This document shows positions 1 through 64,000 of a stretch of 64,000 bases of DNA, piece by piece; position 1 is the stretch's first letter, and each line of letters starts with the position of its first letter. This DNA comes from Candidatus Desulforudis audaxviator MP104C (GTDB lineage Bacteria > Bacillota > Desulfotomaculia > Desulfotomaculales > Desulforudaceae): the NCBI RefSeq assembly GCF_000018425.1, contig NC_010424.1:1566501-1630500 (forward strand), read 5' to 3'. A program made the position numbers and the translations under genes. A model generated the notes under the pieces. It ran no database searches, was not told the origin of the DNA, and saw only the letters and a program-made list of their open reading frames with translations.

Positions 1-19
1 TAATACTATTCAGCAAAAG

Positions 20-892
20 GTGTGTTCAGTATTGGAGTTTCGTGAAGGAGAACTGGTCATTTTCCTCGACCACCAGGAACGGAGTTTTGTACAGCGCCTG
101 CACCCGCAGGGGAAACTGCAGACCCACCGGGGATTTGTGCCTCACGCGGACGTCATCGGCTGCGTGCCCGGAACGGCATTCGTTACGACCAAGGGTAAGG
201 AGTTGTTCGCCTTCCGGCCCACCCTGGTGGACTTCACCATGAATATGCCGCGCAAGAGCGGGATCATCTATCCCAAAGATACGGCGTATATCCTTCTCTG
301 GGCCGATGTCCGCCCGGGCGGCAGGGTCGTCGCGGGCGGGGTGGGCAGCGGGGCGCTGCTGCTGGCCCTGGCCAGCCAAGTGGGCGCTTCGGGCTTCGTC
401 TGGGGTTATGACGTCCGGCAGGACATGCTTGACTTCGCCGCCGCGAATCTGCGCCAGTTCCTCGGCGACCATCCGGCGAATACGGAGTTCAAGCTGGGAA
501 ACGTATATGAGAACATTGACGAGCGGGATGTGGACAGTGTAATCTTGGACGTGCCCGAACCCTGGCAGGCCGTGGAGCCGTCCGCCCTAGCCCTGAAACC
601 GGGCGGAATTATCATCGCCTACATGCCGACGATCAGACAGGCCGAAAGCTTCACCGGCGCCCTGCGCGGCAGTAACCGGTTCGGTCTGGTGCAGACGGTT
701 GAGATTCTGGTCCGCGACTGGCACATCCGGGAGCGGAGTGTGCGGCCCAATCACCGGATGGTGGGGCATACTGGATTTCTGACGGTGGCCCGAAGAATCG
801 TACGGCCGGAGGGACAGGCACCGCCGGAGGATCCGCCCACCGAGCCGGAAAGCGAAAGAGGCGCACCGTTCCCCAAAGAGACTCAAGACTAA
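20..892 (+). CDS. trmI: tRNA (adenine-58-N1)-methyltransferase, TrmI type
   Basis: Class I SAM-dependent methyltransferase that would methylate N1 of A58 in the T-loop of tRNA. Visible are the family's N-terminal beta domain (about residues 1-65), the linker RKSGIIYPKD near 80, the SAM-binding glycine loop GGVGSGALL near 106-114, the acidic strand end GYDVRQD and the catalytic-loop motif LDVPEPW near 176. The 290-residue length is usual, with a hydrophilic tail of about 30 residues after the fold. In the SAM loop the usual Glu-Ala before the glycines is Ala-Gly. The start is the GTG at 20, but the frame is open to the window edge, so an earlier start is possible. Confidence 0.88.
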   Translation: MCSVLEFREGELVIFLDHQERSFVQRLHPQGKLQTHRGFVPHADVIGCVPGTAFVTTKGKELFAFRPTLVDFTMNMPRKSGIIYPKDTAYILLWADVRPGGRVVAGGVGSGALLLALASQVGASGFVWGYDVRQDMLDFAAANLRQFLGDHPANTEFKLGNVYENIDERDVDSVILDVPEPWQAVEPSALALKPGGIIIAYMPTIRQAESFTGALRGSNRFGLVQTVEILVRDWHIRERSVRPNHRMVGHTGFLTVARRIVRPEGQAPPEDPPTEPESERGAPFPKETQD

Positions 893-940
893 CGGCAACA
901 CCACGGCCGGGGAAACCCCCTGGAACCTTGATGATCTTAG

Positions 941-970
941 TTGCATTATATCATTCATAATATTTATAAT
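941..970 (+). promoter_or_regulatory. sigma-A-like promoter for the Crp/Fnr gene
   Basis: TTGCAT at 941-946 and a perfect TATAAT at 965-970 are 18 bases apart inside a very AT-rich stretch (940-992) in GC-rich surroundings. They lie about 50 bases before the regulator's start. Confidence 0.5.
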
Positions 971-1017
971 TATTATACTATTATATATACAAGGTGACAA
1001 ACCGGAGGTAATGAAAG

Positions 1018-1725
1018 TTGCTGGATTACTGTGATGCGGTGAATCATCCGACCGGGTTCCTTTTCGACGAAAAGGAACTCCTCATTTCCGAGGAAGAAAA
1101 AGAACTGCTTCGTCGCGCCGGACGGACGCTCTCCTATCCCCGGGGCCAGATCATTTTTGCGGTGGGAGACAACGCCGATCAGGTTTATCTGCTTGAACGA
1201 GGCTGGGTAAGAATATACCGCCTGGACTTCGAGGGGCGGAAAATCACCGTTGGGGCAATGCGTAATCCCGGTGAACTGATGGGCCTTTCGGAGGCGCTTT
1301 ATGAAGGGGAACGGACCTGCTTCGCGGAGGCCGTTACCGATGTCGTCATGGTGAAACTGAACCGGACCAGTTTTCTGCAAATCTTGAAACACAACCAGAA
1401 TTTAGCCCTAAAGGTGGCTAGCCTGCTCGGCGTCCGGATGCGCGAAGCGGAAAGCAAAATCCACGAACTGGTGTCCATGCAGGTGCCCGGGCGTTTGGCA
1501 TTGCTGCTTTTGAAGATGGGAGAACGAAACGGCCATACGTCAAGCGACGGAATTCAGGTCAACCTGCGCCTGACCCACGAGGAAATCGCATCCATGATCG
1601 GCACGACGCGTCAGACAGTCACCCAGACCTTGAACCTCTTTAAGAAAGAAAAAAGCATTAAAACCCGCGGCCGCATGATCATCATTCTCGACTGCCGGAA
1701 ATTGGCCCGCTGGATTCACTCCTGA
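1018..1725 (+). CDS. Crp/Fnr family transcriptional regulator
   Basis: Single-component DNA-binding regulator of 235 residues. Residues about 30-140 form a cyclic-nucleotide-binding-type beta roll (YPRGQIIFAVGDNADQVYLL, then the GE-rich turn NPGELMGLSEALY). A long dimer helix follows, then a C-terminal winged HTH with LTHEEIASMIGTTRQTV at about 182-198. There is no cysteine cluster of the FNR oxygen-sensing type, so the effector is unknown. The start is TTG at 1018 behind GGAGGT at 1004-1009; the ATG at 1011 is out of frame. The gene is monocistronic and follows its own promoter. Confidence 0.9.
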   Translation: MLDYCDAVNHPTGFLFDEKELLISEEEKELLRRAGRTLSYPRGQIIFAVGDNADQVYLLERGWVRIYRLDFEGRKITVGAMRNPGELMGLSEALYEGERTCFAEAVTDVVMVKLNRTSFLQILKHNQNLALKVASLLGVRMREAESKIHELVSMQVPGRLALLLLKMGERNGHTSSDGIQVNLRLTHEEIASMIGTTRQTVTQTLNLFKKEKSIKTRGRMIIILDCRKLARWIHS

Positions 1726-1799
1726 CGGGGAGTACGCTTCTTTAGACTAAAGTTGTACCGCCGGGGTGAAGACTTGAGAACAAACTTCACCAGACTGCC

Positions 1800-2141
1800 C
1801 TAAAAACCCTTGATCTTTACGTGCGCCGTTTCCGTCAGCAGACCGTCGATGAGTTTCTGCATTGCCGCCTCGTGACCCTTGGGCACGGCAACATAAAACG
1901 GAATCCAGGTCCCGTCCTTATCTTTTGCAGTTCCGAAAGCCTTCAATTTATTCCTGGTACGCTCGGTATCAAACTTGTCCGGGGTTTTGGCCTCTCCGTT
2001 CGCGTAACGCCCCTCCGCACTGAGACCGATCAGGTCGGGCGAATAACCCTGAACCGGAAATGACTCCACGCTGTGATAGCCGTCGCCCTGCATCCAAACC
2101 CGAAGCTTGTCAATGAGGTATGTCAGATCGTGCCTGTCCAT
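1800..2141 (-). CDS. small PD-(D/E)XK nuclease-like protein
   Basis: 113-residue soluble protein. The core reads GYSPDLIGLSAEGRYANGEA followed by Lys-Thr, so it contains P-D then E-A-K in two neighbouring strands, the signature spacing of the PD-(D/E)XK nuclease fold. A first helix (LIDKLRVWMQ) precedes it and a basic C-terminal half follows. The family resemblance is by motif only. It sits alone, convergent with the Crp/Fnr gene. It could be a solitary Holliday-junction-resolvase-like or restriction-type nuclease, or a non-catalytic relative. Confidence 0.6.
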   Translation of the reverse strand: MDRHDLTYLIDKLRVWMQGDGYHSVESFPVQGYSPDLIGLSAEGRYANGEAKTPDKFDTERTRNKLKAFGTAKDKDGTWIPFYVAVPKGHEAAMQKLIDGLLTETAHVKIKGF

Positions 2142-2320
2142 CCCCTACACCCTTCCTTCCCACTAGTAGTACTTGGTCAGTAGGCCTTCAAAACCCTTCA
2201 CCCCGAACGGTCCGGCAGTTAATTGGCGATTCATGCCACCAAGCACTATATTCGCCGCCACGACCAGCAACTCCTTTTCCATTACATGAATCATATCCAA
2301 ATATAGCCTACCGGCAAACA

Positions 2321-2352
2321 CAAAAAATTAAGCCCTCCGTTTGCGGAGGGCC
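2321..2352 (-). terminator. intrinsic terminator of the membrane-protein gene
   Basis: An 8-bp GC stem (GCCCTCCG / CGGAGGGC, loop of four) at 2332-2351 is followed on the minus strand by TTAATTTTTT. It lies about 90 bases after the stop of the gene ending at 2443. Confidence 0.75.
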
Positions 2353-2442
2353 TCGCCGGTTTGCCGCAAGGATTCCCGAAAATCGCCTGCAAGCGCAGTC
2401 AAAAAGGCGTGCACGTTCTTTCCCTAGAACATTCTGTGGCTG

Positions 2443-2886
2443 TTATAAGCGGACTCTCTCTCCCAGCCACCCCAGTGTCAGAGCCAGGATCAGTCCGTAT
2501 ACGGAGGCGCCGACAAAATCGGTGAGGGCAGTGTCCAGGCACACCGGAATAGTCTCCTTGACATGGAACAAAAGCGTGATCCCATACAATGAAAACCAAA
2601 TGACAATACCGAAAAGCCATCCCCTGAGTAGAATGTTCGTGCTGGTGATCACGGTGATCAAATAGGCGAAGACTACCCCCAGCATACCGACGAAGACAAT
2701 TTGAGACACCAGGGCGAAGACCGCCTCCGCCAGGTTGACCGGCCTGGTCCCATAAATGACAATCGCGGCCCAATCCAGATAACGCAGTTCGGCAATGCCC
2801 AGGTAGTATGAGGCCAGGTTAATGAGGTTCATCAACACCCCGCCGGTCAGACCGGCGAAGAAACCAATAGTAAGCCGATCATTCAT
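2443..2886 (-). CDS. integral membrane protein, unknown function
   Basis: 147 residues with four predicted hydrophobic segments (around GFFAGLTGGVLMNLINLASY, FALVSQIVFVGMLGVVFAYL, WLFGIVIWFSLYGITLLF and FVGASVYGLILALTLGWL). This kind of small four-helix membrane protein is common in Peptococcaceae without known function. The start is the ATG at 2886 behind GGGGAG; the upstream in-frame ATG at 2931 has no ribosome binding site. Transcription ends at the hairpin at 2321-2352. Confidence 0.7.
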   Translation of the reverse strand: MNDRLTIGFFAGLTGGVLMNLINLASYYLGIAELRYLDWAAIVIYGTRPVNLAEAVFALVSQIVFVGMLGVVFAYLITVITSTNILLRGWLFGIVIWFSLYGITLLFHVKETIPVCLDTALTDFVGASVYGLILALTLGWLGERVRL

Positions 2887-3001
2887 CGACCTTAAACTCC
2901 CCTTCTTTTTCCAAATATAGTGTCCCTGCAAACCAGCACTGTTATACGCCCGCTTCCAAACGAAAAGGCCTCCGAGTCACTCGCAGGCCTGAGTTTTATT
3001 T

Positions 3002-3077
3002 TGGTGAGCCATGCTGGACTCGAACCAGCGACACCCTGATTAAAAGTCAGGTGCTCTACCAACTGAGCTAATGGCTC
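3002..3077 (-). tRNA. tRNA-Lys (anticodon TTT)
   Basis: 76-base cloverleaf with encoded CCA. The acceptor GAGCCAT pairs with ATGGCTC and the anticodon loop is CTTTTAA. First position of a minus-strand tRNA block (His, Gln, Lys in transcription order). Confidence 0.97.
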
Positions 3078-3122
3078 ACTCGGAACAAGTGTGATGCTAA
3101 TGGCATCGTCCACTTCTTGAAT

Positions 3123-3198
3123 TGGCTGGGGCGGCTGGATTCGAACCAACGAATGGCGGATCCAAAGTCCGCTGCCTTACCAGCTTGGCTACGCCCCA
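3123..3198 (-). tRNA. tRNA-Gln (anticodon TTG)
   Basis: 76-base cloverleaf with encoded CCA. The acceptor TGGGGCG pairs with CGCCCCA; the anticodon loop CTTTGGA sits on a GCGGA/TCCGC stem. Confidence 0.97.
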
Positions 3199-3206
3199 AT
3201 ATAATC

Positions 3207-3284
3207 TGGGGTGGACGATGGGCTTCGAACCCACGGCCTCCAGATCCACAGTCTGGCGCTCTGACCAACTGAGCTACGCCCACC
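3207..3284 (-). tRNA. tRNA-His (anticodon GTG)
   Basis: Cloverleaf with CCAGA/TCTGG anticodon stem and loop CTGTGGA. The extra 5' G (3284) opposite discriminator C is the histidine identity pair. CCA is encoded. Confidence 0.97.
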
Positions 3285-3889
3285 ACAATCCTTACTCCAT
3301 CAATTCGCAAGCTCTAGTATAGCAAATCACCCTATGTTCGTCAATTGCGGGCAGGCAATTTGTGCAAGCTCAGAAGCGCTCCGCCGTGGGCTTTCAGCCC
3401 TTCGGTTTGCCGGATTGATCCTATAATATCCGTCAGGCCGGAAAAATGTTGACGGGCTGACATTTAATGTTGAATAACTATACATTCACATTGTCACCCG
3501 CACAGCATCGCCTTCAGGGTCACCATGCCATCATGTGACTGACTAACCCAACTGGACGCGATTACTGCACAGTCAAGGTGATAGGTGACCGAGTCGGCTC
3601 TACAGCGGAATTAACCCGGTGGCGGAGGGCGAACCGGTCGATATTTTGCTCGATAAGATCGGCAAAGGCGATTAAGCTATGTAGCGGTCATGCCTAGAAA
3701 CCAGCGCCGCGGGTGGGCCTGCATCACCTTCGGGGACCTGCCTAAACTCTTTCATAAGTTTGCCCTGCTCCCTGGTCTGTCTAAACAAGGCGTTTACCAC
3801 CTGCCAACTTGGCTAACACTTGGCTAACACGTTACATTGACAGTCCAGGAAATCCGTGCTACGATATCTCCCGCAACAGGTACATTCGG
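3285..3889. other. 605 bp without a convincing gene
   Basis: No intact reading frame with a ribosome binding site was found. A short plus-strand frame around 3621-3675 (reading VAEGEPVDILLDKIGKGD then stop) has coding character and may be the tail of a lost gene. Repeated words such as TTGGCTAACAC occur just before the tRNA-Leu gene. Confidence 0.4.
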
Positions 3890-3974
3890 GCGGGCGTGGC
3901 GGAACGGCAGACGCGCCAGACTTAGGATCTGGTGGGTTTCCCCCGTGGAGGTTCAAGTCCTCTCGCCCGCACCA
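3890..3974 (+). tRNA. tRNA-Leu (anticodon TAG)
   Basis: 85-base class II tRNA with long variable arm, anticodon loop CTTAGGA on a CCAGA/TCTGG stem, acceptor GCGGGCG/CGCCCGC and encoded CCA. It is the only plus-strand tRNA of this region and lies directly before a transposase relic. Confidence 0.97.
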
Positions 3975-4173
3975 GTGAGAATAAAGGGTTCCCGGGTTGG
4001 GGGGCCTTTCGCAGTTACCAGCTATTGGGTTTTATATCACAAAAATATCACATGGGACTACTTCTTGTTGCCGAATATGGCCTGTGTCAGTTTGCTTGCC
4101 GCGCTATTTTGGATACCCGGCAACAGGTGAGAATAGATTTCCAAGGTAGGCACATAAACACAAACCGTAGCCG

Positions 4174-4387
4174 GATGATTTACAAGACCTATCAAGAACG
4201 CGCAAGAACGCGGTTATCCCATCGGCAGGGCGTGGTCGAAAGCGGGTGCAAGCAGATAATCCAGGCTCGGCATAAGCAAGCCGGCATGCGCTGGAATCGG
4301 GACAATGCGCAAAAGATGTTGAACTTAGCGGTGTTCATCTGTAGTGATCGGTGGCAAGAGTTCTGGGGAAAACAAGGAGCAGCTTGA
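4174..4387 (+). pseudogene. C-terminal relic of a DDE transposase (ISKra4-like)
   Basis: In one plus-strand frame the peptide RQGVVESGCKQIIQARHKQ, then AGMRW, then LNLAVFICSDRWQEFW is read, ending at 4387. This is the characteristic C-terminal block (Gly-Val-Val-Glu catalytic Glu region, Gly-Met-Arg-Trp) of ISKra4-type transposases. All upstream catalytic domains are missing, and the 60 codons before 4174 do not resemble a transposase. The relic overlaps the 3' end of the minus-strand gvpJ, suggesting the element inserted there and then decayed. Confidence 0.7.
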
Positions 4388-4675
4388 CTTGGAACTTTTT
4401 AGTACCTCCATTTTGTGCGTAGACCCCCTTCGGCGCTGCACCGACTCCCATTCGCGTGTTGCCTCATCCCAGTCGCGCATAAAGCCGTACCTGAGCATGG
4501 TCGACATACCGGCCAGAGCCAGGCGTAGATTTACGCCCAGAAGGGGTATACCCGCCACTCCGATAATGAGGTCGGCGTTGAGTAACAACCCCTTTTCCAG
4601 GATCCGGTCTATAAGGTCATTTAGAGTGGCCTCCCGGACGCGCGTGGGCTCAAGAGGCTTCATGGCCTGGCTCAT
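4325..4675 (-). CDS. gvpJ: gas vesicle protein of the GvpA/GvpJ family, C-terminus rewritten
   Basis: Minor shell-related protein of the GvpA fold. Residues 14-75 carry the conserved helix-strand-strand-helix core: LNDLIDRILEKGLLLNADLI, IGVAGIPLLGVNLRLALAGM and STMLRYG. The N-terminus has an extra 13 residues. The last 30 or so residues (after RRRGSTHKMEV) are Ser/Pro-rich and encoded antisense to the transposase relic at 4174-4387, so they are probably foreign and recently acquired. ATG at 4675 overlaps the gvpL stop (ATGA), implying translational coupling. It is the last gene of the cluster. GvpJ versus GvpM/S cannot be separated by eye. Confidence 0.85.
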   Translation of the reverse strand: MSQAMKPLEPTRVREATLNDLIDRILEKGLLLNADLIIGVAGIPLLGVNLRLALAGMSTMLRYGFMRDWDEATREWESVQRRRGSTHKMEVLKSSKSSCSLFSPELLPPITTDEHR

Positions 4676-5778
4676 GCCGAAATGCCCTCCCCATCAGCAA
4701 CCGCGAGGGTCTTCATGAAACTGTACGGCGGCCAGGGGCCGGTAAATCGGACCAAAAATCCTTCACGGCTGTTGATTTCAGCCAGAATGCGGCCCAGATC
4801 TTCAACCTTTTCCTTTGGTACCAGGCATGAAAGGTTGACCACCATGCGCAGGCCGTCCTCCGGCTTCTTAACCTTCTCCACCTGCACATCATCACTTACG
4901 GCCGATATCGCTTCGTAGACCTCACGAAAACAGCGTTCAGCCAGCCCTTCCAGCGCTTCTTTGGCAACATTCTCCAGCCTCTGCCGGTACATGTAACGGA
5001 CACCCTCAGGCTTTGATTCCACCTCTTTTTTCAGCTTCTTAAACTCGGGATCTTCATCGAGCGCGGACCGCTTAAGCGTCTCATCGTCCACAAAGACCTG
5101 TATTCCGTATTCGTCCCGCCCTCGAACTCTTGCAAAAATCCCTCGCAGCTTCGTAGATTCTTCCGTAAGCCAGCGCCTGACGGTTTGGGACGGATGCTGC
5201 CCCTCGGTTTGGATTATCGTGTTGAATCCCATCGGTAGAACGGTACCGAATTTTTCATTTGCCATATCCAGCACCTTTTGTTGGGTAAAAAGCCACTTTT
5301 TCACCTGCTCTTCGTCTTTCGACTCGTACGGTTCGGGTGAACAGTCATGGACGATGGCCAGCAAGCCGTCATAAGCTACGGTGTAAACATCGGCCTCTTC
5401 GATGCCAATCGGGCCGAAAAGAACGTTTTCTCGGCCCTCGACAACCCCGTAGATATACCTGGCCGGGTTCTTGGAATCGAGAACCTTTTCTTCCGGAGAA
5501 ACAGTGCCCGCATCCTCCTGTGTTACGCCGGAGGAAGGGTTTTCAGGGCTCTCCACGGCTCCTTTCAATATTGTAGCGGATGGCTTATTCGCAAACGGGA
5601 CTACCGGTTGCACCGATCCGATAGCCCTATCTGAACCGGCCAGCCCGGCAAGGTTGGAATGAACGAGGTCGGCCACCGCCTCCCTTATGACCTCCCCGAC
5701 CATGTTCTGAAGTCCCAGTGACTCGAGTTCCTGCAACACAAGCCGTTTCAGGCCATCCCTTGGCTTTATGCTTTCCAT
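4672..5778 (-). CDS. gvpL: gas vesicle protein GvpL/GvpF family with long N-terminal extension
   Basis: 368 residues. The GvpL/F domain covers about residues 107-360: RYIYGVVEGRENVLFGPIGI at the start, LLAIVHDCSPEPY, then VLPMGFNTIIQ, and the closing RFTGPWPPYSFMKTL, which matches the end of the other GvpF/L protein here (YTGPWPAYNFVKVL). Residues 1-105 are additional: an amphipathic helix (LVLQELESLGLQNMVGEVIR) and a Ser/Pro/Glu-rich linker. GvpF/L proteins are minor, GvpA-contacting assembly factors. Five bases separate this gene from gvpK, and its stop overlaps gvpJ. Confidence 0.88.
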   Translation of the reverse strand: MESIKPRDGLKRLVLQELESLGLQNMVGEVIREAVADLVHSNLAGLAGSDRAIGSVQPVVPFANKPSATILKGAVESPENPSSGVTQEDAGTVSPEEKVLDSKNPARYIYGVVEGRENVLFGPIGIEEADVYTVAYDGLLAIVHDCSPEPYESKDEEQVKKWLFTQQKVLDMANEKFGTVLPMGFNTIIQTEGQHPSQTVRRWLTEESTKLRGIFARVRGRDEYGIQVFVDDETLKRSALDEDPEFKKLKKEVESKPEGVRYMYRQRLENVAKEALEGLAERCFREVYEAISAVSDDVQVEKVKKPEDGLRMVVNLSCLVPKEKVEDLGRILAEINSREGFLVRFTGPWPPYSFMKTLAVADGEGISA

Positions 5779-5782
5779 CGGC

Positions 5783-6100
5783 TTATCTCCTCCGCGATTC
5801 TTCTTCTGCCCAGCGCCTGGGGTTTATCATCCGGTCCACTACATCATCCACTATCCGGTCCAAGCCGTCCCTGACGTTTTTCACCGATTCGGAAACACCT
5901 TGCTCGCACTTTATTTCCTCTATGGCGCGGTCGAGCTCCATGAAAGCTCTGCCAAGACGTTCGATTTCCTCTTCGGTAAGGGTCCCATCTTCTATCCGCC
6001 GGAACGCTTGCGTTTTCAGGGCGTCCCTGATAATCTCCACCAGGGCCATCACCAGCCCCAGCACACCGTGCTTCAAGTTATCCTCATCTATATTGAGCAA
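5783..6100 (-). CDS. gvpK: gas vesicle protein GvpK
   Basis: 105 residues matching the GvpK pattern: VLGLVMALVEIIRDALKTQA at 13-32, then EEEIERLGRAFMELDRAIEE and a C-terminal LDRIVDDVVD helix. GvpK is a small essential helical accessory protein in gas vesicle formation. It lies ten bases after the double-Hsp20 gene and five before gvpL, within one tight operon. Confidence 0.92.
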   Translation of the reverse strand: MLNIDEDNLKHGVLGLVMALVEIIRDALKTQAFRRIEDGTLTEEEIERLGRAFMELDRAIEEIKCEQGVSESVKNVRDGLDRIVDDVVDRMINPRRWAEEESRRR

Positions 6101-6110
6101 GACCTATACC

Positions 6111-7133
6111 TCACCTTTCAAGTTTAAGCTCCAGGATACCGTTGCGGTAACTCTGCTGTCTGACCTGTTTAGCGGAACAGGGCAGGTCCACCTGCCGCCG
6201 CAGTTCCATGCACCGGCTTTGCGCCTGCACCGAGACAACGTTTCCAGATATATCAACCCGTATACTACTCTCTTCTATCCCCGGCATTTCCAAGATAACA
6301 AGCAGGTGATCACCCTCATCGAAAATATCCGCAGGCGGCTCTTCCCACTCACCGGATCCGGGCGCTTTCGTTATACTTTCGTGCTCCTCCGCCAACGTGC
6401 GCGCACTGAAGGAGGCCGACACTTCCGGTTGCACCCCCCGGGTCCTTCCGGGCGCCTTCCGTAGCCTGTGTTCTATCTCGCGGTCTGCCTGCCGCAGCCT
6501 TTCCTGAAAAGCCTCGGACCCTGCCAGGCCCTCTATTATCCGGCCCAGCCCGGGAATAACCTCCCCAAGGCTGCGCAGCGCCGAGCCCGCGGGGCCCTTT
6601 AAAGCATCATGTTTCTCTGGCTGTTTTTCTTTTCGTTTATGATCCCTTTCGTAAAACATATCTACCTCCCGCTTTTGCCGTATCTTCGGCAGCTTCAGCG
6701 TAAGGATACCGTTTTTATAGCTGACATCGGCGGAATAAGCCAGTATGCCCGGCACATCAGCTACCAGCGTAAACGACCCGGCGTTTTCGAACAGATCAAC
6801 CAGTGGTTCCTTCTGTTTATCAGCCGGCAAAGCATCGGACTCAATCCACCAACTGAAAAATACCCGTTCGCCTGTTTCCGGATCCTGCCTAAGACGGTGG
6901 AAGACAAATACCGGCTGGCCGAAGAATGCTTTTGCGCGGGGGTTCAGAACCTCTCTGATATGTATGAGCGTATCCATATCACTTTCAAGACCCGCCGCGT
7001 CCCGGAGTTCCGCCAGTTCAGCATGTCTCCTCATCAAAAGGTGCCAGAACATGGCCCGGCTCCGGTCGTCCAGGCTTCTCAAGAACCGGTGAAGCCTGCT
7101 GTCTTCCTCGTAGATGATATTCTGCTTTTCCAT
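6111..7133 (-). CDS. double Hsp20 (GvpH-like) protein, first domain shortened
   Basis: 340 residues. Residues 1-100 are a helical domain I do not recognise (FLRSLDDRSRAMFWHLLMRR, then RAKAFFGQPVFVFHRL). Residues 110-155 look like an alpha-crystallin domain lacking its middle strands: PLVDLFENAGSFTLVADVPG runs almost directly into YKNGILTLKLPK. A charged linker follows, and a second, nearly complete Hsp20 domain occupies residues 265-340 (ADIFDEGDHLLVILEMPGI to YRNGILELKLER). GvpH-type Hsp20 proteins are thought to chaperone gas vesicle proteins. The duplication with one deleted core is unusual. Gap to gvpK is 10 bp. Confidence 0.72.
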   Translation of the reverse strand: MEKQNIIYEEDSRLHRFLRSLDDRSRAMFWHLLMRRHAELAELRDAAGLESDMDTLIHIREVLNPRAKAFFGQPVFVFHRLRQDPETGERVFFSWWIESDALPADKQKEPLVDLFENAGSFTLVADVPGILAYSADVSYKNGILTLKLPKIRQKREVDMFYERDHKRKEKQPEKHDALKGPAGSALRSLGEVIPGLGRIIEGLAGSEAFQERLRQADREIEHRLRKAPGRTRGVQPEVSASFSARTLAEEHESITKAPGSGEWEEPPADIFDEGDHLLVILEMPGIEESSIRVDISGNVVSVQAQSRCMELRRQVDLPCSAKQVRQQSYRNGILELKLER

Positions 7134-7149
7134 GCCATCAGCCCCGTCC

Positions 7150-7530
7150 TCACTGTTCGACCTCTAAGGTCAAAGGTACTTTTTGGTGTCTTAGCTTTTT
7201 AGCCTTGGCCGATACCCAGCCGCACCAGGGGCAGCCTTCTTCCAGGAGCTCCTCCATATCTACCCTCTTTTCACACTGGGGACAGGCCTCTTTCCGGATT
7301 GTGGCCTCCTTCCACGCAGCAGTTTCGCAGTTCGTTCCCGACGGGAACTCAAGCCCGTATTGGGCGGCGGTTTCAAAAGAAGCCAAGGCGGCTCGGATCT
7401 TTATTCCTAAAAGCTCCACGCCGGCGACTGATACCGCGATGTCGGCATTAATTACCAGCCCCTTGTCCAGCAGCCGGTCCACCAGTGCAACCAGCGTATC
7501 GTCGTCCCTTTGTTTCTTGGGTTGTAACAC
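7150..7530 (-). CDS. GvpA-family protein fused to a C-terminal zinc ribbon
   Basis: 126 residues. Residues 10-65 form a GvpA/J core (TLVALVDRLLDKGLVINADI, AVSVAGVELLGIKIRAALAS, FETAAQYG). Residues 84-108 add a CPQC-x15-CPWC pair, a typical four-cysteine zinc ribbon or rubredoxin-like knuckle, and the tail is basic. The two CxxC motifs are clear; metal binding is inferred. Shell-type GvpA proteins normally end soon after the core. The gene lies 150 bp after gvpG, the widest gap within this part of the operon. Confidence 0.82.
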   Translation of the reverse strand: MLQPKKQRDDDTLVALVDRLLDKGLVINADIAVSVAGVELLGIKIRAALASFETAAQYGLEFPSGTNCETAAWKEATIRKEACPQCEKRVDMEELLEEGCPWCGWVSAKAKKLRHQKVPLTLEVEQ

Positions 7531-7682
7531 TATAGGTCAATTCCTCTCTTCGGCAGGCGCAGCTCGAGGCGCCCAAAACTTTGTCTAAATGAAGCAACCC
7601 GGAGAAAGAGACGAACCGCCGGGGCCGTCCCCACTTGGGCAGGGGTATCCTGGCCGGCAGTTCGAGTTCAAAAAAAGATGCC

Positions 7683-7928
7683 TCAATCCTCTCTTCGGGC
7701 CAGCTCGTATTCCCTGATCTCCCGCAGCCTTTCCAGAAGCTCCGTCTCCCTGGAAATGTATTCTTCCTCGCTTATTTCACCCATTTCATAAAGAAGCTGC
7801 AACTCCAAGAGCTCCATTTTCACTTTATGCGGGTCATATAGTTCCTCTTGTGCCCGGTCAATAATCTGCTTAATCACCCATGCCGGCCCTTTAACCGGAA
7901 AAAGCAGAATATCATCCAATAAAAACAT
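7683..7928 (-). CDS. gvpG: gas vesicle protein GvpG
   Basis: 81 residues. The opening MFLLDDILLFPVKGPAWVIK is the GvpG hallmark, followed by charged helices with EMGEISEEEYISRETELLER (85% helical by eye). GvpG is a small accessory protein needed early in assembly. Its ATG shares one base with the gvpF stop (TAATG) at 7928, so the pair is translationally coupled. Confidence 0.92.
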   Translation of the reverse strand: MFLLDDILLFPVKGPAWVIKQIIDRAQEELYDPHKVKMELLELQLLYEMGEISEEEYISRETELLERLREIREYELARRED

Positions 7929-8719
7929 TAACGCCTCACCTCGCCGATCCCCTCCAACTGCAAGAGCACTTTAACAAAGTTATATGCCGGCCAGGGTCCG
8001 GTATACTTAAAATCCAGAACTTGATGGTGTTTCGTATACAAGCGGCTTACCTGTTCATCAAATTCCTTCACCCGGCTCTTATCTACCAAAAAGGCGGCGT
8101 TTAAAACCATTCGTGTAAGAACCAGGTCATTGGTAGTGGAGGCCGTAGCATACCGCTGCAAGCCGTTGTAGATCTCCTTAATGTAAGCAGACCTTTTCCT
8201 GGCGGCCACCTCTTCCACCAACTGCCCCAGCTGGAACTTCTTTGAATACACATCCCTTTTTGCATTGCGCCCCTGCCTGGCGACCTCCCGTTTAAGTTGC
8301 TGTATTCCACTGTGTCCTTTCTCAATTTCTTGTGCAAAACACTCCTTTTTCCAAAAAACCTTCAGCCCCAACTCTATTTTGTTATCCAGCTTTGCCAGCG
8401 CCTCTTTGGCCTCTGTGTAAATCTCCTTCAATAATTCATAGACATCTTCTTCTGTTTTGAAGATCAGGCCAAAACTGGCGGGGATTACGGTATATTCTTC
8501 CATAACCCGGGAAATAACCCGCTCGTGCTGGATGGCGTTCTTCCGGTCCGGATCGTAAATAATTATCGGTGAATCACTGACCACCATGGCCAGGTCCTGG
8601 TAATTGATGGTATTTACTTCATCACGGCGATTGCCCACTCCGATCGGCCCAAAACTTCTTGGTTCCCGCGACTTGATAGCACAGTAGATGTATTTACCCT
8701 CTCCGCCCCGCAACGCCAC
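7928..8719 (-). CDS. gvpF: gas vesicle protein GvpF (GvpF/GvpL family)
   Basis: 263 residues, close to the usual length. The family opening YIYCAIKSREPRSFGPIGVG is at 10-29, the central TVIPASFGLIFKTEEDV near 95-111 and the closing YTGPWPAYNFVKVLLQLE near 240-257. GvpF is a minor vesicle component that contacts GvpA and may nucleate assembly. It is paralogous to the long GvpL at 4672-5778. Ten bases separate it from the CDC48-like gene upstream. Confidence 0.92.
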   Translation of the reverse strand: MALRGGEGKYIYCAIKSREPRSFGPIGVGNRRDEVNTINYQDLAMVVSDSPIIIYDPDRKNAIQHERVISRVMEEYTVIPASFGLIFKTEEDVYELLKEIYTEAKEALAKLDNKIELGLKVFWKKECFAQEIEKGHSGIQQLKREVARQGRNAKRDVYSKKFQLGQLVEEVAARKRSAYIKEIYNGLQRYATASTTNDLVLTRMVLNAAFLVDKSRVKEFDEQVSRLYTKHHQVLDFKYTGPWPAYNFVKVLLQLEGIGEVRR

Positions 8720-8729
8720 TCACCCCATT

Positions 8730-10940
8730 TTACGAGGAGCATTCTTCGGGATCTTTTTTCATGGTCAGAACCCGGGGTTTTTGATCTTCTATTTGGGCCG
8801 GTTCCGGTCTTCTTACTTCTTCCAGGGCCGCATCAAAATGCTTCGCCGCAATCTGAAGCCGGGAGTAATCGGGATCTTTATCATTTTGACTACTGTCCAA
8901 AAATTCTCTAATCGCCAGCAAAGAAGCCCTGTTGCAGATAGCCTGGATATCGGCGCCGGTGGAACCATCGGTTATGATGGCCAAATTAACCAGGTCCACG
9001 TCTTCGGCCAGCGGCTTGCCGTTGGTATGGATCTGTAATATCGCCAGACGCTCGTCTTCGCCGGGAACAGGCAACTCGAGCAGGAGGTCAAATCTTCCGG
9101 GTCTTAGCAGCGCCGGGTCAATTAGTTCCAGTCGGTTAGTGGCGGCCAACACTACCACTCCCTTCAATTCTTCAACCCCATCCATTTCGGTCAGGAGCTG
9201 GCTGAGCACCCGCTCCGCAACATGAGCATCTCCACCCCCGGTTCCCCTGACAGGGACTAAAGCATCTATTTCATCAAAGAAAACAATACACGGTGCCGCT
9301 TGTTTTGCTTTCTTGAATACTTCCCGTACACCTTTTTCTGACTCTCCGACCCATTTAGAGAGCAGGGCGGGCCCTTTTACTGAAATGAAATTTACTCCAC
9401 TTTCATTGGCCACCGCTTTGGCAATTAAGGTTTTTCCCGTACCGGGGCTACCGTGTAAAAGAATACCTTTGGGAGGGTTGGTTTTTACATAAGTAAATAA
9501 CCCGGGATGTTTTATAGGCCATTCCACCGCTTCCTTTAGTTCCTGTTTAACTTTGTCTAGGCCGCCAATATCACTCCACCGGACATCCGGTACCTCCACG
9601 AAAACCTCCCGGATGGCGGAAGGTTCCACATCTTTAAAAGCCTCAGAAAAATCCGCCATGGTTACCTCCAACTCCATAAGGACTTCATATGAAAGATAAT
9701 TACTCCGGAGGTCTATTTGAGGAAACACTTTTCTTAAACAGGCCATGGCCGCCTCTTTACACAAAGCCGCCAGGTCTGCTCCCACGTAACCATGGGTAAT
9801 TTCTGCAATTTTTTCCAGATGCACATCTTTTGACAGGGGCATACCGCGGGTATGAATTTGCAAGATTTCCAACCTGCTCTTTTTATCGGGAATGTTAACG
9901 GTAATCTCCCGGTCAAAACGGCCCGGCCGCCTGAGCGCGGGGTCCAGGGAATTGGGAATATTGGTGGCCCCGATGACAATCACCTGGCCCCTCGATTCCA
10001 GACCGTCCATCAACCCCAGCAGTTGCGCCACAACCCGTTTTTCCACTTCGCCAACGACCGATTCCCGCTTGGGAGCGATGGCATCTATTTCATCCAGGAA
10101 AATAATACTGGGCGCATTTTTACCAGCCTCTTCAAAAATCCCCCGGAGATTTGCCTCACTTTCCCCGTAAAACTTGTGAATAATTTCCGGGCCGTTAACA
10201 TGGAAAAAATGGGCATCGGTTTCATTGGCTACCGCTCTGGCAATTAATGTTTTGCCTGTACCCGGGGGACCGTGGAGCAATACCCCCTTTGGCGCCTCAA
10301 TCCCCAGTCTGGCAAAAATTTCGGGGTACTTCAGCGGTAGTTCAATCATTTCCCGTATTCTTTGAATTCCCTTTTGTAATCCCCCGATATCCTCATATGT
10401 TATTAGAGATTGTTTTTTACCGGTTACCTCCTGCGACTTCACCTTAACGATAGTATCGGTATGAACCAGCACCACATCTTTCGGAATGGTCTCTACAACA
10501 GTAAATTCTTGGGTGCGGGAGCCAAAAAGATTTATTCTGACTTTATCACCTTTCAGGAGGGGAAAACCTTCCATTAACTTACCGATGTATCTGCCGTCCT
10601 TATCTTTGGGTACAGCACGGTAAGCATTAATAGGAGCTAGGATTATGGTCGAAGCGTTATCAAACGGTATTTTTTGAATTTGTACCTTGTCACCTAACCC
10701 GGCCCGTGCATTTTCCCGGATAATACCATCGATTTGGATAACATTTTTACCCCGCTGTTCCATGTAAGCGGGCATTACTTTGGCCACAGTTCTTTTATTA
10801 CCTTTGATTTCAATTACATCGCCGACAGAAACATTGATCCTTTCCATGTCACGGGGGTCAAGCCTGGCAATTCCCCTACCCACATCTTTTGTTAAAGCTT
10901 CTAATACCCGCAAAAACAAACCGGTAGATCCAGTATCCAT
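8730..10940 (-). CDS. CDC48/VCP-type double AAA ATPase in the gas vesicle operon
   Basis: 736 residues from the ATG at 10940 (preceded by AAGGAAG; the TTG at 10991 has no ribosome binding site). N-terminal CDC48-N double-psi barrel ([20 protein letters not shown]), then two AAA modules: D1 with [15 protein letters not shown] and [16 protein letters not shown]2 with [15 protein letters not shown] and [12 protein letters not shown], each with an intact Walker A, Walker B and arginine-finger region (RRPGRFD, LRPGRFD). Such ATPases unfold or remodel protein complexes. Its place between gvpF and the small coiled-coil gene suggests vesicle assembly or disassembly. It is additional to GvpN. Confidence 0.9.
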
Positions 10941-11083
10941 TCTTATCGACTCTTCCTTAAACAGTTTTCCCCACCCCACCTTTTCCGCCAAATAAAAGAA
11001 ATTTTGACCTACCGGTCAAATAATCCACAGCCTTCAACCACTTAAATTAACAGCGCAAAACTTGGAATAGCTCTTCCCCGGGG

Positions 11084-11413
11084 TCAATTACATGCCAATT
11101 TCCCCCCGATTTTCTTTATCTCCCTGTACAACGCAAGCTTATCCCTTTCAATAGAGGCTACCATAAATTGAAATTGTTTCCGGGACCGGCCCAGGTTTAA
11201 TTCTTGCTGCCGCATCCACTCCAGCTGCGTCATAAATATACGTTGCCGCCTGTTTAACAGCTCTTCCCGGTGTATTAATCTTTTCAGATCTTTCAACTGC
11301 AACTGAATTTTTGAAATCCGCTGTCCCGAACCGGGTAGCGAGCCTGCATTAATGGATAATACGGTACGGATATCCGCCGACGAACGAAGATTATTTAATC
11401 CACGAAGATACAT
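11084..11413 (-). CDS. small basic coiled-coil protein of the gas vesicle cluster (GvpV-like?)
   Basis: 109 residues from the ATG at 11413 behind AAGGGGG; an alternative ATG at 11452 overlaps the gvpH stop. The sequence is almost all helix with heptads (ISKIQLQLKDLKRLIHREEL, LNRRQRIFMTQLEWMRQQEL, ASIERDKLALYREIKKI), basic, no cysteine. It resembles in size and style the short coiled-coil proteins (GvpV type) of other gas vesicle clusters, but the match is not secure. Confidence 0.6.
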   Translation of the reverse strand: MYLRGLNNLRSSADIRTVLSINAGSLPGSGQRISKIQLQLKDLKRLIHREELLNRRQRIFMTQLEWMRQQELNLGRSRKQFQFMVASIERDKLALYREIKKIGGKLACN

Positions 11414-11448
11414 GGGATCCCCCTTTTCTCTTGCAATTCCTCCATAAT

Positions 11449-12003
11449 TCATTCTCCATCAGCTGAAGTGTTTTTTATTTTATTATTGGTTATTGGCAAC
11501 CTGATCTCCACAATCCCGTTTTTAATAACTGTTGTCGCACCTTCCGGGTCTACCATTGTCGGCAGCAGCATCTCTTTACGGTACTGGCGGTCCCTTCCGG
11601 CAGCTTCAATGATTAAAATATCCCCGCTTACCTGAAAATGAAAGTTATCTTCGTTCACGCCGGGAAGCTCCGCAACCACCAATACATTATTCCTTTCCTC
11701 AAAAATATCCACAAGGGGTTCAGTAATTCCTTCGATGACAAGATCCTTTTCTTTTTTACTAATGTTGCCAAAGGGTTTTACATCGGCAGAACCTCCATCT
11801 CCAATTCCTATATCAATGCCGAAAAGCCCCTTTAATCCCTTAGCCTTATCCAGGCCCTTAATTTCTCCGGTATAGGAAATTTTCGCCTTGCCTTGTGCCT
11901 CCATCTGCTTTATTAAATCAATAAAATTTCCGAGTCCGTTTAAAAGTTCATTTATCCCCATATCAGCTTTAACTTCGTCTGAAATATCTTTTTTTTTGGT
12001 CAT
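11449..12003 (-). CDS. gvpH: Hsp20-family gas vesicle protein GvpH
   Basis: 184 residues. Residues 15-45 form a helix (INELLNGLGNFIDLIKQMEA), a Gly-rich spacer follows, and residues 90-172 are an alpha-crystallin domain: PLVDIFEERNNVLVVAELPG, the hydrophobic strand GDILIIEAAG, and KNGIVEIRLPI at the end. GvpH proteins act as chaperones for gas vesicle proteins. The start ATG lies 76 bp after gvpN. Compare the double-Hsp20 protein at 6111-7133. Confidence 0.85.
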   Translation of the reverse strand: MTKKKDISDEVKADMGINELLNGLGNFIDLIKQMEAQGKAKISYTGEIKGLDKAKGLKGLFGIDIGIGDGGSADVKPFGNISKKEKDLVIEGITEPLVDIFEERNNVLVVAELPGVNEDNFHFQVSGDILIIEAAGRDRQYRKEMLLPTMVDPEGATTVIKNGIVEIRLPITNNKIKNTSADGE

Positions 12004-12079
12004 GGTATACTCCTTTCAATTTGTTTAATGGAAATAATTACCAATAACCCGCCCTTTCCCGGCCCGACATTTATTAACA

Positions 12080-12994
12080 TTAAGAATAGTACCGATCAAA
12101 GAGTTGTTCGACTACCCTGGCGGTGCTACCCTTAGCGTTACCGTTTGTTTTCCCAATAGTAACCGTACCGCAGGTCTCGGACGTCAATATATCAATAAAT
12201 ACTTGCTTAAAGAATGGATCGCCGGCGTCCAGATTTTCTTGCAGATGGATAACCTTGGCGATGGCAATACTGGCGCGAACCGTTGGTGTGAATTCATACT
12301 TTCCCTTCTCTCGAAAAGAACGTACAATCCTAACCACCCGCTCTGCCTTTTCAACCGGCATCCCGGACTTGGCTACAGTTATCGCAATTTCCGTTTCTTC
12401 ATCAAAGTGATTTAAATCGATGGTGATCATCCGGTCCCGCAAGGCGTCCTGGGTTTTATAGACCCCTGCATATTCTTCCGGGTTACTGGTAAAAATAGCT
12501 GTAAAGTGGGGATGAACCTGAAGATATCTTTCTCCCTTTCTAACAATAGGCATCTCCAGTACTTTTTCTCCTAAAATTGATAACAAAACGTTATTAGCTT
12601 CCGGCTTTGATCTGGTAAATTCATCATAAATTAAAGTATAACCATTGCGAACAGCTTCGGTAATACAAGCATCTTGCCAGCGCAAATTCAGTTGTTCCTC
12701 CGTTTTGAGAACCGAATGGATAAAATTATCAACTATTTTGCTCATTTTATAACCTTGCAGGCCACCAACCAGGTCTGTCGGGCTGAAGTCGTCATTACCG
12801 TGAATCAGTACCACCTGACGGCCAATTTGTTGTGCTAAGTACATTGCCAGCGTTGTCTTACCCGTACCGGCCGGTCCCCGAAAATGCACCGGAAAGCCTG
12901 CCCGGACGTAAGCCAGGGCACGTTCAATCAGATCTTGTACATATGGGGTCTGTACAAACTTTTCCATCGACTGGAATATTTTATGATCTCTCAA
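12080..12994 (-). CDS. gvpN: gas vesicle AAA+ ATPase GvpN
   Basis: 304 residues. MoxR/GvpN-type AAA+ ATPase: Walker A GPAGTGKTTLAMYLA near 40-54, Walker B LIYDEFTRSKPEANNVLLSI near 113-132, sensor 1 in FTAIFTSNPEEYAGV, and the family pocket VVLIHGNDDFSPTDLVGG. GvpN increases vesicle size and yield in known systems. It follows gvpO by about 60 bp and precedes gvpH. Confidence 0.93.
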   Translation of the reverse strand: MRDHKIFQSMEKFVQTPYVQDLIERALAYVRAGFPVHFRGPAGTGKTTLAMYLAQQIGRQVVLIHGNDDFSPTDLVGGLQGYKMSKIVDNFIHSVLKTEEQLNLRWQDACITEAVRNGYTLIYDEFTRSKPEANNVLLSILGEKVLEMPIVRKGERYLQVHPHFTAIFTSNPEEYAGVYKTQDALRDRMITIDLNHFDEETEIAITVAKSGMPVEKAERVVRIVRSFREKGKYEFTPTVRASIAIAKVIHLQENLDAGDPFFKQVFIDILTSETCGTVTIGKTNGNAKGSTARVVEQLFDRYYS

Positions 12995-13056
12995 TTTTTT
13001 ATGACCTCCTTGAATACCATTAGTATCTCAAATCATTACGGCACTTCTTGCTCTTT

Positions 13057-13338
13057 TTAGGGATCCTCGCTATCCTGCAGGTAACCTTTGATTTTACCTC
13101 TCTCTCTCAACATTATCCGCGTGTAACATACTATTTCCTGATTCTCATTTAGTTTCACTTGGTAAACTCCCAGCAGTTCGTTGCGCCCGTGCCTGCGTTG
13201 ATATTCATCTTCTTCCGTAACTTCTATTTGGACAGTCCAGCTACCATTATTCAGGCACGCGCCGATAATATCCCCAGGCTTTTTAAGGACATTGGCAAAA
13301 AAATCCTTTACAATATTTATAACATTTTCTACATCCAA
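13057..13338 (-). CDS. gvpO: gas vesicle protein GvpO
   Basis: 93 residues with the GvpO pattern: IVKDFFANVLKKPGDIIGAC, then NGSWTVQIEVTEEDEYQRR and GVYQVKLNENQEIVCYTRI. GvpO is a small assembly protein, often next to gvpN. The gene is the first after an intrinsic terminator at 13405-13447, so it must have its own start site or depend on readthrough. The 66 bp before it are AT-rich. Confidence 0.88.
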   Translation of the reverse strand: MDVENVINIVKDFFANVLKKPGDIIGACLNNGSWTVQIEVTEEDEYQRRHGRNELLGVYQVKLNENQEIVCYTRIMLRERGKIKGYLQDSEDP

Positions 13339-13404
13339 CTCCTGACCCTCCTCAGTTATTAATTAATTACATATATTCCTAATTGCCTAATATATGCTCC
13401 ATGA

Positions 13405-13447
13405 CAAAAAAGTTCCCCTCCTCCAGGCCACCCTAAAGGAGGGGAAC
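13405..13447 (-). terminator. intrinsic terminator after the gvpA-gvpA-repeat gene unit
   Basis: A 10-bp stem GTTCCCCTCC / GGAGGGGAAC (13412-13447) is followed on the minus strand by six T. It lies 18 bp after the repeat-protein stop and separates shell genes from the assembly genes starting at gvpO. Confidence 0.8.
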
Positions 13448-13464
13448 AAACTGCTTCAAGTTAC

Positions 13465-13782
13465 TTAATATTTCCTTTTCCTTTTCCTTTTCATGGTTTT
13501 CCACAATTCTTGCAGGATTTCCCGCACTTCTTCCCGTTCGGTTCGAGCCTCCCAGAGCAACTCCTCCAAGTGCTTAATTCTGGCCGCCTTTTTATCGGCA
13601 AATTCTGCTAATAATTCCTCCCAGTGCCTTGTTCTGGCTGCCTTTTTCTGTTCAAATTCTTCAAACAATTCTTCCAGTCGTTGTTTTCTATTATCAAAGG
13701 ATTCGGGAATTCGCTGTGCAAGGGCTTCTGCCTTCTCAACACGTGACACTACATAAGCACCCACTTTTTGACCTCCGCTCAA
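13465..13782 (-). CDS. 17-residue-repeat coiled-coil protein, candidate GvpC-like surface protein
   Basis: 105 residues, nearly all helix. Three consecutive units of about 17 residues follow one pattern: RLEELFEEFEQKKAART, HWEELLAEFADKKAARI, KHLEELLWEARTEREEV. The N-terminus (QKVGAYVVSRVEKAEALAQR) is soluble; the C-terminus is a Lys/Arg run. Its position directly after two gvpA genes and before a terminator is that of cyanobacterial gvpC, whose protein also consists of helical repeats lying on the shell. Sequence similarity to GvpC is not apparent, so the role is inferred from place and architecture. Confidence 0.6.
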   Translation of the reverse strand: MSGGQKVGAYVVSRVEKAEALAQRIPESFDNRKQRLEELFEEFEQKKAARTRHWEELLAEFADKKAARIKHLEELLWEARTEREEVREILQELWKTMKRKRKRKY

Positions 13783-13825
13783 TAGATAATTTTACGGTTT
13801 TCTTTTGTAAGAATAGGGGGAAGGG

Positions 13826-13859
13826 GTTTGTCGAGGTATTCGGAAATACCTCGACAAAC
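13826..13859 (-). other. 15-bp perfect RNA hairpin after gvpA
   Basis: GTTTGTCGAGGTATT pairs perfectly with its complement around a 4-base loop (TCCG on the minus strand). No T run follows, only C-rich sequence. It sits 25 bp after the second gvpA stop, so it more likely stabilises the gvpA mRNA 3' end or partly attenuates than terminates. Confidence 0.7.
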
Positions 13860-13883
13860 TTTCTTAATAAAATCGTGAGCACT

Positions 13884-14111
13884 CTATACCGCTACTGCCC
13901 TTCCTTCTTCTTCAGTCGGAAGAAGTCCAATTGCTTCTGCATACAGAAGGAAGGTTTCCACGCTAGCAATGACCACCCTGGCCTCAATGCCAATCAGGTC
14001 AATTCCTACAAGGGATATCCTTACCCAGAGATCTATCACGATCCCTTTGTCAAGAATCCGGTCAATTACTTCCGCCAGACTGGACGTGTCAAGATTCTTT
14101 TTTACAGACAT
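13884..14111 (-). CDS. gvpA: gas vesicle shell protein GvpA, second copy
   Basis: 75 residues, the normal GvpA size. Core: [40 protein letters not shown] and [15 protein letters not shown]. GvpA monomers stack into ribs of the hollow gas-permeable shell. The first 65 residues are identical to the upstream copy; only the tail ([10 protein letters not shown]) differs. A 114-bp AT-rich gap separates the two copies. Confidence 0.97.
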
Positions 14112-14225
14112 TATATAACCCCCTTTTTCTGATTCTACCTAACATAGTATGCAAAGTAAGTACACTTGTTACCACTGGCTTCTACATTCTACGCTATAAA
14201 CCTATTATGGTAGTTACATAGTAAT

Positions 14226-14456
14226 TTATGCTGTTATTGCCAGCGATTCCGCTTCTTCAGCCGGAAGAAGTCCAATTGCTTCTGCGTACAGGAGGAAGGT
14301 TTCCACGCTAGCAATGACCACCCTGGCCTCAATGCCAATCAGGTCAATTCCTACAAGGGATATCCTTACCCAGAGATCTATCACGATCCCTTTGTCAAGA
14401 ATCCGGTCAATCACTTCCGCCAGACTGGATGTGTCAAGATTCTTTTTCACAGACAT
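14226..14456 (-). CDS. gvpA: gas vesicle shell protein GvpA, first copy
   Basis: 76 residues with the same core as the following copy and a different tail ([11 protein letters not shown]). The nucleotide sequences of the two copies are also almost identical through codon 65, indicating recent duplication or gene conversion. It is the first gene of the cluster on the minus strand and has a good ribosome binding site (AAGGGGG). Confidence 0.97.
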
Positions 14457-14489
14457 TTTAATAACCCCCTTCCTTAGTTTTTAAGTACA

Positions 14490-14518
14490 GCTACACAACT
14501 AATGAAAAAAATTGTCAA
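14490..14518 (-). promoter_or_regulatory. candidate promoter of the gas vesicle operon
   Basis: A perfect TTGACA (minus strand, 14513-14518) lies about 60 bases before the first gvpA ATG. With a 17-base spacer the -10 would be the poor match TGTAGC, so an extra activator or another sigma factor may be needed. Confidence 0.4.
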
Positions 14519-14845
14519 AGCATCTGGAACACTTTTATAACACCCTTGCTTTTTCTTCAGCACATGTTGATAACTAAGTCCTTCTCCAAATTGCGATTAA
14601 TTACTTTCGCAAGGCTGGACGCCTAACGTTTCTCGAATTTTTGCTACACTGTTTACCCTCTCCTTTTTTTATTTATTCGTTCCAACCCGTGATTGGGCCA
14701 GAAAAATCAATTGATAACTTATAATATTCTCAGCTCGTAAAGAAGTGCTGGATTAATAGGCTCCGGCTGAATAAACTATTTAAGGTTTACTCCATTATAT
14801 GGAGAAAAAGTAATAATTGTGATTCTTACTAACCGCATGAATTTG

Positions 14846-15209
14846 CTATTTATTACTAATTTTTTTCGGCACATCATAACCTTTAAGCATCTCTACACTT
14901 ATATATGCAGGATCAGACATAAAATGTTGCTTCCCACATAATTTGACGGTCCATTTCTCACCGCCAATGTCGTGAGAACTTGGCCCTGACCAGGGAAAGG
15001 AAGGGCGTTTCGTCCAGGTGATGGAGCATCTCTGAATATAAGTCACGGGGTTTCAGCCCGGATATGTTTAAGCGGTTTTTCACCATCAACTGCAGGCGGG
15101 CCATTGCCTCCTGGTGTCCGCTGGATAGAAATAGCGGCTGCCCCGAGTTTTTACCGAAAGGCACTGCGGTCAGGCTACTCAAGCGCGTCCTCCCATCGCT
15201 TCGGTACAC
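14846..15209 (-). pseudogene. possible frameshifted relic, family unknown
   Basis: Two overlapping minus-strand frames each have coding character: GHQEAMARLQLMVKNRLNIS leading to TPFLSLVRAKFSR in one, and DIGGEKWTVKLCGKQHF then MSDPAYISVEMLKGYDV in the other. A single frameshift near 14970-14990 would join them into one protein of about 120 residues. I do not recognise the family. The 14519-14845 stretch between this and the gvpA promoter holds nothing I can support. Confidence 0.35.
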
Positions 15210-15292
15210 GCGATGAGACCCTAATCAAACGCATAACGGACCCCTCCTTAGCAGGGGGTCCGTTGTCGGTGACAGCCCATTTAGTAACAACG

Positions 15293-15318
15293 GCTTTGGC
15301 TTTAAAAAAAGCCAAAGC
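15293..15318 (-). terminator. hairpin downstream of tRNA-Arg(TCT)
   Basis: Perfect inverted repeat GGCTTTGGCTTT / AAAGCCAAAGCC 17 bp after the tRNA on the minus strand. A second one, ACGGACCCC / GGGGTCCGT at about 15237-15264, follows. Neither has a clear T tail; transcript ends or processing sites are likely. Confidence 0.45.
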
Positions 15319-15334
15319 CGCGTCTGGAAACCTC

Positions 15335-15410
<76 letters not shown>

Positions 15411-15549
15411 TAAAAAGCTTTTACTTAATTATACACCTTCCACCCGGACTATTCAATGTTTCGGCCCATTATGCTGCTATTGGCCTGTGATATTGTCACC
15501 TCATAAGCGGTCTGAGAAAATGTCACCCATGAAGGGAGACGTTTTCTTG

Positions 15550-16875
15550 AAACCCAAGGAAGCCAGGAGACTAGGTATTATGGAACGGGTCCTTGCAGGC
15601 AAGGTATCCATTCGGCAGGCTGCCGTCCTCCTTGGTCTCAGCGAACGTCAGGTTATGCGCCTCAAGAAAGGAATGAAACAGGAGGGTGAGGCTTTCCTCG
15701 TCCACAAAAACCGAGGCCGTAAACCAAAACACGCTATAACCCACGACGTCCGGGACCGGATCATCAGCCTCGCCTCAGAAGAACTCAAGGACGCAAGTTG
15801 CGAGCATATGGCTGAGCTGCTTGAGGAACTATATGAAATTTCGATCTCGGGCCGCAGCTTGCGTCGCATATTCAAGCAGGCCGGTATCAAGAATCGGCAC
15901 AGCCGCCGAGCCAAGCGGCGGAAACGGCGCTCCCGCAAGCGCATGCCTCAAGAAGGGCTTTTGGTCCAAAGCGACGCCAGCCCGTACGCCTGGTTTGAAG
16001 ATCGTGGCCCCAAGGCCTGCCTCCACGGTAATATTGATGACGCCACCGGTAAGATCCTGGCACTTTGGTTCCGGCCCGAAGAGGATCTGTACGGTTACTT
16101 GATGGTCTTAAACCTAACGGTCATAAATCACGGAATCCCGGTGAGCCTCTATACGGACGGCCACTCCATCTTCTTCTCACCGAAGAAGGACAAGTTGTCC
16201 ATTGATGAGGAGCTGGCCGGCAAAACCGTTGCCCTGACCCAGTTCGGTAAGGCCCTGGAGGAATTGGGAATCAATCATATTCAGGCACGCTCTCCCCAAG
16301 CCAAAGGGCGTATAGAACGTTTGTGGGAAACCCTGCAGAGCCGTCTGGTGATAGAGATGCGCCTGCGAGGGATCTCCAACATTGAAGACGCGAACGCCTT
16401 TCTCCCGGTCTTTATTGAGCGCTTCAACGCCCGCTTCGCCGTTTGGGCCGCCGATCCGGAACCGGCCTTTAAACCCGCACCCACCAGTGAACGGCTCAAC
16501 GAGATTATTGCCTTTCGGGAAGAGCGTACGGCTTCCAATGGTTCCACGATCTCGTTTCACTGTAAGACTTACCAGCTTATCGATGTCAAAGATCAAGCAG
16601 TTAGCCTGGCGCCCAGGGCGAAGGTTACGGTCCTTACTCATCTGGACGGGACGATAAGCGCCAAGTATGGCGATAAGGTGTTTTCGCTAAGGGAGTTCGT
16701 TCCCCAGCCGGCACCTAAGGCGGAGATCCGTCAAGCCAAGCCCCGCCGGGAACCTGCTCCGGTGACTGCGGATCATCCCTGGCGCCAGATTTCTCCCATA
16801 GCGCCCAAGCCTTCAACACCAGTGGAAGCGTACCTGGAAGCCAAGAGAAAGCGCTTCCGCAAGTACGCCTTTTAA
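15550..16875 (+). CDS. ISNCY-family DDE transposase
   Basis: 441 residues from the TTG at 15550 (AAGGGAG nine bases upstream); earlier in-frame starts lie inside the terminal repeats. An N-terminal HTH (GKVSIRQAAVLLGLSERQVM) is followed by a second basic DNA-binding stretch (HSRRAKRRKRRSRKR). The DDE core has LVQSDASPYAW, then SLYTDGHSIFF and, after about 65 residues, QAKGRIERLWETLQSRL with the catalytic Glu. The reading frame is intact, so the element may be active. Confidence 0.9.
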   Translation, partial: KPKEARRLGIMERVLAGKVSIRQAAVLLGLSERQVMRLKKGMKQEGEAFLVHKNRGRKPKHAITHDVRDRIISLASEELKDASCEHMAELLEELYEISISGRSLRRIFKQAGIKNRHSRRAKRRKRRSRKRMPQEGLLVQSDASPYAWFEDRGPKACLHGNIDDATGKILALWFRPEEDLYGYLMVLNLTVINHGIPVSLYTDGHSIFFSPKKDKLSIDEELAGKTVALTQFGKALEELGINHIQARSPQAKGRIERLWETLQSRLVIEMRLRGISNIEDANAFLPVFIERFNARFAVWAADPEPAFKPAPTSERLNEIIAFREERTASNGSTISFHCKTYQLIDVKDQAVSLAPRAKVTVLTHLDGTISAKYGDKVFSLREFVPQPAPKAEIRQAKPRREPAPVTADHPWRQISPIAPKPSTPVEAYLEAKRKRFRKYAF

Positions 16876-16909
16876 ATGAGCAACCTTGAAACCCTTGAGT
16901 CACCTGTCA

Positions 16910-16987
16910 CCTCTCGCCTGGCCAGCCGTCAAGGGGCCGCGTCCGCGGCGGCGTAGCCCTTGCCCTTGACGGCCAACAGGCGAGAGG
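16910..16987 (+). other. long interrupted hairpin behind the transposase gene
   Basis: CCTCTCGCCTG (16910-16920) pairs with CAGGCGAGAGG (16977-16987), and inside it GCCGTCAAGG pairs with CCTTGACGGC. The 78-base structure has 20 or more paired positions and a very GC-rich loop. It lies within the IS, between stop codon and right end, and may terminate or shield transcripts. Confidence 0.65.
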
Positions 16988-17513
16988 AATAATCTTGGAC
17001 GGCGGTTTCAAAGGTGACATTTCCTCAGACCATTTTAACGATTACAAAGGTGACATTTTCTCAGTCCAAGTTAGTGTGTTTTAGGGTGACATTTTCACTG
17101 GCCATTGACATGTTTCGGCCCATTATGCGCGCCCGTTGTTGTTTCGGCCCGCCGACCGCCTTCACCCTCAAAATTGACTAGCCACAAAATTCAGAGTTAT
17201 CGGAAGGTATTTGCTGTTGCGCGTGGAACTAGACTTTACAAGAAGACTGCTTACCGATGTAATTCATATCGTGGGAAGCCCAGGGTTGCTGGCGCTTGAC
17301 GCCGAGACCGGCCGTTGCCCGGCGCAAAGATTCCAACATACGTGCCTCATCGTCGCCATACTTATCATGAGACTCCCGTTGTTCGCAGCCGTTTTTGGTA
17401 ACCTCAGAACGGACCAGGCGAACTGCCTATCCGTCGCAACAATTGTTCTATCCATCCAGCATCTGCGCCTGTATTCTTTCACGACTTCAATGCAAGTGAG
17501 AGGAGGGTTGTTG

Positions 17514-17705
17514 ATGACCGTAAACTACAAGGAAACCATCGACAACAACGTGGCCCAGATGATCAAGAAGTACTCTCCCGAAAAACCTGCGTCCAGTCCC
17601 GTACAGCCTGCCGCCCCCGCCCCGGCGGCCAATCCGGCGATCACAGGCACACGTGGCGAGTCTTTTTTCGCCAGGCTCTGGAAGTCCATATTCAAATTCA
17701 AGTAG
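17514..17705 (+). CDS. small hypothetical protein with Ala/Pro linker
   Basis: 63 residues, from the ATG at 17514 behind GAGAGGAGGG. It opens with NYKETIDNNVAQMIKKYSPE, continues with a Pro/Ala-rich linker and ends in a basic amphipathic tail (SFFARLWKSIFKFK) that could touch the membrane. No family is recognised. A strong terminator follows 13 bp after the stop, which supports it being a real, monocistronic gene. The 17128-17513 stretch upstream shows no other gene. Confidence 0.6.
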   Translation: MTVNYKETIDNNVAQMIKKYSPEKPASSPVQPAAPAPAANPAITGTRGESFFARLWKSIFKFK

Positions 17706-17717
17706 ACGAAAATACTA

Positions 17718-17750
17718 AAACCGCCCGGTCACCGGGCGGTTTGTTTTTTT
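17718..17750 (+). terminator. intrinsic terminator of the small protein gene
   Basis: AAACCGCCCGGT / ACCGGGCGGTTT stem followed by TTGTTTTTTT on the plus strand. Confidence 0.9.
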
Positions 17751-17757
17751 AGCGGTA

Positions 17758-17831
17758 TGGAGCGGGTGATGGGAATCGAACCCACGTACCCGGCTTGGAA
17801 GGCCGGTGCTCTACCATTGAGCTACACCCGC
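17758..17831 (-). tRNA. tRNA-Gly (anticodon TCC)
   Basis: 74-base cloverleaf. Acceptor GCGGGTG/CACCCGC, anticodon loop CTTCCAA, CCA encoded. Before the IS insertions it would have lain about 35 bp downstream of rdgB. Confidence 0.97.
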
Positions 17832-17866
17832 GCGCTCCAATATTATAACCCGGACGGCGCCCCGCG

Positions 17867-17880
17867 TCAAAGTCTTTTGA
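17867..17880 (-). pseudogene. detached original 3' end of rdgB
   Basis: On the minus strand the bases next to the IS array read on from the rdgB frame as Lys-Arg-Leu-stop (AAA AGA CTT TGA, stop at 17867-17869). Joining them across the 9-bp repeat AGCTCCAGC gives an rdgB end of TELLELKRL, a natural ending for this family. The present rdgB instead ends inside the IS. Confidence 0.75.
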
Positions 17881-17888
17881 GCTCCAGC

Positions 17889-19676
17889 GTTTTGCGTCGT
17901 AAGCATTTTTGGTCCCGACAAGGCAACGCCCACACCCGGCACCGGCTGTTCCCCAAGCCACAAAACACAGTTAGCAACCTAATATTGGGGTAAATGGAGT
18001 ATATAGACTATGCCGCTCTGCCAAAGGGCAAACTTACCCCAGCGCCACTCTGGGCGTCTCTTGGCAGGTAATCTGTTTTCCGGTTGAGCCCCGTCAGGCC
18101 GCCTTCACCAGGCTCCTTAAGTCTATTCCTTGTTTTTGTCGCAGTCGGCCCACGGCCATCGCCAGCATCACCATCAGGGCCAACCCGCAACGCAGCTTCA
18201 TCTTCTTCAAGCCCCGAATGAAATGCTTTTCAAATCCGTAGGCCTCGTCCAGGCGGGCATTTACCCTTTCTACCGCCGTACGCTTTTTGTAGAGTGTTTT
18301 CCACTTGTAGCTGGACCGCGCCAGCGGAGTGAAGATCCGCCGGTCTTCCACCAGGGGAATACGTATCCCACCGGTTGCGGCACATTGTTCCATGCCCCGG
18401 CACTCTACTCCGTAGTGCCGGGCCGGACAGCGGTATTTCAAGGTTTCCCGGTCTTTCTCAAATCCCCCGAAGGCCATCTCGCGACGTTTGTTTGTCTCGG
18501 GGCAGCAACAATAAACCGTTCCACGGTAATCGTAAACGATGTTCTCCTTACCGGTTACAAGCCACGTCTCCTCGCCGTCCCGCCACGTGTTGCGGATGTC
18601 AATCACGGGCTTGATCCGGTATTCGTCCCAGAGTTTCACGTTTAGCTTGATGTCGTCAAAGGCTTTGTCCGCCGCCAATGCCTCGCAGCGGGCCACAATC
18701 TCCGGATGCTCTTTCGCCACCCGATCAATGAGTATATGTCCCTCTTTCACGTCGCTGGCCGATGCCTTTGTCACCGCAAATCCCACCGGCAGTTCATAAA
18801 CAGCGTCAACTACAAGGTGGAGTTTGTAGCCAAACCACCACACGACTTTTTCCCATAGGGTGCCGCCTTTCTTACGCCCCCGGTATGTTTTCCGGCCCCA
18901 GTCCGCATCGGTGTCCCGGCGCCCGTCAGGCTTTTGGACCTTCTCTTCTTCATCCCGCTTTTTGCCCCGGGCCAGACTGCTGACGGCTTTGCTGTCTATG
19001 GCCAAAATTCGACCGAAATCCGGTAGCAGCACTCTTATTTCATCCACCAGCCGCGTAAATATGTTTTCCACTTCGTCGGCGTGCCGCATCAGTTTCACCA
19101 AGATGCGGCTGTATATGTAAGAAGGCGGAACGGCATCCTCGCCCCGGGCCGGATCAAAACCGCAAAGTTCCCGCAACTGGCCGTTCCGGCAGAGTTCCCG
19201 CCGCAGGCTCTCCACAGACACGTGCTGAAATACGATCCCGGCCAGGATGGAGTTCCAAACCGCCCGCACCGGGTAATCATCCCGTCCCTTACCACGCTCT
19301 CTCTCCAGCTTTTGCATCAACTGCTCATCGGGCAGGTGGTTCACTACAAGCAAAAAACGTTCCAAGTCACCGAGTTCGTCGATTTCCTGCCACCCAAAAA
19401 GCCGCTGTTGTGGTATAATGGCCATAAGGGAAACCTCCTTCGTGGTTCTTTTTTGGTGGTTACAAAAAGGATTCTCCACAAAAGGGGGTTTCCCTTCTTA
19501 TTTCTCATTCTCCTTCGCTTTTTCTCCGCTTTTCTCCCTTGGGGTCAATTTTGCCGATCCGCCCGTTACCCATCCCTGCAAACCGCATAAAATCCGGATT
19601 GGACCGGGGTAAAATGTTTTTTCCGCAACTCTAAAACAGCCTATTTATCTTTTCTCCCGAACATCGCAAATGGCTT
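17889..19676 (-). mobile_element. tandem IS4/IS5-like element, copy 1
   Basis: About 1,788 bp, nearly identical to copy 2 (five or so differences noticed). Ends are imperfect inverted repeats around TTTGCG (left GCGTTTTGCGTCGT, right inverted GCCATTTGCGATGT). The two copies are direct repeats; the 9-mer AGCTCCAGC lies outside both outer ends (17880-17888 and 21475-21483), and a 7/9 match, GGCTTCAGC, lies between the copies. Confidence 0.85.
18094..19425 (-). CDS. DDE transposase of tandem IS, copy 1
   Basis: 443 residues from the ATG at 19425 behind AAGGAGG. N-terminal DUF772-like region (VRAVWNSILAGIVFQHVSVE), RILAIDSKAV with the first catalytic Asp, LAADKAFDD with the second, a Cys-rich insert (YCCCPETNK, RCPARHYGVECRGMEQC) and the C-terminal YKKRTAVERVNARLDE carrying the catalytic Glu. 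The cysteines probably form a zinc knuckle as in IS1182/IS5-related transposases. The frame is intact; family placement between IS4 and IS5 groups is uncertain. Confidence 0.9.
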   Translation of the reverse strand: MAIIPQQRLFGWQEIDELGDLERFLLVVNHLPDEQLMQKLERERGKGRDDYPVRAVWNSILAGIVFQHVSVESLRRELCRNGQLRELCGFDPARGEDAVPPSYIYSRILVKLMRHADEVENIFTRLVDEIRVLLPDFGRILAIDSKAVSSLARGKKRDEEEKVQKPDGRRDTDADWGRKTYRGRKKGGTLWEKVVWWFGYKLHLVVDAVYELPVGFAVTKASASDVKEGHILIDRVAKEHPEIVARCEALAADKAFDDIKLNVKLWDEYRIKPVIDIRNTWRDGEETWLVTGKENIVYDYRGTVYCCCPETNKRREMAFGGFEKDRETLKYRCPARHYGVECRGMEQCAATGGIRIPLVEDRRIFTPLARSSYKWKTLYKKRTAVERVNARLDEAYGFEKHFIRGLKKMKLRCGLALMVMLAMAVGRLRQKQGIDLRSLVKAA

Positions 19677-19685
19677 GGCTTCAGC

Positions 19686-21474
19686 GTTTTGCGTTGTAAG
19701 CATTTTTGGTCCCGACAAGGCAACGCCCACACCCGGCACCGGCTGTTCCCCAAGCCACAAAACACAGTTAGCAACCTAATATTGGGGTAAATGGAGTATA
19801 TAGACTATGCCGCTCTGCCAAAGGGCAAACTTACCCCAGCGCCACTCTGGGCGTCTCTTGGCAGGTAATCTGTTTTCCGGTTGAGCCCCGTCAGGCCGCC
19901 TTCACCAGGCTCCTTAAGTCTATTCCTTGTTTTTGTCGCAGTCGGCCCACGGCCATCGCCAGCATCACCATCAGGGCCAACCCGCAACGCAGCTTCATCT
20001 TCTTCAAGCCCCGAATGAAATGCTTTTCAAATCCGTAGGCCTCGTCCAGGCGGGCATTTACCCTTTCTACCGCCGTACGCTTTTTGTAGAGTGTTTTCCA
20101 CTTGTAGCTGGACCGCGCCAGCGGGGTGAAGATCCGCCGGTCTTCCACCAGGGGAATACGTATCCCACCGGTTGCGGCACATTGTTCCATGCCCCGGCAC
20201 TCTACTCCGTAGTGCCGGGCCGGACAGCGGTATTTCAAGGTTTCCCGGTCTTTCTCAAATCCCCCGAAGGCCATCTCGCGACGTTTGTTTGTCTCGGGGC
20301 AGCAACAATAAACCGTTCCACGGTAATCGTAAACGATGTTCTCCTTACCGGTTACAAGCCACGTCTCCTCGCCGTCCCGCCACGTGTTGCGGATGTCAAT
20401 CACGGGCTTGATCCGGTATTCGTCCCAGAGTTTCACGTTTAGCTTGATGTCGTCAAAGGCTTTGTCCGCCGCCAATGCCTCGCAGCGGGCCACAATCTCC
20501 GGATGCTCTTTCGCCACCCGATCAATGAGTATATGTCCCTCTTTCACGTCGCTGGCCGATGCCTTTGTCACCGCAAATCCCACCGGCAGTTCATAAACAG
20601 CGTCAACTACAAGGTGGAGTTTGTAGCCAAACCACCACACAACTTTTTCCCATAGGGTGCCGCCTTTCTTACGCCCCCGGTATGTTTTCCGGCCCCAGTC
20701 CGCATCGGTGTCCCGGCGCCCGTCAGGCTTTTGGACCTTCTCTTCTTCATCCCGCTTTTTGCCCCGGGCCAGACTGCTGACGGCTTTGCTGTCTATGGCC
20801 AAAATTCGACCGAAATCCGGTAGCAGCACTCTTATTTCATCCACCAGCCGCGTAAATATGTTTTCCACTTCGTCGGCGTGCCGCATCAGTTTCACCAAGA
20901 TGCGGCTGTATATGTAAGAAGGCGGAACGGCATCCTCGCCCCGGGCCGGATCAAAACCGCAAAGTTCCCGCAACTGGCCGTTCCGGCAGAGTTCCCGCCG
21001 CAGGCTCTCCACAGACACGTGCTGAAATACGATCCCGGCCAGGATGGAGTTCCAAACCGCCCGCACCGGGTAATCATCCCGTCCCTTACCACGCTCTCTC
21101 TCCAGCTTTTGCATCAACTGCTCATCGGGCAGGTGGTTCACTACAAGCAAAAAACGTTCCAAGTCACCGAGTTCGTCGATTTCCTGCCACCCAAAAAGCC
21201 GCTGTTGTGGTATAATGGCCATAAGGGAAACCTCCTTCGTGGTTCTTTTTTGGTGGTTACAAAAAGGATTCTCCACAAAAGGGGGTTTTCCCTTCTTATT
21301 TCTCATTCTCCTTCGCTTTTTCTCCGCCTTTCTCCCTTGGGGTCAATTTTGCCGATCCGCCCGTTACCCATCCCTGCAAACCGCATAAAATCCGGATTGG
21401 ACCGGGGTAAAATGTTTTTTCCGCAACTCTAAAACAGCCTATTTATCTTTTCTCCCGAACATCGCAAATGGCTT
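19686..21474 (-). mobile_element. tandem IS4/IS5-like element, copy 2
   Basis: About 1,789 bp, the same as copy 1 apart from a few substitutions and one extra T near 21287. Its right end forms the new 3' end of rdgB. Confidence 0.85.
19891..21222 (-). CDS. DDE transposase of tandem IS, copy 2
   Basis: 443 residues from the ATG at 21222, with the same ribosome binding site and the same deduced protein sequence as copy 1 as far as I can compare. All three catalytic residues are present. Both copies are therefore potentially functional, and the pair could mobilise as a unit or excise by recombination. Confidence 0.9.
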   Translation of the reverse strand: MAIIPQQRLFGWQEIDELGDLERFLLVVNHLPDEQLMQKLERERGKGRDDYPVRAVWNSILAGIVFQHVSVESLRRELCRNGQLRELCGFDPARGEDAVPPSYIYSRILVKLMRHADEVENIFTRLVDEIRVLLPDFGRILAIDSKAVSSLARGKKRDEEEKVQKPDGRRDTDADWGRKTYRGRKKGGTLWEKVVWWFGYKLHLVVDAVYELPVGFAVTKASASDVKEGHILIDRVAKEHPEIVARCEALAADKAFDDIKLNVKLWDEYRIKPVIDIRNTWRDGEETWLVTGKENIVYDYRGTVYCCCPETNKRREMAFGGFEKDRETLKYRCPARHYGVECRGMEQCAATGGIRIPLVEDRRIFTPLARSSYKWKTLYKKRTAVERVNARLDEAYGFEKHFIRGLKKMKLRCGLALMVMLAMAVGRLRQKQGIDLRSLVKAA

Positions 21475-22073
21475 AGCTCCAGCAGTTCAGTGACTGCCCC
21501 GAAGGCTTTGGCCAGCGCGCGGCCCCGATGGCTGATCCGGTTCTTAGTCGCCAGGTCGAGTTCTCCAAAGGTCATATCGTACTCCGGCACGTAGAACAGG
21601 GGGTCGTATCCGAAACCTTTGGTCCCCCGAGGCTCGTAGCCAATGAACCCCTCACAGGTACCCTCGGTAAGTCGCTCGGTTCCCTCCGCGGTCACCAGAG
21701 CGATTACACAGCGGAAGCGGGCCCGCCTCTTGTCCCACGGTACTCCTTCCAGAAGCCGGAGTAATTTCTCATTGTTGCGGCCGTCATCCCGGGGTTCCCC
21801 GGCGAAGCGGGCCGAGTGCACCCCGGGTGCACCGTCCAGCACGTCCACCTCCAAACCCGAGTCGTCCGCCAGGGCCAGCTGACCGGTCCGGGCCGCCACC
21901 ATCCGGGCCTTGGTCAGAGCGTTCGCTTCAAAGGTGTCGCCCTCCTCGGGAATCTCCTCGATCTCCGGGTAGGATGAAAGCGAGACGACCTCGACCCCCA
22001 GCGGGGCAAGCAGAGCCGCCATTTCCCTGACTTTACCTTCATTTCTGGTCGCCAGTACCAGCCGCGCCATTTT
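21429..22073 (-). CDS. rdgB: XTP/dITP diphosphatase (RdgB/HAM1) with IS-derived tail
   Basis: 214 residues. It removes non-canonical purine triphosphates (dITP, XTP) from the nucleotide pool. Family motifs: [14 protein letters not shown] at the N-terminus, [12 protein letters not shown], the active-site [20 protein letters not shown] and [15 protein letters not shown]. The last 14 residues ([14 protein letters not shown]) are read from the IS and replace Lys-Arg-Leu. The core ends normally at AVTELLEL, so the enzyme is probably active. The ATG at 22073 overlaps rph by 35 bp. Confidence 0.92.
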
Positions 22074-22824
22074 GATTTCCCCTCCGCTTCCCGATCTCTT
22101 CGGCCAGCGAACCCAGAACCGCCCGCTGTTGCTCCACCAGGCTCCGGATTCCGACAACCGCCAGGTCAAGCAGCCGGTCGACGTCCGCCCGTTCGAAGGT
22201 CGTTCCTTCCCCGGTTCCCTGTACTTCCACGAAACGGCCCGTCCCGGTCATCACCACGTTGAAATCCACCTCCGCCGCCGAGTCCTCCGCAAAGCACAGG
22301 TCAAGGACGGCCTCCCCCTCGAACAGGCCCACGCTGGTCGCCGCCACGTAGTCCAGCACCGGCAACCGCGGGGTCACGCCCTCAGTCACCAAGGTCTGCA
22401 TGGCGTCTACCAGGGCCACAAAACCCCCGGTGATGGCGGCCGTCCGGGTCCCGCCGTCGGCCTGGATCACGTCACAGTCCAGGATGACGGTACGCTCCCC
22501 CAGGGCGGGCAGGTCGACTACCGCACGCAGGGAGCGGCCAATCAATCTCTGGATTTCCAGGCTGCGCCCCCCGGGGTGGCCTTTCACACTTTCCCGGATC
22601 CCCCGGACCCCGGTGGCCCGGGGCAGCATCCCAAACTCCGCGGTCACCCAGCCCTTGCCCGCGCCTTTCAGGAAGGTGGGCACCCGGTTATCGATACTGG
22701 CCGTGCAGATCACGCGGGTGTCACCCACCTCAATCAAGGCGGAACCCTCGGCGTATTTGTTGTAGTGCCGGGTGATGTACACCGGGCGCATCTGCGCCGG
22801 GGCCCGGCCGTCCACTCGAATCAT
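22039..22824 (-). CDS. rph: ribonuclease PH
   Basis: 261 residues. Phosphorolytic 3'-5' exoribonuclease trimming tRNA 3' ends. It starts [20 protein letters not shown] at 22824; [20 protein letters not shown] and the phosphate-binding Arg pair in [20 protein letters not shown] are conserved, as are [19 protein letters not shown] and the C-terminal GTGEGTTF. Gene order rph-rdgB is common in Firmicutes. The stretch upstream of 22824 overlaps the preceding gene and is not part of the protein. Confidence 0.95.
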
Positions 22825-22870
22825 TTCCGTCCTCCAGTCTTTTTGCGCGGCCGCCCCGCGGGGCACCGCT

Positions 22871-23638
22871 TCATATGCTGTACGTCTCACCCTCGCGCGC
22901 CGCCAGCACCGGCCCTCCAAAAGCATCTGCAGCCTCCGCCGCCAGCACCGCCGGGTCGTATTCCGGCCAGAAGTGGGTCAAAACCAGGCGTGCGGCCCCA
23001 CTTGCCCGGGCCAACTCCCCGGCTTGGACGGAGGTGAGGTGTACCGCCTTCAGCTGGGCGCTGTCGCGTGCCAAGCCCGTGGCCTCACACAGCAAGAGCC
23101 CCGCCCCTGCCCAGTGACGGGCCAGTTCCGGAAAGTAGGCGGTGTCTCCCGAGTAAACGAAGCACCCCCGCGCACTGCCGCTGACCGCCACCCCGTATCC
23201 GGGGGAAGAATGGCGCGTGGGCAGAAACTCAATCTCCAGGCTCCCGGCGATGGCGACTCTCCGGTCCCCTTTCCGGGGGAGACTCTCGATCGTCCGGACC
23301 GTGAAGGCTTCATTGTCCCCGGCTAGGCGCTCAAATTCACCCCGAGGCTCTTGCGGCACGAACAGAGTCAGCGGTTCCGCGCGGCTGCCGTCCCTCCTGG
23401 CGCCCTTCAGCGCGTGCCGCAGGCAGAAGAGGTCGGCGCAGTGGTCAAGGTGAAAATGGGAGACGACAACGGCCGACAAGGCGCGGAAATCGACTGCCGC
23501 AGCCAGACGGCTGAAACTGCCGTTCCCCGCTTCCAGCAGCACCAGGGTCTCCCGGTCCCGCAACAGGTAGCCCGAACAGGCGCCCCCGGCCCGCGGGTAG
23601 GGGGCCCAACACCCCAGTACCGTAACGTCCATTCCCAA
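22871..23638 (-). CDS. metallo-beta-lactamase-fold hydrolase (RNase Z-like)
   Basis: 255 residues. Metal-binding HFHLDH motif near 61-66, a YSGDTAYF strand with the bridging Asp, and a final THFWPEYDP His. The N-terminal [11 protein letters not shown] corresponds to the family's LDCGnG turn, with Glu-Ala instead of Asp-Cys. This subfamily includes RNase Z-like and phosphodiesterase-like enzymes; the substrate here is unknown. It sits 46 bp before rph in the same orientation and may be part of that operon. Confidence 0.85.
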
Positions 23639-23644
23639 CCCCTC

Positions 23645-24625
23645 CTACCGGAGCATTTCCACAAACGCCTCAAGGCGCACCCGGGTACGGGCGTCCAGCG
23701 GCCCCGGGTTATTCCCCTCAACGGTAAGCACCGGCACCCGCAGTTCGTGACGGACGATGAGGTCTTCGATCTGGCGGAAACAAAAACTCTGCACGTAGTG
23801 GATCACGCCGCGCACCGATCGCCGCTCGAGTTCCCGCTTGATGTCCTCGAGCCGGTAGAAGATCCCGTAGGGATAAGTGTACAGGCGGTACTGCTCTACC
23901 AAATTTTCCGTGTCAAAGGGCATGGTAAACTGGCGCTGGGTTTCGTTAAAGACGACGCGGGCCCCCAGTTGCTCCAAAAACCCGTAAATGTCGGCGTTGA
24001 TCGGCGGCACCCCGATGTACGCCAGGCGGATTTCCTCACCCCGGGGCGGGGCTTGTCGCGCCCGGGCCAGGAACTTGTTCACCCTGGCCCGGAAAGACTC
24101 CGGATCACCCTCAAAGTCGCTGCACGTCACCTGGTAGAAGTGGTTGTCCCAGCCTCCGACCCGGTTTTCCTCCCAGGTGAGCCGGTCCAAGTCCCGTACC
24201 GCACCCCGGATTTCGCCCAGCCTGGCGCTGGTTTCACGTACCGCCGGCCAGTCTACGCCGAAATACTGCATCAGTTTCTCGATCTGCAGTTTCAAAAGGT
24301 CGTAATCCCGGTCGAAAGGGTAGGCGAAAGGAATGACGCACACCCCGGCCAGTTGCAGGGTCTCCATGAGGGCGTGGGTGTTGCTGCAGTCTCCCTGGGT
24401 GACCGCGATCACGGTGTCGAGAGTCCGGTCCCGGATCACTGTGCCGTAGATCCCCTTTATCCAGGCACAGATGTTGCGGGGGTATCCGGCGACCTCGGCC
24501 TCCTCCACCAGTTGACGCGGATCGGCACTGGTAATAAAAACGTTGTTCAGGTCCACCGGCACCCATCCGGCCGCGAACACGACCTCGCTCGGGATGGTGG
24601 TGGTGATACCTACTCGCCTGGTCAC
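23645..24625 (-). CDS. 2-hydroxyacyl-CoA dehydratase D-component / HgdB-type protein
   Basis: 326 residues. The 4Fe-4S-binding 2-hydroxyglutaryl-CoA dehydratase / benzoyl-CoA reductase beta family: IPSEVVFAAGWVPVDLNNVF at the start, AVTQGDCSNTHALMETL with a cluster Cys, RLAYIGVPPINADIYGFLEQ in the second domain and VIHYVQSFCFRQIEDLIV with another Cys. Only one subunit is present with no activator ATPase or partner next to it, so the substrate is unknown; stand-alone members are common in Clostridia. It precedes the MBL gene by 6 bp. Confidence 0.82.
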   Translation of the reverse strand: MTRRVGITTTIPSEVVFAAGWVPVDLNNVFITSADPRQLVEEAEVAGYPRNICAWIKGIYGTVIRDRTLDTVIAVTQGDCSNTHALMETLQLAGVCVIPFAYPFDRDYDLLKLQIEKLMQYFGVDWPAVRETSARLGEIRGAVRDLDRLTWEENRVGGWDNHFYQVTCSDFEGDPESFRARVNKFLARARQAPPRGEEIRLAYIGVPPINADIYGFLEQLGARVVFNETQRQFTMPFDTENLVEQYRLYTYPYGIFYRLEDIKRELERRSVRGVIHYVQSFCFRQIEDLIVRHELRVPVLTVEGNNPGPLDARTRVRLEAFVEMLR

Positions 24626-24674
24626 TGTCTCGCCACACTTTGTTAATATGATCTCTCGGGAAAGTTTCTTTGAT

Positions 24675-25496
24675 TCACCTGAGAAGACAGATTTCGGTAA
24701 CCGGCTCCGGCTCCCGACCCAGGAATTGTCCGGCCACCGCCCGGAAAGCGTCGGCGCTCCCGCTCACGAAGTAGCGGAGCGAAACCGTGTCCTGCTCCCC
24801 CTGCGCACCCGGGTTGTCTGCAGAAAAACCCCGCCGGAGCATATCAAGCCGCGCGGCCCGCACGGTAGCGGCCGCCGGGTCCACGAGCACCACCTCCGGA
24901 CCAAGCACCCGCTCGATCACGTCCCGCAGGAACGGGTAATGGGTGCAACCCAGGATCAGGGTGTCGATACCTTGCTCTCGCAGGGGCTCCAGGTATTCAC
25001 GCACCGCTTGTTCGGCCTTGGGAGTATCGGACTCCCCGGACTCGACCAGGGGCACCAAGCGCGGCGCAGCCTGGCTGAACACTTGGCAATTCCGATTCAG
25101 CGCCGACACCGCCCGGGCATAGGCGCCCGCTTTCACGGTCGCCTCGGTGGCAATCAGGCCGATTCTGCCGGTCGCCGACAGCCGGACAGCCTCGGCCGCT
25201 CCGGGCTCGATCAGGCCGATCATCGGCACCTGGAAACGGTCGCGCATTAGCCGGAGTGAAACGGCGGAACTGGTGTTGCACGCGAAAATGATGTAATCTG
25301 CCCCTTGACTGCAAAGAAAACCGATGATCCGTTCGGCGTAGGACAACAGCTCGTCCACACTTTTGTCCCCGTATGGAACGTGAGCGGTGTCACCAAAGTA
25401 AATCACGCGCTTTCCCGGCAGGATAACGGATACTTCCCGGACAACCGTCAGTCCCCCCACCCCGGAATCAAACAGGCCGACCGTGCCCTTTGCCAA
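24675..25496 (-). CDS. murI: glutamate racemase
   Basis: 273 residues. It supplies D-glutamate for peptidoglycan. LFDSGVGGLTVVREV is the N-terminal hallmark; catalytic cysteines lie in IIFACNTSSAVS and LILGCTHYPFL; YFGDTAHVPYG is the substrate loop. I place the start at the TTG at 25496 (AAGGAGA eight bases upstream), which gives the usual N-terminus; a longer frame starts at 25526 without a ribosome binding site. Confidence 0.95.
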   Translation of the reverse strand: MAKGTVGLFDSGVGGLTVVREVSVILPGKRVIYFGDTAHVPYGDKSVDELLSYAERIIGFLCSQGADYIIFACNTSSAVSLRLMRDRFQVPMIGLIEPGAAEAVRLSATGRIGLIATEATVKAGAYARAVSALNRNCQVFSQAAPRLVPLVESGESDTPKAEQAVREYLEPLREQGIDTLILGCTHYPFLRDVIERVLGPEVVLVDPAAATVRAARLDMLRRGFSADNPGAQGEQDTVSLRYFVSGSADAFRAVAGQFLGREPEPVTEICLLR

Positions 25497-25600
25497 ACTG
25501 CTTCTCTCCTTAAAACAACCAAGCACTAGAAGCGACCCGTTCGCGGGTCTAGCATGATTCTATTCTGGTGCAACTGATTCCTGCATACACGGTAACCGGC

Positions 25601-25629
25601 GAAAAACCCCCGGGCAGCACCCGGGGGTT
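25601..25629 (-). terminator. intrinsic terminator of the amidase gene
   Basis: AACCCCCGGG / CCCGGGGGTT stem, loop of five, followed by TTTTT on the minus strand, 25 bp after the amidase stop. Confidence 0.9.
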
Positions 25630-25654
25630 CAGGGTCTTCAAAGCCGACCGGGTG

Positions 25655-27868
25655 TTAGTATTCCTGGAAGTAATCCTGCAGTCCGGCCGCGATGGCCGCC
25701 GCGGCCCGATTCTGAAAGGCAGGGTCAGCCAGGAGTCTTTCCTCAACGGGGTTTGATATAAAGGCCACCTCCACCAAGGCCGAGGGCATGTTCGTAGCCC
25801 GCAGCACAGCAAACCGCGCCTGGAACAAGCCAAGGTCGTTCCTTCCCAACCCGGCAAGCAGGGCGGTCTGAAGTGCACCGGCCAACCTTTCCCTGGCGGC
25901 TATTTGACCCGGAGTCATAACGTCCGGATAAGGCCACCAGTAGGTGCTGGTGCCGTGCTTGGAGTGATCGACATTTGCATTGGCGTGGATGCTCACAAAA
26001 ACGTCGGCGCCGGCCTGGTTCGCGATTTCAGCCCGTTGCAGGAGTTCCACGAACACATCCGATTGCCGGGTCAGGATTACCTCGGCTCCCTGCTGCCTGA
26101 GTAGTTGGGCCGCTTCCAGGGTGATGGCTAAAACAACGTCTTTCTCCCTCACGCCGGTGGGCCCGGTCGCGCCTGGATCCCTGCCGCCGTGCCCGGCGTC
26201 AAGGACTATGACCCGTCCCTGCATTACGTTCGCCACCGCGAAGATCTCCACGGTCAGGGTCCGCCGGTCCCCTGAAAGGTCCGTCTTGTAGCGGGTATGA
26301 GCCAGCCCCTGTTTGACGTCGCAGGCCAGCCGGAAGCGCCCGTCCGCTTCCCCGGTCCTGATTGTGCTCACAACAGGTGACTGCAGGGTCTGGGTCGCCG
26401 GAACCTGCCCGCCGGCGAAACCGTCGACGTCAATGACAATCCGGTCGGGGTTCGGCAGGCGGAAAGCCGAATACTCGATGGGTGTCGTGGAACTAACGGT
26501 AATGATCACCCGGTCTCCGGATACTCTCGCGTCAAACGAGATTTCCCCCCGATCCGGGTCCGCGTCACTACCACCGTTCACGGGTGGAAGACCGGCGGTA
26601 TCAATATCCACTCGCACCGTCGCCGATTCCACCCACCCGAGGTTGCCGTTCGGCAACCGGATCTGGTACCAGCCCCCCCGCTCGGCAACCAGCGGCAACC
26701 GGAAACCCCGTGTGGCCTGGGCGATGGCCGTGTACTGGCGCCCGGGTTGGCTCCGTACGTCCACCGCTTCCACGTCCACCACTGCGTTGCCGACCAAGGC
26801 CCGTACCGTGCGGTCCGGCGGGTCCGTCGGATTCACGGAACCGGGGGCCGTGACCGGCGTCGGCTGCGTCGGGGCCACAGACGCCGGAGCCGCTTCCAAC
26901 CGCACCAGCCAGCCGGCCACCCAGGCCGCCTGACCGTTCGCCTGGCGCACCTGCACCCAGTCACCCGATTTGCCCAACACCGGCAAACGAGCACCCTGCC
27001 CCGCCTGACCCACCACCGGGTGGTTCGTGCCCGCACCACCCCGCAAATTCACCGCTCCGGTGGTAACCACCGCCACCTGTCCACCGGTCGCCGTAGCCGG
27101 CTGCGTCGGGGCCACAGACGCCGGAGCCGCTTCCAACCGCACCAGCCAGCCGGCCACCCAAGCCGCCTGACCGTTCGCCTGGCGCACCTGCACCCAGTCA
27201 CCCGATTTGCCCAACACCGGCAAACGAGCACCCTGCCCCGCCTGACCCACCACCGGGTGGTTCGTGCCCGCACCACCCCGCAAATTCACCGCTCCGGTGG
27301 TAACCACCGCCACCTGTCCACCGGTCGCCGTAGCCGGCTGCGTCGGGGCCACAGACGCCGGAGCCGCTTCCAACCGCACCAGCCAGCCGGCCACCCAAGC
27401 CGCCTGACCGTTCGCCTGGCGCACCTGCACCCAGTCACCCGATTTGCCCAACACCGGCAAACAGGCACCCTGCCCCGCCTGACCCACCACCGGGTGGTTC
27501 GTGCCCGCACCACCCCGCAAATTCACCGCTCCGGTGGTAACCACCGCCACCTGTCCACCGGTCGCCGTAGCCGGCTGCGTCGGGGCCACAGACGCCGGAG
27601 CCGCTTCCAACCGCACCAGCCAGCCGGCCACCCAAGCCGCCTGACCGTTCGCCTGGCGCACCTGCACCCAGTCACCCGATTTGCCCAACACCGGCAAACG
27701 GGCACCCTGCCCCGCCTGACCCACCACCGGGTGGTTCGTGCCCGCACCACCCCGCAAATTCACCGTCGGGTTGGTGACGACGGCCATCTGACTGGCCTCG
27801 ACGCTCCTACCGGCCAAGCCAATGACTAGGAACAGGAAGACGGCTACCAGAACCAATCGTTTTGGCAT
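25655..27868 (-). CDS. exported N-acetylmuramoyl-L-alanine amidase with five SH3b domains
   Basis: 737 residues from the ATG at 27868 (AAAGGAG). Signal peptide (LVLVAVFLFLVIGLAG), then four almost identical 79-residue SH3b repeats (each with VNLRGGAGTNHPVVGQAGQG and GDWVQVRQANGQAAWVAGWL), a fifth diverged SH3b (AVDVRSQPGRQYTAIAQATR), an AMIN domain (GDRVIITVSSTTPIEYSAFR) and a C-terminal Amidase_3 zinc domain: VIVLDAGHGGRDPGATG, the Glu in VREKDVVLAI, ADVFVSIHANAN and ALVEVAFISNPVEE. It cleaves the amide between MurNAc and the stem peptide. The SH3b and AMIN parts should bind the wall. Monocistronic. Confidence 0.95.
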   Translation of the reverse strand: MPKRLVLVAVFLFLVIGLAGRSVEASQMAVVTNPTVNLRGGAGTNHPVVGQAGQGARLPVLGKSGDWVQVRQANGQAAWVAGWLVRLEAAPASVAPTQPATATGGQVAVVTTGAVNLRGGAGTNHPVVGQAGQGACLPVLGKSGDWVQVRQANGQAAWVAGWLVRLEAAPASVAPTQPATATGGQVAVVTTGAVNLRGGAGTNHPVVGQAGQGARLPVLGKSGDWVQVRQANGQAAWVAGWLVRLEAAPASVAPTQPATATGGQVAVVTTGAVNLRGGAGTNHPVVGQAGQGARLPVLGKSGDWVQVRQANGQAAWVAGWLVRLEAAPASVAPTQPTPVTAPGSVNPTDPPDRTVRALVGNAVVDVEAVDVRSQPGRQYTAIAQATRGFRLPLVAERGGWYQIRLPNGNLGWVESATVRVDIDTAGLPPVNGGSDADPDRGEISFDARVSGDRVIITVSSTTPIEYSAFRLPNPDRIVIDVDGFAGGQVPATQTLQSPVVSTIRTGEADGRFRLACDVKQGLAHTRYKTDLSGDRRTLTVEIFAVANVMQGRVIVLDAGHGGRDPGATGPTGVREKDVVLAITLEAAQLLRQQGAEVILTRQSDVFVELLQRAEIANQAGADVFVSIHANANVDHSKHGTSTYWWPYPDVMTPGQIAARERLAGALQTALLAGLGRNDLGLFQARFAVLRATNMPSALVEVAFISNPVEERLLADPAFQNRAAAAIAAGLQDYFQEY
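26862..27775 (-). repeat. four tandem 237-bp coding repeats in the amidase gene
   Basis: The period is 237 bp (79 codons): the word GGCTGCGTCGGGGCC recurs at 26862, 27099, 27336 and 27573. Units two to four are almost identical at DNA level, with single substitutions. This indicates recent expansion or conversion and a likely copy-number polymorphism. Confidence 0.95.
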
Positions 27869-28085
27869 TCTGTCGGCTCCTTTGTTGTAAGCTAAACGTC
27901 TGTTCGACATCGACCTCCCAGAACCCTGCTATTTAGGAAAAAAAGGCATATTTTACCTGTGTTCGGAGGTTCCCGCTGCTGGACAAAGTTGAATTTTGTC
28001 GGCGGCGTGCCTCCGGATTTCGGCTCGCTTGCATAAAAGAGCCGCTGTCAACCCCAGAATAATTGAAAAGGAGCGTTATAAAAGC

Positions 28086-29009
28086 ATGTGGTGGAAAGCG
28101 CTTTTTCTGTTTCTGGCCTTCTCCCTGACCGCCGGTCCGGCTGAAGGCGGGGAGTTTTACCTGGTCTGCCCGCTGAATTGCGAGCAGCAGCGCTCGCTCT
28201 ACGTGGACAGGACCAAATTCCTGGAGGGCAATGACGTCCGCGAAGTCCAGGAACAACTGCGGGCCGCGGGACTGTTCCAGGGACCGGTAAACGGCGTGTA
28301 CGGCCCGATCACCGCCGCAGCGGTTAGAAGCCTGCAGGAAGCGAACGGTATCGAACCCAGCGGGGTGGTGGACGCGGAAACCTGGTACCTGCTCGCCCTG
28401 ATGTCCACCCCGGTGAAAACCAGCGAACCGCTTCCCCCGCCCACTGGAGAGGTGGAAATCATTATCGACGTCCAAAAACGCACCCTGACCGTGATGGAAA
28501 ACGGCTACCCGTACAAGCAGTTCCCCTGCGCCGTCGGCAAGAACGAAACCCCTACCCCGGTGGGCAACTGGAGCATCCGCCGCAAGGCGCGGAACTGGGG
28601 CACCGGTTTCGGCACCCGGTGGCTGGGACTAAACATCGACTGGGGCATCTACGGCATTCACGGCACCAACAAGCCTTACTCCATCGGCACCCGGGCCAGC
28701 CACGGCTGCATCCGGATGTTCAACCGGCACGTGGAGGAACTCTTCCCGTGGGTTGAGGCCGGCACCCCCGTGCACATCGTGGGCAACATCATGGGTCCCG
28801 AACACCGTCCAACCCTGGTCCACGGGGACCGCGAGTCCGGGGTTTTGGAAATCCAACGCCTGATGCAGAAACACGGGTATTATGACGGCCCCATCGACGG
28901 CATTTTCGGCTCCGGCCTCCAAAAAGCAGTGGTCCAGTTCCGCAAAGACCACAACCTACGGTACGACAACCGGGTGGACCGTGAGATGTACGAGCTATTG
29001 GGCCTTTAG
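28086..29009 (+). CDS. L,D-transpeptidase (YkuD) flanked by two peptidoglycan-binding domains
   Basis: 307 residues from the ATG at 28086 behind AAAGGAG. Signal peptide (LFLFLAFSLTAGPAEG), a PG_binding_1 domain (VREVQEQLRAAGLFQGPVNG), the YkuD catalytic domain with IYGIHGTNKPYSIGTRASHG and the catalytic Cys in SHGCIRM, and a second PG_binding_1 domain (EIQRLMQKHGYYDGPIDGIF). It makes 3-3 cross-links or attaches proteins in the cell wall or spore cortex. Divergent from the amidase gene, 217 bp away, which suggests joint wall remodelling. Confidence 0.93.
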   Translation: MWWKALFLFLAFSLTAGPAEGGEFYLVCPLNCEQQRSLYVDRTKFLEGNDVREVQEQLRAAGLFQGPVNGVYGPITAAAVRSLQEANGIEPSGVVDAETWYLLALMSTPVKTSEPLPPPTGEVEIIIDVQKRTLTVMENGYPYKQFPCAVGKNETPTPVGNWSIRRKARNWGTGFGTRWLGLNIDWGIYGIHGTNKPYSIGTRASHGCIRMFNRHVEELFPWVEAGTPVHIVGNIMGPEHRPTLVHGDRESGVLEIQRLMQKHGYYDGPIDGIFGSGLQKAVVQFRKDHNLRYDNRVDREMYELLGL

Positions 29010-29020
29010 GCGCCTGGACT

Positions 29021-30052
29021 TCAATTCAACTTGACGATTCTGGGCTTGAAGTCCAACCGCTGCAAGAGTTCCAGGTATTCTTCATTGCGGATCTCCGCCC
29101 ACGGCTTACCGATCAGGGCCACGAACACGCCCTCCAGGACATTCGTTCCGAAGGAGCGGCCCTCGTACTCGGGAGTAGTCGTGACCAGGTATGAAGCACC
29201 GCGCTCCCGGAGCAGTTCCACGTCCGCGCTGGTGGTCGTGTTTGTCACGATGATCTTCCCGTCCAGAGCGGGCGGCAGGTAGCGCTGGATCAGGTGAAAA
29301 TCGCCAGCCACCACCCGGGCCTCCTGGTAATAGGACGCGAAACGCCGGCCTTTGGATTCGTTGGTTACATCCTGTTTTTTCCCGGTCGGGTAGAGCAACT
29401 GGAAGGGCAGTTTGGTCACCACCGGGACGATCATCCGGGCCAGCTTCTCCAACTGGGCCACGGTTCGGATCGGGTAGGGGATACCAAGGATGAAGATCAA
29501 GTCCCCGAACACAGTGCGGCACCCGGCGTCGACGAACGCCTGGGCCATGCCGAAGCGGTCGGCCGCGCTGACCATTAAAACCGGGGTGCCCGGGGGAATC
29601 AAGTCAGTCTTTCGGGACAGGTGGAGGACCACCTCACGCTCCAGCGTCCGCTTCAGGCTGCTGCCGTCGACGACCGGTGTCTGCCGCACGGCCTCCATCA
29701 GCTTGAGACCATCGCGGATGGCGTACCGGCGGTCACGGATAAACAAGAAGACGTCGATGCCGCCCAATCCGATGGCATCGACCTTTCCGTCCAGTTCGCG
29801 CAATGTGGCCAGAGCCTTCTGGAAGTCCCCGTCCGTCCCGACCCGGCTGATTTCAAACTCTTCACCCAGAAGCTCCACCCGTACGGTCTTATTGCGTCTG
29901 GACGACCCCAGGCTGACACTGACCACCTTTTTCAAGCGTTTGCGCCCCCGTTCGACTAGCTTCAAGTCAATTTTAGCTAAGGCAGGACCCATTTGCAAAT
30001 AGCACGCTTTATTGCCAATTCGCGGCTTGGCAAGCGGCACTTGCCGGCTCAT
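29021..30052 (-). CDS. conserved Clostridia protein (annotated in relatives as quinate 5-dehydrogenase), function uncertain
   Basis: 343 residues. A short basic start, then KVVSVSLGSSRRNKTVRVEL, VDAIGLGGIDVFLFIRDRRY and a Rossmann-like LTTTPEYEGRSFGTNVLEG region (ATTTSADVELLRERGASYLV before it). Similar proteins occur across Peptococcaceae and I recall them carrying the quinate dehydrogenase label; I see no classical NAD-binding GxGxxG and do not trust that name. The first 30 residues may not be translated (TTG at codon 40 is an alternative start). It is followed closely by the EVE-domain gene upstream (12 bp gap). Confidence 0.6.
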   Translation of the reverse strand: MSRQVPLAKPRIGNKACYLQMGPALAKIDLKLVERGRKRLKKVVSVSLGSSRRNKTVRVELLGEEFEISRVGTDGDFQKALATLRELDGKVDAIGLGGIDVFLFIRDRRYAIRDGLKLMEAVRQTPVVDGSSLKRTLEREVVLHLSRKTDLIPPGTPVLMVSAADRFGMAQAFVDAGCRTVFGDLIFILGIPYPIRTVAQLEKLARMIVPVVTKLPFQLLYPTGKKQDVTNESKGRRFASYYQEARVVAGDFHLIQRYLPPALDGKIIVTNTTTSADVELLRERGASYLVTTTPEYEGRSFGTNVLEGVFVALIGKPWAEIRNEEYLELLQRLDFKPRIVKLN

Positions 30053-30064
30053 AATTGTACCGCC

Positions 30065-30541
30065 TCACTGGGCGCTCTGCGTCACGATCAGGTCGAAATC
30101 TTCTTGGCCGATTGGAACGATGCCCTGCCGTAGGTACAGGCCGTAGTGTTTTTTGTCCCTGATGAAAGTAAGCGCCGGTACGAGGGGCTTCAAAGGAACT
30201 TCGTCCAGCCAGTAGATCACCAGCAACAGCGGGATCCGGCTGGAAAAACGGGTGATGCCCATCTCGGCCAGAAAAGCTCCGTCCTCCGCCGTGACCGGAG
30301 CAACCGGCCCGGAACACAAGCCTTGGGCGACAAAACTGCCGCCCCCCGGCCTTCCGCCCAGGTAGAATACAATGCGGTCTCCGCCCTTGATTCGGTTCCG
30401 GTAAGGGGCGGAAGCGGTGGTGTACCATACCAGCTTTTCGGTAAGGACCTTCCAGATTTCGTAGCTGGAGATTCTGCCTTTGTCGGACTGGACCGGCGTG
30501 GCCACAAAGACAAAGTGGTTAGGAGCATTGGCGTTCCTCAT
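30065..30541 (-). CDS. EVE/PUA-like domain protein
   Basis: 158 residues. It begins NHFVFVATPVQSDKGRISSY, with later NRIKGGDRIVFYLGG and VIYWLDEVPLKPLVPALTFI. This is the layout of EVE (PUA-like) domains, which bind modified bases in nucleic acids. There is no fused enzyme domain. Same orientation as the next gene downstream (29021-30052), 12 bp apart, probably co-transcribed. Confidence 0.7.
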   Translation of the reverse strand: MRNANAPNHFVFVATPVQSDKGRISSYEIWKVLTEKLVWYTTASAPYRNRIKGGDRIVFYLGGRPGGGSFVAQGLCSGPVAPVTAEDGAFLAEMGITRFSSRIPLLLVIYWLDEVPLKPLVPALTFIRDKKHYGLYLRQGIVPIGQEDFDLIVTQSAQ

Positions 30542-30922
30542 AAGGGCCTCCTTCCGAACCTAGGCTCTGCCACCTTCGCCTTCAACACAGCAAGACTGCT
30601 TTCTACATTCGTAGCGCTTCTCCTCCTGGGAATGACCGCCGGCAGTTCCCCAGTTCACGCCAGACATCCTCAGCCTTTATGCCTTTGCCGGCTTCGATTT
30701 CCTTATCGGGCTTCCCCAAGAATCGCCTGTTTATCCCGCAGATGGGCATCCATTTGGGCTACCTGTTCCTCCTAGCCGAGCAAGAGGGACATTTCCTCGG
30801 CCAGAGCAGACTTGCTTTGCTCGAAAGAGTTGCGCAGGCTTGCGCGCTCACATGATTAATGGGTGATCCGAAAATGGGATGGAAAAGCAAAACCCCGGAG
30901 TATAAAGCTCCGGGAGCGCTAA
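30542..30922. other. gene-poor stretch with a possible antitoxin-like relic
   Basis: No intact gene. On the minus strand around 30640-30760 two frames read MDAHLRDKQAILGEA and KEIEAGKGIKAEDVWRELG, the latter reminiscent of addiction-module antitoxin tails; one frameshift would join them. A hairpin CCCGGAG/CTCCGGG near 30893-30913 is followed by T-rich sequence on the minus strand. Confidence 0.3.
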
Positions 30923-31111
30923 AGGGAGAGTTTCCGAGAGGCTATGGGGGTTAATTACGGGACGGTATTCACCAGTTACGGGGTGGGCGGCCTGGCGGGC
31001 CCGCTTTTGGCCTCTTTCTTCTATGGCACTACCGGAAGGTATGACACCGCGTTCATGATCGCTGCCTTTTTCTGCGTTACCGCGGCGGTCATGGCCGTGT
31101 TCACCCGGTAA
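30923..31111 (+). pseudogene. C-terminal fragment of an MFS transporter (OxlT-like)
   Basis: The frame reads MGVNYGTVFTSYGVGGLAGP then LLASFFYGTTGRYDTAFMIA and ends AVMAVFTR-stop at 31111. This is the last two transmembrane helices of an oxalate/formate antiporter-type major facilitator. The upstream 80% is missing and the frame opens after a stop at 30920-30922. A weak hairpin (AACCACGC/GCGTGGTT, about 31184-31210) after it could be its old terminator. Confidence 0.7.
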
Positions 31112-31284
31112 CCTCAAGAAGTCTTGTGCCGGGCGATAGATACCGGCGACTGATCAACCCCCGGAAAAAGCAGTCGGCCGAAAAGAACCACGCTCGGGAA
31201 CGGGCGTGGTTTTCTGGTACTCTTGGGAAATCCGCACAACGGGTCAAGGCGTCTACCAGACAAAGATAGCAGGAGGAGATAGCC

Positions 31285-32130
31285 TTGCCCAAGCCGATGT
31301 TACTTAAGGTTTGTTGCCTGGTACTGGTATTGGCCCTGGCTTTCCCGATCAGCTTCGGGTTCGCCGGGAGTGGGAGACACCCGGGCAGGGTAAAGGTGCT
31401 GGTTGAGGAAGACGAGGTTACGTTTCCCGACGCCCAACCAGTCGTTGCCGGAAACCGGGTCATGGTACCGCTGCGGGCTGTGGCCGAGGCACTAGGCTGG
31501 CGTGTGAGCTGGAGCCCGAGCGCGCAGATCGTACACATTATCAAGAATGAGATCGAGGTTTCGGTAGCCATCGGCGGTTCGGTTTACCAGGTCGACGGTC
31601 AGCCCCGTGAGATGAACGCAGTACCGTTCTTGCAGGAGCAGCGTACGTACGTGCCCGTGAGGTTTGTTTCAGAGGGTCTGGGCTACGGCGTTTCCTGGGA
31701 TGGGGCGAGTGCCAGCGTCCGGATCAAGCCGCCGGTTCCCGTGCGGGTGGAACCGCCCGCCGGGTTACTGCCGGACCGGGTGCGCGGGCACATTCCGGGC
31801 ATGCTGCTGAGTTCCGAAGTGATCCTGGGCACCCTGTTTTTGGACGGCTGTCCCACGATCCAGGTAATCCAGAAGCACGCTCTGCGGCCCGCGGACGGAG
31901 ATTTACGGGCGGCGCTGGAGGCGGCGGTGGGGCAGGAAGTAGTGGTCGTCGGTTACTATCTGCCGGGGGAACGAGTCTTTGAGGTGCGAGGTGTTAAAAT
32001 GGAAAAGTGGGCGGAAGGCTACCCCGGCCACATCCCCGGCAAACTCCGGGCGGTGGACCTGATCTACGGCACCTTGTACCTGAATGGACTGTATTGGATT
32101 CTTCGGTTTTACTTGCCGGATTCAAGATAA
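31285..32130 (+). CDS. exported stalk-domain (copper amine oxidase N-domain-like) protein
   Basis: 281 residues from the TTG at 31285 behind AGGAGGAG. Signal peptide (VCCLVLVLALAFPISFGFA), then a copper-amine-oxidase-N type stalk domain: RVMVPLRAVAEALGWRVSWS and RTYVPVRFVSEGLGYGVSWD, each the hallmark of one half. The C-terminal 110 residues hold two copies of a GHIPG...LGTLFLDG / YGTLYLNGL unit of unknown type. Such stalk domains act in wall attachment in Firmicutes. Confidence 0.82.
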   Translation: MPKPMLLKVCCLVLVLALAFPISFGFAGSGRHPGRVKVLVEEDEVTFPDAQPVVAGNRVMVPLRAVAEALGWRVSWSPSAQIVHIIKNEIEVSVAIGGSVYQVDGQPREMNAVPFLQEQRTYVPVRFVSEGLGYGVSWDGASASVRIKPPVPVRVEPPAGLLPDRVRGHIPGMLLSSEVILGTLFLDGCPTIQVIQKHALRPADGDLRAALEAAVGQEVVVVGYYLPGERVFEVRGVKMEKWAEGYPGHIPGKLRAVDLIYGTLYLNGLYWILRFYLPDSR

Positions 32131-32186
32131 TTGCTCCAGGTAAAAGCAAATTCCTATCCCTTATTCTTTGTTAGGGGGAATGATAG

Positions 32187-35147
32187 GTGGGTATCATGTC
32201 CATAATTTTGACCTTAATTGTCCTGATGTCATATATTATCTTAGCTCCTGCACCGGCAACGGCCACTGTGCCGGTGTCCTCCACCATCGCCGGCCAGAAC
32301 CGCTCTGTCTATGTTTCGCTCCATTACGAGGATGCCAGCGAGAGAATGGCGGTTATCAAGGCCCGGTTGCAGCAGGACGTACATGCCCTGGAGCACGTCT
32401 TCCAGTCCTTGCAGGAAACAGGCGAGCTCGACGGCCGGTATCCCAACTTGCTTGTCAGGGCCGGGTATCACCCGGATGCTGAAAGCGGCTTCGCGCCGGC
32501 AGCCGCCACCCTTTCCCTAACTCCTGCTGTTGCCCTGACCAGCGGTTTTCCCATGGAAGGACCGCTTGACGGAATCTATCGCGCTGAAAACCTGGGCCGG
32601 GCCTACGTGATTGACACAACCGCCGGCCTGCTCTCTTTTGCTGACTTGCTGGCCCTTGTTCTGCTCTTGCCGCGCCTGAACGAGCAAAACCCGGTGCTGA
32701 CCGTAAGCGACGAGGAAACTCTGGCGCAAGTCAAAAACAGCCGAGAACACCAGGCTTTTAGCAAACTCCGGCTGGAATTGGGCCCTTTTGGAGCAGGGGG
32801 TACGCCGGAAGGCCTGGTTCCCGTCTGGCAGGCAGGAGTTTTCTCTTACCGCGCTTATGATCTCTCGGGCAACAGGCTTTTTGAACTGCAGCCGCTGGAT
32901 TATTATCTGGCCAGGCCTTCCTGGTCGCCGTCCATTTCCCGCTTTCTCGCCTATGCCACAGAGAAAGAGCTGTATTTTGTTGAGCTGTTTTCCAGAAAGA
33001 CTCACCGCATTGACCTGCCGGCTCTTTTTCCTCAGAGGTATCTGCAGATCTCCGAGAGCATCGAGCTGGCCGTCAGCCCGCAGGGGAATCATATTTACTT
33101 TACGCTGAGCTTTAATCTGCCTGAGGAATTCTGGGAAACTGGAAACCACACCTATGTTTTTGCCCCGGACACCGGGGAGGTCCGGGTTGCCGAAGCAAAA
33201 GCGCCAGGAGCGGCGGAGCCGGCCCCCGAATCGTCTCCGGGAGCAGTGACTGGGTTTGTAGATCCCCTTCCCGGGTATGTTTCACCCGTCTATCAATTGG
33301 GCGGTATGGGTGGTTGGCAGCCGGGGCGGATAAGCCGCTACGAGTACGAAAGCTTTGTCAGCCCGCAATGGGCCGCTCTTTTGCCAAAGGACAGCCAGCT
33401 TGTTTTTTTTCCCGCCGGGTTATTAGCACAAAGCCGCTTTCTCGCCTACGGCTCGCAGGAAGAAATCGTTGTCTTTGATATCATAGAACAGGAGTATTAT
33501 CGCTTAAACTTAAAAGAATTGCACCCTGCCGATTACAAGGGGATTAGCAATATCCGGTTTGCCCAAAACCCAACGGGAGACAAAATCTATTTTTCCCTTG
33601 AAGGCTACGGCTTTATAACGGCAGCTTACATTTGGGATATTTTCACAGATGCACTGGAGCAGTCTGGTAAAACCTTGGAGGAAATGCAGCAGGAAGGGTG
33701 GGCGGAATTTACCCCCGGGGCCGCGAACTACTTGTTGCCGCCGGGCAGCAAGGTGCTCGCGGGGAATGAGGCTAGAAGAGCCATCTTTAGCTATATGTTA
33801 TCTCTCCCGGCTGGTGCTCTTGTATCCCTCTTAGCCTGGCTCGGGGTGCTCTTTTTCGCTTTTGTATTACCCTTTGTGCTGGCCTACGCGGCAACCTTCC
33901 TGGCCGCGCTCAAGCTAAAGAGTGCTAGGCTGCTGTCGGGCTCCGGACCGGCATTAACCACAATGCTGTTTGTTGCCCTCTCTGTTCTGGCAATCAGGCT
34001 TACGTTGCCTTACGGTAATACGATTGAGCGGCTGGTTTATCCCTTACCCTGGGTTTACGATTTAAGGAGTCCTGCTGCTATGCTTTTTATGTGGGGCTTT
34101 GTAACGGCTGTGATGGCTGTGCTAACCATCCTGGTTTTTTACCAGGCCCGCGTTCTGGCCCGGGCTTTTTTCCAGGGTTCAGCCGGTTTCCACCGGGAGG
34201 GGAAAATCGTAGCCGCCTCTGCCTACGCAGTCTACGGCTTGGCCGGAGCGGTGTTGTTTTACTTATTTTATGGTTTTGTGGGAACAAGGTTATTAGATAG
34301 ATTATTACCAGGGCTACCAAAGGAGTTGGATTTTCTGCTTGTTCTGGCAGTGCTGTTTCTGCTCTGCCTGGCAGTATCCTTCTTTCTTTTGCAGGCCACT
34401 CCGTCTGCTGCCAGATACCTGGCTGCTGCCGCCGCTTTCCTGGGAATTGGTATTATAGGATATCATAGTGTCAGCTACTTCGGGGATGTCAGCGGATATT
34501 ATTCCTTGTCTGAAGCTGTAAGGCGGTTTATGCTGGAGAGCTGGCTTAGAAATTTGGCCGCCATTTTACCCTTAACGTTGATTTGCATAGCCTACCTGTT
34601 CAGAATGGAACTTTTGCGCCGCGGCCGGACACTGAAAGCACCGGCAGCGCTCGCGGCGGCTGTCCTGATTGCCGTATCGGCAATGGCTATTCTTCTCTTT
34701 GGGGAGCGGCTGCTTTGGTTCGTGTCGGGACTGGGATACTTCGCCTTGCCGGTTGCCTTCGCCCTGTTTGCGATAACAGCCATATCAATCCTGACCGCGC
34801 TTGCGTATGTTTTTCGCCCCCCTGGCCGGCAGCCCTTACCGCCTGAAGCGCCATCATCTGTTGTAACGCCCACCGCAGAGGATACCCTAGCGCCAACCAC
34901 AAAGAGGCTTAAGTTTCCGGTCGGCCAGGCGGCTGCCGGTGTTTCAGCCCTGCTGGTCTTCATCATCTTGATAATTGAAGGGGTAACAGCGGTTCTTCCG
35001 GGATACTTAGGATTGCCGCTGCTATTACTATCCCTTTTTTACCTGGCCGTATCGTTTGTCTTTTATCTTGGCCGGTTATTAACCGTTCGTTTGGCTGGTT
35101 TGCTTTTTACGCCCGAGCGTATCAGTGAGCTGACTTCCAAACCATAG
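32187..35147 (+). CDS. large exported/membrane protein of unknown function
   Basis: 986 residues, start GTG at 32187 behind AGGGGG. N-terminal signal anchor (IILTLIVLMSYIILAPAPAT), an extracytoplasmic region of about 520 residues with beta-propeller-like strands (RYLQISESIELAVSPQGNHI, KGISNIRFAQNPTGDKIYFS), then about 12 hydrophobic helices from residue 535 on (for example LAWLGVLFFAFVLPFVLAYA) and a cytoplasmic Thr/Pro-rich loop. I do not recognise the family. Codon use and GC are lower than in neighbours (many TTT/ATT codons), hinting at transfer. Confidence 0.8.
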   Translation: MGIMSIILTLIVLMSYIILAPAPATATVPVSSTIAGQNRSVYVSLHYEDASERMAVIKARLQQDVHALEHVFQSLQETGELDGRYPNLLVRAGYHPDAESGFAPAAATLSLTPAVALTSGFPMEGPLDGIYRAENLGRAYVIDTTAGLLSFADLLALVLLLPRLNEQNPVLTVSDEETLAQVKNSREHQAFSKLRLELGPFGAGGTPEGLVPVWQAGVFSYRAYDLSGNRLFELQPLDYYLARPSWSPSISRFLAYATEKELYFVELFSRKTHRIDLPALFPQRYLQISESIELAVSPQGNHIYFTLSFNLPEEFWETGNHTYVFAPDTGEVRVAEAKAPGAAEPAPESSPGAVTGFVDPLPGYVSPVYQLGGMGGWQPGRISRYEYESFVSPQWAALLPKDSQLVFFPAGLLAQSRFLAYGSQEEIVVFDIIEQEYYRLNLKELHPADYKGISNIRFAQNPTGDKIYFSLEGYGFITAAYIWDIFTDALEQSGKTLEEMQQEGWAEFTPGAANYLLPPGSKVLAGNEARRAIFSYMLSLPAGALVSLLAWLGVLFFAFVLPFVLAYAATFLAALKLKSARLLSGSGPALTTMLFVALSVLAIRLTLPYGNTIERLVYPLPWVYDLRSPAAMLFMWGFVTAVMAVLTILVFYQARVLARAFFQGSAGFHREGKIVAASAYAVYGLAGAVLFYLFYGFVGTRLLDRLLPGLPKELDFLLVLAVLFLLCLAVSFFLLQATPSAARYLAAAAAFLGIGIIGYHSVSYFGDVSGYYSLSEAVRRFMLESWLRNLAAILPLTLICIAYLFRMELLRRGRTLKAPAALAAAVLIAVSAMAILLFGERLLWFVSGLGYFALPVAFALFAITAISILTALAYVFRPPGRQPLPPEAPSSVVTPTAEDTLAPTTKRLKFPVGQAAAGVSALLVFIILIIEGVTAVLPGYLGLPLLLLSLFYLAVSFVFYLGRLLTVRLAGLLFTPERISELTSKP

Positions 35148-35618
35148 CCGCCGGTTTTTCCCGGCTTGGGCTTTAACGAGTGTTACCTTGCTGGGGTTTA
35201 TTTGTGCGCTTATTGTTTTTGTTATTGTGGTTTAGAGAAGATGGAAACAATATTTTGTGCGAAGTGAAGGCCCCGGAAGGGATTGTGTACGGTATGGATG
35301 AATGGAAATAGTTATGGTGCGTATTCCGGTGAAATCGGCCACCTGTTCCGGTTTTTCCCGGCCACCCGTTCCGGAGTTTCCGGCCGGGGGTCGGAGCGTA
35401 GCGCTGCGGGCGCCTGATGCGCCGCCGTCACCGCCAAAGCCTTGCCGCCGTAGGCTTCAAGGCCGCTCCAGGGAATTTCCAGTTCGCCCGTTTTCCGGTC
35501 GGGAATACGCGTTTATATACCCCCGCCGGAATTTTGCACATCCGGCCTTCCGCGAAGCCTAGAGAATTAAGGCTTTCCGGGCTGGAAGATACTAGCAAAG
35601 CGTGACATTCGACTTGGT
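35148..35618. other. non-coding stretch with an IS21-type terminal repeat relic
   Basis: At 35326-35390 the words CGGCCACCTGTTCCGG and CGGCCACCCGTTCCGG follow each other with a further TTCCGGCC, the multiple-repeat layout seen at ends of IS21-family elements (transposase binding sites). No istA/istB genes are present. The rest shows no supported gene. Confidence 0.45.
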
Positions 35619-36231
35619 TTAACCTGCCGCCCGGTTCCTTTCCCTGCTCCTCTGTTTGCGGGCGCGGGTATGGTCGCGCTCGACCATCCGGCGGCAGGTG
35701 TCGGAGCAATACTTGTTCTTCTCTTTCCCAGGCTCGTCTTTCCCAGGCTCGGGCACGAAGAGCTTCTTGCAGGTCTCGCACCTCTTCTCCCGCTTCTCCC
35801 TGGCCTCCCGGTCCACGGACACCACAGCACCGCAGGCGAAGTACTTTTCTCTCGCGGGCGGGTAGGCGTCCCTGATGTGCCGCCCGCAGTCCAGGCAGGA
35901 GACCTCCACCCAAGCCTGCCTGTTTTCAGGCGGCCGCCAGGCGGGGAGATGCAGCGGCCCTTGCTCTTCTTCCCGTGTCTCCCGCCGCCAGGAGCGGCCC
36001 GAGTCCTGCACCGTGCGGTCGAATTTCTCCTTGGCGTCGGGGTTCCAGAAGCCGTTGTGCGCCCTGGTGTGGAACGTCGGTGCTGATCCCGCACCCCGGG
36101 CACCTGGCGTAGCAAGTGTAATTGTCCCACACGAACACCTGGGACCTGCCGCAGTAGGGACACCAGGCGACGCCCTTCTTCGGGTCGGGCTTGAAGCTCT
36201 CGGGCGGGTGTGTCAGACTCGTGCCAGGCAT
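35619..36231 (-). pseudogene. zinc-finger protein of mobile-element type, frameshifted
   Basis: The first part reads MPGTSLTHPPESFKPDPKKG, WCPYCGRSQVFVWDNYTCYA and RCPGCGIST. After a frameshift near 36074-36077 (one extra or two missing bases) it continues FHTRAHNGFWNPDAKEKF, then SCLDCGRHIRDAY, RCETCKKLFVPEP and KYCSDTCRRMVERDHTRARK. So three CxxC pairs plus a HNH-like or DUF-type basic end. Start at 36231 behind AAAGGAGGT. The first part matches the CPYC/GCGIS style of phage and plasmid proteins. Either a real pseudogene or a sequencing indel. Confidence 0.65.
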
Positions 36232-36342
36232 ACTTTTGCCGTTCACCTCCTTTCGGCCCTGCCCGCCCCGGGCGGGTTTCTGCTCCCTGAAAACAGAAAG
36301 GGCCGGGATTTCTCCCGGCCCGTCTCTCACCGCACCTTCGGC

Positions 36343-36669
36343 CTACGCCCGCTTCTCCTGCTCCCTCCTGATCGCCTCCGCGATCCAGGACCGCAGAAGG
36401 GTTTGGTAGGGTATGTCCTTCTCCTTCGCTATCCGCTTCGCCGCCTCTATCTGCGACACCCGCAGCCGCAGGGTCACGCGCTTGGTCTTGGACCGCTCCG
36501 CGATCTTCGCAGCCAGCTCGGGCGCAAGCTCCACCTCGTCGGGCTCAAACAGACCCTTTTCCATCGCCTCGGCGAAGCTGTACCGGTCGAAAAACTCCGC
36601 CACCTCTTCCTCGCTGGTGAATTCCGGTATCTCGTCGCCTTTAAACTCCGGCAACTCTTTCCTCGGCAT
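36343..36669 (-). CDS. brnA: BrnA-like antitoxin
   Basis: 108 residues. Acidic N-terminus (EFTSEEEVAEFFDRYSFAEA), C-terminal ribbon-helix-helix (KRVTLRLRVSQIEAAKRIAK, then IPYQTLLRSWIAEAI). This is the BrnA layout: it neutralises the BrnT RNase and represses its own operon. It overlaps the toxin gene by 29 bp at its 5' end, so toxin then antitoxin are read from one mRNA. Confidence 0.85.
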   Translation of the reverse strand: MPRKELPEFKGDEIPEFTSEEEVAEFFDRYSFAEAMEKGLFEPDEVELAPELAAKIAERSKTKRVTLRLRVSQIEAAKRIAKEKDIPYQTLLRSWIAEAIRREQEKRA

Positions 36670-36949
36670 CTCTCAACCCCTCCTTGTCGCGGCGGTAGTA
36701 CCGCCTCTCGGCGGCCGTCATATCGCGGGCCGTGACCACCCGGACGACACCGCCCGGCTTCACCACGAACACCACGAAGAGGTACCGCCCCGCATCAGTG
36801 CGCCCGAACACGGCCTTTAAACTCTTCCGCGCCCTGCGGAACAAAGGCCCGCCGAAGAAGGCTTCTTCGGTCTCTTCCGGCCTCACGCCGTGCCTGGCGA
36901 TGTGTCCGACGTTCCGGGCGTCCCACTCGAACCGCGTTATCTTCTCCAA
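36641..36949 (-). CDS. brnT: BrnT-like ribonuclease toxin
   Basis: 102 residues. FEWDARNVGHIARHGVRPEE is the BrnT opening with the catalytic-type Asp/His, followed by FGRTDAGRYLFVVFVVKPGG and VRVVTARDMTAAERRYYRR, the RelE/BrnT C-terminal pattern with conserved Arg-Asp-Met. It acts as an mRNA interferase in known systems. All family residues I can recall are present, so the pair is likely functional, unlike its neighbours in the island. Confidence 0.88.
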   Translation of the reverse strand: MEKITRFEWDARNVGHIARHGVRPEETEEAFFGGPLFRRARKSLKAVFGRTDAGRYLFVVFVVKPGGVVRVVTARDMTAAERRYYRRDKEGLRDAEERVAGV

Positions 36950-37051
36950 GCGGCTCCACCTACCTTAATCTTACCGTTATCTTACCGTTCCGTGTTGCTC
37001 TTGTCAATACAAAGGACCGGGAGAGCGCTCCCGGCCCCGCTTCCTAAGCGT

Positions 37052-37195
37052 TTAATCCGGCGGCCACTCTCGTTTCGATATAAGCGAGAGTTCGGCTAAG
37101 GCGTCTTCGCGGGCCTCCCACTTCGGTTTGGGAGGTAATTCGTTCTCGAAATCTTCTTGCTCTCGGATATGGCGGATCGCCGCCGCGAAGATGTT
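37052..37195 (-). other. open frame without start codon (hypothetical remnant)
   Basis: A minus-strand frame reads YKNIFAAAIRHIREQEDFEN then PPKPKWEAREDALAELSLIS and ends KREWPPD-stop at 37052. It looks coding and follows the HTH gene directly, but has no ATG/GTG/TTG start. The 13-mer CTTAGAGCTTTAA is repeated at the junction, so a duplication or deletion may have fused or separated it from the gene before. Confidence 0.35.
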
Positions 37196-37211
37196 CTTAT
37201 AAAGCTCTAAG

Positions 37212-37833
37212 TTAAAGCTCTAAGTGCGGTTCGACCGGGTAACCGCGCCGCCACGCTTCGTATACCAGCGGCTCGGACTGAACTCCCCATTCCCGGTGAA
37301 CCTTCCAGGTGCGCTGCTTCGTCATCGCCCAGAGGATGTTGACGATGATTTCGCGGGCTTCTCCCTCGAAACCTTCCTCGGGGAGCAACGCGTCCCACAG
37401 CAGGGCGGGAAGCTCCTTGAAAATCCTTTCGGTTAGCAGGTACTTTTCCGTGCCTGGAAACCATAACCGAGCGACCAACGCGGCGTACAGGTCGCGTAGG
37501 TCGGGGCGGTCTTTGTTCAGCAACTCGACGCACTTTTCCCGTCTCGAATCCGCCCCGCTCATCGCGGCTTCCCGCCTCCTTCCGGTGCTTTCTTTCCGCG
37601 CCCGGGACTTAACTATCTCGGGGTGATCTCGGAGTGCCGGTATCAGCGCGGGGTCGTACACCGCGAATTCACGCTGGTGCGGTATTTTCATAAACCCACA
37701 AGGTTCCGCCACCTTCCTCACCGCGGCGACAGTAACGCCCAATATATCGGCCATTCTGGACGCTGAGATGCCGGGGGTGGCCCTTAAGCAACCGGCCGTA
37801 TGGCTTTAGATCCAAGTCTTTGGGGTCTTGCAA
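37212..37833 (-). pseudogene. HTH-domain island protein, frameshifted in a G5 run
   Basis: From a TTG at 37833 (GGAGGGAGG upstream) the frame reads QDPKDLDLKPYGRLLKGHP; one extra base in the run at 37773-37777 breaks it, and the other frame continues GISASRMADILGVTVAAVRK, a clear helix-turn-helix, then EFAVYDPALIPALRDHPEIV and a C-terminal domain (LWDALLPEEGFEGEAREIIV). Joined, the protein has about 206 residues. A shorter ATG start at 37754 would miss the first helix of the HTH and lacks a ribosome binding site. Confidence 0.6.
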
Positions 37834-37932
37834 AAGATCGCCTCCCTCCTCTTTGGTTGGTTTGGGCCGGGTGGCCCTGCAAATGGGGAGCGGCCCGGTT
37901 GGGCCGTTCCCTTGAGTCTCGCTCGGTTTTTC

Positions 37933-38224
37933 TTACGCGCCCGCCTCTTCGGGCAGTTTCAGCGGGACGCTCCGCGCGTACAGCACGTCCGGGTCTAGGT
38001 CGGCCCCGTTCGGCCAGACCACGGTGCCGGCGCCCGGGTCAACCTTCACCTGCCGGAAGAAGGCCGGGTCTTTCAGCGGCTCGAAGACCGGCCCCTCAAG
38101 GAAGGGGGCGCACGCTGACCACCCGGTATTCTTCCGTCTCGAACTCCAGGATCAGGTGATGACTCCCGATGGGGTACGCGCTGCGGATTTCGTGCAGGAC
38201 GGTTTCCACTCCATTGCTGTACAT
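37933..38224 (-). pseudogene. DUF2442-domain protein, frameshifted
   Basis: From the ATG at 38224 (GAGGTG upstream): MYSNGVETVLHEIRSAYPIG, LILEFETEEYRVVSVRPL, then a stop at 38096-38098. The other frame continues LEGPVFEPLKDPAFFRQVKV and DPGAGTVVWPNGADLDPDVL to a stop at 37933. The join (RPL-LEG) reconstructs the DUF2442 signature; one base is extra (or two missing) near 38100. DUF2442 proteins often accompany DUF4160 toxins-antitoxin-like genes; no partner is seen. Confidence 0.7.
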
Positions 38225-38289
38225 TTCCGTCACCTCATTTCGGCGCGGGCACCTTGAACAAGGATTTGCCTTGCTGCGCCCGGTGGCAG

Positions 38290-38436
38290 TTACCGCTTGG
38301 CCCGCGCCAGGCCCTCGTCTCGGTGCCCGTGCGCCAGCACCAGGCCACCGGCGGCAGCGAGGGCGGCGAAGAGAAGAACATCCGGCACGGCCGCGCCGCG
38401 CTCGTCGCAGAGAAAGAGAAACGACAAAACATTCAT
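38290..38436 (-). CDS. small membrane protein of the island
   Basis: 48 residues, MNVLSFLFLCDERGAAVPDV then LLFAALAAAGGLVLAHGH and a basic end. Start at 38436 behind GGGAGGAAAATGCG. One hydrophobic helix. No family recognised. It directly precedes the DUF2442 relic. Confidence 0.5.
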   Translation of the reverse strand: MNVLSFLFLCDERGAAVPDVLLFAALAAAGGLVLAHGHRDEGLARAKR

Positions 38437-38472
38437 CGCATTTTCCTCCCGCGGTATTTTGGTGTCAGCTTG

Positions 38473-38850
38473 CTATATCGGAACGCCGTGGCATCCCGCT
38501 TCGCCGCCCGCCCCCGCCAGTTTCGCCGCGGCGATTTCGGGGTCGCTCTCGTCTATGTTACGCCGCCAATTCCAAACACCCGCTAGAGCGCAGACTGGCA
38601 GGCCGTGCGCCCAGCCAGCGAGGGGCTTAAACTCGCCCTCAGTGATCCATATCTCGGGTTCGTTTAAGTCTAACCTTGGCGGCACAAAGAGCCTAGGCGA
38701 TACCCCCGCAGGTCGGTTATACTTCTGCGTTTTACCCGGCTTGTCCCGCCCGGGCGCGTCATGGTGTTTTTCGAGGGGTTTTGGCAGCAGGATCAAAGTG
38801 GTCCTTTTGGTGGTTTTTACGCCGTCCTGGGAGACTGGATTACTTCGCAT
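38473..38850 (-). pseudogene. toprim/DUF3854-type primase fragment
   Basis: 125 residues. RPAGVSPRLFVPPRLDLNEP then EIWITEGEFKPLAGWAHGLP and VCALAGVWNWRRN. The strand-helix ITEGEfKal...VaLgGVW is the start of the toprim-like DUF3854 domain used by plasmid/phage primases and helicases. What precedes (TTKRTTLILLPKPLEKHH) does not look native and the rest of the domain after ALAGVW is lost, so this is a fragment of a replication protein. Confidence 0.55.
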
Positions 38851-38909
38851 TCGCCGATTTCCAGTGAAGATAAAGATACCTGAGCTTGACCGCCTGAACC
38901 CTTGCTTTC

Positions 38910-39017
38910 TTACTGTGCGGGTGCGCCGTATACCGCTTTTGCCAACCCACCGGGCGTGTTGATGCCACGGCTCACGGCTTCCAGAACGATCTGCTTACGC
39001 TTTTTCAACCGCCGCAT
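38910..39017 (-). CDS. very small basic protein of the island
   Basis: 35 residues: MRRLKKRKQIVLEAVSRGIN, TPGGLAKAVYGAPAQ. ATG at 39017 behind GGAGTGATAAG. It looks like a short helix-turn-helix (LEAVSRGINTPGGLAKAVYG) of the winged or Cro-like kind, possibly the first part of a longer lost protein. Confidence 0.4.
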   Translation of the reverse strand: MRRLKKRKQIVLEAVSRGINTPGGLAKAVYGAPAQ

Positions 39018-39184
39018 ATCTTATCACTCCGTCAAAATTTTTCGGCCGGTTCGCCCGACTCCTACCAAGCGGAAGGCCCCGCACCTCCTCCGGCGCAGGG
39101 CCTCCCTTGCTAATCTCTTGCTAATCCACGCCCGGAAACAAGCGGGTTTCCGGGGACACCCGACCGCTCCTCCCGGTGAAACAG

Positions 39185-39217
39185 AAAAACCCGCAAAGCC
39201 TTGATTTTCGCGGGTTT
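39185..39217 (-). terminator. terminator downstream of tRNA-Arg(CCG)
   Basis: AAACCCGC / GCGGGTTT stem followed by TTTTTCTGTTT on the minus strand, 14 bp after the tRNA 3' end. Confidence 0.75.
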
Positions 39218-39230
39218 ACGCTTGCCTGTA

Positions 39231-39305
39231 TGGTGCGCCCGGCAGGAGTCGAACCTGCGCACCTGGCTCCGGAGGCCAGCGCTCTATCCACTGAGCTACG
39301 GGCGC
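39231..39305 (-). tRNA. tRNA-Arg (anticodon CCG)
   Basis: 75-base cloverleaf. Acceptor GCGCCCG/CGGGCGC, anticodon loop CTCCGGA on a CTGGC/GCCAG stem, CCA encoded. It marks the right border of the decayed island at 35300-39230, a usual integration point for mobile elements. Confidence 0.97.
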
Positions 39306-39377
39306 AATGCACAAATAAGTATACCGCAAATTTAACGTTGACGCAACCCCGATAATTTTACAGTGCACACAGTCCAA

Positions 39378-40310
39378 TTACAGTCCGTTGTCGCGCTGCG
39401 CTTGCTTCAAGATGCCGGCCGAGTAACAGAGTGCCTGCTGCTCTTCCGGCGCAAGGGGTATATCCAGCACCTTCACCCGCCCCCGACGGCCCACGATGGT
39501 AGGCAGGCTGAAGGCCGTATCCGTTACCCCGTAGTACCCGTCCACCAGTCCGGAAACGGTCAGGACGCTTTCCTGGTCCCGTACCACGGCCTCGCAGATC
39601 CGCCGCACGCTCAGGCTCACCCCGTAATAGGTGGCTCCTTTGCGAGCGATGATTTCGGCCGCCGCCCGGCGCACCCGCTCGGACAGATCCTGTCGGTCAG
39701 GCCGCGGCACCCCGCGCCGGTCGCAAAAATCGTCCACGTGTATCCCGGCAATGGCCGCCCGGCTCCAGACAAACACCTCCGAATCGCCGTGCTCTCCCAG
39801 CACGTAAGCGTGCACGTTCCGGCCGTCCACCCGGCAGTGGCGGCTCAACAAGTACCGGAAACGCGCGCTGTCCAGAACGGTGCCGGAACCGATAACGGCG
39901 TTTTCGGGCAACCCGGAAAAGCGTAGGGCGGCGTAGGTGAGTACATCCACCGGGTTGGTAACCATCAGCAGCACCCCGCCGTTCCAGTACCGGAGCAACC
40001 GGTCCATCACGTCCCGGACTACTTTGACGTTCCGGGCGGCGAGTTCCAGGCGCGTTTCCCCGGGGCGCTGGTTCGCGCCTGCAGCAAAGATAACGATTAA
40101 GGCGTCCCGGCAGTCCTCGTAATCGCCGGCGTAGATTCGGACCGGCCCGGTAAACGGGGTGCCGTCGGCGATGTCCATCGCCTCCCCTTCGGCCCGGTCC
40201 CGGTTGATATCGATCAGGACCAGTTCGTTAGCCAGGTCCGCGGTCAGCAAGGTATAGGCCACGGTCGCCCCCACTGCCCCCGCGCCAACAACAACCACTT
40301 TTACAGCCAC
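39378..40310 (-). CDS. ldh: L-lactate dehydrogenase
   Basis: 310 residues. NAD-binding VVVVGAGAVGATVAYTL at the N-terminus, Asp in LVLIDINRDRAEGEA selecting NAD, FAAGANQRPGETRLEL in which Gln at the specificity position (GANQRPGE) and Arg are typical of lactate rather than malate dehydrogenase, LMVTNPVDVLTY, and the active-site His in LGEHGDSEVFVWS. It interconverts pyruvate and lactate. Monocistronic; no fructose-1,6-bisphosphate site was checked. Confidence 0.92.
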   Translation of the reverse strand: MAVKVVVVGAGAVGATVAYTLLTADLANELVLIDINRDRAEGEAMDIADGTPFTGPVRIYAGDYEDCRDALIVIFAAGANQRPGETRLELAARNVKVVRDVMDRLLRYWNGGVLLMVTNPVDVLTYAALRFSGLPENAVIGSGTVLDSARFRYLLSRHCRVDGRNVHAYVLGEHGDSEVFVWSRAAIAGIHVDDFCDRRGVPRPDRQDLSERVRRAAAEIIARKGATYYGVSLSVRRICEAVVRDQESVLTVSGLVDGYYGVTDTAFSLPTIVGRRGRVKVLDIPLAPEEQQALCYSAGILKQAQRDNGL

Positions 40311-40372
40311 GGAATAGTCACCTCCGGACGGCGTTTCCCGGGGACCGGGAATAGCACCCTTCTAGAGCGTAA

Positions 40373-40389
40373 ATACTCTTTAAGAGTAT
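40373..40389. promoter_or_regulatory. palindrome upstream of a small gene
   Basis: ATACTCTT-T-AAGAGTAT, eight-base perfect arms around one base, 30 bp before the small gene at 40418 and 60 bp upstream of the ldh start. Possible operator in the divergent ldh / small-gene region. Confidence 0.45.
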
Positions 40390-40417
40390 AACCAGTTCAA
40401 AAAAGGAGGGCAACAAG

Positions 40418-40579
40418 TTGTTCAGAGCGCTTTCTTGGATCCTGAAGGTGCTTCTGGTACGGTTCGTCTGGAACAAGGCCATGGGAGGGGTTCGGCGGCG
40501 GACGACCAGAGTCTTCACTTTGGATAATCTGCTCGGACAATCAGTGGCCACGTGGTGGCAGATGCGTAAACTCAAATAG
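40418..40579 (+). CDS. small basic protein, unknown
   Basis: 53 residues from TTG at 40418 behind GGAGGG: MFRALSWILKVLLVRFVWNK then MGGVRRRTTRVFTLDNLLGQ and SVATWWQMRKLK. An N-terminal amphipathic/hydrophobic helix and Trp-rich end suggest membrane association. No homologue recognised. Convergent with the following minus-strand gene, 20 bp apart. Confidence 0.55.
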   Translation: MFRALSWILKVLLVRFVWNKAMGGVRRRTTRVFTLDNLLGQSVATWWQMRKLK

Positions 40580-40598
40580 CTTTGGCGGGTCAAGACCG

Positions 40599-41126
40599 TC
40601 AGTAGCCCCAGCGGTACTCGAAATCAGCAATCCGCCAGCCAGACCCGGTGCGGACCAGATCCCAGCGTCCCTCACCGGAAAACTCGGCATTGTCGGTCCA
40701 GTCCCGGAAATAGAGGTCCGCCGTCACCCGGGCCCGGTCCTTGCCGATCCAGAAATCCGTCCACCTCAGGATCGACGCCGGGTTAACGTTGTCGGTCCGC
40801 CATTGATCCCAGACTGCTTCGGTCACGGTGCCCAGGGCCGGATCCGTGTATATCCCGGCCAGGATACGTTCCAGCTCAGCCCGGTCCCTCGCCTGGGTAT
40901 AGTCCAGCGACCCGACCGCACGTTCGATCACCCGCTCAATATCCTGTTCATCACCGGCTTGCCCACCGTAGTGACCGGCCTGACCGCCGAGAATCACCGG
41001 CCGGAAAAAAACCAGCAGCCCCAGTCCAGCCAGGATCAGGCCATAAATGAGGTACCGCTTCAAAACACCCACCCTGTAATATTTTACCAATACTACAGTG
41101 TCGGTGCTACCACATAAAAACCTCAT
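40599..41126 (-). CDS. membrane-anchored protein with NTF2-like C-terminal domain
   Basis: 175 residues in the longest frame. Signal anchor (YLIYGLILAGLGLLVFF), a Gly-rich spacer, then a domain of about 115 residues (DIERVIERAVGSLDYTQARD, LRWTDFWIGKDRARVTADLY, WDLVRTGSGWRIADFEYRWG) with the SnoaL/NTF2-like style of a cone-shaped fold. The true start is probably a GTG or TTG near 41063-41069 after GGGTGG rather than the frame's first codon. Function unknown. Confidence 0.6.
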   Translation of the reverse strand: MRFLCGSTDTVVLVKYYRVGVLKRYLIYGLILAGLGLLVFFRPVILGGQAGHYGGQAGDEQDIERVIERAVGSLDYTQARDRAELERILAGIYTDPALGTVTEAVWDQWRTDNVNPASILRWTDFWIGKDRARVTADLYFRDWTDNAEFSGEGRWDLVRTGSGWRIADFEYRWGY

Positions 41127-41194
41127 ATCTGTCGAACTTCTGGAAACAAATAAAACAAAATATTAACGTAGATTGTCTGGAGGAGGTACCGTCC

Positions 41195-41380
41195 TTGAAG
41201 GCTCAGTATATGCAGTCCTGCATCGCCCACCTGCAGAACACCGCCGGCGATCTTAATGTCTTGGCCGGCAGCGTGACCAATCCCGAAGCCAAACAGGAAC
41301 TCCAGAAGGCCTGCGCCTCCCTGAATGCCTGTTTGCAGGAGTGCCGGACCGCATTGGACAAACTCGGTCAACCAACTTAG
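41195..41380 (+). CDS. small cysteine-containing helical protein A
   Basis: 61 residues, TTG start at 41195 behind GGAGGAGGT. Helical, with Cys at 9, 40, 46 and 50: YMQSCIAHLQNTAGDLNVLA, then EAKQELQKACASLNACLQEC. It is paralogous to the next gene (same length core, same spacing of hydrophobic residues and cysteines). Function unknown; a metal- or redox-related four-helix bundle dimer is conceivable. Confidence 0.6.
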   Translation: MKAQYMQSCIAHLQNTAGDLNVLAGSVTNPEAKQELQKACASLNACLQECRTALDKLGQPT

Positions 41381-41416
41381 GTGAGGGCCGGAAAAACGGC
41401 CCGGGGAGGTGGAATC

Positions 41417-41596
41417 GTGGCACTGGAAAGTGAATTCTTGCGGTCCTGCCTGGGAAACTGCCTGATCGCGATCAGTGACCTGGAGCATTTACTCTGCATA
41501 ATCGATGATCCGGATGCAGTAAATGCCCTGCAGGCCGCACGGCAGTCCCTGGACCGGTGCGTGGAGCACTGTGAGTTCGCCTACAAACTGATCTAG
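41417..41596 (+). CDS. small cysteine-containing helical protein B
   Basis: 59 residues from GTG at 41417 behind GGGGAGG. SCLGNCLIAISDLEHLLCII and DDPDAVNALQAARQSLDRCV then EHC. Same build as protein A (41195-41380), with Cys pairs CLGNC and CVEHC at either end. The two genes are 36 bp apart and surely co-transcribed. Confidence 0.6.
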   Translation: MALESEFLRSCLGNCLIAISDLEHLLCIIDDPDAVNALQAARQSLDRCVEHCEFAYKLI

Positions 41597-41706
41597 GACT
41601 CGTCCCGCTCCTTGACCCGTCGCCGGCCGGAGTAGATCACGCCGCCGGCCAACACCAGAAGGGTGATTAGAAGCGCTGCACCCAATATCTCCAACGCAAG
41701 ACTCAT
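41593..41706 (-). CDS. small single-helix membrane protein
   Basis: 37 residues: MSLALEILGAALLITLLVLA then GGVIYSGRRRVKERDES. One transmembrane helix and a charged cytoplasmic tail. ATG at 41706 overlaps the stop of the upstream small gene (ATGA). It ends antisense to the stop of protein B. Confidence 0.55.
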   Translation of the reverse strand: MSLALEILGAALLITLLVLAGGVIYSGRRRVKERDES

Positions 41707-41846
41707 TGCCGGCTTACCCCTTCTCCGGGCCGTTCCGTGAGCCCCGACTGGGGCACCGGCTCCCGGATGCGCCACAGCAAGTAAAAAGACAACACCCCCA
41801 GTCCCAACACAAGCACGGCTTCCCAAAAGCCCCGTTCTCCACGCAT
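41703..41846 (-). CDS. small single-helix membrane protein
   Basis: 47 residues: MRGERGFWEAVLVLGLGVLS, FYLLWRIREPVPQSGLTE and a polar end. ATG at 41846 with GGGCGAGGG upstream. One transmembrane helix. The ATGA overlap with the next gene at 41703-41706 implies coupled translation of two tiny membrane proteins. Confidence 0.55.
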   Translation of the reverse strand: MRGERGFWEAVLVLGLGVLSFYLLWRIREPVPQSGLTERPGEGVSRQ

Positions 41847-41899
41847 TCCCTCGCCCCCTTAAAAGCCATTGTTTCCCCGGGGGCTGAGTTTATGCGTCC

Positions 41900-42148
41900 C
41901 TATGGGGCCGACATCTGCCCAAACCACCGTACAACGAAGGTGAGCGCCAATACCGCGGCCACAAAAATCGCCACATGCCGGAAAACCAGGTTTGACTGCT
42001 TTGACCGGGCGCTCTTTTTTCCCCGGGGCAATTCAAACTTGATCCGGTCACCGTCAAAAGTGGTCCGGGCCTTCCGCTTGCGGGCGGCGTCAAACTGGTA
42101 GACGTTGCCCTTCCGGCGCGCCTCTTTTTCGTCAGTCTTCGCCGTCAT
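41900..42148 (-). CDS. small tail-anchored membrane protein
   Basis: 82 residues. Basic N-terminal half (GNVYQFDAARKRKARTTFDG, ELPRGKKSARSKQSN) and a C-terminal hydrophobic helix VAIFVAAVLALTFVVRWFG. The ATG at 42148 overlaps the end of the previous gene. This topology (long basic cytoplasmic part, single C-terminal helix) resembles small division or sporulation-type proteins; function unknown. Confidence 0.55.
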   Translation of the reverse strand: MTAKTDEKEARRKGNVYQFDAARKRKARTTFDGDRIKFELPRGKKSARSKQSNLVFRHVAIFVAAVLALTFVVRWFGQMSAP

Positions 42149-42410
42149 CGTGACTGGGATACTCCCTGTCCAGCAGGTCCGTGTATTTGTCTGGAATCGG
42201 AATAACGTGGGTCTTTGGTTCCTGACCCGCGCCGCCGATCTCAAATACGAGGTCGTATCCGTGGCCGGAGGCGCGCTTTTGCGGCCGCCAGTAGTTGAGA
42301 GACTTCCCTGGCGACGAGACTGCCTCCGCGACCGTCTGGTCACACCAACGAAAGAATTCTTCCCGGATCGGTGAATACAACTCCACCAGGACACCCCCAA
42401 TCATCATATT
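42132..42410 (-). CDS. hypothetical soluble protein
   Basis: About 92 residues from the ATG pair at 42410/42407: MIGGVLVELYSPIREEFFRW then SSPGKSLNYWRPQKRASGHG and TDLLDREYPSHDDGED. No family recognised. The longer frame to 42614 runs through the small gene at 42443-42529 and is unlikely. It overlaps the tail-anchored gene by 17 bp. Confidence 0.45.
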   Translation of the reverse strand, partial: NMMIGGVLVELYSPIREEFFRWCDQTVAEAVSSPGKSLNYWRPQKRASGHGYDLVFEIGGAGQEPKTHVIPIPDKYTDLLDREYPSHDDGED

Positions 42411-42442
42411 CGCGGGCGCCGCCGGCGCCCGGATACCTACCG

Positions 42443-42529
42443 TCAGCCCCCGCCAAAGTTGCGCATGATCCAGAAAAACGCCGCCACTACCGCGACCAGC
42501 AGTATGATTTCCGTTATCCGCATCGGCAT
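42443..42529 (-). CDS. 28-residue membrane peptide
   Basis: MPMRITEIILLVAVVAAFFW then IMRNFGGG. ATG at 42529 preceded by GGAAGGGCGGT. It is essentially one transmembrane helix. First of three small co-directional genes. Confidence 0.4.
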   Translation of the reverse strand: MPMRITEIILLVAVVAAFFWIMRNFGGG

Positions 42530-42651
42530 ACCGCCCTTCCACAATTCGCACTCTATATATTTTACCAGTTTGAAAGCTAAAACACCACGTGCTGTCAATG
42601 CAAGTCCGTGTCAAGACTTAGTAGGCGATCTCCCAGCCGATTTAATTTGAA

Positions 42652-44070
42652 TTAGACCGTAGACCACCTCGGTGAACTAATCTCTCTTACTATGTGCTTG
42701 ACCCAGTGTTTTCCGGCGTGCGGTCCTTCAAGGGCGGGCACGTTGGCTTGAAGCCAGGCCTCGGGATCTTTGCCGAAGCGTTTGGGCAGTTGGATTGCCT
42801 CGGCTCCGACAGCCTTTTTCAGTAGGTCGAACCGGGGTTCCGAGTGTACCACGTATCTGTCCAGCTCATCATTAGCCCGTACCGCTAACAGGCGTCCCAT
42901 CCGTTCCGCACCGGCCGGGCTCCAACGCGCCCCAATCCGCTTTGTTCGCCTGGCGATGGTGTGACGGACCTGGCCCTCGATCGCACCTAAACGGTCTCCC
43001 TCCGGCAAGGCGGCGATACCTTGCCAGTTAGCCAGGAGATACTCCTTAAGCCGCATGATCCCGTTACGGCGTGCACCCCGGTTGACCCGAATCGCCTGGT
43101 CCAAGGCGGAAACTACCGCATCTTGGTTTAGCTCGGCTAACCCTTCGGTGACAGTTTCATAGACGTTGCTGCTGTAACTTAAAGCCTCGGTTAAACGCCG
43201 GCGCAGGTGGAAGGGGTCAAGGTGGTAAGTCGCCCCGGGGAACATCTCCAGGCCTTGTTTGATCCACTCGGCGCCGTCCCCACCAATGCGGATCCGCTCT
43301 ACCCTGCTAAGGTCCCACTTGTGGCCGAAGGCCGCCCCGGTGTCTTCCCAAGCCACCCGGCTGCCCCTGGCGGTGGCCACCGTGTAACGGTTCACCAGTT
43401 TCCGGGTCTTTTGTTCCCTGCCCTCGTAGCCGATAAACAGCTTGATCTCACCAAACGCCTTGGGCGACCGCTGCAAGGGTATTACTACACCATCGGCTTC
43501 AATGGATAACTCCCGAACCTCCTTGCCGCCTTCAGGGACCACACCGTCTTCAAAGACGGCCTCGCGTAGTGCCTCAGCATCCCGGGCGGCCTTTTCTCCA
43601 GCATCCTGAACCTTAGACCAGACGGTCATCCAGTGAATCCCCGGTACTAGAAAACCCATAACCCGGGCCGCGCGCCTGAAGGGCATCTCCGTGCCTAGCT
43701 CCAGGATCATACGGGTCATCCGCGGTGTCACCCGTTGGCGTTCAGGGATTCCCAAGGCTTCGTCCAGAAGGAACCGGTACGCGCCGGTCTTCTGGTTACG
43801 GTACAGTCGGCGCTTAACCGTAATCTCACCGAAGCTGGTGACCAGGGTCCGCGACCGCTGTCCCACGTTCTTGAGGGCTGGATCCCGCTTGCCGCTTAAC
43901 TCAAGGTCAATGTGTGCCAGCGCCTCCTCCAGCATTTTGCCGCCTGCCTGTTGAACCAACCGCTGCACCCGCTCTTCCAACTCATCCATATTGCGCACCG
44001 ACCTGAACACCTCAAAAATTCCCTTAGCCAGAAACAGGACTACCTCAAGCAGAAAGCGAATCTTGAACAC
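42652..44070 (-). CDS. ISLre2-family transposase (UPF0236)
   Basis: 472 residues. N-terminal coiled coil, TSFGEITVKRRLYRNQKTGA (zinc-less beta region), EADGVVIPLQRSPKAFGEIK with a catalytic Asp, GDGAEWIKQGLEMFPGATYH with the next Asp and DPFHLRRRLTEAL; C-terminal NWQGIAALPEGDRLGAIEGQ holds the Glu. This is the ISLre2 (UPF0236) layout. The frame is intact. The element's ends were not fixed; the 44080-44115 hairpin (GGCTTCCCCT/AGGGGAAGCC) lies just before the gene. Confidence 0.9.
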   Translation of the reverse strand: MFKIRFLLEVVLFLAKGIFEVFRSVRNMDELEERVQRLVQQAGGKMLEEALAHIDLELSGKRDPALKNVGQRSRTLVTSFGEITVKRRLYRNQKTGAYRFLLDEALGIPERQRVTPRMTRMILELGTEMPFRRAARVMGFLVPGIHWMTVWSKVQDAGEKAARDAEALREAVFEDGVVPEGGKEVRELSIEADGVVIPLQRSPKAFGEIKLFIGYEGREQKTRKLVNRYTVATARGSRVAWEDTGAAFGHKWDLSRVERIRIGGDGAEWIKQGLEMFPGATYHLDPFHLRRRLTEALSYSSNVYETVTEGLAELNQDAVVSALDQAIRVNRGARRNGIMRLKEYLLANWQGIAALPEGDRLGAIEGQVRHTIARRTKRIGARWSPAGAERMGRLLAVRANDELDRYVVHSEPRFDLLKKAVGAEAIQLPKRFGKDPEAWLQANVPALEGPHAGKHWVKHIVREISSPRWSTV

Positions 44071-44288
44071 CTCACTCCTTTGGCGGGGAGGGCTTCCCCT
44101 CAGGGGAAGCCGTTTTGAGGTCTCACTTCTATTTCCGACCTCACATCTCCTACTTAAACCTTACACTCACTCAATGCAAAACCCCGAAAAGGGGCTTTCT
44201 TGTTCCCTTACCAGAACACGGCCTGTTTACAGCCTGGATTGAGGGGGCATTCTATTCAACACATAATGGAACAGAGGAGTGGTTACAT

Positions 44289-44492
44289 ATGTCTCCCAAA
44301 GACAAGAAATTGGCCGGAAATAAGGACCAGAAACTGACCAACCCCGATGTGAACCCGATTTTGAACCCTGACGACGACCTGGGTGACAACATCCTGGTCG
44401 CGCCCGAGGTTACCGATCCCGGTAACACCACCAGAGTGAATCCGGACAATACAGATTTGAACAGACCCGATTTCGGCTGCCCCCCCCGGTAG
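44289..44492 (+). CDS. small Asp/Asn-rich hypothetical protein
   Basis: 67 residues from the ATG at 44289 (AGAGGAG nine bases before). SPKDKKLAGNKDQKLTNPDV, then NPILNPDDDLGDNILVAPEV and VTDPGNTTRVNPDNTDLNRP, ending CPPR. Low complexity, NPD-type repeats, no hydrophobic core: probably disordered, perhaps metal-binding or spore-associated. A GC-rich hairpin terminator follows (44516-44566). Confidence 0.5.
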   Translation: MSPKDKKLAGNKDQKLTNPDVNPILNPDDDLGDNILVAPEVTDPGNTTRVNPDNTDLNRPDFGCPPR

Positions 44493-44515
44493 GCTACTGC
44501 CGGCCGGACGAGCAA

Positions 44516-44566
44516 AGCCGGCGCCCCCGGTTTAGACCGGGGACGCCGGCGTGTGGCCGGCGTTTT
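44516..44566 (+). terminator. GC-rich hairpin terminator
   Basis: GCCGGCG-CCCCGGT / ACCGGGG-CGCCGGC stem followed by a second GCCGGC arm and TTTT. It serves the plus-strand gene ending at 44492 and may also stop the minus-strand gene ending at 44587. Confidence 0.6.
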
Positions 44567-44586
44567 GGCTTGCGCTGGCTGTTGAA

Positions 44587-44766
44587 CTACCTTTTCTTTT
44601 CGGCCTCGGATTCCTGCCTTTCAGTCCACGCGCCTAAGCCCAGGGATTCCTTGGCCGCTTCCCAGGTGCGGGAGATGACGTTGTCGTTTTTGTCCTTTTT
44701 ACCTTCGTGACGGGTCCGGTGCAACTCTGTTTCGTCCTTCCCTGTTTTCAGGTCGTCGGCTGCCAT
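44587..44766 (-). CDS. small hydrophilic protein
   Basis: 59 residues from the ATG at 44766, seven bases after GAGGTG; the earlier ATG at 44790 has no ribosome binding site. AADDLKTGKDETELHRTRHE, then KNDNVISRTWEAAKESLGLG and WTERQESEAEKKR. Highly charged and probably extended; resembles small stress or spore-type proteins in style only. Confidence 0.5.
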   Translation of the reverse strand: MAADDLKTGKDETELHRTRHEGKKDKNDNVISRTWEAAKESLGLGAWTERQESEAEKKR

Positions 44767-44938
44767 GCACATCACCTCGAATCCTAGCATGCACGCCGGT
44801 CAGGACAAATATACGGACCTGAAAAGAAGCAAACATCCCTCGCGCTTTTCAAAGGGCACAAAGGTTGGCAGGATATTGTGAGGTCAAAGTAGAAGAGTTG
44901 TCTATCCCAAAACTGCTGATTGACGGGGCGTTTGCCTG

Positions 44939-45652
44939 ATGAATAATCTGGAACAGCTCCTGGACCGGCTCTGTAATTACCTGCCGAAACCGGCGGTGGA
45001 CGCTGCTCTTGAGCAGCTTGGGGGCCTCTCTGGCCGCCCTTCCGGCGCCCGAACTCCCTGTCCCCGGCGCTGCCCGGAACTCAGCCCCTGCCGACCCGTG
45101 CCCGGTCAAGGTTCGCGCCGGAGCCGACTGGTGATCCTGGGCGAGGCCCCCGGTACAGATGAGGACGCGATAGGGCACCCGTTCGTCGGTCAGAGCGGCC
45201 TTTTGCTCACCGCCGCTCTGAACAGTCTGGGAGTAGACCGGAACCGGGTATTCATCACAAACGTGGTGCGGTGTCGCCCGCCCAATAACCGGGAACCGCA
45301 TTCCGCCGAGCAGGAGGCCTGCCGGCAGTTGTTGAAGGATGAGCTTACGGGCTTGCCGAGCGGGGTGGTAGTCTTGACGCTGGGGAACGTGCCGCTCCGG
45401 TTCATGCGCGGGACGTCCGGTCCCGGAGTCACCGCCTGCCGGGGAGTCTGGCTGGAGAGTTTCCGGTGGCAGCGGAGCCTGGTGGCCGCGGTGATTCCGA
45501 CCTACCATCCGGCTTTTGTGTTGCGGCGCCTAGACGGTGACATCTTGGACCAGTTCGTGCGGGACATCCGGGAAGCGGTCGGCCTGGCCCTTGCCCTCCG
45601 CTGGCCCGCCTTCCTCAGCGCTTACTACCATTCCGGGTTGAGTGGATCATAG
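44939..45652 (+). CDS. family 4/5-type uracil-DNA glycosylase (4Fe-4S)
   Basis: 237 residues. ILGEAPGTDEDAIGHPFVGQ is the uracil-binding/catalytic motif I, TNVVRCRPPNNREPHSAEQE motif with a cluster Cys, and PTYHPAFVLRR the conserved His loop. N-terminal Cys-x3-Cys-x5-Cys (CPRRCPELSPC) fits the 4Fe-4S cluster of thermophile-type UDGs, with one further Cys downstream. It removes uracil from DNA. It converges with the Spo0E-like gene, 9 bp apart. Confidence 0.88.
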   Translation: MNNLEQLLDRLCNYLPKPAVDAALEQLGGLSGRPSGARTPCPRRCPELSPCRPVPGQGSRRSRLVILGEAPGTDEDAIGHPFVGQSGLLLTAALNSLGVDRNRVFITNVVRCRPPNNREPHSAEQEACRQLLKDELTGLPSGVVVLTLGNVPLRFMRGTSGPGVTACRGVWLESFRWQRSLVAAVIPTYHPAFVLRRLDGDILDQFVRDIREAVGLALALRWPAFLSAYYHSGLSGS

Positions 45653-45660
45653 CACACCGG

Positions 45661-45837
45661 CTAGGGCCGTGTTTCGCCTGTCAGCCTGTTGTACTCGTTC
45701 AGTTTGGAATCCAGTCTTCTGCTCACCACCTGGATTTCCTGATCTTGCAGTGTCTCCTTGTTTTCGACCAGCTTCTGGAGCGTGCAGCGCAATTGTTCGA
45801 TTTCTTCGAGCAACTCCGTTCGCCTACCCGAAAACAA
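45661..45837 (-). CDS. Spo0E-like aspartyl-phosphate phosphatase
   Basis: 58 residues from the TTG at 45837 behind GGGAGG, too short and with too rare a start to be listed by default. Two antiparallel helices: RTELLEEIEQLRCTLQKLVE and VVSRRLDSKLNEYNRLTG. The second contains S-x-x-L-D-x-x-L-x-x-Y, the catalytic signature of the Spo0E family, which removes phosphate from Spo0A~P and so holds back sporulation. This supports a sporulating host. Confidence 0.8.
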   Translation of the reverse strand: MFSGRRTELLEEIEQLRCTLQKLVENKETLQDQEIQVVSRRLDSKLNEYNRLTGETRP

Positions 45838-46115
45838 TATTCGATCCCTCCCGATTACACAAATAACATTTATTGTCTTTTATTGTAGTTCCAGCGTGGA
45901 ACCCTGTCAACCAAATTATGCCTATGCCCAGTTTCAACAAGGAACTGTCGAATAACGGGGGTTTATGTTAGACTGATGACGAACAAGGTGTGTAAAGGGG
46001 AACCTAGGTGGATTTCGCTAGAATCTCCGATACCGATCTACCACCGCTGCATGATGACAGTGCAGCCGGCTACCTGGAATCCCGATCAGTACCGGAGCGG
46101 ATTTCGTAGTGGAAA

Positions 46116-46295
46116 TCAGTGGCCGGGACCTTCTCTGGACCGGGATATGCTCCAGATGACCTTGTCCTTTGCCTTGGCTTGGCCGCCGACACGGACAGTT
46201 AAGCGGCCGTCGTCATCACCGGCGATATCGGCCGCCAAGAGTTGGTGATCTCCCACATGTAAGACAAGAACTCCCTTCCTGTGCTTCTCGAGCAT
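46116..46295 (-). CDS. small hypothetical protein
   Basis: 59 residues from the ATG at 46295: RKGVLVLHVGDHQLLAADIA, GDDDGRLTVRVGGQAKAKDK then VIWSISRSREG. Alternating strand pattern of a small beta-barrel; no clear ribosome binding site. A 33-residue plus-strand frame (46008-46109, GTG start behind AAAGGGG) converges on it and is even less certain. Confidence 0.35.
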   Translation of the reverse strand: MLEKHRKGVLVLHVGDHQLLAADIAGDDDGRLTVRVGGQAKAKDKVIWSISRSREGPGH

Positions 46296-46323
46296 GGAAG
46301 GAAGCCTGACATTGTGCTTTTTC

Positions 46324-46399
46324 TGGTAGCCCCAACGGGACTCGAACCCGTGTCTCCGCCTTGAGAGGGCGGTGTCCTAGGCCGCTAGACGATGGGGCC
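46324..46399 (-). tRNA. tRNA-Glu (anticodon CTC)
   Basis: 76-base cloverleaf, anticodon loop CTCTCAA on a CCGCC/GGCGG stem, acceptor GGCCCCA/TGGGGCT with a G-T first pair, CCA encoded. Confidence 0.95.
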
Positions 46400-46416
46400 A
46401 CGTATGTGATTTATTT

Positions 46417-46490
46417 TGGCTGCGGGACTAGGATTCGAACCTAGACTAGATGATCCAGAGTCACCCGTGCTACCGTTACACCATCCCGCA
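46417..46490 (-). tRNA. tRNA-Gln (anticodon CTG)
   Basis: 74-base cloverleaf, anticodon loop CTCTGGA on a GGTGA/TCATC stem, acceptor TGCGGGA/TCCCGCA, CCA encoded. It lies with tRNA-Glu directly downstream of gltX. Confidence 0.95.
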
Positions 46491-46563
46491 GAGTAAGTCG
46501 CGATTTGAATTATAGCACATGAAAGGCCTGCCGCGCAAGTTATCCTTTCGCGTTGTTGACCTC

Positions 46564-48069
46564 TCAAGAGCATGCGTCAGTCCTGTTCGCGTTGTTCACG
46601 TTGGCACCGATCCAAGCTATCGCCCGGTCGAGCCGCAACAGGCACTCTTCCTTCCCCAGGACAGCGATGATATCAAAAAGCCCCGGCCCCACGGTCCGGC
46701 CGGACAGCGCCAGCCTAGTCGGGTGGATGAGCGTGCCCCCGGAAACGCCGAGTTCCTCGATGACCTGCCGGAAGGCTTCTTCCGTGCCCTCGACGGTAAA
46801 CCGGCCCGCAGGCAATCGGGACAAGGCGTCCCGGCCCCGGGCCAGGATGTTTGTCACCCCCGGCTTGGTAAAGTGCTTGCGCACGCCCTTGTCGTCGTAC
46901 TCGAAATCGGACCGGTAAAAATAGGCGGACGCGTCGCGGAGTTCTGCCAGGGTGTGGACCCGGCTGCGCACCGCCTCCACCACCCGGCTCAGGTAGTCAA
47001 GTTCCGCGGGGTTCGGAGTTGCACTCAGATACCCCGCCTCCTGCATGAAAGGCCGTACCGCCTCCACCACCCGGGCCTGCGGCAGTGAATTCAGGTACTG
47101 GGCGTTCAGCCAGGTCAGCTTCTTCACGTCGTAAATGGCGGCGTGTTTGGAAACCGCGTCCAGGCTGAAGGAGGCCACCAGTTCTTCCACAGTGAACTGC
47201 TCCTGCTCGCTCCCCGGCGACCAGCCCAGGAGCGCCAGGTAGTTGATCAGGGCTTCGGGCAGAAACCCGTCGGCCCGAAACTCGTCCACGGCGGTGGCCC
47301 CGTGGCGCTTGGACAGCTTGGAGCGGTCCGGAGCCAGGATCATGGGCACGTGCACGAACTCGGGGAGCGCATACCCCAACAGGTTGAACAGGACGATTTG
47401 CTTCGGCGTGTTCGAAAGGTGCTCTTCAGCCCGGATGACGTGGCTGATGCGCATCGCCCCGTCGTCGACCACGCAGGCGAAGTTGTACGTCGGGCCGCCG
47501 TTTGACTTCATCACGATGATGTCGTCCAGCGTGGCGTTATCGAAGCCGATCTCGCCCCGGATCCGGTCTTTGACCACCGTCGTCCCGGTTTTGGGCATTT
47601 TCACGCGTAGTGCCGGCCGGATGCCGGCCGCCTCCTTCTCCCGCCGCGCATCGTCGGTCAGTTGGCGGCAGCGCCCGTCGTAGCGCGGCACCTCACCACG
47701 TTGGCGGGCCTCCTCGCGCTGGGCGGCCAGATCCTCGGGCGTGCAGTAACACCAATACGCATCACCGTTCGCCAGCAGGCGTCGCGCTTCCTCTCGGTAA
47801 AGCTCGAACCTCTCGGACTGCCGGTACGGCCCGAACGGGCCGCCCCGGTCGTAGCCTTCGTCCCAGTCGATACCAAGCCAGCGCAAGCTGGACACAATCT
47901 GGGCCGCCGCCTCGTCGATGTTCCGCCCGGTGTCGGTGTCCTCCAGCCGGAGGATGAAGGCCCCTCCGTGGTGCCGGGCAAAAAGCCAGTTGAAAAGCGC
48001 GGTCCGGGCGCCGCCGATGTGCAGGCTGCCCGTGGGACTGGGCGCGAATCTGACCCGTACCGTATCCAT
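46564..48069 (-). CDS. gltX: glutamyl-tRNA synthetase
   Basis: 501 residues from the ATG at 48069 behind GGGAGG. Class I signature FAPSPTGSLHIGGARTALFN (HIGH loop) and SKLSKRHGATAV (KMSKS-type loop), with FILRLEDTDTGR and the tRNA-binding LNYLALLGWSP between. A Cys-rich stretch (YWCYCTPEDL) is the typical partial zinc site. In Firmicutes this enzyme often also charges tRNA-Gln with Glu for GatCAB repair. Its neighbours downstream are tRNA-Glu and tRNA-Gln, its own substrates. Confidence 0.96.
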   Translation of the reverse strand: MDTVRVRFAPSPTGSLHIGGARTALFNWLFARHHGGAFILRLEDTDTGRNIDEAAAQIVSSLRWLGIDWDEGYDRGGPFGPYRQSERFELYREEARRLLANGDAYWCYCTPEDLAAQREEARQRGEVPRYDGRCRQLTDDARREKEAAGIRPALRVKMPKTGTTVVKDRIRGEIGFDNATLDDIIVMKSNGGPTYNFACVVDDGAMRISHVIRAEEHLSNTPKQIVLFNLLGYALPEFVHVPMILAPDRSKLSKRHGATAVDEFRADGFLPEALINYLALLGWSPGSEQEQFTVEELVASFSLDAVSKHAAIYDVKKLTWLNAQYLNSLPQARVVEAVRPFMQEAGYLSATPNPAELDYLSRVVEAVRSRVHTLAELRDASAYFYRSDFEYDDKGVRKHFTKPGVTNILARGRDALSRLPAGRFTVEGTEEAFRQVIEELGVSGGTLIHPTRLALSGRTVGPGLFDIIAVLGKEECLLRLDRAIAWIGANVNNANRTDACS

Positions 48070-48209
48070 AGCATCCTCCCATTGTTTCCGACTGCGACCG
48101 GGGAACGACAAGGGACGGTTTTCTCTGCGGCCAGTATGACGGGGAGAGGGTTCTCCTTCGCGCGCAATAGACTCCCGTATGCTGGTTTCCGGCCGTTCCC
48201 AACTCCTGT

Positions 48210-48239
48210 ATTATAATTCCTTATTCTGTCCCGTGTAAA
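48210..48239 (-). promoter_or_regulatory. sigma-A promoter of gltX
   Basis: TTTACA (48234-48239, minus strand), 18-base spacer and a perfect TATAAT (48210-48215), about 140 bp before the gltX ATG and overlapping the end of ogt. Confidence 0.7.
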
Positions 48240-48748
48240 GCGCTGTCTCCGCCCTCCAGCCTCAAAAGCCGGTCTTTTAACTCCGGACCGCCGCCGAATC
48301 CCCCCAGTGCGCCGCCGGCACGGATGATCCGGTGACAGGGCACCACCAGCGGGGTCCGGTTGGTCCCCAGAGCGTTGCCCACCGCCCGGGACGCCCGGGG
48401 CCGGCCCACTAGCCGGGCCAACTCTCCGTAGGTGCGCGTTTCCCCCCATGGGACCTCCCGGACGGCCTCCAGCACGGCGCGTTGGAACGGCGTGTAGCCG
48501 GACCAGTCGACCGGTATCAGGTCAAAGTCCACTGCCCGCCCGGAGAAGTAGGTTTCCAACCGGTCCGTTAAGAGCCTGTCAAGCGGCTCCGGCGACAAAA
48601 CCGCCTCCTCTCCAGTCACGCCCAGGCTCGCAAGCTGAGCCCGCGCCGCTTCGGCGCCGGCCTGCGGGAACGTCAGCGCCCTAAGGCCGGACTCCGTGCG
48701 GGCGAAACCGATCCAACCGGCCTGAAGCCGCACCACGACCGCCGGCAA
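48221..48748 (-). CDS. ogt: methylated-DNA--protein-cysteine methyltransferase
   Basis: 175 residues from the TTG at 48748 behind GAGGGGGT; longer frames run into the upstream gene. The suicide Cys is in PLVVPCHRIIRAGGALGG, preceded by the helix-turn-helix TYGELARLVGRPRASRAVGN. It repairs O6-alkylguanine in DNA. Upstream 75 residues are the usual N-terminal domain (YFSGRAVDFDLIPVDWSGYT). Confidence 0.93.
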   Translation of the reverse strand: MPAVVVRLQAGWIGFARTESGLRALTFPQAGAEAARAQLASLGVTGEEAVLSPEPLDRLLTDRLETYFSGRAVDFDLIPVDWSGYTPFQRAVLEAVREVPWGETRTYGELARLVGRPRASRAVGNALGTNRTPLVVPCHRIIRAGGALGGFGGGPELKDRLLRLEGGDSALHGTE

Positions 48749-48822
48749 GCGAAGCACCCCCTCTCTTGACTGAATGGGAGTTCCTTCTCCGCTCCTTGGG
48801 GGATTTCCTGTTCCCCCGCGCT

Positions 48823-50994
48823 TTACTCCTCGATGGAAACGGTAAAACGGCCCTCTTTGCGGAGCAGCTCGCAGCGTGTCACCCCGCGGGAACGGCTGAA
48901 CCGCAGATCCACCGTGCCGCCGCGTACCCGCATGTTCTGGACGGTCAGCTCTCGCAGCCAGCCCGGCAGCATCGGTTTCGTGACCTGCAGGCCCTTCCGG
49001 GAGCAGCTCAAACCCAGTGCCGCCTGCAAGAACATGAACATGGCCCCGACCGCCCAAGCCTGGGGATCACAGGCGATGGGGTAGCGCACCGGCTCCCCGG
49101 TGGGGCGCCTCGCAAACCCGCAGAAGAGTTCGGGCAGGCGCTGGTAGGGAAAGTGCTGCGCCGCCTCGAAAAGGCCGGTGAACAGTTGTTCCATCTGGTT
49201 CAGGAAGCCGTACCGGCGCAAGCCCGCGGCGATAATGGCGTTGTCGTGGGGCCAGACCGATCCGTTGTGGTAGCTCATCGGGTTGTACGCTTTTTCCCAC
49301 CGGCTCATGGTTCGGATGCCCCAGCCGGAATGCATGTCGGGCCGGAAGATCCGCCGCACCACCTGGGCAGCCGGCCCCGGGTCCAGAATGCCGCTCCAGA
49401 GGCAGTGTCCCATGTTTGAAACCACGGTGGACACCAGCCGCTTCTTTCCGTCCAGGGCGAATCCCAGGTACTCTTCACCCGGCACCTGGAAATCCCGGAT
49501 GAAACGCGCCTTCAACCGCCGGGCCTCGGCCCGCAGCCGCCCGGCCCCGTGTTCGTCTCCGAGCACCTTGAAGAGCCGGGCTGCGTGCTCCAGGGCGTGG
49601 TACCAGTAGCCCTGCACTTCGACGAGTGCAATCGGCGGTTCGGCCAGGTTTCCCTCCGGATCGGCCACAGCGTCCCAGGAATCCTTCCAGCCCTGGTTGT
49701 TCAGCCCGCCCTCCACCCGGCCATGGTACTCCAGGTAGCCGTCCCCGTCGAGGTCCCCGTACTCCCGGCACCAGGCCAGGGCGGATTCCAGGTTCTCCCG
49801 CATCTCTGTCAGCAGCGCCCGGTCTCCCGTCCAGGCGAAATACTCGCCCAGGAGGACGACAAAAAGTGGCGTGGCGTCGACCGAGCCGAAGTAGGGTGTG
49901 TGCAGAATCTCCCCGCAGTTGGCCATTTCCCCGCGCCGCAGCTCGTGCAGTATTTTCCCGGGTTGAACCTCGCGGCTCTCGTCCACCCCGCGGCCCTGGT
50001 AGCGGCCCAAGAAACAAAGCGTGTCGCGGGCCAGGTCGGGGTTCAAAATCAGGGTCTGGATGCCGGTAATCAGGGAGTCCCGGCCGAACGGCGCCGCGTA
50101 CCAGGGAATACCCGCCTCGATGATCCGGCCGTCCGGGTAGGCGGCGTACAGGGCCCGCAAGTCGGAGGTGTACCGTTCCAGCATCCGGTTGAACACTTCG
50201 TTGTCGCTTGCGAATATGGTGCTCCGGCTGCGCCACTTCCGGTGTTCTTCGGCCTGTTCGCCGACGGCGTTCCCGAAAACGATGTCCAGGCGCCGACCGG
50301 ACCACTCCGTTACCACTTCCTCCCCGGGATCCAGAAGCGGGCGGACCAGCCAGGTGAGGTACACCTTGCGCTGGGGGGGCAGCACCAGATCGAAGGTGCA
50401 CAGCACCCCGTCCCCGCTCTCGCGGATGTCCCCGGGCGGCGGGTCGAACACCGCGTGGCAGCCCCGGACAATCCCGTCCAGCCCCCGGTAGCGAAGCAAA
50501 AAAGAACTCTGTGAACGCACCATGGGGAGATGGGTCCCGCGCCGGAGCCGTCGCGCCCCCCGGATTTCGAAGATGTCCCGGAAATCGGCACCCATCAGCA
50601 CCTTCAAGGGGACGGACACCTCGAACTGGTTGTAGTTCACCAGCCTCAGGCGCTGGTACAGGGCGCCGCGTACCACCCGCACCAGGCGCAGGTGAATGCT
50701 CTGCAGCGGCAGCCGGACCCCGCCGGCCGTCTCGAGTTCGGGGTTGGTCAACTCAACCTGCCCGAAATGGCTGCCGCGGGTGGATGAGGAAAGCAACACC
50801 GGTCGGGTGTTGCTGATGAAATGCTCCAGGCAGCTCAAAAAACGGGTGTCCTGGTAGTACAGGCCCAGACCGGCCAAGCTCTGCCCCGGGACATCCCCCC
50901 CGGGCAGGCTGGTCAGGAAGAGGTTCCCTTCCTTCAAAACCTCGAAGGATTCCTCGATCTCCCGGGGCGCAATCCGCAAGTCAAGCATGCGCAC
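48823..50994 (-). CDS. glycogen-debranching-type (amylo-alpha-1,6-glucosidase) protein
   Basis: 723 residues. N-terminal GDE_N_bis beta domain (GLGLYYQDTRFLSCLEHFIS), then an (alpha/alpha)6 glucosidase domain: YAAPFGRDSLITGIQTLILN, EYGDLDGDGYLEYHGRVEGG and NQGWKDSWDAVADPEGNLAE are typical of GDE_C/GH15-63-related enzymes. It overlaps the glycosyltransferase gene upstream by 14 bp. The pair is widespread and may act on a storage or protective glucan or glucosyl compound. The start may instead be the ATG at 50988. Confidence 0.85.
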   Translation of the reverse strand: MRMLDLRIAPREIEESFEVLKEGNLFLTSLPGGDVPGQSLAGLGLYYQDTRFLSCLEHFISNTRPVLLSSSTRGSHFGQVELTNPELETAGGVRLPLQSIHLRLVRVVRGALYQRLRLVNYNQFEVSVPLKVLMGADFRDIFEIRGARRLRRGTHLPMVRSQSSFLLRYRGLDGIVRGCHAVFDPPPGDIRESGDGVLCTFDLVLPPQRKVYLTWLVRPLLDPGEEVVTEWSGRRLDIVFGNAVGEQAEEHRKWRSRSTIFASDNEVFNRMLERYTSDLRALYAAYPDGRIIEAGIPWYAAPFGRDSLITGIQTLILNPDLARDTLCFLGRYQGRGVDESREVQPGKILHELRRGEMANCGEILHTPYFGSVDATPLFVVLLGEYFAWTGDRALLTEMRENLESALAWCREYGDLDGDGYLEYHGRVEGGLNNQGWKDSWDAVADPEGNLAEPPIALVEVQGYWYHALEHAARLFKVLGDEHGAGRLRAEARRLKARFIRDFQVPGEEYLGFALDGKKRLVSTVVSNMGHCLWSGILDPGPAAQVVRRIFRPDMHSGWGIRTMSRWEKAYNPMSYHNGSVWPHDNAIIAAGLRRYGFLNQMEQLFTGLFEAAQHFPYQRLPELFCGFARRPTGEPVRYPIACDPQAWAVGAMFMFLQAALGLSCSRKGLQVTKPMLPGWLRELTVQNMRVRGGTVDLRFSRSRGVTRCELLRKEGRFTVSIEE

Positions 50995-52207
50995 CTATCA
51001 CCAGTTCGCCGGGGGCCACGGCGCGTTCTCTGTCCGCCACCACTCGCCGGTAAACATTCAGCGTGTTGTCAACCATAGCCGACAGGGAAAACCTTTCCCT
51101 GGCGCACCGCAGGCCGTTGGCCGCGAGCCGCGCCGCCTCGACCGGGTCGTCGAGGATCAGCAGGCAGCGCTCGGCCAGTGCGTGGTAGTCGCGTCGGGGC
51201 ACGACGAAGCCGTTGAAGCCGTCCTCAATTACTTCGGGCATCCCGCCGGATCTGGTGACCACAATCGGGGTGCCCGAGGCCAGGGCTTCCAGCATCACCA
51301 GCCCAAACGGCTCTTCGAAAATGGACGGGTACACCACCACGTCGGCCACCCGGTACATGTCGGCGATCTCGTCCCAGGAGAAAAACCGGATATACACATC
51401 GTCCTCCAGTTTCAGGCCGCCGATCAAGGCGTTGATCTTCTGGATCTCCGGACCCTGGTAACTGCCCCAGTCTACCGTCTTTTCGGTGCCGGCCATCACC
51501 AGGCACAGGTTCGGCAGTCTTCTCTTCATTTCAGCGAAGGCCCGAACCACGAAATCCGAACCCTTGGCCAGGGACATCCGGGCTGGGTGGAACATCACCC
51601 GGCGGCCCCGCAGCCTCGGGTGCCGATCGAGAATCCGTTCCCGTTCCGCGGCGCCAGCCGGGGTAAAACGCTCCAGGTCCATGCCGTGGTGCACGACGTG
51701 GACCCGGGACGCCTGAAACCCATTCTTCACCAATTCCCGCTTGATAAAACGGCTCACCGCGATCACCGCGTCCCAGGCCGACCGGAAGGACAGCATCTCG
51801 CGCCACAGTTCGTCGTCCCAGACATTGTGAGCAGTCAACACCAACGGGATGTTCTCCCGGCGGCTGATCCGGGCCAGCACCCGGGCATGCACCGGGCTGA
51901 AATAGTGCATGTTGTGGACGTGAATCAGGTCCGGCCGGGTCTTTTGGATGAACGCGGTCAACTCGTCCCGGATGTCTCCGGCCAGCTCCTGAATTCTGGA
52001 CAGTGTACCTAGACCGTTGAGGTCCATCAGCGGGGTGCGGGTTACCGTCATTCCCCTGTAATCGAAAGTCTCACGCCCGTCGACGGACCCGGTCAGGAGG
52101 TTGACGGTGCAACCCCGCGCCACCAGTTCCGGACCCAGCATCATCAGGTGGGTCTCCACCCCGCCGATGATCGGCGGGAAGGCCCAATGCAACTTGGAAA
52201 TACGCAC
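50981..52207 (-). CDS. GT4-family glycosyltransferase
   Basis: 408 residues. Start GTG at 52207 ten bases after GGAGG (TTG at 52216 is too close to it). GT-B fold: WAFPPIIGGVETHLMMLGPE at the N-terminus, LIHVHNMHYFSPVHARVLAR, and the donor-binding C-terminal EEPFGLVMLEALASGTPIVV then GGMPEVIEDGFNGFVV. Retaining GT4 glycosyltransferase with nucleotide-sugar donor; acceptor unknown. Co-transcribed with the debranching-type gene. Confidence 0.9.
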   Translation of the reverse strand: MRISKLHWAFPPIIGGVETHLMMLGPELVARGCTVNLLTGSVDGRETFDYRGMTVTRTPLMDLNGLGTLSRIQELAGDIRDELTAFIQKTRPDLIHVHNMHYFSPVHARVLARISRRENIPLVLTAHNVWDDELWREMLSFRSAWDAVIAVSRFIKRELVKNGFQASRVHVVHHGMDLERFTPAGAAERERILDRHPRLRGRRVMFHPARMSLAKGSDFVVRAFAEMKRRLPNLCLVMAGTEKTVDWGSYQGPEIQKINALIGGLKLEDDVYIRFFSWDEIADMYRVADVVVYPSIFEEPFGLVMLEALASGTPIVVTRSGGMPEVIEDGFNGFVVPRRDYHALAERCLLILDDPVEAARLAANGLRCARERFSLSAMVDNTLNVYRRVVADRERAVAPGELVIGAHA

Positions 52208-52426
52208 AAAATCCAATCCTCCCCTACACTGTAAGTTCTAATCGTGCACATTAATACTCTATCAATACTTATCGCCGAGGTCTAACCATATTCTCCATTC
52301 TCCGGACTCAAAACCGGCGTGCACAACAGCGTTAATAAAAGTTTTTTATACAGAGGATAATAATATGGTTGAAATTAATTCCTGGTGATAAAATTGAGGA
52401 AATGTTTGGACTAAGGGGTGGAGTGT

Positions 52427-53494
52427 GTGGACGCCCCCAGATTGACTTCCCTGACGGTCGGCGGCGGGTGAGCGGCCAAAGTCGGGCCTGAGGCTCTGGC
52501 CCAAGTCTTGAATCATTTACCGGCCATGGAAGACGCCCGGCTGCTGGTGGGAATTGAAACGGCGGACGACGCCGGTGTCTTTTTGATTAACGACGATACG
52601 GCGCTTTTGCAGACCGTCGATTTCTTCACGCCCATCGTTGACGACCCGCGCCGCTTCGGCCAGATCGCAGCCGCCAACGCCCTGAGTGATATCTACGCCA
52701 TGGGCGGCATCCCGCTCACGGCCCTGAACATCATCTGCTACCCCACCAAAGAGGGGCACCTGGACGTCCTGGCTGAAATACTGATCGGCGGGGCGGAAAA
52801 GGTCCGGGAAGCCGGCGCCGTGATTGTGGGCGGGCACAGCGTCGAGGACAAGGAACCCAAATACGGCCTGGCGGTCACCGGGATCGTGCATCCTGATCTG
52901 TTGGTACGGAACAGCACGGCTCGGCCGGGAGACCGGTTGGTGCTCACCAAGCCTCTGGGCACCGGCATCGTCACCTCGGCGGTAAAAGCAAATATAGTGC
53001 CCGCCGAACTCCAGGAGGCGGTTACGGTCCAGATGGCTGCCTTGAACGACCGGGCGGCCCGGGCCATGCGCGAAACCGGGCCTTCGGCCTGCACCGACAT
53101 CACCGGTTTCGGACTTCTGGGGCACGCGCTGGAGATGGCCCGGGGCAGCAAGGTGGGTCTGATTTTCGAGGCCGGCAGTCTGCCGGTCATCGAGCGGGCT
53201 CCGGAATACGCCGCCCTGGGACTGATCCCGCGCGGGGCGCACGCCAACCGCTGCTTCATCGGCGAGCACGTGTCCTTCGAACAGGACGTGCCGCTCGCGC
53301 TCCAGGACCTGATGTTCGACCCGCAGACTTCGGGCGGGCTTTTGATCGCCGTTCCGGACAACCGGCTCCGCACGCTGATGCACAAGCTGGCGGAGTACGG
53401 GGTGTACGAGGCGCGGATCGTCGGCGAGGTGACCGACGAGCTTTCCCCAGGCCGCATCCTGGTCCGCGCCGGAAACGGGGCCACGGCGGAATAG
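52427..53494 (+). CDS. selD: selenide, water dikinase (selenophosphate synthetase), itself a selenoprotein
   Basis: It makes selenophosphate from selenide and ATP for Sec-tRNA synthesis. Translation from GTG at 52427 (AAGGGG eight bases upstream) gives VDAPRLTSLTVGGG, then an in-frame TGA (52469-52471), then AAKVGPEALAQVLNHLPAME into the usual SelD body: GIETADDAGVFLINDDTALL, GGHSVEDKEPKYGLAVTG, TDITGFGLLGHALEMARGSK and PQTSGGLLIAV. In the family this position is Cys or Sec followed by the catalytic Lys two residues later (GGG-U-AAK), so the TGA is read as Sec15. The total length is 355 residues. A version beginning after the TGA would lack the active site. Confidence 0.93.
52484..52502 (+). 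promoter_or_regulatory. candidate SECIS element in selD mRNA
   Basis: Stem GGGCC / GGCCC with a nine-base G/U-rich loop starting 13 bases after the Sec TGA, the place of bacterial SECIS hairpins bound by SelB. The stem is short; larger alternative folds were not evaluated. Confidence 0.4.
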
Positions 53495-53535
53495 GCCAGA
53501 ATTCAGAATTCAGAAGAGAAGTGGAAGGATTCAAC
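53494..53535. repeat. inverted repeat copy A (EcoRI-site-rich)
   Basis: GGCCAGAATTCAGAAT / TCAGAAGAGAAGTGGAAGGA TTCAA, starting on the last base of selD's stop. A near-identical inverted copy lies at 56274-56321, directly after tupC. The pair encloses 2.7 kb. Confidence 0.75.
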
Positions 53536-53690
53536 CTCAATCCGGCAAGTAACCGCTGTTTTTTCTTTCGCGACCAGGTCTTCAACCAGAAAGCACCAGT
53601 AAAGTGTTTTAATGTTACCGCATCCCGAGCCGGATAGCATTATACCAGAAGCCGCAGCAACACTTACCTGCAAAAACGGTAAACAAACTT

Positions 53691-54083
53691 CTAACGTCCA
53701 TCCGCGCAGGCGCAGCGGCCGCCGGCGCAGTCGCCGCCGTGGTGCCCATGCCCGTGGTGCTGGCCGGAATGGTCGCACAGGGAGCCGCTGGACACCAGCT
53801 TGCCCGCGACGAAGTCCCGCAGCACCTGGTCAACCGGGCCCGAAGCACCCGTAATAACCTTAATCCCGTTGTCTTCCAGCACGCGTTTGGCTCCCGCCCC
53901 GATACCGCCGGCGATGGCCACGTCGGCCCGCAGCCCGGTCACCACGCGCGGCCCGCCGACGTCATTCGGCACCGTCCTTGTCTCTTTAATGGTACCGTCC
54001 TCAACCTCGCTGACCGTGAATTCGGGGCAGTGCCCGAAGTGTTCCGAAACATTTCCGTCAGCCGTAGCAATGGCAATTCTCAT
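53691..54083 (-). CDS. NifX/NifB-type dinitrogenase iron-molybdenum cofactor domain protein with His/Cys tail
   Basis: 130 residues. NifX-like fold: IAIATADGNVSEHFGHCPEF at the start and VVTGLRADVAIAGGIGAGAK later. The domain is slightly short. The tail CDHSGQHHGHGHHGGDCAGG then RCACADGR is metal-binding in appearance. Such proteins are found beside MinD ATPases of the Fe-S/nucleotide-binding type in Clostridia; here no nitrogenase is present, so a metal-cluster carrier role is inferred. Confidence 0.8.
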   Translation of the reverse strand: MRIAIATADGNVSEHFGHCPEFTVSEVEDGTIKETRTVPNDVGGPRVVTGLRADVAIAGGIGAGAKRVLEDNGIKVITGASGPVDQVLRDFVAGKLVSSGSLCDHSGQHHGHGHHGGDCAGGRCACADGR

Positions 54084-54199
54084 GCTGATCCCTCCATTTA
54101 TTTATGAACGTATGCCTGTTACTAAGGCTACAGCAAATTAAGGGTATATGTCAACAACTAAAGAACCAGGCTGGAAAGAATGGCAGGAACCGGGGCTTT

Positions 54200-54307
54200 C
54201 TACCGGGCGCCGTGATGCGCTTCTACGGTGGCACCAGGGGCCGGTTTAAGGTTTCCGGCGGTGAACCGCCTCAAAGCCTCTTCCACCGTGCCAGTCAATT
54301 TTTTCAC
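54200..54307 (-). CDS. 35-residue NifX-tail-like protein or relic
   Basis: VKKLTGTVEEALRRFTAGNL then KPAPGATVEAHHGAR, GTG at 54307 overlapping the stop of the MinD-type gene (GTGA). It corresponds to the C-terminal helix of NifX-like domains (PVEEALRAF-AAG). Either a truncated gene kept by coupling or a relic of a longer one. Confidence 0.4.
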   Translation of the reverse strand: MKKLTGTVEEALRRFTAGNLKPAPGATVEAHHGAR

Positions 54308-55161
54308 CGGACCACCATCCTCTTCACGGCTGCGAGGAGTGCCTCAAACCGCTCCGCGTAACCGGAAATGCTTGCCGCCATTTCCCCGCGGGAGTAAGCC
54401 TCCGCCACCCGCCGGTCATCGGGAATCTCGGCCAGGATCTTGACCTGCCTTTGCCGGCAAAACTGCCGGGCGCTGTCGTTGTCTTCATCCGTCCGGTTCA
54501 CAACAACCGCGTGGGGGAGGCCCAGCTCCCGCACCATGTCGAGAGCCAGGCCCAGGTCGTGTAATCCGAAAGGCGTCGGCTCGGTCACCAGAACCACCAA
54601 GTTCACCCCTCGGATGGCGGTGATCACCGGGCAGGAAGTTCCCGGAGGAACATCGATGACCTGCACGGCGCCCCCACCTGCCGCCCGCCGGACCGCCTTG
54701 ATCAAGGGAGGGCTCATCGCCTCCCCCACACGCAGCCGACCATGTACAAAGGTCACTGGTCCGGCCCGTCCCTTCTCGACGATCCCTACCAGGCGCTCGC
54801 CTTCGGAAATCGCCTCCGCGGGACAGGCCAGGAAGCACCCGCCGCAGCTGTGGCACATCCCGGGGAAAGTCAGAATCATGTCTCCCACCGCTGCGATCGC
54901 CCCGTACCGGCAGATCTCGGCGCAGAGGCCGCAGTGAACACAACGGTTCAAATCCACCTTCGGGACAGGGACCGTAACCTTCTTCTCCTCCGTCAGGCCG
55001 GGTCTGAGGAATAGGTGGCCGTTCGGCTCCTCGACATCACAGTCCACGTACCAGACCGGGCGGCCTTGCCGCTCCAGCACGTAGGCCAGGTTGGTGGCCA
55101 CGGTGGTTTTCCCGGTACCGCCCTTGCCGCTGGCCACGGCCACCGTAAGCGGCTCACTCAT
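54304..55161 (-). CDS. MinD-family ATPase with inserted 2[4Fe-4S] ferredoxin domain
   Basis: 285 residues from the ATG at 55161. Deviant Walker A SGKGGTGKTTVATNLAYVL, YVDCDVEEPNGHLFL, then a ferredoxin insert with CVHCGLCAEICRYGAI and CHSCGGCFLACPAEAI, then VQVIDVPPGTSCPVITAIRG and VVVNRTDEDN for nucleotide and dimer contacts. Such P-loop ATPases act in Fe-S or metal-centre assembly; a second homologous subunit usually adjacent is missing here. The start overlaps the DUF5320 gene by 8 bp. Confidence 0.9.
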   Translation of the reverse strand: MSEPLTVAVASGKGGTGKTTVATNLAYVLERQGRPVWYVDCDVEEPNGHLFLRPGLTEEKKVTVPVPKVDLNRCVHCGLCAEICRYGAIAAVGDMILTFPGMCHSCGGCFLACPAEAISEGERLVGIVEKGRAGPVTFVHGRLRVGEAMSPPLIKAVRRAAGGGAVQVIDVPPGTSCPVITAIRGVNLVVLVTEPTPFGLHDLGLALDMVRELGLPHAVVVNRTDEDNDSARQFCRQRQVKILAEIPDDRRVAEAYSRGEMAASISGYAERFEALLAAVKRMVVR

Positions 55162-55528
55162 CCTCATTCTCGCCCTCGGCCTCACCCTGGTTCTTTTCCC
55201 GCCGCAGAGTGTTAAGACGCGCTTTAACGTGCTTTAAGGCCCTCTCCAACTCAGCGGCCTGCTCCGACAAGGTTTCGACCTCATCCTCGCGGGTCGCCGG
55301 GCCGTAGGATAGGCCCCAGGCGTACGCACGGCCCCGTCCCGGCCCGCCGAACCAGCAGCGCCGGCCGCGTCCGCCCCGGCAACCGCCGAAACCCCAGGCG
55401 CCGAAGCGTCCGCCCTGGCCGAATTCGGGGGCGGTGTAGCCCGGCGCGGCGGCGCCGCCGCACAAACCAAGTCCTCGTCCCGTGCGCGGTCCCGCCCCAA
55501 AGGGACCGGTCCGATCTCCAGCAGGCAT
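55154..55528 (-). CDS. DUF5320 Gly-rich protein with coiled-coil tail
   Basis: 124 residues. The N-terminus MPAGDRTGPFGAGPRTGRGL then GLCGG is the family signature; Gly/Arg/Trp-rich middle; C-terminal coiled coil ETLSEQAAELERALKHVKAR. It is found next to MinD/NifX-type genes in Clostridia and archaea; role unknown. A similar short protein precedes it. Confidence 0.8.
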   Translation of the reverse strand: MPAGDRTGPFGAGPRTGRGLGLCGGAAAPGYTAPEFGQGGRFGAWGFGGCRGGRGRRCWFGGPGRGRAYAWGLSYGPATREDEVETLSEQAAELERALKHVKARLNTLRREKNQGEAEGENEDE

Positions 55529-55574
55529 AAACTTATCCCTCCAAAAAATTTATTTCCGGACCGGCATATCAGCT

Positions 55575-55820
55575 TTACGCTCCACGCCCGGCCCGTCTTC
55601 CCCGTCCGCCACCTTGAAACGGATCATAACCTTGACCTATGCCGCTACTGCATCCTGCTCTGCGATCCCGGCCGGTACCGACACATCTTGCGCCGTGAAT
55701 CCGGTCGCCCCGCTTACGGTCGTCCGGGACTCGGTCCTTCCCGGCCCCGCCGCAGGGACCGCGGTCCCGGCCCGTTCCCCGACCCTTGCCGCGCGGACCT
55801 GTCCCGTCTCCTTTAGGCAT
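55575..55820 (-). CDS. DUF5320-like Gly/Arg-rich small protein
   Basis: 81 residues from the ATG at 55820 (AAGGAGG eight bases upstream). Starts MPKGDGTGPRGKGRGTGRDR then GPCGGAGKDR, the same opening signature as the next gene but without coiled coil. First gene of the group that continues DUF5320, MinD, NifX-like. Confidence 0.65.
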   Translation of the reverse strand: MPKGDGTGPRGKGRGTGRDRGPCGGAGKDRVPDDRKRGDRIHGARCVGTGRDRRAGCSSGIGQGYDPFQGGGRGRRAGRGA

Positions 55821-56030
55821 CGTATCCACCTCCTTAGTGCCCTGCTTATGCTCATATGCCCATTACTATTTTAATCAACATTATGGGCACATGTCAATAA
55901 CTAGCTTAAGGCGAAATTCGGGAAAGAAGTGGTGATCGGAACACACCCCTGGTAAACACAATTCGGCTTGGTCTCGAGCCAGCCGTAACGCCGCGCCGCT
56001 TCAGACGCACCGTGCCGGATGTGCCCACAA

Positions 56031-56070
56031 GAAAAAACCCCCGCCGGTTTCCCGCCGGCGGGGGTTTTTG
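56031..56070. terminator. bidirectional intrinsic terminator
   Basis: AAACCCCCGCCGG / CCGGCGGGGGTTT stem with A run on the left and T run on the right, so usable on both strands. Confidence 0.85.
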
Positions 56071-56273
56071 TGTTGCGCCGTCGCTATGATTATCGAACGA
56101 TGTTGGCGACGAACGGAACGATGAGCAGGGCCACGATGGATAGGAATTTGCTTTTGTTGGAGAGAGCATAACAATAGCCAATGGATAGGAAATGATGGAT
56201 CAAACTACATTGGCACGCGATGTTTACAGAATCTTTCTTCCGTCTTTTTGATTGCTATCTCCTGATTCCTTTA

Positions 56274-56321
56274 TTGAATCCTTCCACTTCTCTTCTGAAT
56301 TCTGGATTCTGAATTCTGGCC
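56274..56321. repeat. inverted repeat copy B (EcoRI-site-rich)
   Basis: Reverse complement of copy A at 53494-53535 with an additional internal 7-bp unit (GAATTCT repeat). It ends 6 bp after the tupC stop codon. Confidence 0.75.
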
Positions 56322-56326
56322 TCTGT

Positions 56327-57061
56327 TCAATAGATCATTTCGCCGTGGACAAAGGCTCTGGTCCGCTCGTCCTTGGGGGCTCGGAACATTTCCGCCGCCG
56401 GTCCCTCTTCCACCACCCGCCCCTCATAGAGGAAGATCACCTGGTCCGCCAGGCGCTTCGCCTGGAACACGTTGTGCGTAACCAGGATCACCGCTGTGCC
56501 GTTTCGGCCGCTGGCCTCCCGGATCAGCTTCTCCAGGAGCGCCACGTTGTTTGGATCCAGGTTCGTAGTGGGTTCGTCCAGCAGCAGCACGTCCGGTTCC
56601 AGCACCAGCGCCCGGGCCAGGGCCACGCGCTGGGCCTCCCCGCCGGACAGGGTAAGCGCCCGCGCCCGGCGCAGCGGCTCAAGTCCCATCCACCGCAAGG
56701 CGTCAACCACCCTGCCGCTCACGTCCGGCCCGCGCATGCCCCGCACCCGCAGGCCGTAAGCCACGTTGTCGAACACCGTTCCATCGAAGAGCACCGGTTT
56801 TTGAAACACCATGGCCATCCGGCGCTGCAACTGCAACCGCGGACGGTAGGCGTGTACATCCTGTCCGCGGTAGAAAATCCGGCCGGTCGTCGGCTGCTCC
56901 AGCAAGTTCAGCAGCCGCAGCATCGTGCTTTTCCCGGCGCCGCTCGGCCCCATCACGCCGTGAATCCGGCCCGCGGCAAAGGACAGCCGCTCCACGCGCA
57001 ATACCTCACGCGGCCCGTAATTCTTGCTGATGTTGTCCATCATCAGCACCACGTCGCTCAA
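56327..57061 (-). CDS. tupC: tungstate ABC transporter ATPase
   Basis: 244 residues. Walker A MGPSGAGKSTMLRLLNLL, Q-loop VFQKPVLFDGTVFDNVAYGL, signature ALTLSGGEAQRVALARALV, Walker B EPDVLLLDEPTTNLD and H-loop LVTHNVFQA. It powers uptake by TupB. The start overlaps the permease stop by 4 bp. Paralogues serve molybdate or phosphate; TupA downstream-in-order decides for tungstate. Confidence 0.88.
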   Translation of the reverse strand: MSDVVLMMDNISKNYGPREVLRVERLSFAAGRIHGVMGPSGAGKSTMLRLLNLLEQPTTGRIFYRGQDVHAYRPRLQLQRRMAMVFQKPVLFDGTVFDNVAYGLRVRGMRGPDVSGRVVDALRWMGLEPLRRARALTLSGGEAQRVALARALVLEPDVLLLDEPTTNLDPNNVALLEKLIREASGRNGTAVILVTHNVFQAKRLADQVIFLYEGRVVEEGPAAEMFRAPKDERTRAFVHGEMIY

Positions 57062-57711
57062 TTCCTGGGCACCCCCTGCAGGCGGTAGAGCGCCGTGTTG
57101 ATTATGAAGGCCAGAAACAGCAGCACCATTCCCAGGCCGATGGCTATTTCAAAGTTACCCCGCCTGGTTTCCAGCACGATGGCGGTGGTCATCACTCGGG
57201 TCTTGCCCTCGATATTCCCGCCGACCATCATCACCGCGCCCACCTCGGCCATCACCCGTCCGGTGCCGGCCACCACCGCGCCGATGATCGCCACCCGCGC
57301 TTCCCGCACGACCGTGAGCGCCACCTGCCAGGCACCCGCCCCGAGCGAGACGGCCGTGTCCCTGATTTCCCGGTCTTTGGCGCGCACGGCGACCATGGTC
57401 AGGCCAGCGATGATGGGCAGCGCCAGGATGGTCTGGGCGATGATCATGGCCGTAGGGGTGTAAAGCAGGCTCAGAACACCGAAGGGTCCCCGCGCGGAAA
57501 GCAACAGGTAAACCAAGAGCCCGACCAGGACCGGCGGCAGGCCCATGAAAGTGTAGAGAAAAAGCGCGGGCAAGCGCACGCGCCGGGCAGGCTGCATACC
57601 CAGCCAGGTGCCGAGCGGAATGCCCATCAGGGCGGCGAGACTCACGGCCACTCCCGACACCTGGAGTGAAAGCCAGATGATCTGCATGAGCTTGGGGTCG
57701 CGGGCCACCAC
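57058..57711 (-). CDS. tupB: tungstate ABC transporter permease
   Basis: 217 residues in the longest frame with a standard start; five to six helices, with LGAGAWQVALTVVREARVAI as the EAA-type coupling loop. The conserved N-terminus seems to begin earlier (TIWDGIAQAFGLVVA at 57712-57755) in the same frame but without an ATG/GTG/TTG; a rare start codon or a lost start is possible. Confidence 0.85.
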   Translation of the reverse strand: MVARDPKLMQIIWLSLQVSGVAVSLAALMGIPLGTWLGMQPARRVRLPALFLYTFMGLPPVLVGLLVYLLLSARGPFGVLSLLYTPTAMIIAQTILALPIIAGLTMVAVRAKDREIRDTAVSLGAGAWQVALTVVREARVAIIGAVVAGTGRVMAEVGAVMMVGGNIEGKTRVMTTAIVLETRRGNFEIAIGLGMVLLFLAFIINTALYRLQGVPRN

Positions 57712-57844
57712 CAGCCCGAAAGCCTGTGCGATTCCATCCCAGATAGTCCCACTTCCCTTCCCGGTTCCAGTCGCGTTCCGCCCGGACGGAGACCGGCCGA
57801 TCCGGAGCGCGGTGGGACCGGCTCCCGGCCCGGACCGGAGTGCC

Positions 57845-58696
57845 CTAGGAGGCGTTGGGCACGAACAGCTGTTCGCCGTTCTTCTTAAAGCCGGCGATCA
57901 GATCCTGACCTTCATCCGAGATAAAAAACTCGATGAGCTTCATCGCCCCTTCGTGGTCCACATGCGGGTGGTTGGCCGGGTTCACGGCCATCACCCCGTA
58001 CTGGTTGAACAGCGCCGGGTCACCCTCCAACACGACTTTCAGGTCCAGGCCTTCCTTCAAGGACACCCAGGTGCCGCGGTCAGCGAGTGTGTAGCCCTTC
58101 AGTTCGCTCGCCATCCTCAAGGTGTCGCCCATACCCTGACCGACCGAGTAGTACCAGCCGCCCCGGGGCTCAAGCCCGATCCCCTGCCAAATCTTCCGTT
58201 CGGTTTTGTGGGTCCCCGAATCGTCACCGCGGGAAACGAACGCCGCTTCGGTTTCCGCGATCTTGCGGAAGGCCGCCTTGACGTCCCGGCCGCCCGCGAT
58301 GCCTGCCGGGTCGTCCGGCGGCCCGACGATCACGAAGTCGTTGTACATGACATCGTGGCGGTCGACGAAATGCCCTTCCGCCACCAGGGCCAACTCCTGC
58401 TCCTTGGCGTGGACCAGGAGCACGTCGCAGTCGCCGCGTTTGCCGGTCTCCAGCGCGGCGCCGGTACCCACCGAGATCACGGACACCTTGTAGTTGTGCT
58501 TTTCCTCAAAAACCGGCAGTACTGCCTCCAGAAGGCCAGAGTCATAGGTGCTGGTGGTGGTGGCAAGTTTAAGTTCCTTTGGCGGTTCTTTCGGCGTTTC
58601 CGCGCTCTGGTGTCCGCCGCCCCCGCACCCGGCAACCAGGCTGGCCGTCAAGAATACCGCTACCGCGAGAAACGCTGGTCTTTTCACCAGTGTCAA
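57845..58696 (-). CDS. tupA: tungstate-binding lipoprotein
   Basis: 283 residues from the TTG at 58696, eight bases after GGAGGGG. Lipoprotein signal with lipobox LVAGC (FLAVAVFLTASLVAGCGGGG). LKLATTTSTYDSGLLEAVLP is the TupA oxyanion-binding start, AFVSRGDDSGTHKTERKIW and GWYYSVGQGMGDTLRMASEL are also typical. High-affinity tungstate receptor delivering to TupB. First gene of tupABC, behind a cofactor riboswitch. Confidence 0.93.
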   Translation of the reverse strand: MTLVKRPAFLAVAVFLTASLVAGCGGGGHQSAETPKEPPKELKLATTTSTYDSGLLEAVLPVFEEKHNYKVSVISVGTGAALETGKRGDCDVLLVHAKEQELALVAEGHFVDRHDVMYNDFVIVGPPDDPAGIAGGRDVKAAFRKIAETEAAFVSRGDDSGTHKTERKIWQGIGLEPRGGWYYSVGQGMGDTLRMASELKGYTLADRGTWVSLKEGLDLKVVLEGDPALFNQYGVMAVNPANHPHVDHEGAMKLIEFFISDEGQDLIAGFKKNGEQLFVPNAS

Positions 58697-58753
58697 GTCA
58701 ATTTCCCCTCCTGAACAGGGGCTCGGAGCACCCGGATCGGGTTTTCCACAACG

Positions 58754-58788
58754 AAAAACCGGGCCGCGCGGAAAGAGCCGGGCCCGGT
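58754..58788 (-). terminator. attenuator terminator between riboswitch and tupA
   Basis: CCGGGCC / GGCCCGG stem with a 15-base loop followed by TTTTT on the minus strand, directly after the riboswitch and about 60 bases before tupA. Its place suggests the riboswitch's expression platform. Confidence 0.75.
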
Positions 58789-58791
58789 CAT

Positions 58792-58904
58792 CCCAACCGG
58801 AAACCGCCCTTCTCCTTTCCGCAATGGGAGGCGTGCCCGTTTCCGGGCACACCCTGTCGGTTCGCCGGCCTTAGCCCCATGGGCCTTAGGCCGTGAACTC
58901 GGAG
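58792..58904 (-). ncRNA. Moco (molybdenum/tungsten cofactor) riboswitch
   Basis: The minus strand holds the Moco motif landmarks in order: CTCCGAG start, CCTAAGG...CCATGG (tetraloop receptor-like), GAACCGAC, the hairpin GTGCCCG-GAAA-CGGGCAC with GNRA loop, GCCTCCC, GGAAAGGAG and a closing GGTTTCCGGTTGGG. The segment GCCTCCC...GGAAAGG is shared with the known E. coli moaA leader. Cofactor binding would control tungstate uptake. Confidence 0.82.
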
Positions 58905-58916
58905 AAAGCTGGTCTA

Positions 58917-61514
58917 TCAGGTTATTGATTCGCTTGTGCCGGCCGGATTCCTGCCAACCGTTTTTCTAAAAATCCCTGCCGGTTCAGGCTTTTCCCGGGT
59001 ATCCCCAACACCTGCTTTACCACCTCCCCCTTTTTCAGCTAGTTGACTGGCCAGCAGCGTCGCAGGAGCCACAGCCGGGGTACCCGCGTTAGCGGGTCGG
59101 CTGCTCACCGTCTCCTTTTCCCCGTTACCGTGAGCCTTCTCGCGCAGCGCTTTCACCCGGGCCTCGGCCAGCGCCTGCAGTCTTCGGGGATCTTCCCCGG
59201 TCAGGACGGACAACGCCTCGTCCACCGTTTCCACCGGAAAGATGGCGAACTGCCCGGCACGCACGGCCTCGATCACCTCTTCCTTGAGCATGAGATTCTG
59301 GACGTTGGACCGGGGGATAACCACTCCCTGCCGGCCGGTCAGTCCACGGGCCCGGCAGAGGTCGAAGAAGCCCTCCACTTTTTCGTTGACCCCGCCGATG
59401 GCTTGCACCCGCCCCTTCTGGTTCATCGAACCGGTCACGGCAATCCCCTGGCGGACCGGCACGCCGGTGAGGGCGGACACAATCGCCGCCAACTCGGCCA
59501 CCGAGGCGCTGTCCCCGTCCACTCCCGAGTAGGATTGCTCGAAGACCAGGCGCGCCGCCAGGGTCAAAGGCTCGTCCCGTCCGAAGCGCTCGGCAAGGAA
59601 GCCGCCCAGGATCAAAACTCCTTTGGTGTGCAGCGGACCGCCCAGCCTGGATTCCCGTTCAATGTCGACCACGCCGCTCCGGCCCGCCGCCACGCTGGCC
59701 GTGACCCGGACCGGCCGGCCGAAAGAAATGTCCCCGAGGTCGGCCACGGTCAGGGCGTTCACCTGGCCGGTCTCCGCACCGTCCGTTTCAACCAGCAGGA
59801 GCCCGCGGTCCAGCCACTCGGCCAGCTTCTCTTGCACCAGGTTCACCCGGTGGAGCCGTTCGTCGACCGCCTTCTGGATATGCGCGCTTAAGATATACTC
59901 CGCCCCTTCGGAGAGCGCATAATAGTTCGCCTCCCGCACCACGTCGGCGATGTCGGCGAACCGGGCCGACAGCATCTCCTGGTTCTCCGCCATGCGTGAG
60001 CCGTATTCCACCAGGCGGGCGATACCCGAAACATCGATATGCAAAAGGCCCTCTTTCCGGCACAGGGTGGCGAAGAAGGCGGCGTACTTGCGCACGTTTT
60101 CCGGGTTCCGCGGCATGACGCTGTCAAACTCGGCTTTGACCTTGAACAATTCCTGAAACTCTGGATCCAGGAGGTAAAACAGCCGGTACAGTTCCGGGCT
60201 CCCCAGAAGCACCACCTTGGCGCGGAAGGGGATGGGTTCCGGCTGCAAGCTTTTTGCCGAGAGGATTCCGTGACGGTCCCCGAAGTCTTCGATCGCGATC
60301 TTTTTGTTGCGCATCGCCCGCTTTAAGACCGACCACGAAAAGGGGTTTTTGAGCAACTCGTCCACCGGAATGACCAGATAGCCGCCGTTTGCGTTATGCA
60401 GCGACCCGGCGCGGATCATAGTGAAGTCCGTCACCAACGCCCCGAACTGGGCTTCCCGGTCGATACGGCCCACCAGGTTGGGAACGCTCGGGTTGACCTC
60501 CATCACCACCGGAGCGCCTTTGCGCCCGGAGTTGTCCACCAGCACGTTGACCTCGTACTTGCGCACGGGATCGGTGCGGGAGGGGCTTCCCTTCTGCTCA
60601 CGCGGCTCAGCGTCAAAGCCGGCCTCCTTGAAAAGCCCGTAGTTTTTCAGCAAGTCATCCCGGACCTCGTCCAGATACTCCCGGACTTCGGACAGTGCCC
60701 CGTATTTATCCTGCAGCGGGGCGACCAGGGGCACCACCACGAATTCCGCCACTTCCCGGTCCAGTTTTTCCAGGGCTTCCCGGGCTTCCCGTTCGACCCC
60801 GCCCAACTGGCGCATGGCATCCTGGATAACCCCCTGCAGCTGGTCTTTTCTGCGGGCGAAGCCTTCGCGGACCTCCGCCGGCAGACTCATGAACTCTTCC
60901 TCTTTAACCATTCGGCCTTCGACCAGGGGGGTGATCATAAAACCCACCGGAGTGACCTGCAACGCAAAACCCTTTTCGTGCACCGCTTTCCCCAGGGCGT
61001 TTAAAAGTTCGTTCCGGCGGGCGGCGAATACTTCCAACTGCTCCGTGCGGCGGCGCCCGTACTCCTCACTGTTGAAGGCCCGGCGGATGTCCCGCTGGAC
61101 CAGGGAGATGATCTGGTGCAAGTCCTCCTGCAGTTCCGCCCCCCTGCCGGTGGGAAGCTCCAGGGCCCGGGGGCGCTGGGGTTGCCGGAAGTTGTGGACG
61201 TAGCACCAGTCCGAAGGGACCGGCTGCCCGGCGGCCAACTCCTCAATAAAGTTTTCCACCGCGGTGATTTTGCCGGTGCCGGGAGGTCCGGCCACAAAAA
61301 CGTTGAAACCCTGCTCCTTGATCCCCAGACCGAAGTGCAGGGCTCTGACCGCCCGTTCCTGACCGATAATTCCTTCCAGTGACGGTAACTCGTCGGTGTG
61401 AGCGAAACCAAGGGTCTCCGGTTCACAGACTCTGCGCACCTGCTCGGCCGTGGCTTTGGTAACCAGACCGCGACACCCCTTCCGTCCGGAACCTAAATTA
61501 GTATGTTTATTCAA
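58917..61514 (-). CDS. Lon-family ATP-dependent protease (LonB-like)
   Basis: 865 residues. Residues 45-80 contain GIIGQERAVRALHFGLGI and the Walker A VAGPPGTGKITAVENF (Ile where Thr/Ser is usual); a long helical insert follows; the ATPase part includes DFTMIRAGSLHNANGGYLVI and LLGSPELYRLFYLLDPEFQE. The C-terminal Lon protease domain has the catalytic Ser in VDGDSASVAELAAIVSAL and Lys in IGGVNEKVEGFFDLCRARG. It degrades misfolded proteins. The Ala/Gly-rich tail of 60 residues is extra. The TTG at 61514 has a weak ribosome binding site, so the start is uncertain. Confidence 0.92.
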   Translation of the reverse strand: MNKHTNLGSGRKGCRGLVTKATAEQVRRVCEPETLGFAHTDELPSLEGIIGQERAVRALHFGLGIKEQGFNVFVAGPPGTGKITAVENFIEELAAGQPVPSDWCYVHNFRQPQRPRALELPTGRGAELQEDLHQIISLVQRDIRRAFNSEEYGRRRTEQLEVFAARRNELLNALGKAVHEKGFALQVTPVGFMITPLVEGRMVKEEEFMSLPAEVREGFARRKDQLQGVIQDAMRQLGGVEREAREALEKLDREVAEFVVVPLVAPLQDKYGALSEVREYLDEVRDDLLKNYGLFKEAGFDAEPREQKGSPSRTDPVRKYEVNVLVDNSGRKGAPVVMEVNPSVPNLVGRIDREAQFGALVTDFTMIRAGSLHNANGGYLVIPVDELLKNPFSWSVLKRAMRNKKIAIEDFGDRHGILSAKSLQPEPIPFRAKVVLLGSPELYRLFYLLDPEFQELFKVKAEFDSVMPRNPENVRKYAAFFATLCRKEGLLHIDVSGIARLVEYGSRMAENQEMLSARFADIADVVREANYYALSEGAEYILSAHIQKAVDERLHRVNLVQEKLAEWLDRGLLLVETDGAETGQVNALTVADLGDISFGRPVRVTASVAAGRSGVVDIERESRLGGPLHTKGVLILGGFLAERFGRDEPLTLAARLVFEQSYSGVDGDSASVAELAAIVSALTGVPVRQGIAVTGSMNQKGRVQAIGGVNEKVEGFFDLCRARGLTGRQGVVIPRSNVQNLMLKEEVIEAVRAGQFAIFPVETVDEALSVLTGEDPRRLQALAEARVKALREKAHGNGEKETVSSRPANAGTPAVAPATLLASQLAEKGGGGKAGVGDTREKPEPAGIFRKTVGRNPAGTSESIT

Positions 61515-61555
61515 TGCCCTTGGAGAATATTCCTGCTGTTTCGAGGAAGCGCACT

Positions 61556-64000
61556 CTACCGGCGGCGGGCGAGGGCTTCCGCCCGCTTCACGCGCACAAA
61601 CCGCCGCAGGGCCTTCTCCGCCTCCACCGCCGCGATCACGGTGGTGGCCACCAGGGCGAGTACCACCCAGTCCTGGGCATTCAGGGGGGCGGTGCGGAAG
61701 ACAAACTGGAAAGCGGGCACGTAGATGATCATAATCTGGGCGATGACGGACGCTATCACGCTGAAGAACAGGAAGGGATTCGACAACAACCGCATCCGGA
61801 ACACCGATTCGACCTCGGAGCGCACGTTGAACACGTTAAAAAGCTGGAAGAGCACGATGGTGGTCAGGGCCACCGTGCGGGCGTGATCCAGGCTGTACCC
61901 CTGATTCAGGGCCCAGAGGAAGGTGTAGAGGGTGCCTACCGCAATCACCGCCCCGATGATCACCAGCCGCTCGGCCATGAGCCGGGAAATCACCGGCTCG
62001 GTGCGCCGGCGCGGCGGCTGGTTTATAATCCCCTTCTCCCCCGGCTCAAAAGCGAGAGCCACGTCCTGAAGCCCGTTGGAAACCAGGTTCAGCCACAGGA
62101 TCTGGGCGGGCAGAAGCGGCAGCGGCATCAACAGCACCAGGGCAGTGGGGATCAGGATAATCTGCGCCAGGCCGGTGGATAGCAAGAAAAGCGTGACCTT
62201 GCGGATGTTTTCAAAGACAACCCGCCCCTCGCGCACCGCGGCGAAGATGCTGGCGAAGTTATCGTCGGTAACGATCATGTCGGACGTTTCCTTGGCCGCG
62301 TCCGTGCCCGTCTTCCCCATCGCCACGCCGATGTGGGCCGCTTTCAGAGCCGGGGAGTCGTTCACCCCGTCCCCGGTCACGGCCACCACCTCGCCCCGCT
62401 TGATCAACTGCTGCACGATGCGCAGTTTTTGCAGGGGCGCCACCCGGGCAAAGACATTCACGTACCGTACCTTGTGGTACAGTTCTTCGTCCGGCATGTC
62501 CTCGAGTTCCAGGCCGGTGAGCACCGGCACGTTTTCACCCCGGACCATTCCCAGCCGGCGGGCGACGGCCACCGCGGTGACCTGGTGGTCACCGGTCACC
62601 ATGATCACCCGCACCCCGGCCTGTTTGGCCTGGCTGATCGCCTGGAACGCCTCCTCGCGGGGCGGGTCCAGCATTCCCTGGAGCCCGATCAGGGTGAGTC
62701 CTTCCTCCACCGAGGCCGGCCACAGCGTCTCAACCGCCGCCGACTCCTTCCGGTAGGCAAAAGCCAGCACCCGCAACCCATCCCCAGCTAGGGCCCGGTA
62801 CTGTTCCAGGATCGCCCCCCGGTCCTCCAGAGGCGCTTCTTCCCCCGTGGGGCCGGTGACCACGTGCGTGCACATCTCGAGGACCCGGTCGGGAGCCCCC
62901 TTTACGAATATGAACTTCCCCTCCCCGCGTGGGTGCCGGCAAAGTGAAGCCATGTACATCAGGTCCGATTCAAAAGGAATTTGGTCGACCACCGCAAAGG
63001 CCCGCGTCTCCTGGTCCGGGTCCATCCCGGCTTTGCGCGCCGCCACGATCAGGGAGACCTCGGTGGGGTCCCCTTGGGGATACCACCCCCGTTCCTTTTC
63101 AAAGCCAAGTCTGGATTCGTTCGCTAAAAGCCCCGCCCGCAGGCACAGTCTCAGGGCCGGGTGGTCTTTCAGCCGCACCGGTTCTCCGTTCGGACCGGTG
63201 ATCCAGCCCTTCGGTTCGAAACCGATGCCGCTCACCTGATAAGTAACCCCGCCGACAAAAATTACCTGCACGGTCATCTCATTCTTGGTCAGAGTCCCGG
63301 TTTTATCCGAGGCGATGACCGAGGTCGATCCGAGGGTCTCCACGGCCGGCAGACGTCGGACGATGGCGTTCCGACCGGCCATCCGCTTCACCCCGATGGC
63401 CAACGTGATGGTCACCACCACTGGAAGACCCTCGGGAATGACGCCTACGGCCAGGGCAATACCGGTAAGCAGCATCTCGGGCACGGACCGGCCCAGGGCC
63501 AGACCCAACAGTACGGCCGACCCGGAAACGGCCAGGATGCCGTATCCTAGCCAGCGGCTGAAACGCCCGAGCTGCACCTGGAGAGGCGTGGGCGCCGGTT
63601 TCACCCGCCGCACCTGCTCGGAGATTTTACCGAGTTCGGTGGCCCGGCCGGTGCCGGTGACCAACCCCTTGCCCCTTCCGGACAGCACCAGGGTGCCCAT
63701 GAAGGCCATGTTTTTCAGGTCCCCCAGGGCAAGGCGCTCCGCCGCCAGCGGCCGAACGTCTTTGCTTGCGCCCAGGGATTCCCCCGTCAGAGCCGATTCG
63801 TCGATCTCCAGCCGGTTGACCTCGATCAGCCGGAGGTCGGCCGGAACTCGGGCTCCCGAGGCAAGGAGCACAATGTCCCCCGGCACGAGGTGGGCGCCGT
63901 CCACCTCCACCTCCCGGCCGCCGCGGATCACCCGGGCTCGGGGCGCGGCCAGCGCCGCCAGGGACCTGATGGCCTGCTCGGCCCTGAGCTCCTGGGTGAA
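61556..64000 (-). CDS. P-type cation (Ca2+-type) ATPase, N-terminus beyond the window
   Basis: Partial: the frame is open to 64000 and reads QELRAEQAIRSLAALAAPRA before the GTG at 63931. A-domain LTGESLGASKDV, membrane and P-domain with ASDKTGTLTKNEMTVQVIFV (phosphorylated Asp), nucleotide domain FVKGAPDRVLEM, MLDPPREEA, hinge TGDGVNDSPALKAAHIGVAM and C-terminal helices (NLVSNGLQDVALAFEPGEKG). The layout is that of type II Ca2+/Mn2+ pumps. It uses ATP to move cations across the membrane; the ion is not certain. Confidence 0.92.
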   Translation of the reverse strand, partial: FTQELRAEQAIRSLAALAAPRARVIRGGREVEVDGAHLVPGDIVLLASGARVPADLRLIEVNRLEIDESALTGESLGASKDVRPLAAERLALGDLKNMAFMGTLVLSGRGKGLVTGTGRATELGKISEQVRRVKPAPTPLQVQLGRFSRWLGYGILAVSGSAVLLGLALGRSVPEMLLTGIALAVGVIPEGLPVVVTITLAIGVKRMAGRNAIVRRLPAVETLGSTSVIASDKTGTLTKNEMTVQVIFVGGVTYQVSGIGFEPKGWITGPNGEPVRLKDHPALRLCLRAGLLANESRLGFEKERGWYPQGDPTEVSLIVAARKAGMDPDQETRAFAVVDQIPFESDLMYMASLCRHPRGEGKFIFVKGAPDRVLEMCTHVVTGPTGEEAPLEDRGAILEQYRALAGDGLRVLAFAYRKESAAVETLWPASVEEGLTLIGLQGMLDPPREEAFQAISQAKQAGVRVIMVTGDHQVTAVAVARRLGMVRGENVPVLTGLELEDMPDEELYHKVRYVNVFARVAPLQKLRIVQQLIKRGEVVAVTGDGVNDSPALKAAHIGVAMGKTGTDAAKETSDMIVTDDNFASIFAAVREGRVVFENIRKVTLFLLSTGLAQIILIPTALVLLMPLPLLPAQILWLNLVSNGLQDVALAFEPGEKGIINQPPRRRTEPVISRLMAERLVIIGAVIAVGTLYTFLWALNQGYSLDHARTVALTTIVLFQLFNVFNVRSEVESVFRMRLLSNPFLFFSVIASVIAQIMIIYVPAFQFVFRTAPLNAQDWVVLALVATTVIAAVEAEKALRRFVRVKRAEALARRR

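Follow-up and report, generated by a model that had tools for sequence, protein, structure and literature searches.

Genes for selenophosphate synthetase (SelD) that carry an in-frame UGA for Sec have been known for about two decades. The Sec-containing enzyme is one of the two commonest selenoproteins of bacteria (PMC1794560; PMC13188914), and the published model of the bacterial SECIS element (bSECIS) describes a stem of 4–16 bp and a loop of 3–9 nt with a G in the first two loop positions, 16–37 nt from the UGA (PMC13188914). We analysed a stretch of 64,000 nucleotides of the Candidatus Desulforudis audaxviator MP104C genome (NC_010424.1, positions 1,566,501 to 1,630,500, forward strand; hereafter the window), in which a selD gene is interrupted by such a TGA. 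In the excerpts available to a literature search on this species and selenoproteins there was no statement on its SelD.

The gene is of a kind already known and shows every testable feature of that kind. It resembles the Sec-containing bacterial SelD or SPS2 (TIGR00476; PMC1794560, PMC4561486, PMC13188914) in its full-length sequence match, in an N-terminal loop whose Sec is followed three residues on by the catalytic Lys, in a SECIS-like stem after the UGA and in the Sec machinery of its genome. We see no essential difference from these proteins; about half of the relatives keep the distal of two stem positions (hp2, below) intact, and in the window's genus it is degenerate. Sec-SelD is routine in the lineage of the window and common in Clostridia. 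The preliminary description of this DNA had presented the gene as a hidden selenoprotein, and the surprise implied there is not warranted, as Sec-SelD is long known and the TGA is found in nearly every relative examined.

Results and discussion

Reading frame and active site of the window's selD

The selD frame opens at GTG 52427, runs for 14 codons to a TGA at 52469–52471 and then stays open until the TAG at 53492–53494, so that the whole gene (selenide, water dikinase; 52427–53494, plus strand) would encode 355 residues, of which residue 15 is Sec. The residues around the TGA read TVGGG-U-AAK-VGP. Both this frame and the assignment of GGG-U-AAK-VGP to the SelD active-site loop had been proposed beforehand, and both are borne out, the TGA aligning with Cys17 of the E. 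coli enzyme and the Lys following three residues on. The mechanical ORF begins at TTG 52508, past the active site, which agrees with the earlier remark that an ordinary gene call starting there loses it. The GTG start is supported because L049, a relative from the same family, starts with ATG at precisely this position, and because a likely Shine-Dalgarno sequence, AAGGGG (52413–52418, plus strand), lies 8 nt before it, with AAGGAG at the same place, 8 nt upstream of the selD start codon, in the same-genus relatives L113 and L048. A scan for a promoter and terminator of selD gave results at chance level.

With the TGA read as Sec, the product scores 383.4 bits against the TIGR00476 selD profile, well over the curated cut-off of 125 bits, and covers profile positions 1–309 of 311; when the part before the TGA is left out the score is 351.7 bits and the profile is matched only from position 32 onwards. 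The best match among solved structures, by sequence, is 3u0o, in whose alignment query residue 15 (the UGA codon) falls on chain residue 17 and query Lys18 on Lys20. In the E. coli enzyme these chain residues are Cys17 and the catalytic Lys20. On this alignment the Sec-UGA codon (52469–52471, plus strand) is the equivalent of Cys17 and the AAA codon at 52478–52480 (plus strand) that of the catalytic Lys, which gives the N-terminal loop its Cys or Sec followed by Lys. The E. coli protein aligns over residues 4–337 with Lys20 and the Asp motifs conserved, but it has Cys where the window's SelD has the Sec-UGA.

Conservation of the UGA and the Sec machinery

Aligning SelD homologues had been proposed as a check, and in this alignment (99 genes, 95 of them distinct, from Bacillota, Myxococcota, Synergistota, Chloroflexota, Actinomycetota and others) the Sec codon is TGA, read through, in 98 of the 99 and TGT (Cys) in one. 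The in-frame UGA therefore stands where homologues have Sec or, as in E. coli, Cys. SelD is present in all 60 genomes searched (the organism's own and those of its genus, family and order), and each full-length selD copy among those listed contains one in-frame TGA. The nearest named homologues of the window's SelD come from Desulforudis and Desulfopertinax assemblies. In one same-family genome a partial selD-like match (G006:C18:25224-25805) has an internal TGA as well as a TAA and is probably a decaying copy.

The genome of the window is a single contig (C1) of 2,349,476 bases. It was predicted to hold selA, selB and tRNA-Sec outside the window, and all three were found: a tRNA-Sec gene (selC) with a UCA anticodon at C1:1006319–1006408, selA at C1:1150569 (637 bits) and selB directly downstream of selA. 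In-frame TGA codons also occur in a homologue of the formate dehydrogenase alpha subunit (FdhA) and in three FlpD/MvhD-like genes, and UGA is therefore probably decoded at several sites. The genome search did not find ybbB (selenouridine) or yqeB (Se cofactor). Elsewhere in the window, a molybdenum/tungsten cofactor riboswitch (RF01055, 74.6 bits, 58796–58916, minus strand) lies just upstream of what appears to be an ABC transporter operon of the tungstate type, also on the minus strand.

A conserved structure after the UGA

Across 95 homologues the 48 nt after the UGA are more stably folded than their synonymous-codon shuffles, with a mean z of −1.20 (standard error 0.11); segments further downstream in selD give mean z values of −0.35 to 0.00. 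RNAalifold returned no structure for the 95 sequences, and pairing was counted instead at two fixed stem positions, hp1 (positions 16–28, numbered from the T of the TGA) and hp2 (positions 30–46). Full pairing was found for hp1 in 38 of the 95 (3.6 expected from synonymous shuffles) and for hp2 in 49 (3.8 expected); one or the other was complete in 76, where 1000 shuffles gave a mean of 7.2 and a maximum of 16, an excess for which no exact significance is claimed, as the shuffles keep the relatedness of the sequences. Several paired columns of hp1 and hp2 show more than one pair type, and the best hairpins lie mainly 16–17 nt and 33 nt from the UGA. Cys-SelD enters this comparison as the single TGT sequence. 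Mutual replacement of hp1 and hp2 on the tree yielded seven supported independent pairs only and was not significant. The structure is conserved in the family beyond the needs of protein coding.

Among the SelD mRNAs of loci L018–L117 the stem-loop occupies one of two alternative positions within 16–46 nt of the T of the Sec-UGA, its loop being about 17 or about 31–33 nt from the UGA. At the distal position AGGUNCU is a frequent loop sequence, and it resembles the loop of the E. coli fdhF SECIS.

In the window, the first stem base comes 13 bases after the TGA, with GGGCC at 52484–52488. This arm can form the bSECIS candidate GGGCC-UGA-GGCUC (52484–52496, plus strand), with five of five pairs at the family's proximal position hp1, or can pair instead with GGCCC at 52498–52502 to give GGGCC-UGAGGCUCU-GGCCC; with its loop 17 nt from the UGA, either form falls within the limits of the published model. 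A remnant of the distal stem hp2 (52498–52514, plus strand) keeps three of five pairs and is degenerate in the genus. The GC hairpin claimed at this distance from the TGA thus stood as to position and bSECIS fit, but taken alone it is no more stable than shuffled sequence (free-energy z about 0; z +0.08). Support for this candidate hairpin is comparative, together with its agreement with the bSECIS model.

Alternative readings of the UGA

If translation really stopped at TGA 52469, or if this TGA were an error of assembly, the protein would begin at TTG 52508 and lack the active-site loop. The mechanical ORF, which begins there, and the unremarkable stability of the window's hairpin on its own speak for this reading. 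It was rejected: 98 of the 99 homologues, which come from many separate assemblies, have TGA in the same column, and this refutes it in substance and excludes chance or sequencing error. In addition, the residues upstream of the TGA match the SelD profile from its position 1, the upstream start codon and ribosome site are conserved, and a SelD so truncated would be without the Sec or Cys and the Lys required for activity. We consider this reading barely conceivable.

It is also very unlikely, if by a hair less so, that the UGA is read through without Sec, for instance as Cys by a second tRNA. Cys would be catalytically acceptable in SelD, and the genome does contain a tRNA-Sec-like gene with a GCA (Cys) anticodon, U73 and an encoded CCA (G000:C1:67537-67627, minus strand; locus L003, 1501–1591). 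This gene, missed by ARAGORN, is flanked by a LysR gene of the selenium type on one side and by genes resembling yedE and yedF (these two named by eye from sequence) on the other, and it agrees with the published selC* class of tRNA-Cys (PMC7609411). Of 41 related genomes, its own included, 14 contain matches to it. A GCA anticodon, however, reads UGC and UGU, not UGA, and the canonical UCA tRNA-Sec, selA and selB are all present.

We are therefore left in very little doubt that the window's gene, judged by its sequence, encodes a genuine selenoprotein SelD whose Sec would sit in the flexible active-site loop and whose UGA would be decoded via SelB. SelA would make Sec-tRNA on the selC transcript, and SelB would carry it and recognise the stem-loop that begins 13 bases past the UGA, so that UGA 52469 would be decoded as Sec. 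With ATP, SelD would convert selenide to selenophosphate, the selenium donor for SelA, and since SelD supplies that donor it would itself be made by the pathway it feeds. Sec is presumably inserted, and the enzyme active, in this organism.

A second Sec-SelD in the same genome

A second selD with an in-frame Sec-UGA (SelD2) lies at G000:C1:2090681-2091601 (minus strand; locus L098). It has a strong post-UGA hairpin of its own, AGAUCGG-GCAUU-CCGAUCU. Genes of its type have the motif TSYSPGSG-U-ACKIG; they were found in 12 of the 60 genomes searched, all 12 of which also have the window type, and in a quick tree the 12 genes form one supported clade separate from that type (SH-aLRT 99). In nine of the 12 stretches a LysR gene starts divergently a few hundred bases or less from SelD2, and in five a TrsS/Tes-like radical SAM gene and an adjacent methyltransferase gene follow it. 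At L098 (4403–8630) there are a divergent LysR regulator, a TrsS/Tes-like radical SAM enzyme and a DVU_1556-like methyltransferase, all scoring under curated cut-offs. As a precedent for two selD genes only Photobacterium profundum was found, in which one copy has Sec and the other Cys (PMC1273633). Tentatively, and with the odds against it, one could imagine that the two divergent Sec-SelDs divide the work, the window's enzyme supplying Sec synthesis and SelD2 serving a separate, undescribed use of selenium or acting as a regulated isoenzyme.

Left to mechanical gene calling, a central selenium enzyme would lose its active site, a point that bears on annotation and not on discovery. At the level of the genome, gene and machinery together confirm the expectation that this organism would decode UGA as Sec, and the finding that a single genome has two Sec-SelD paralogues could raise the question of a specialised selenophosphate supply.
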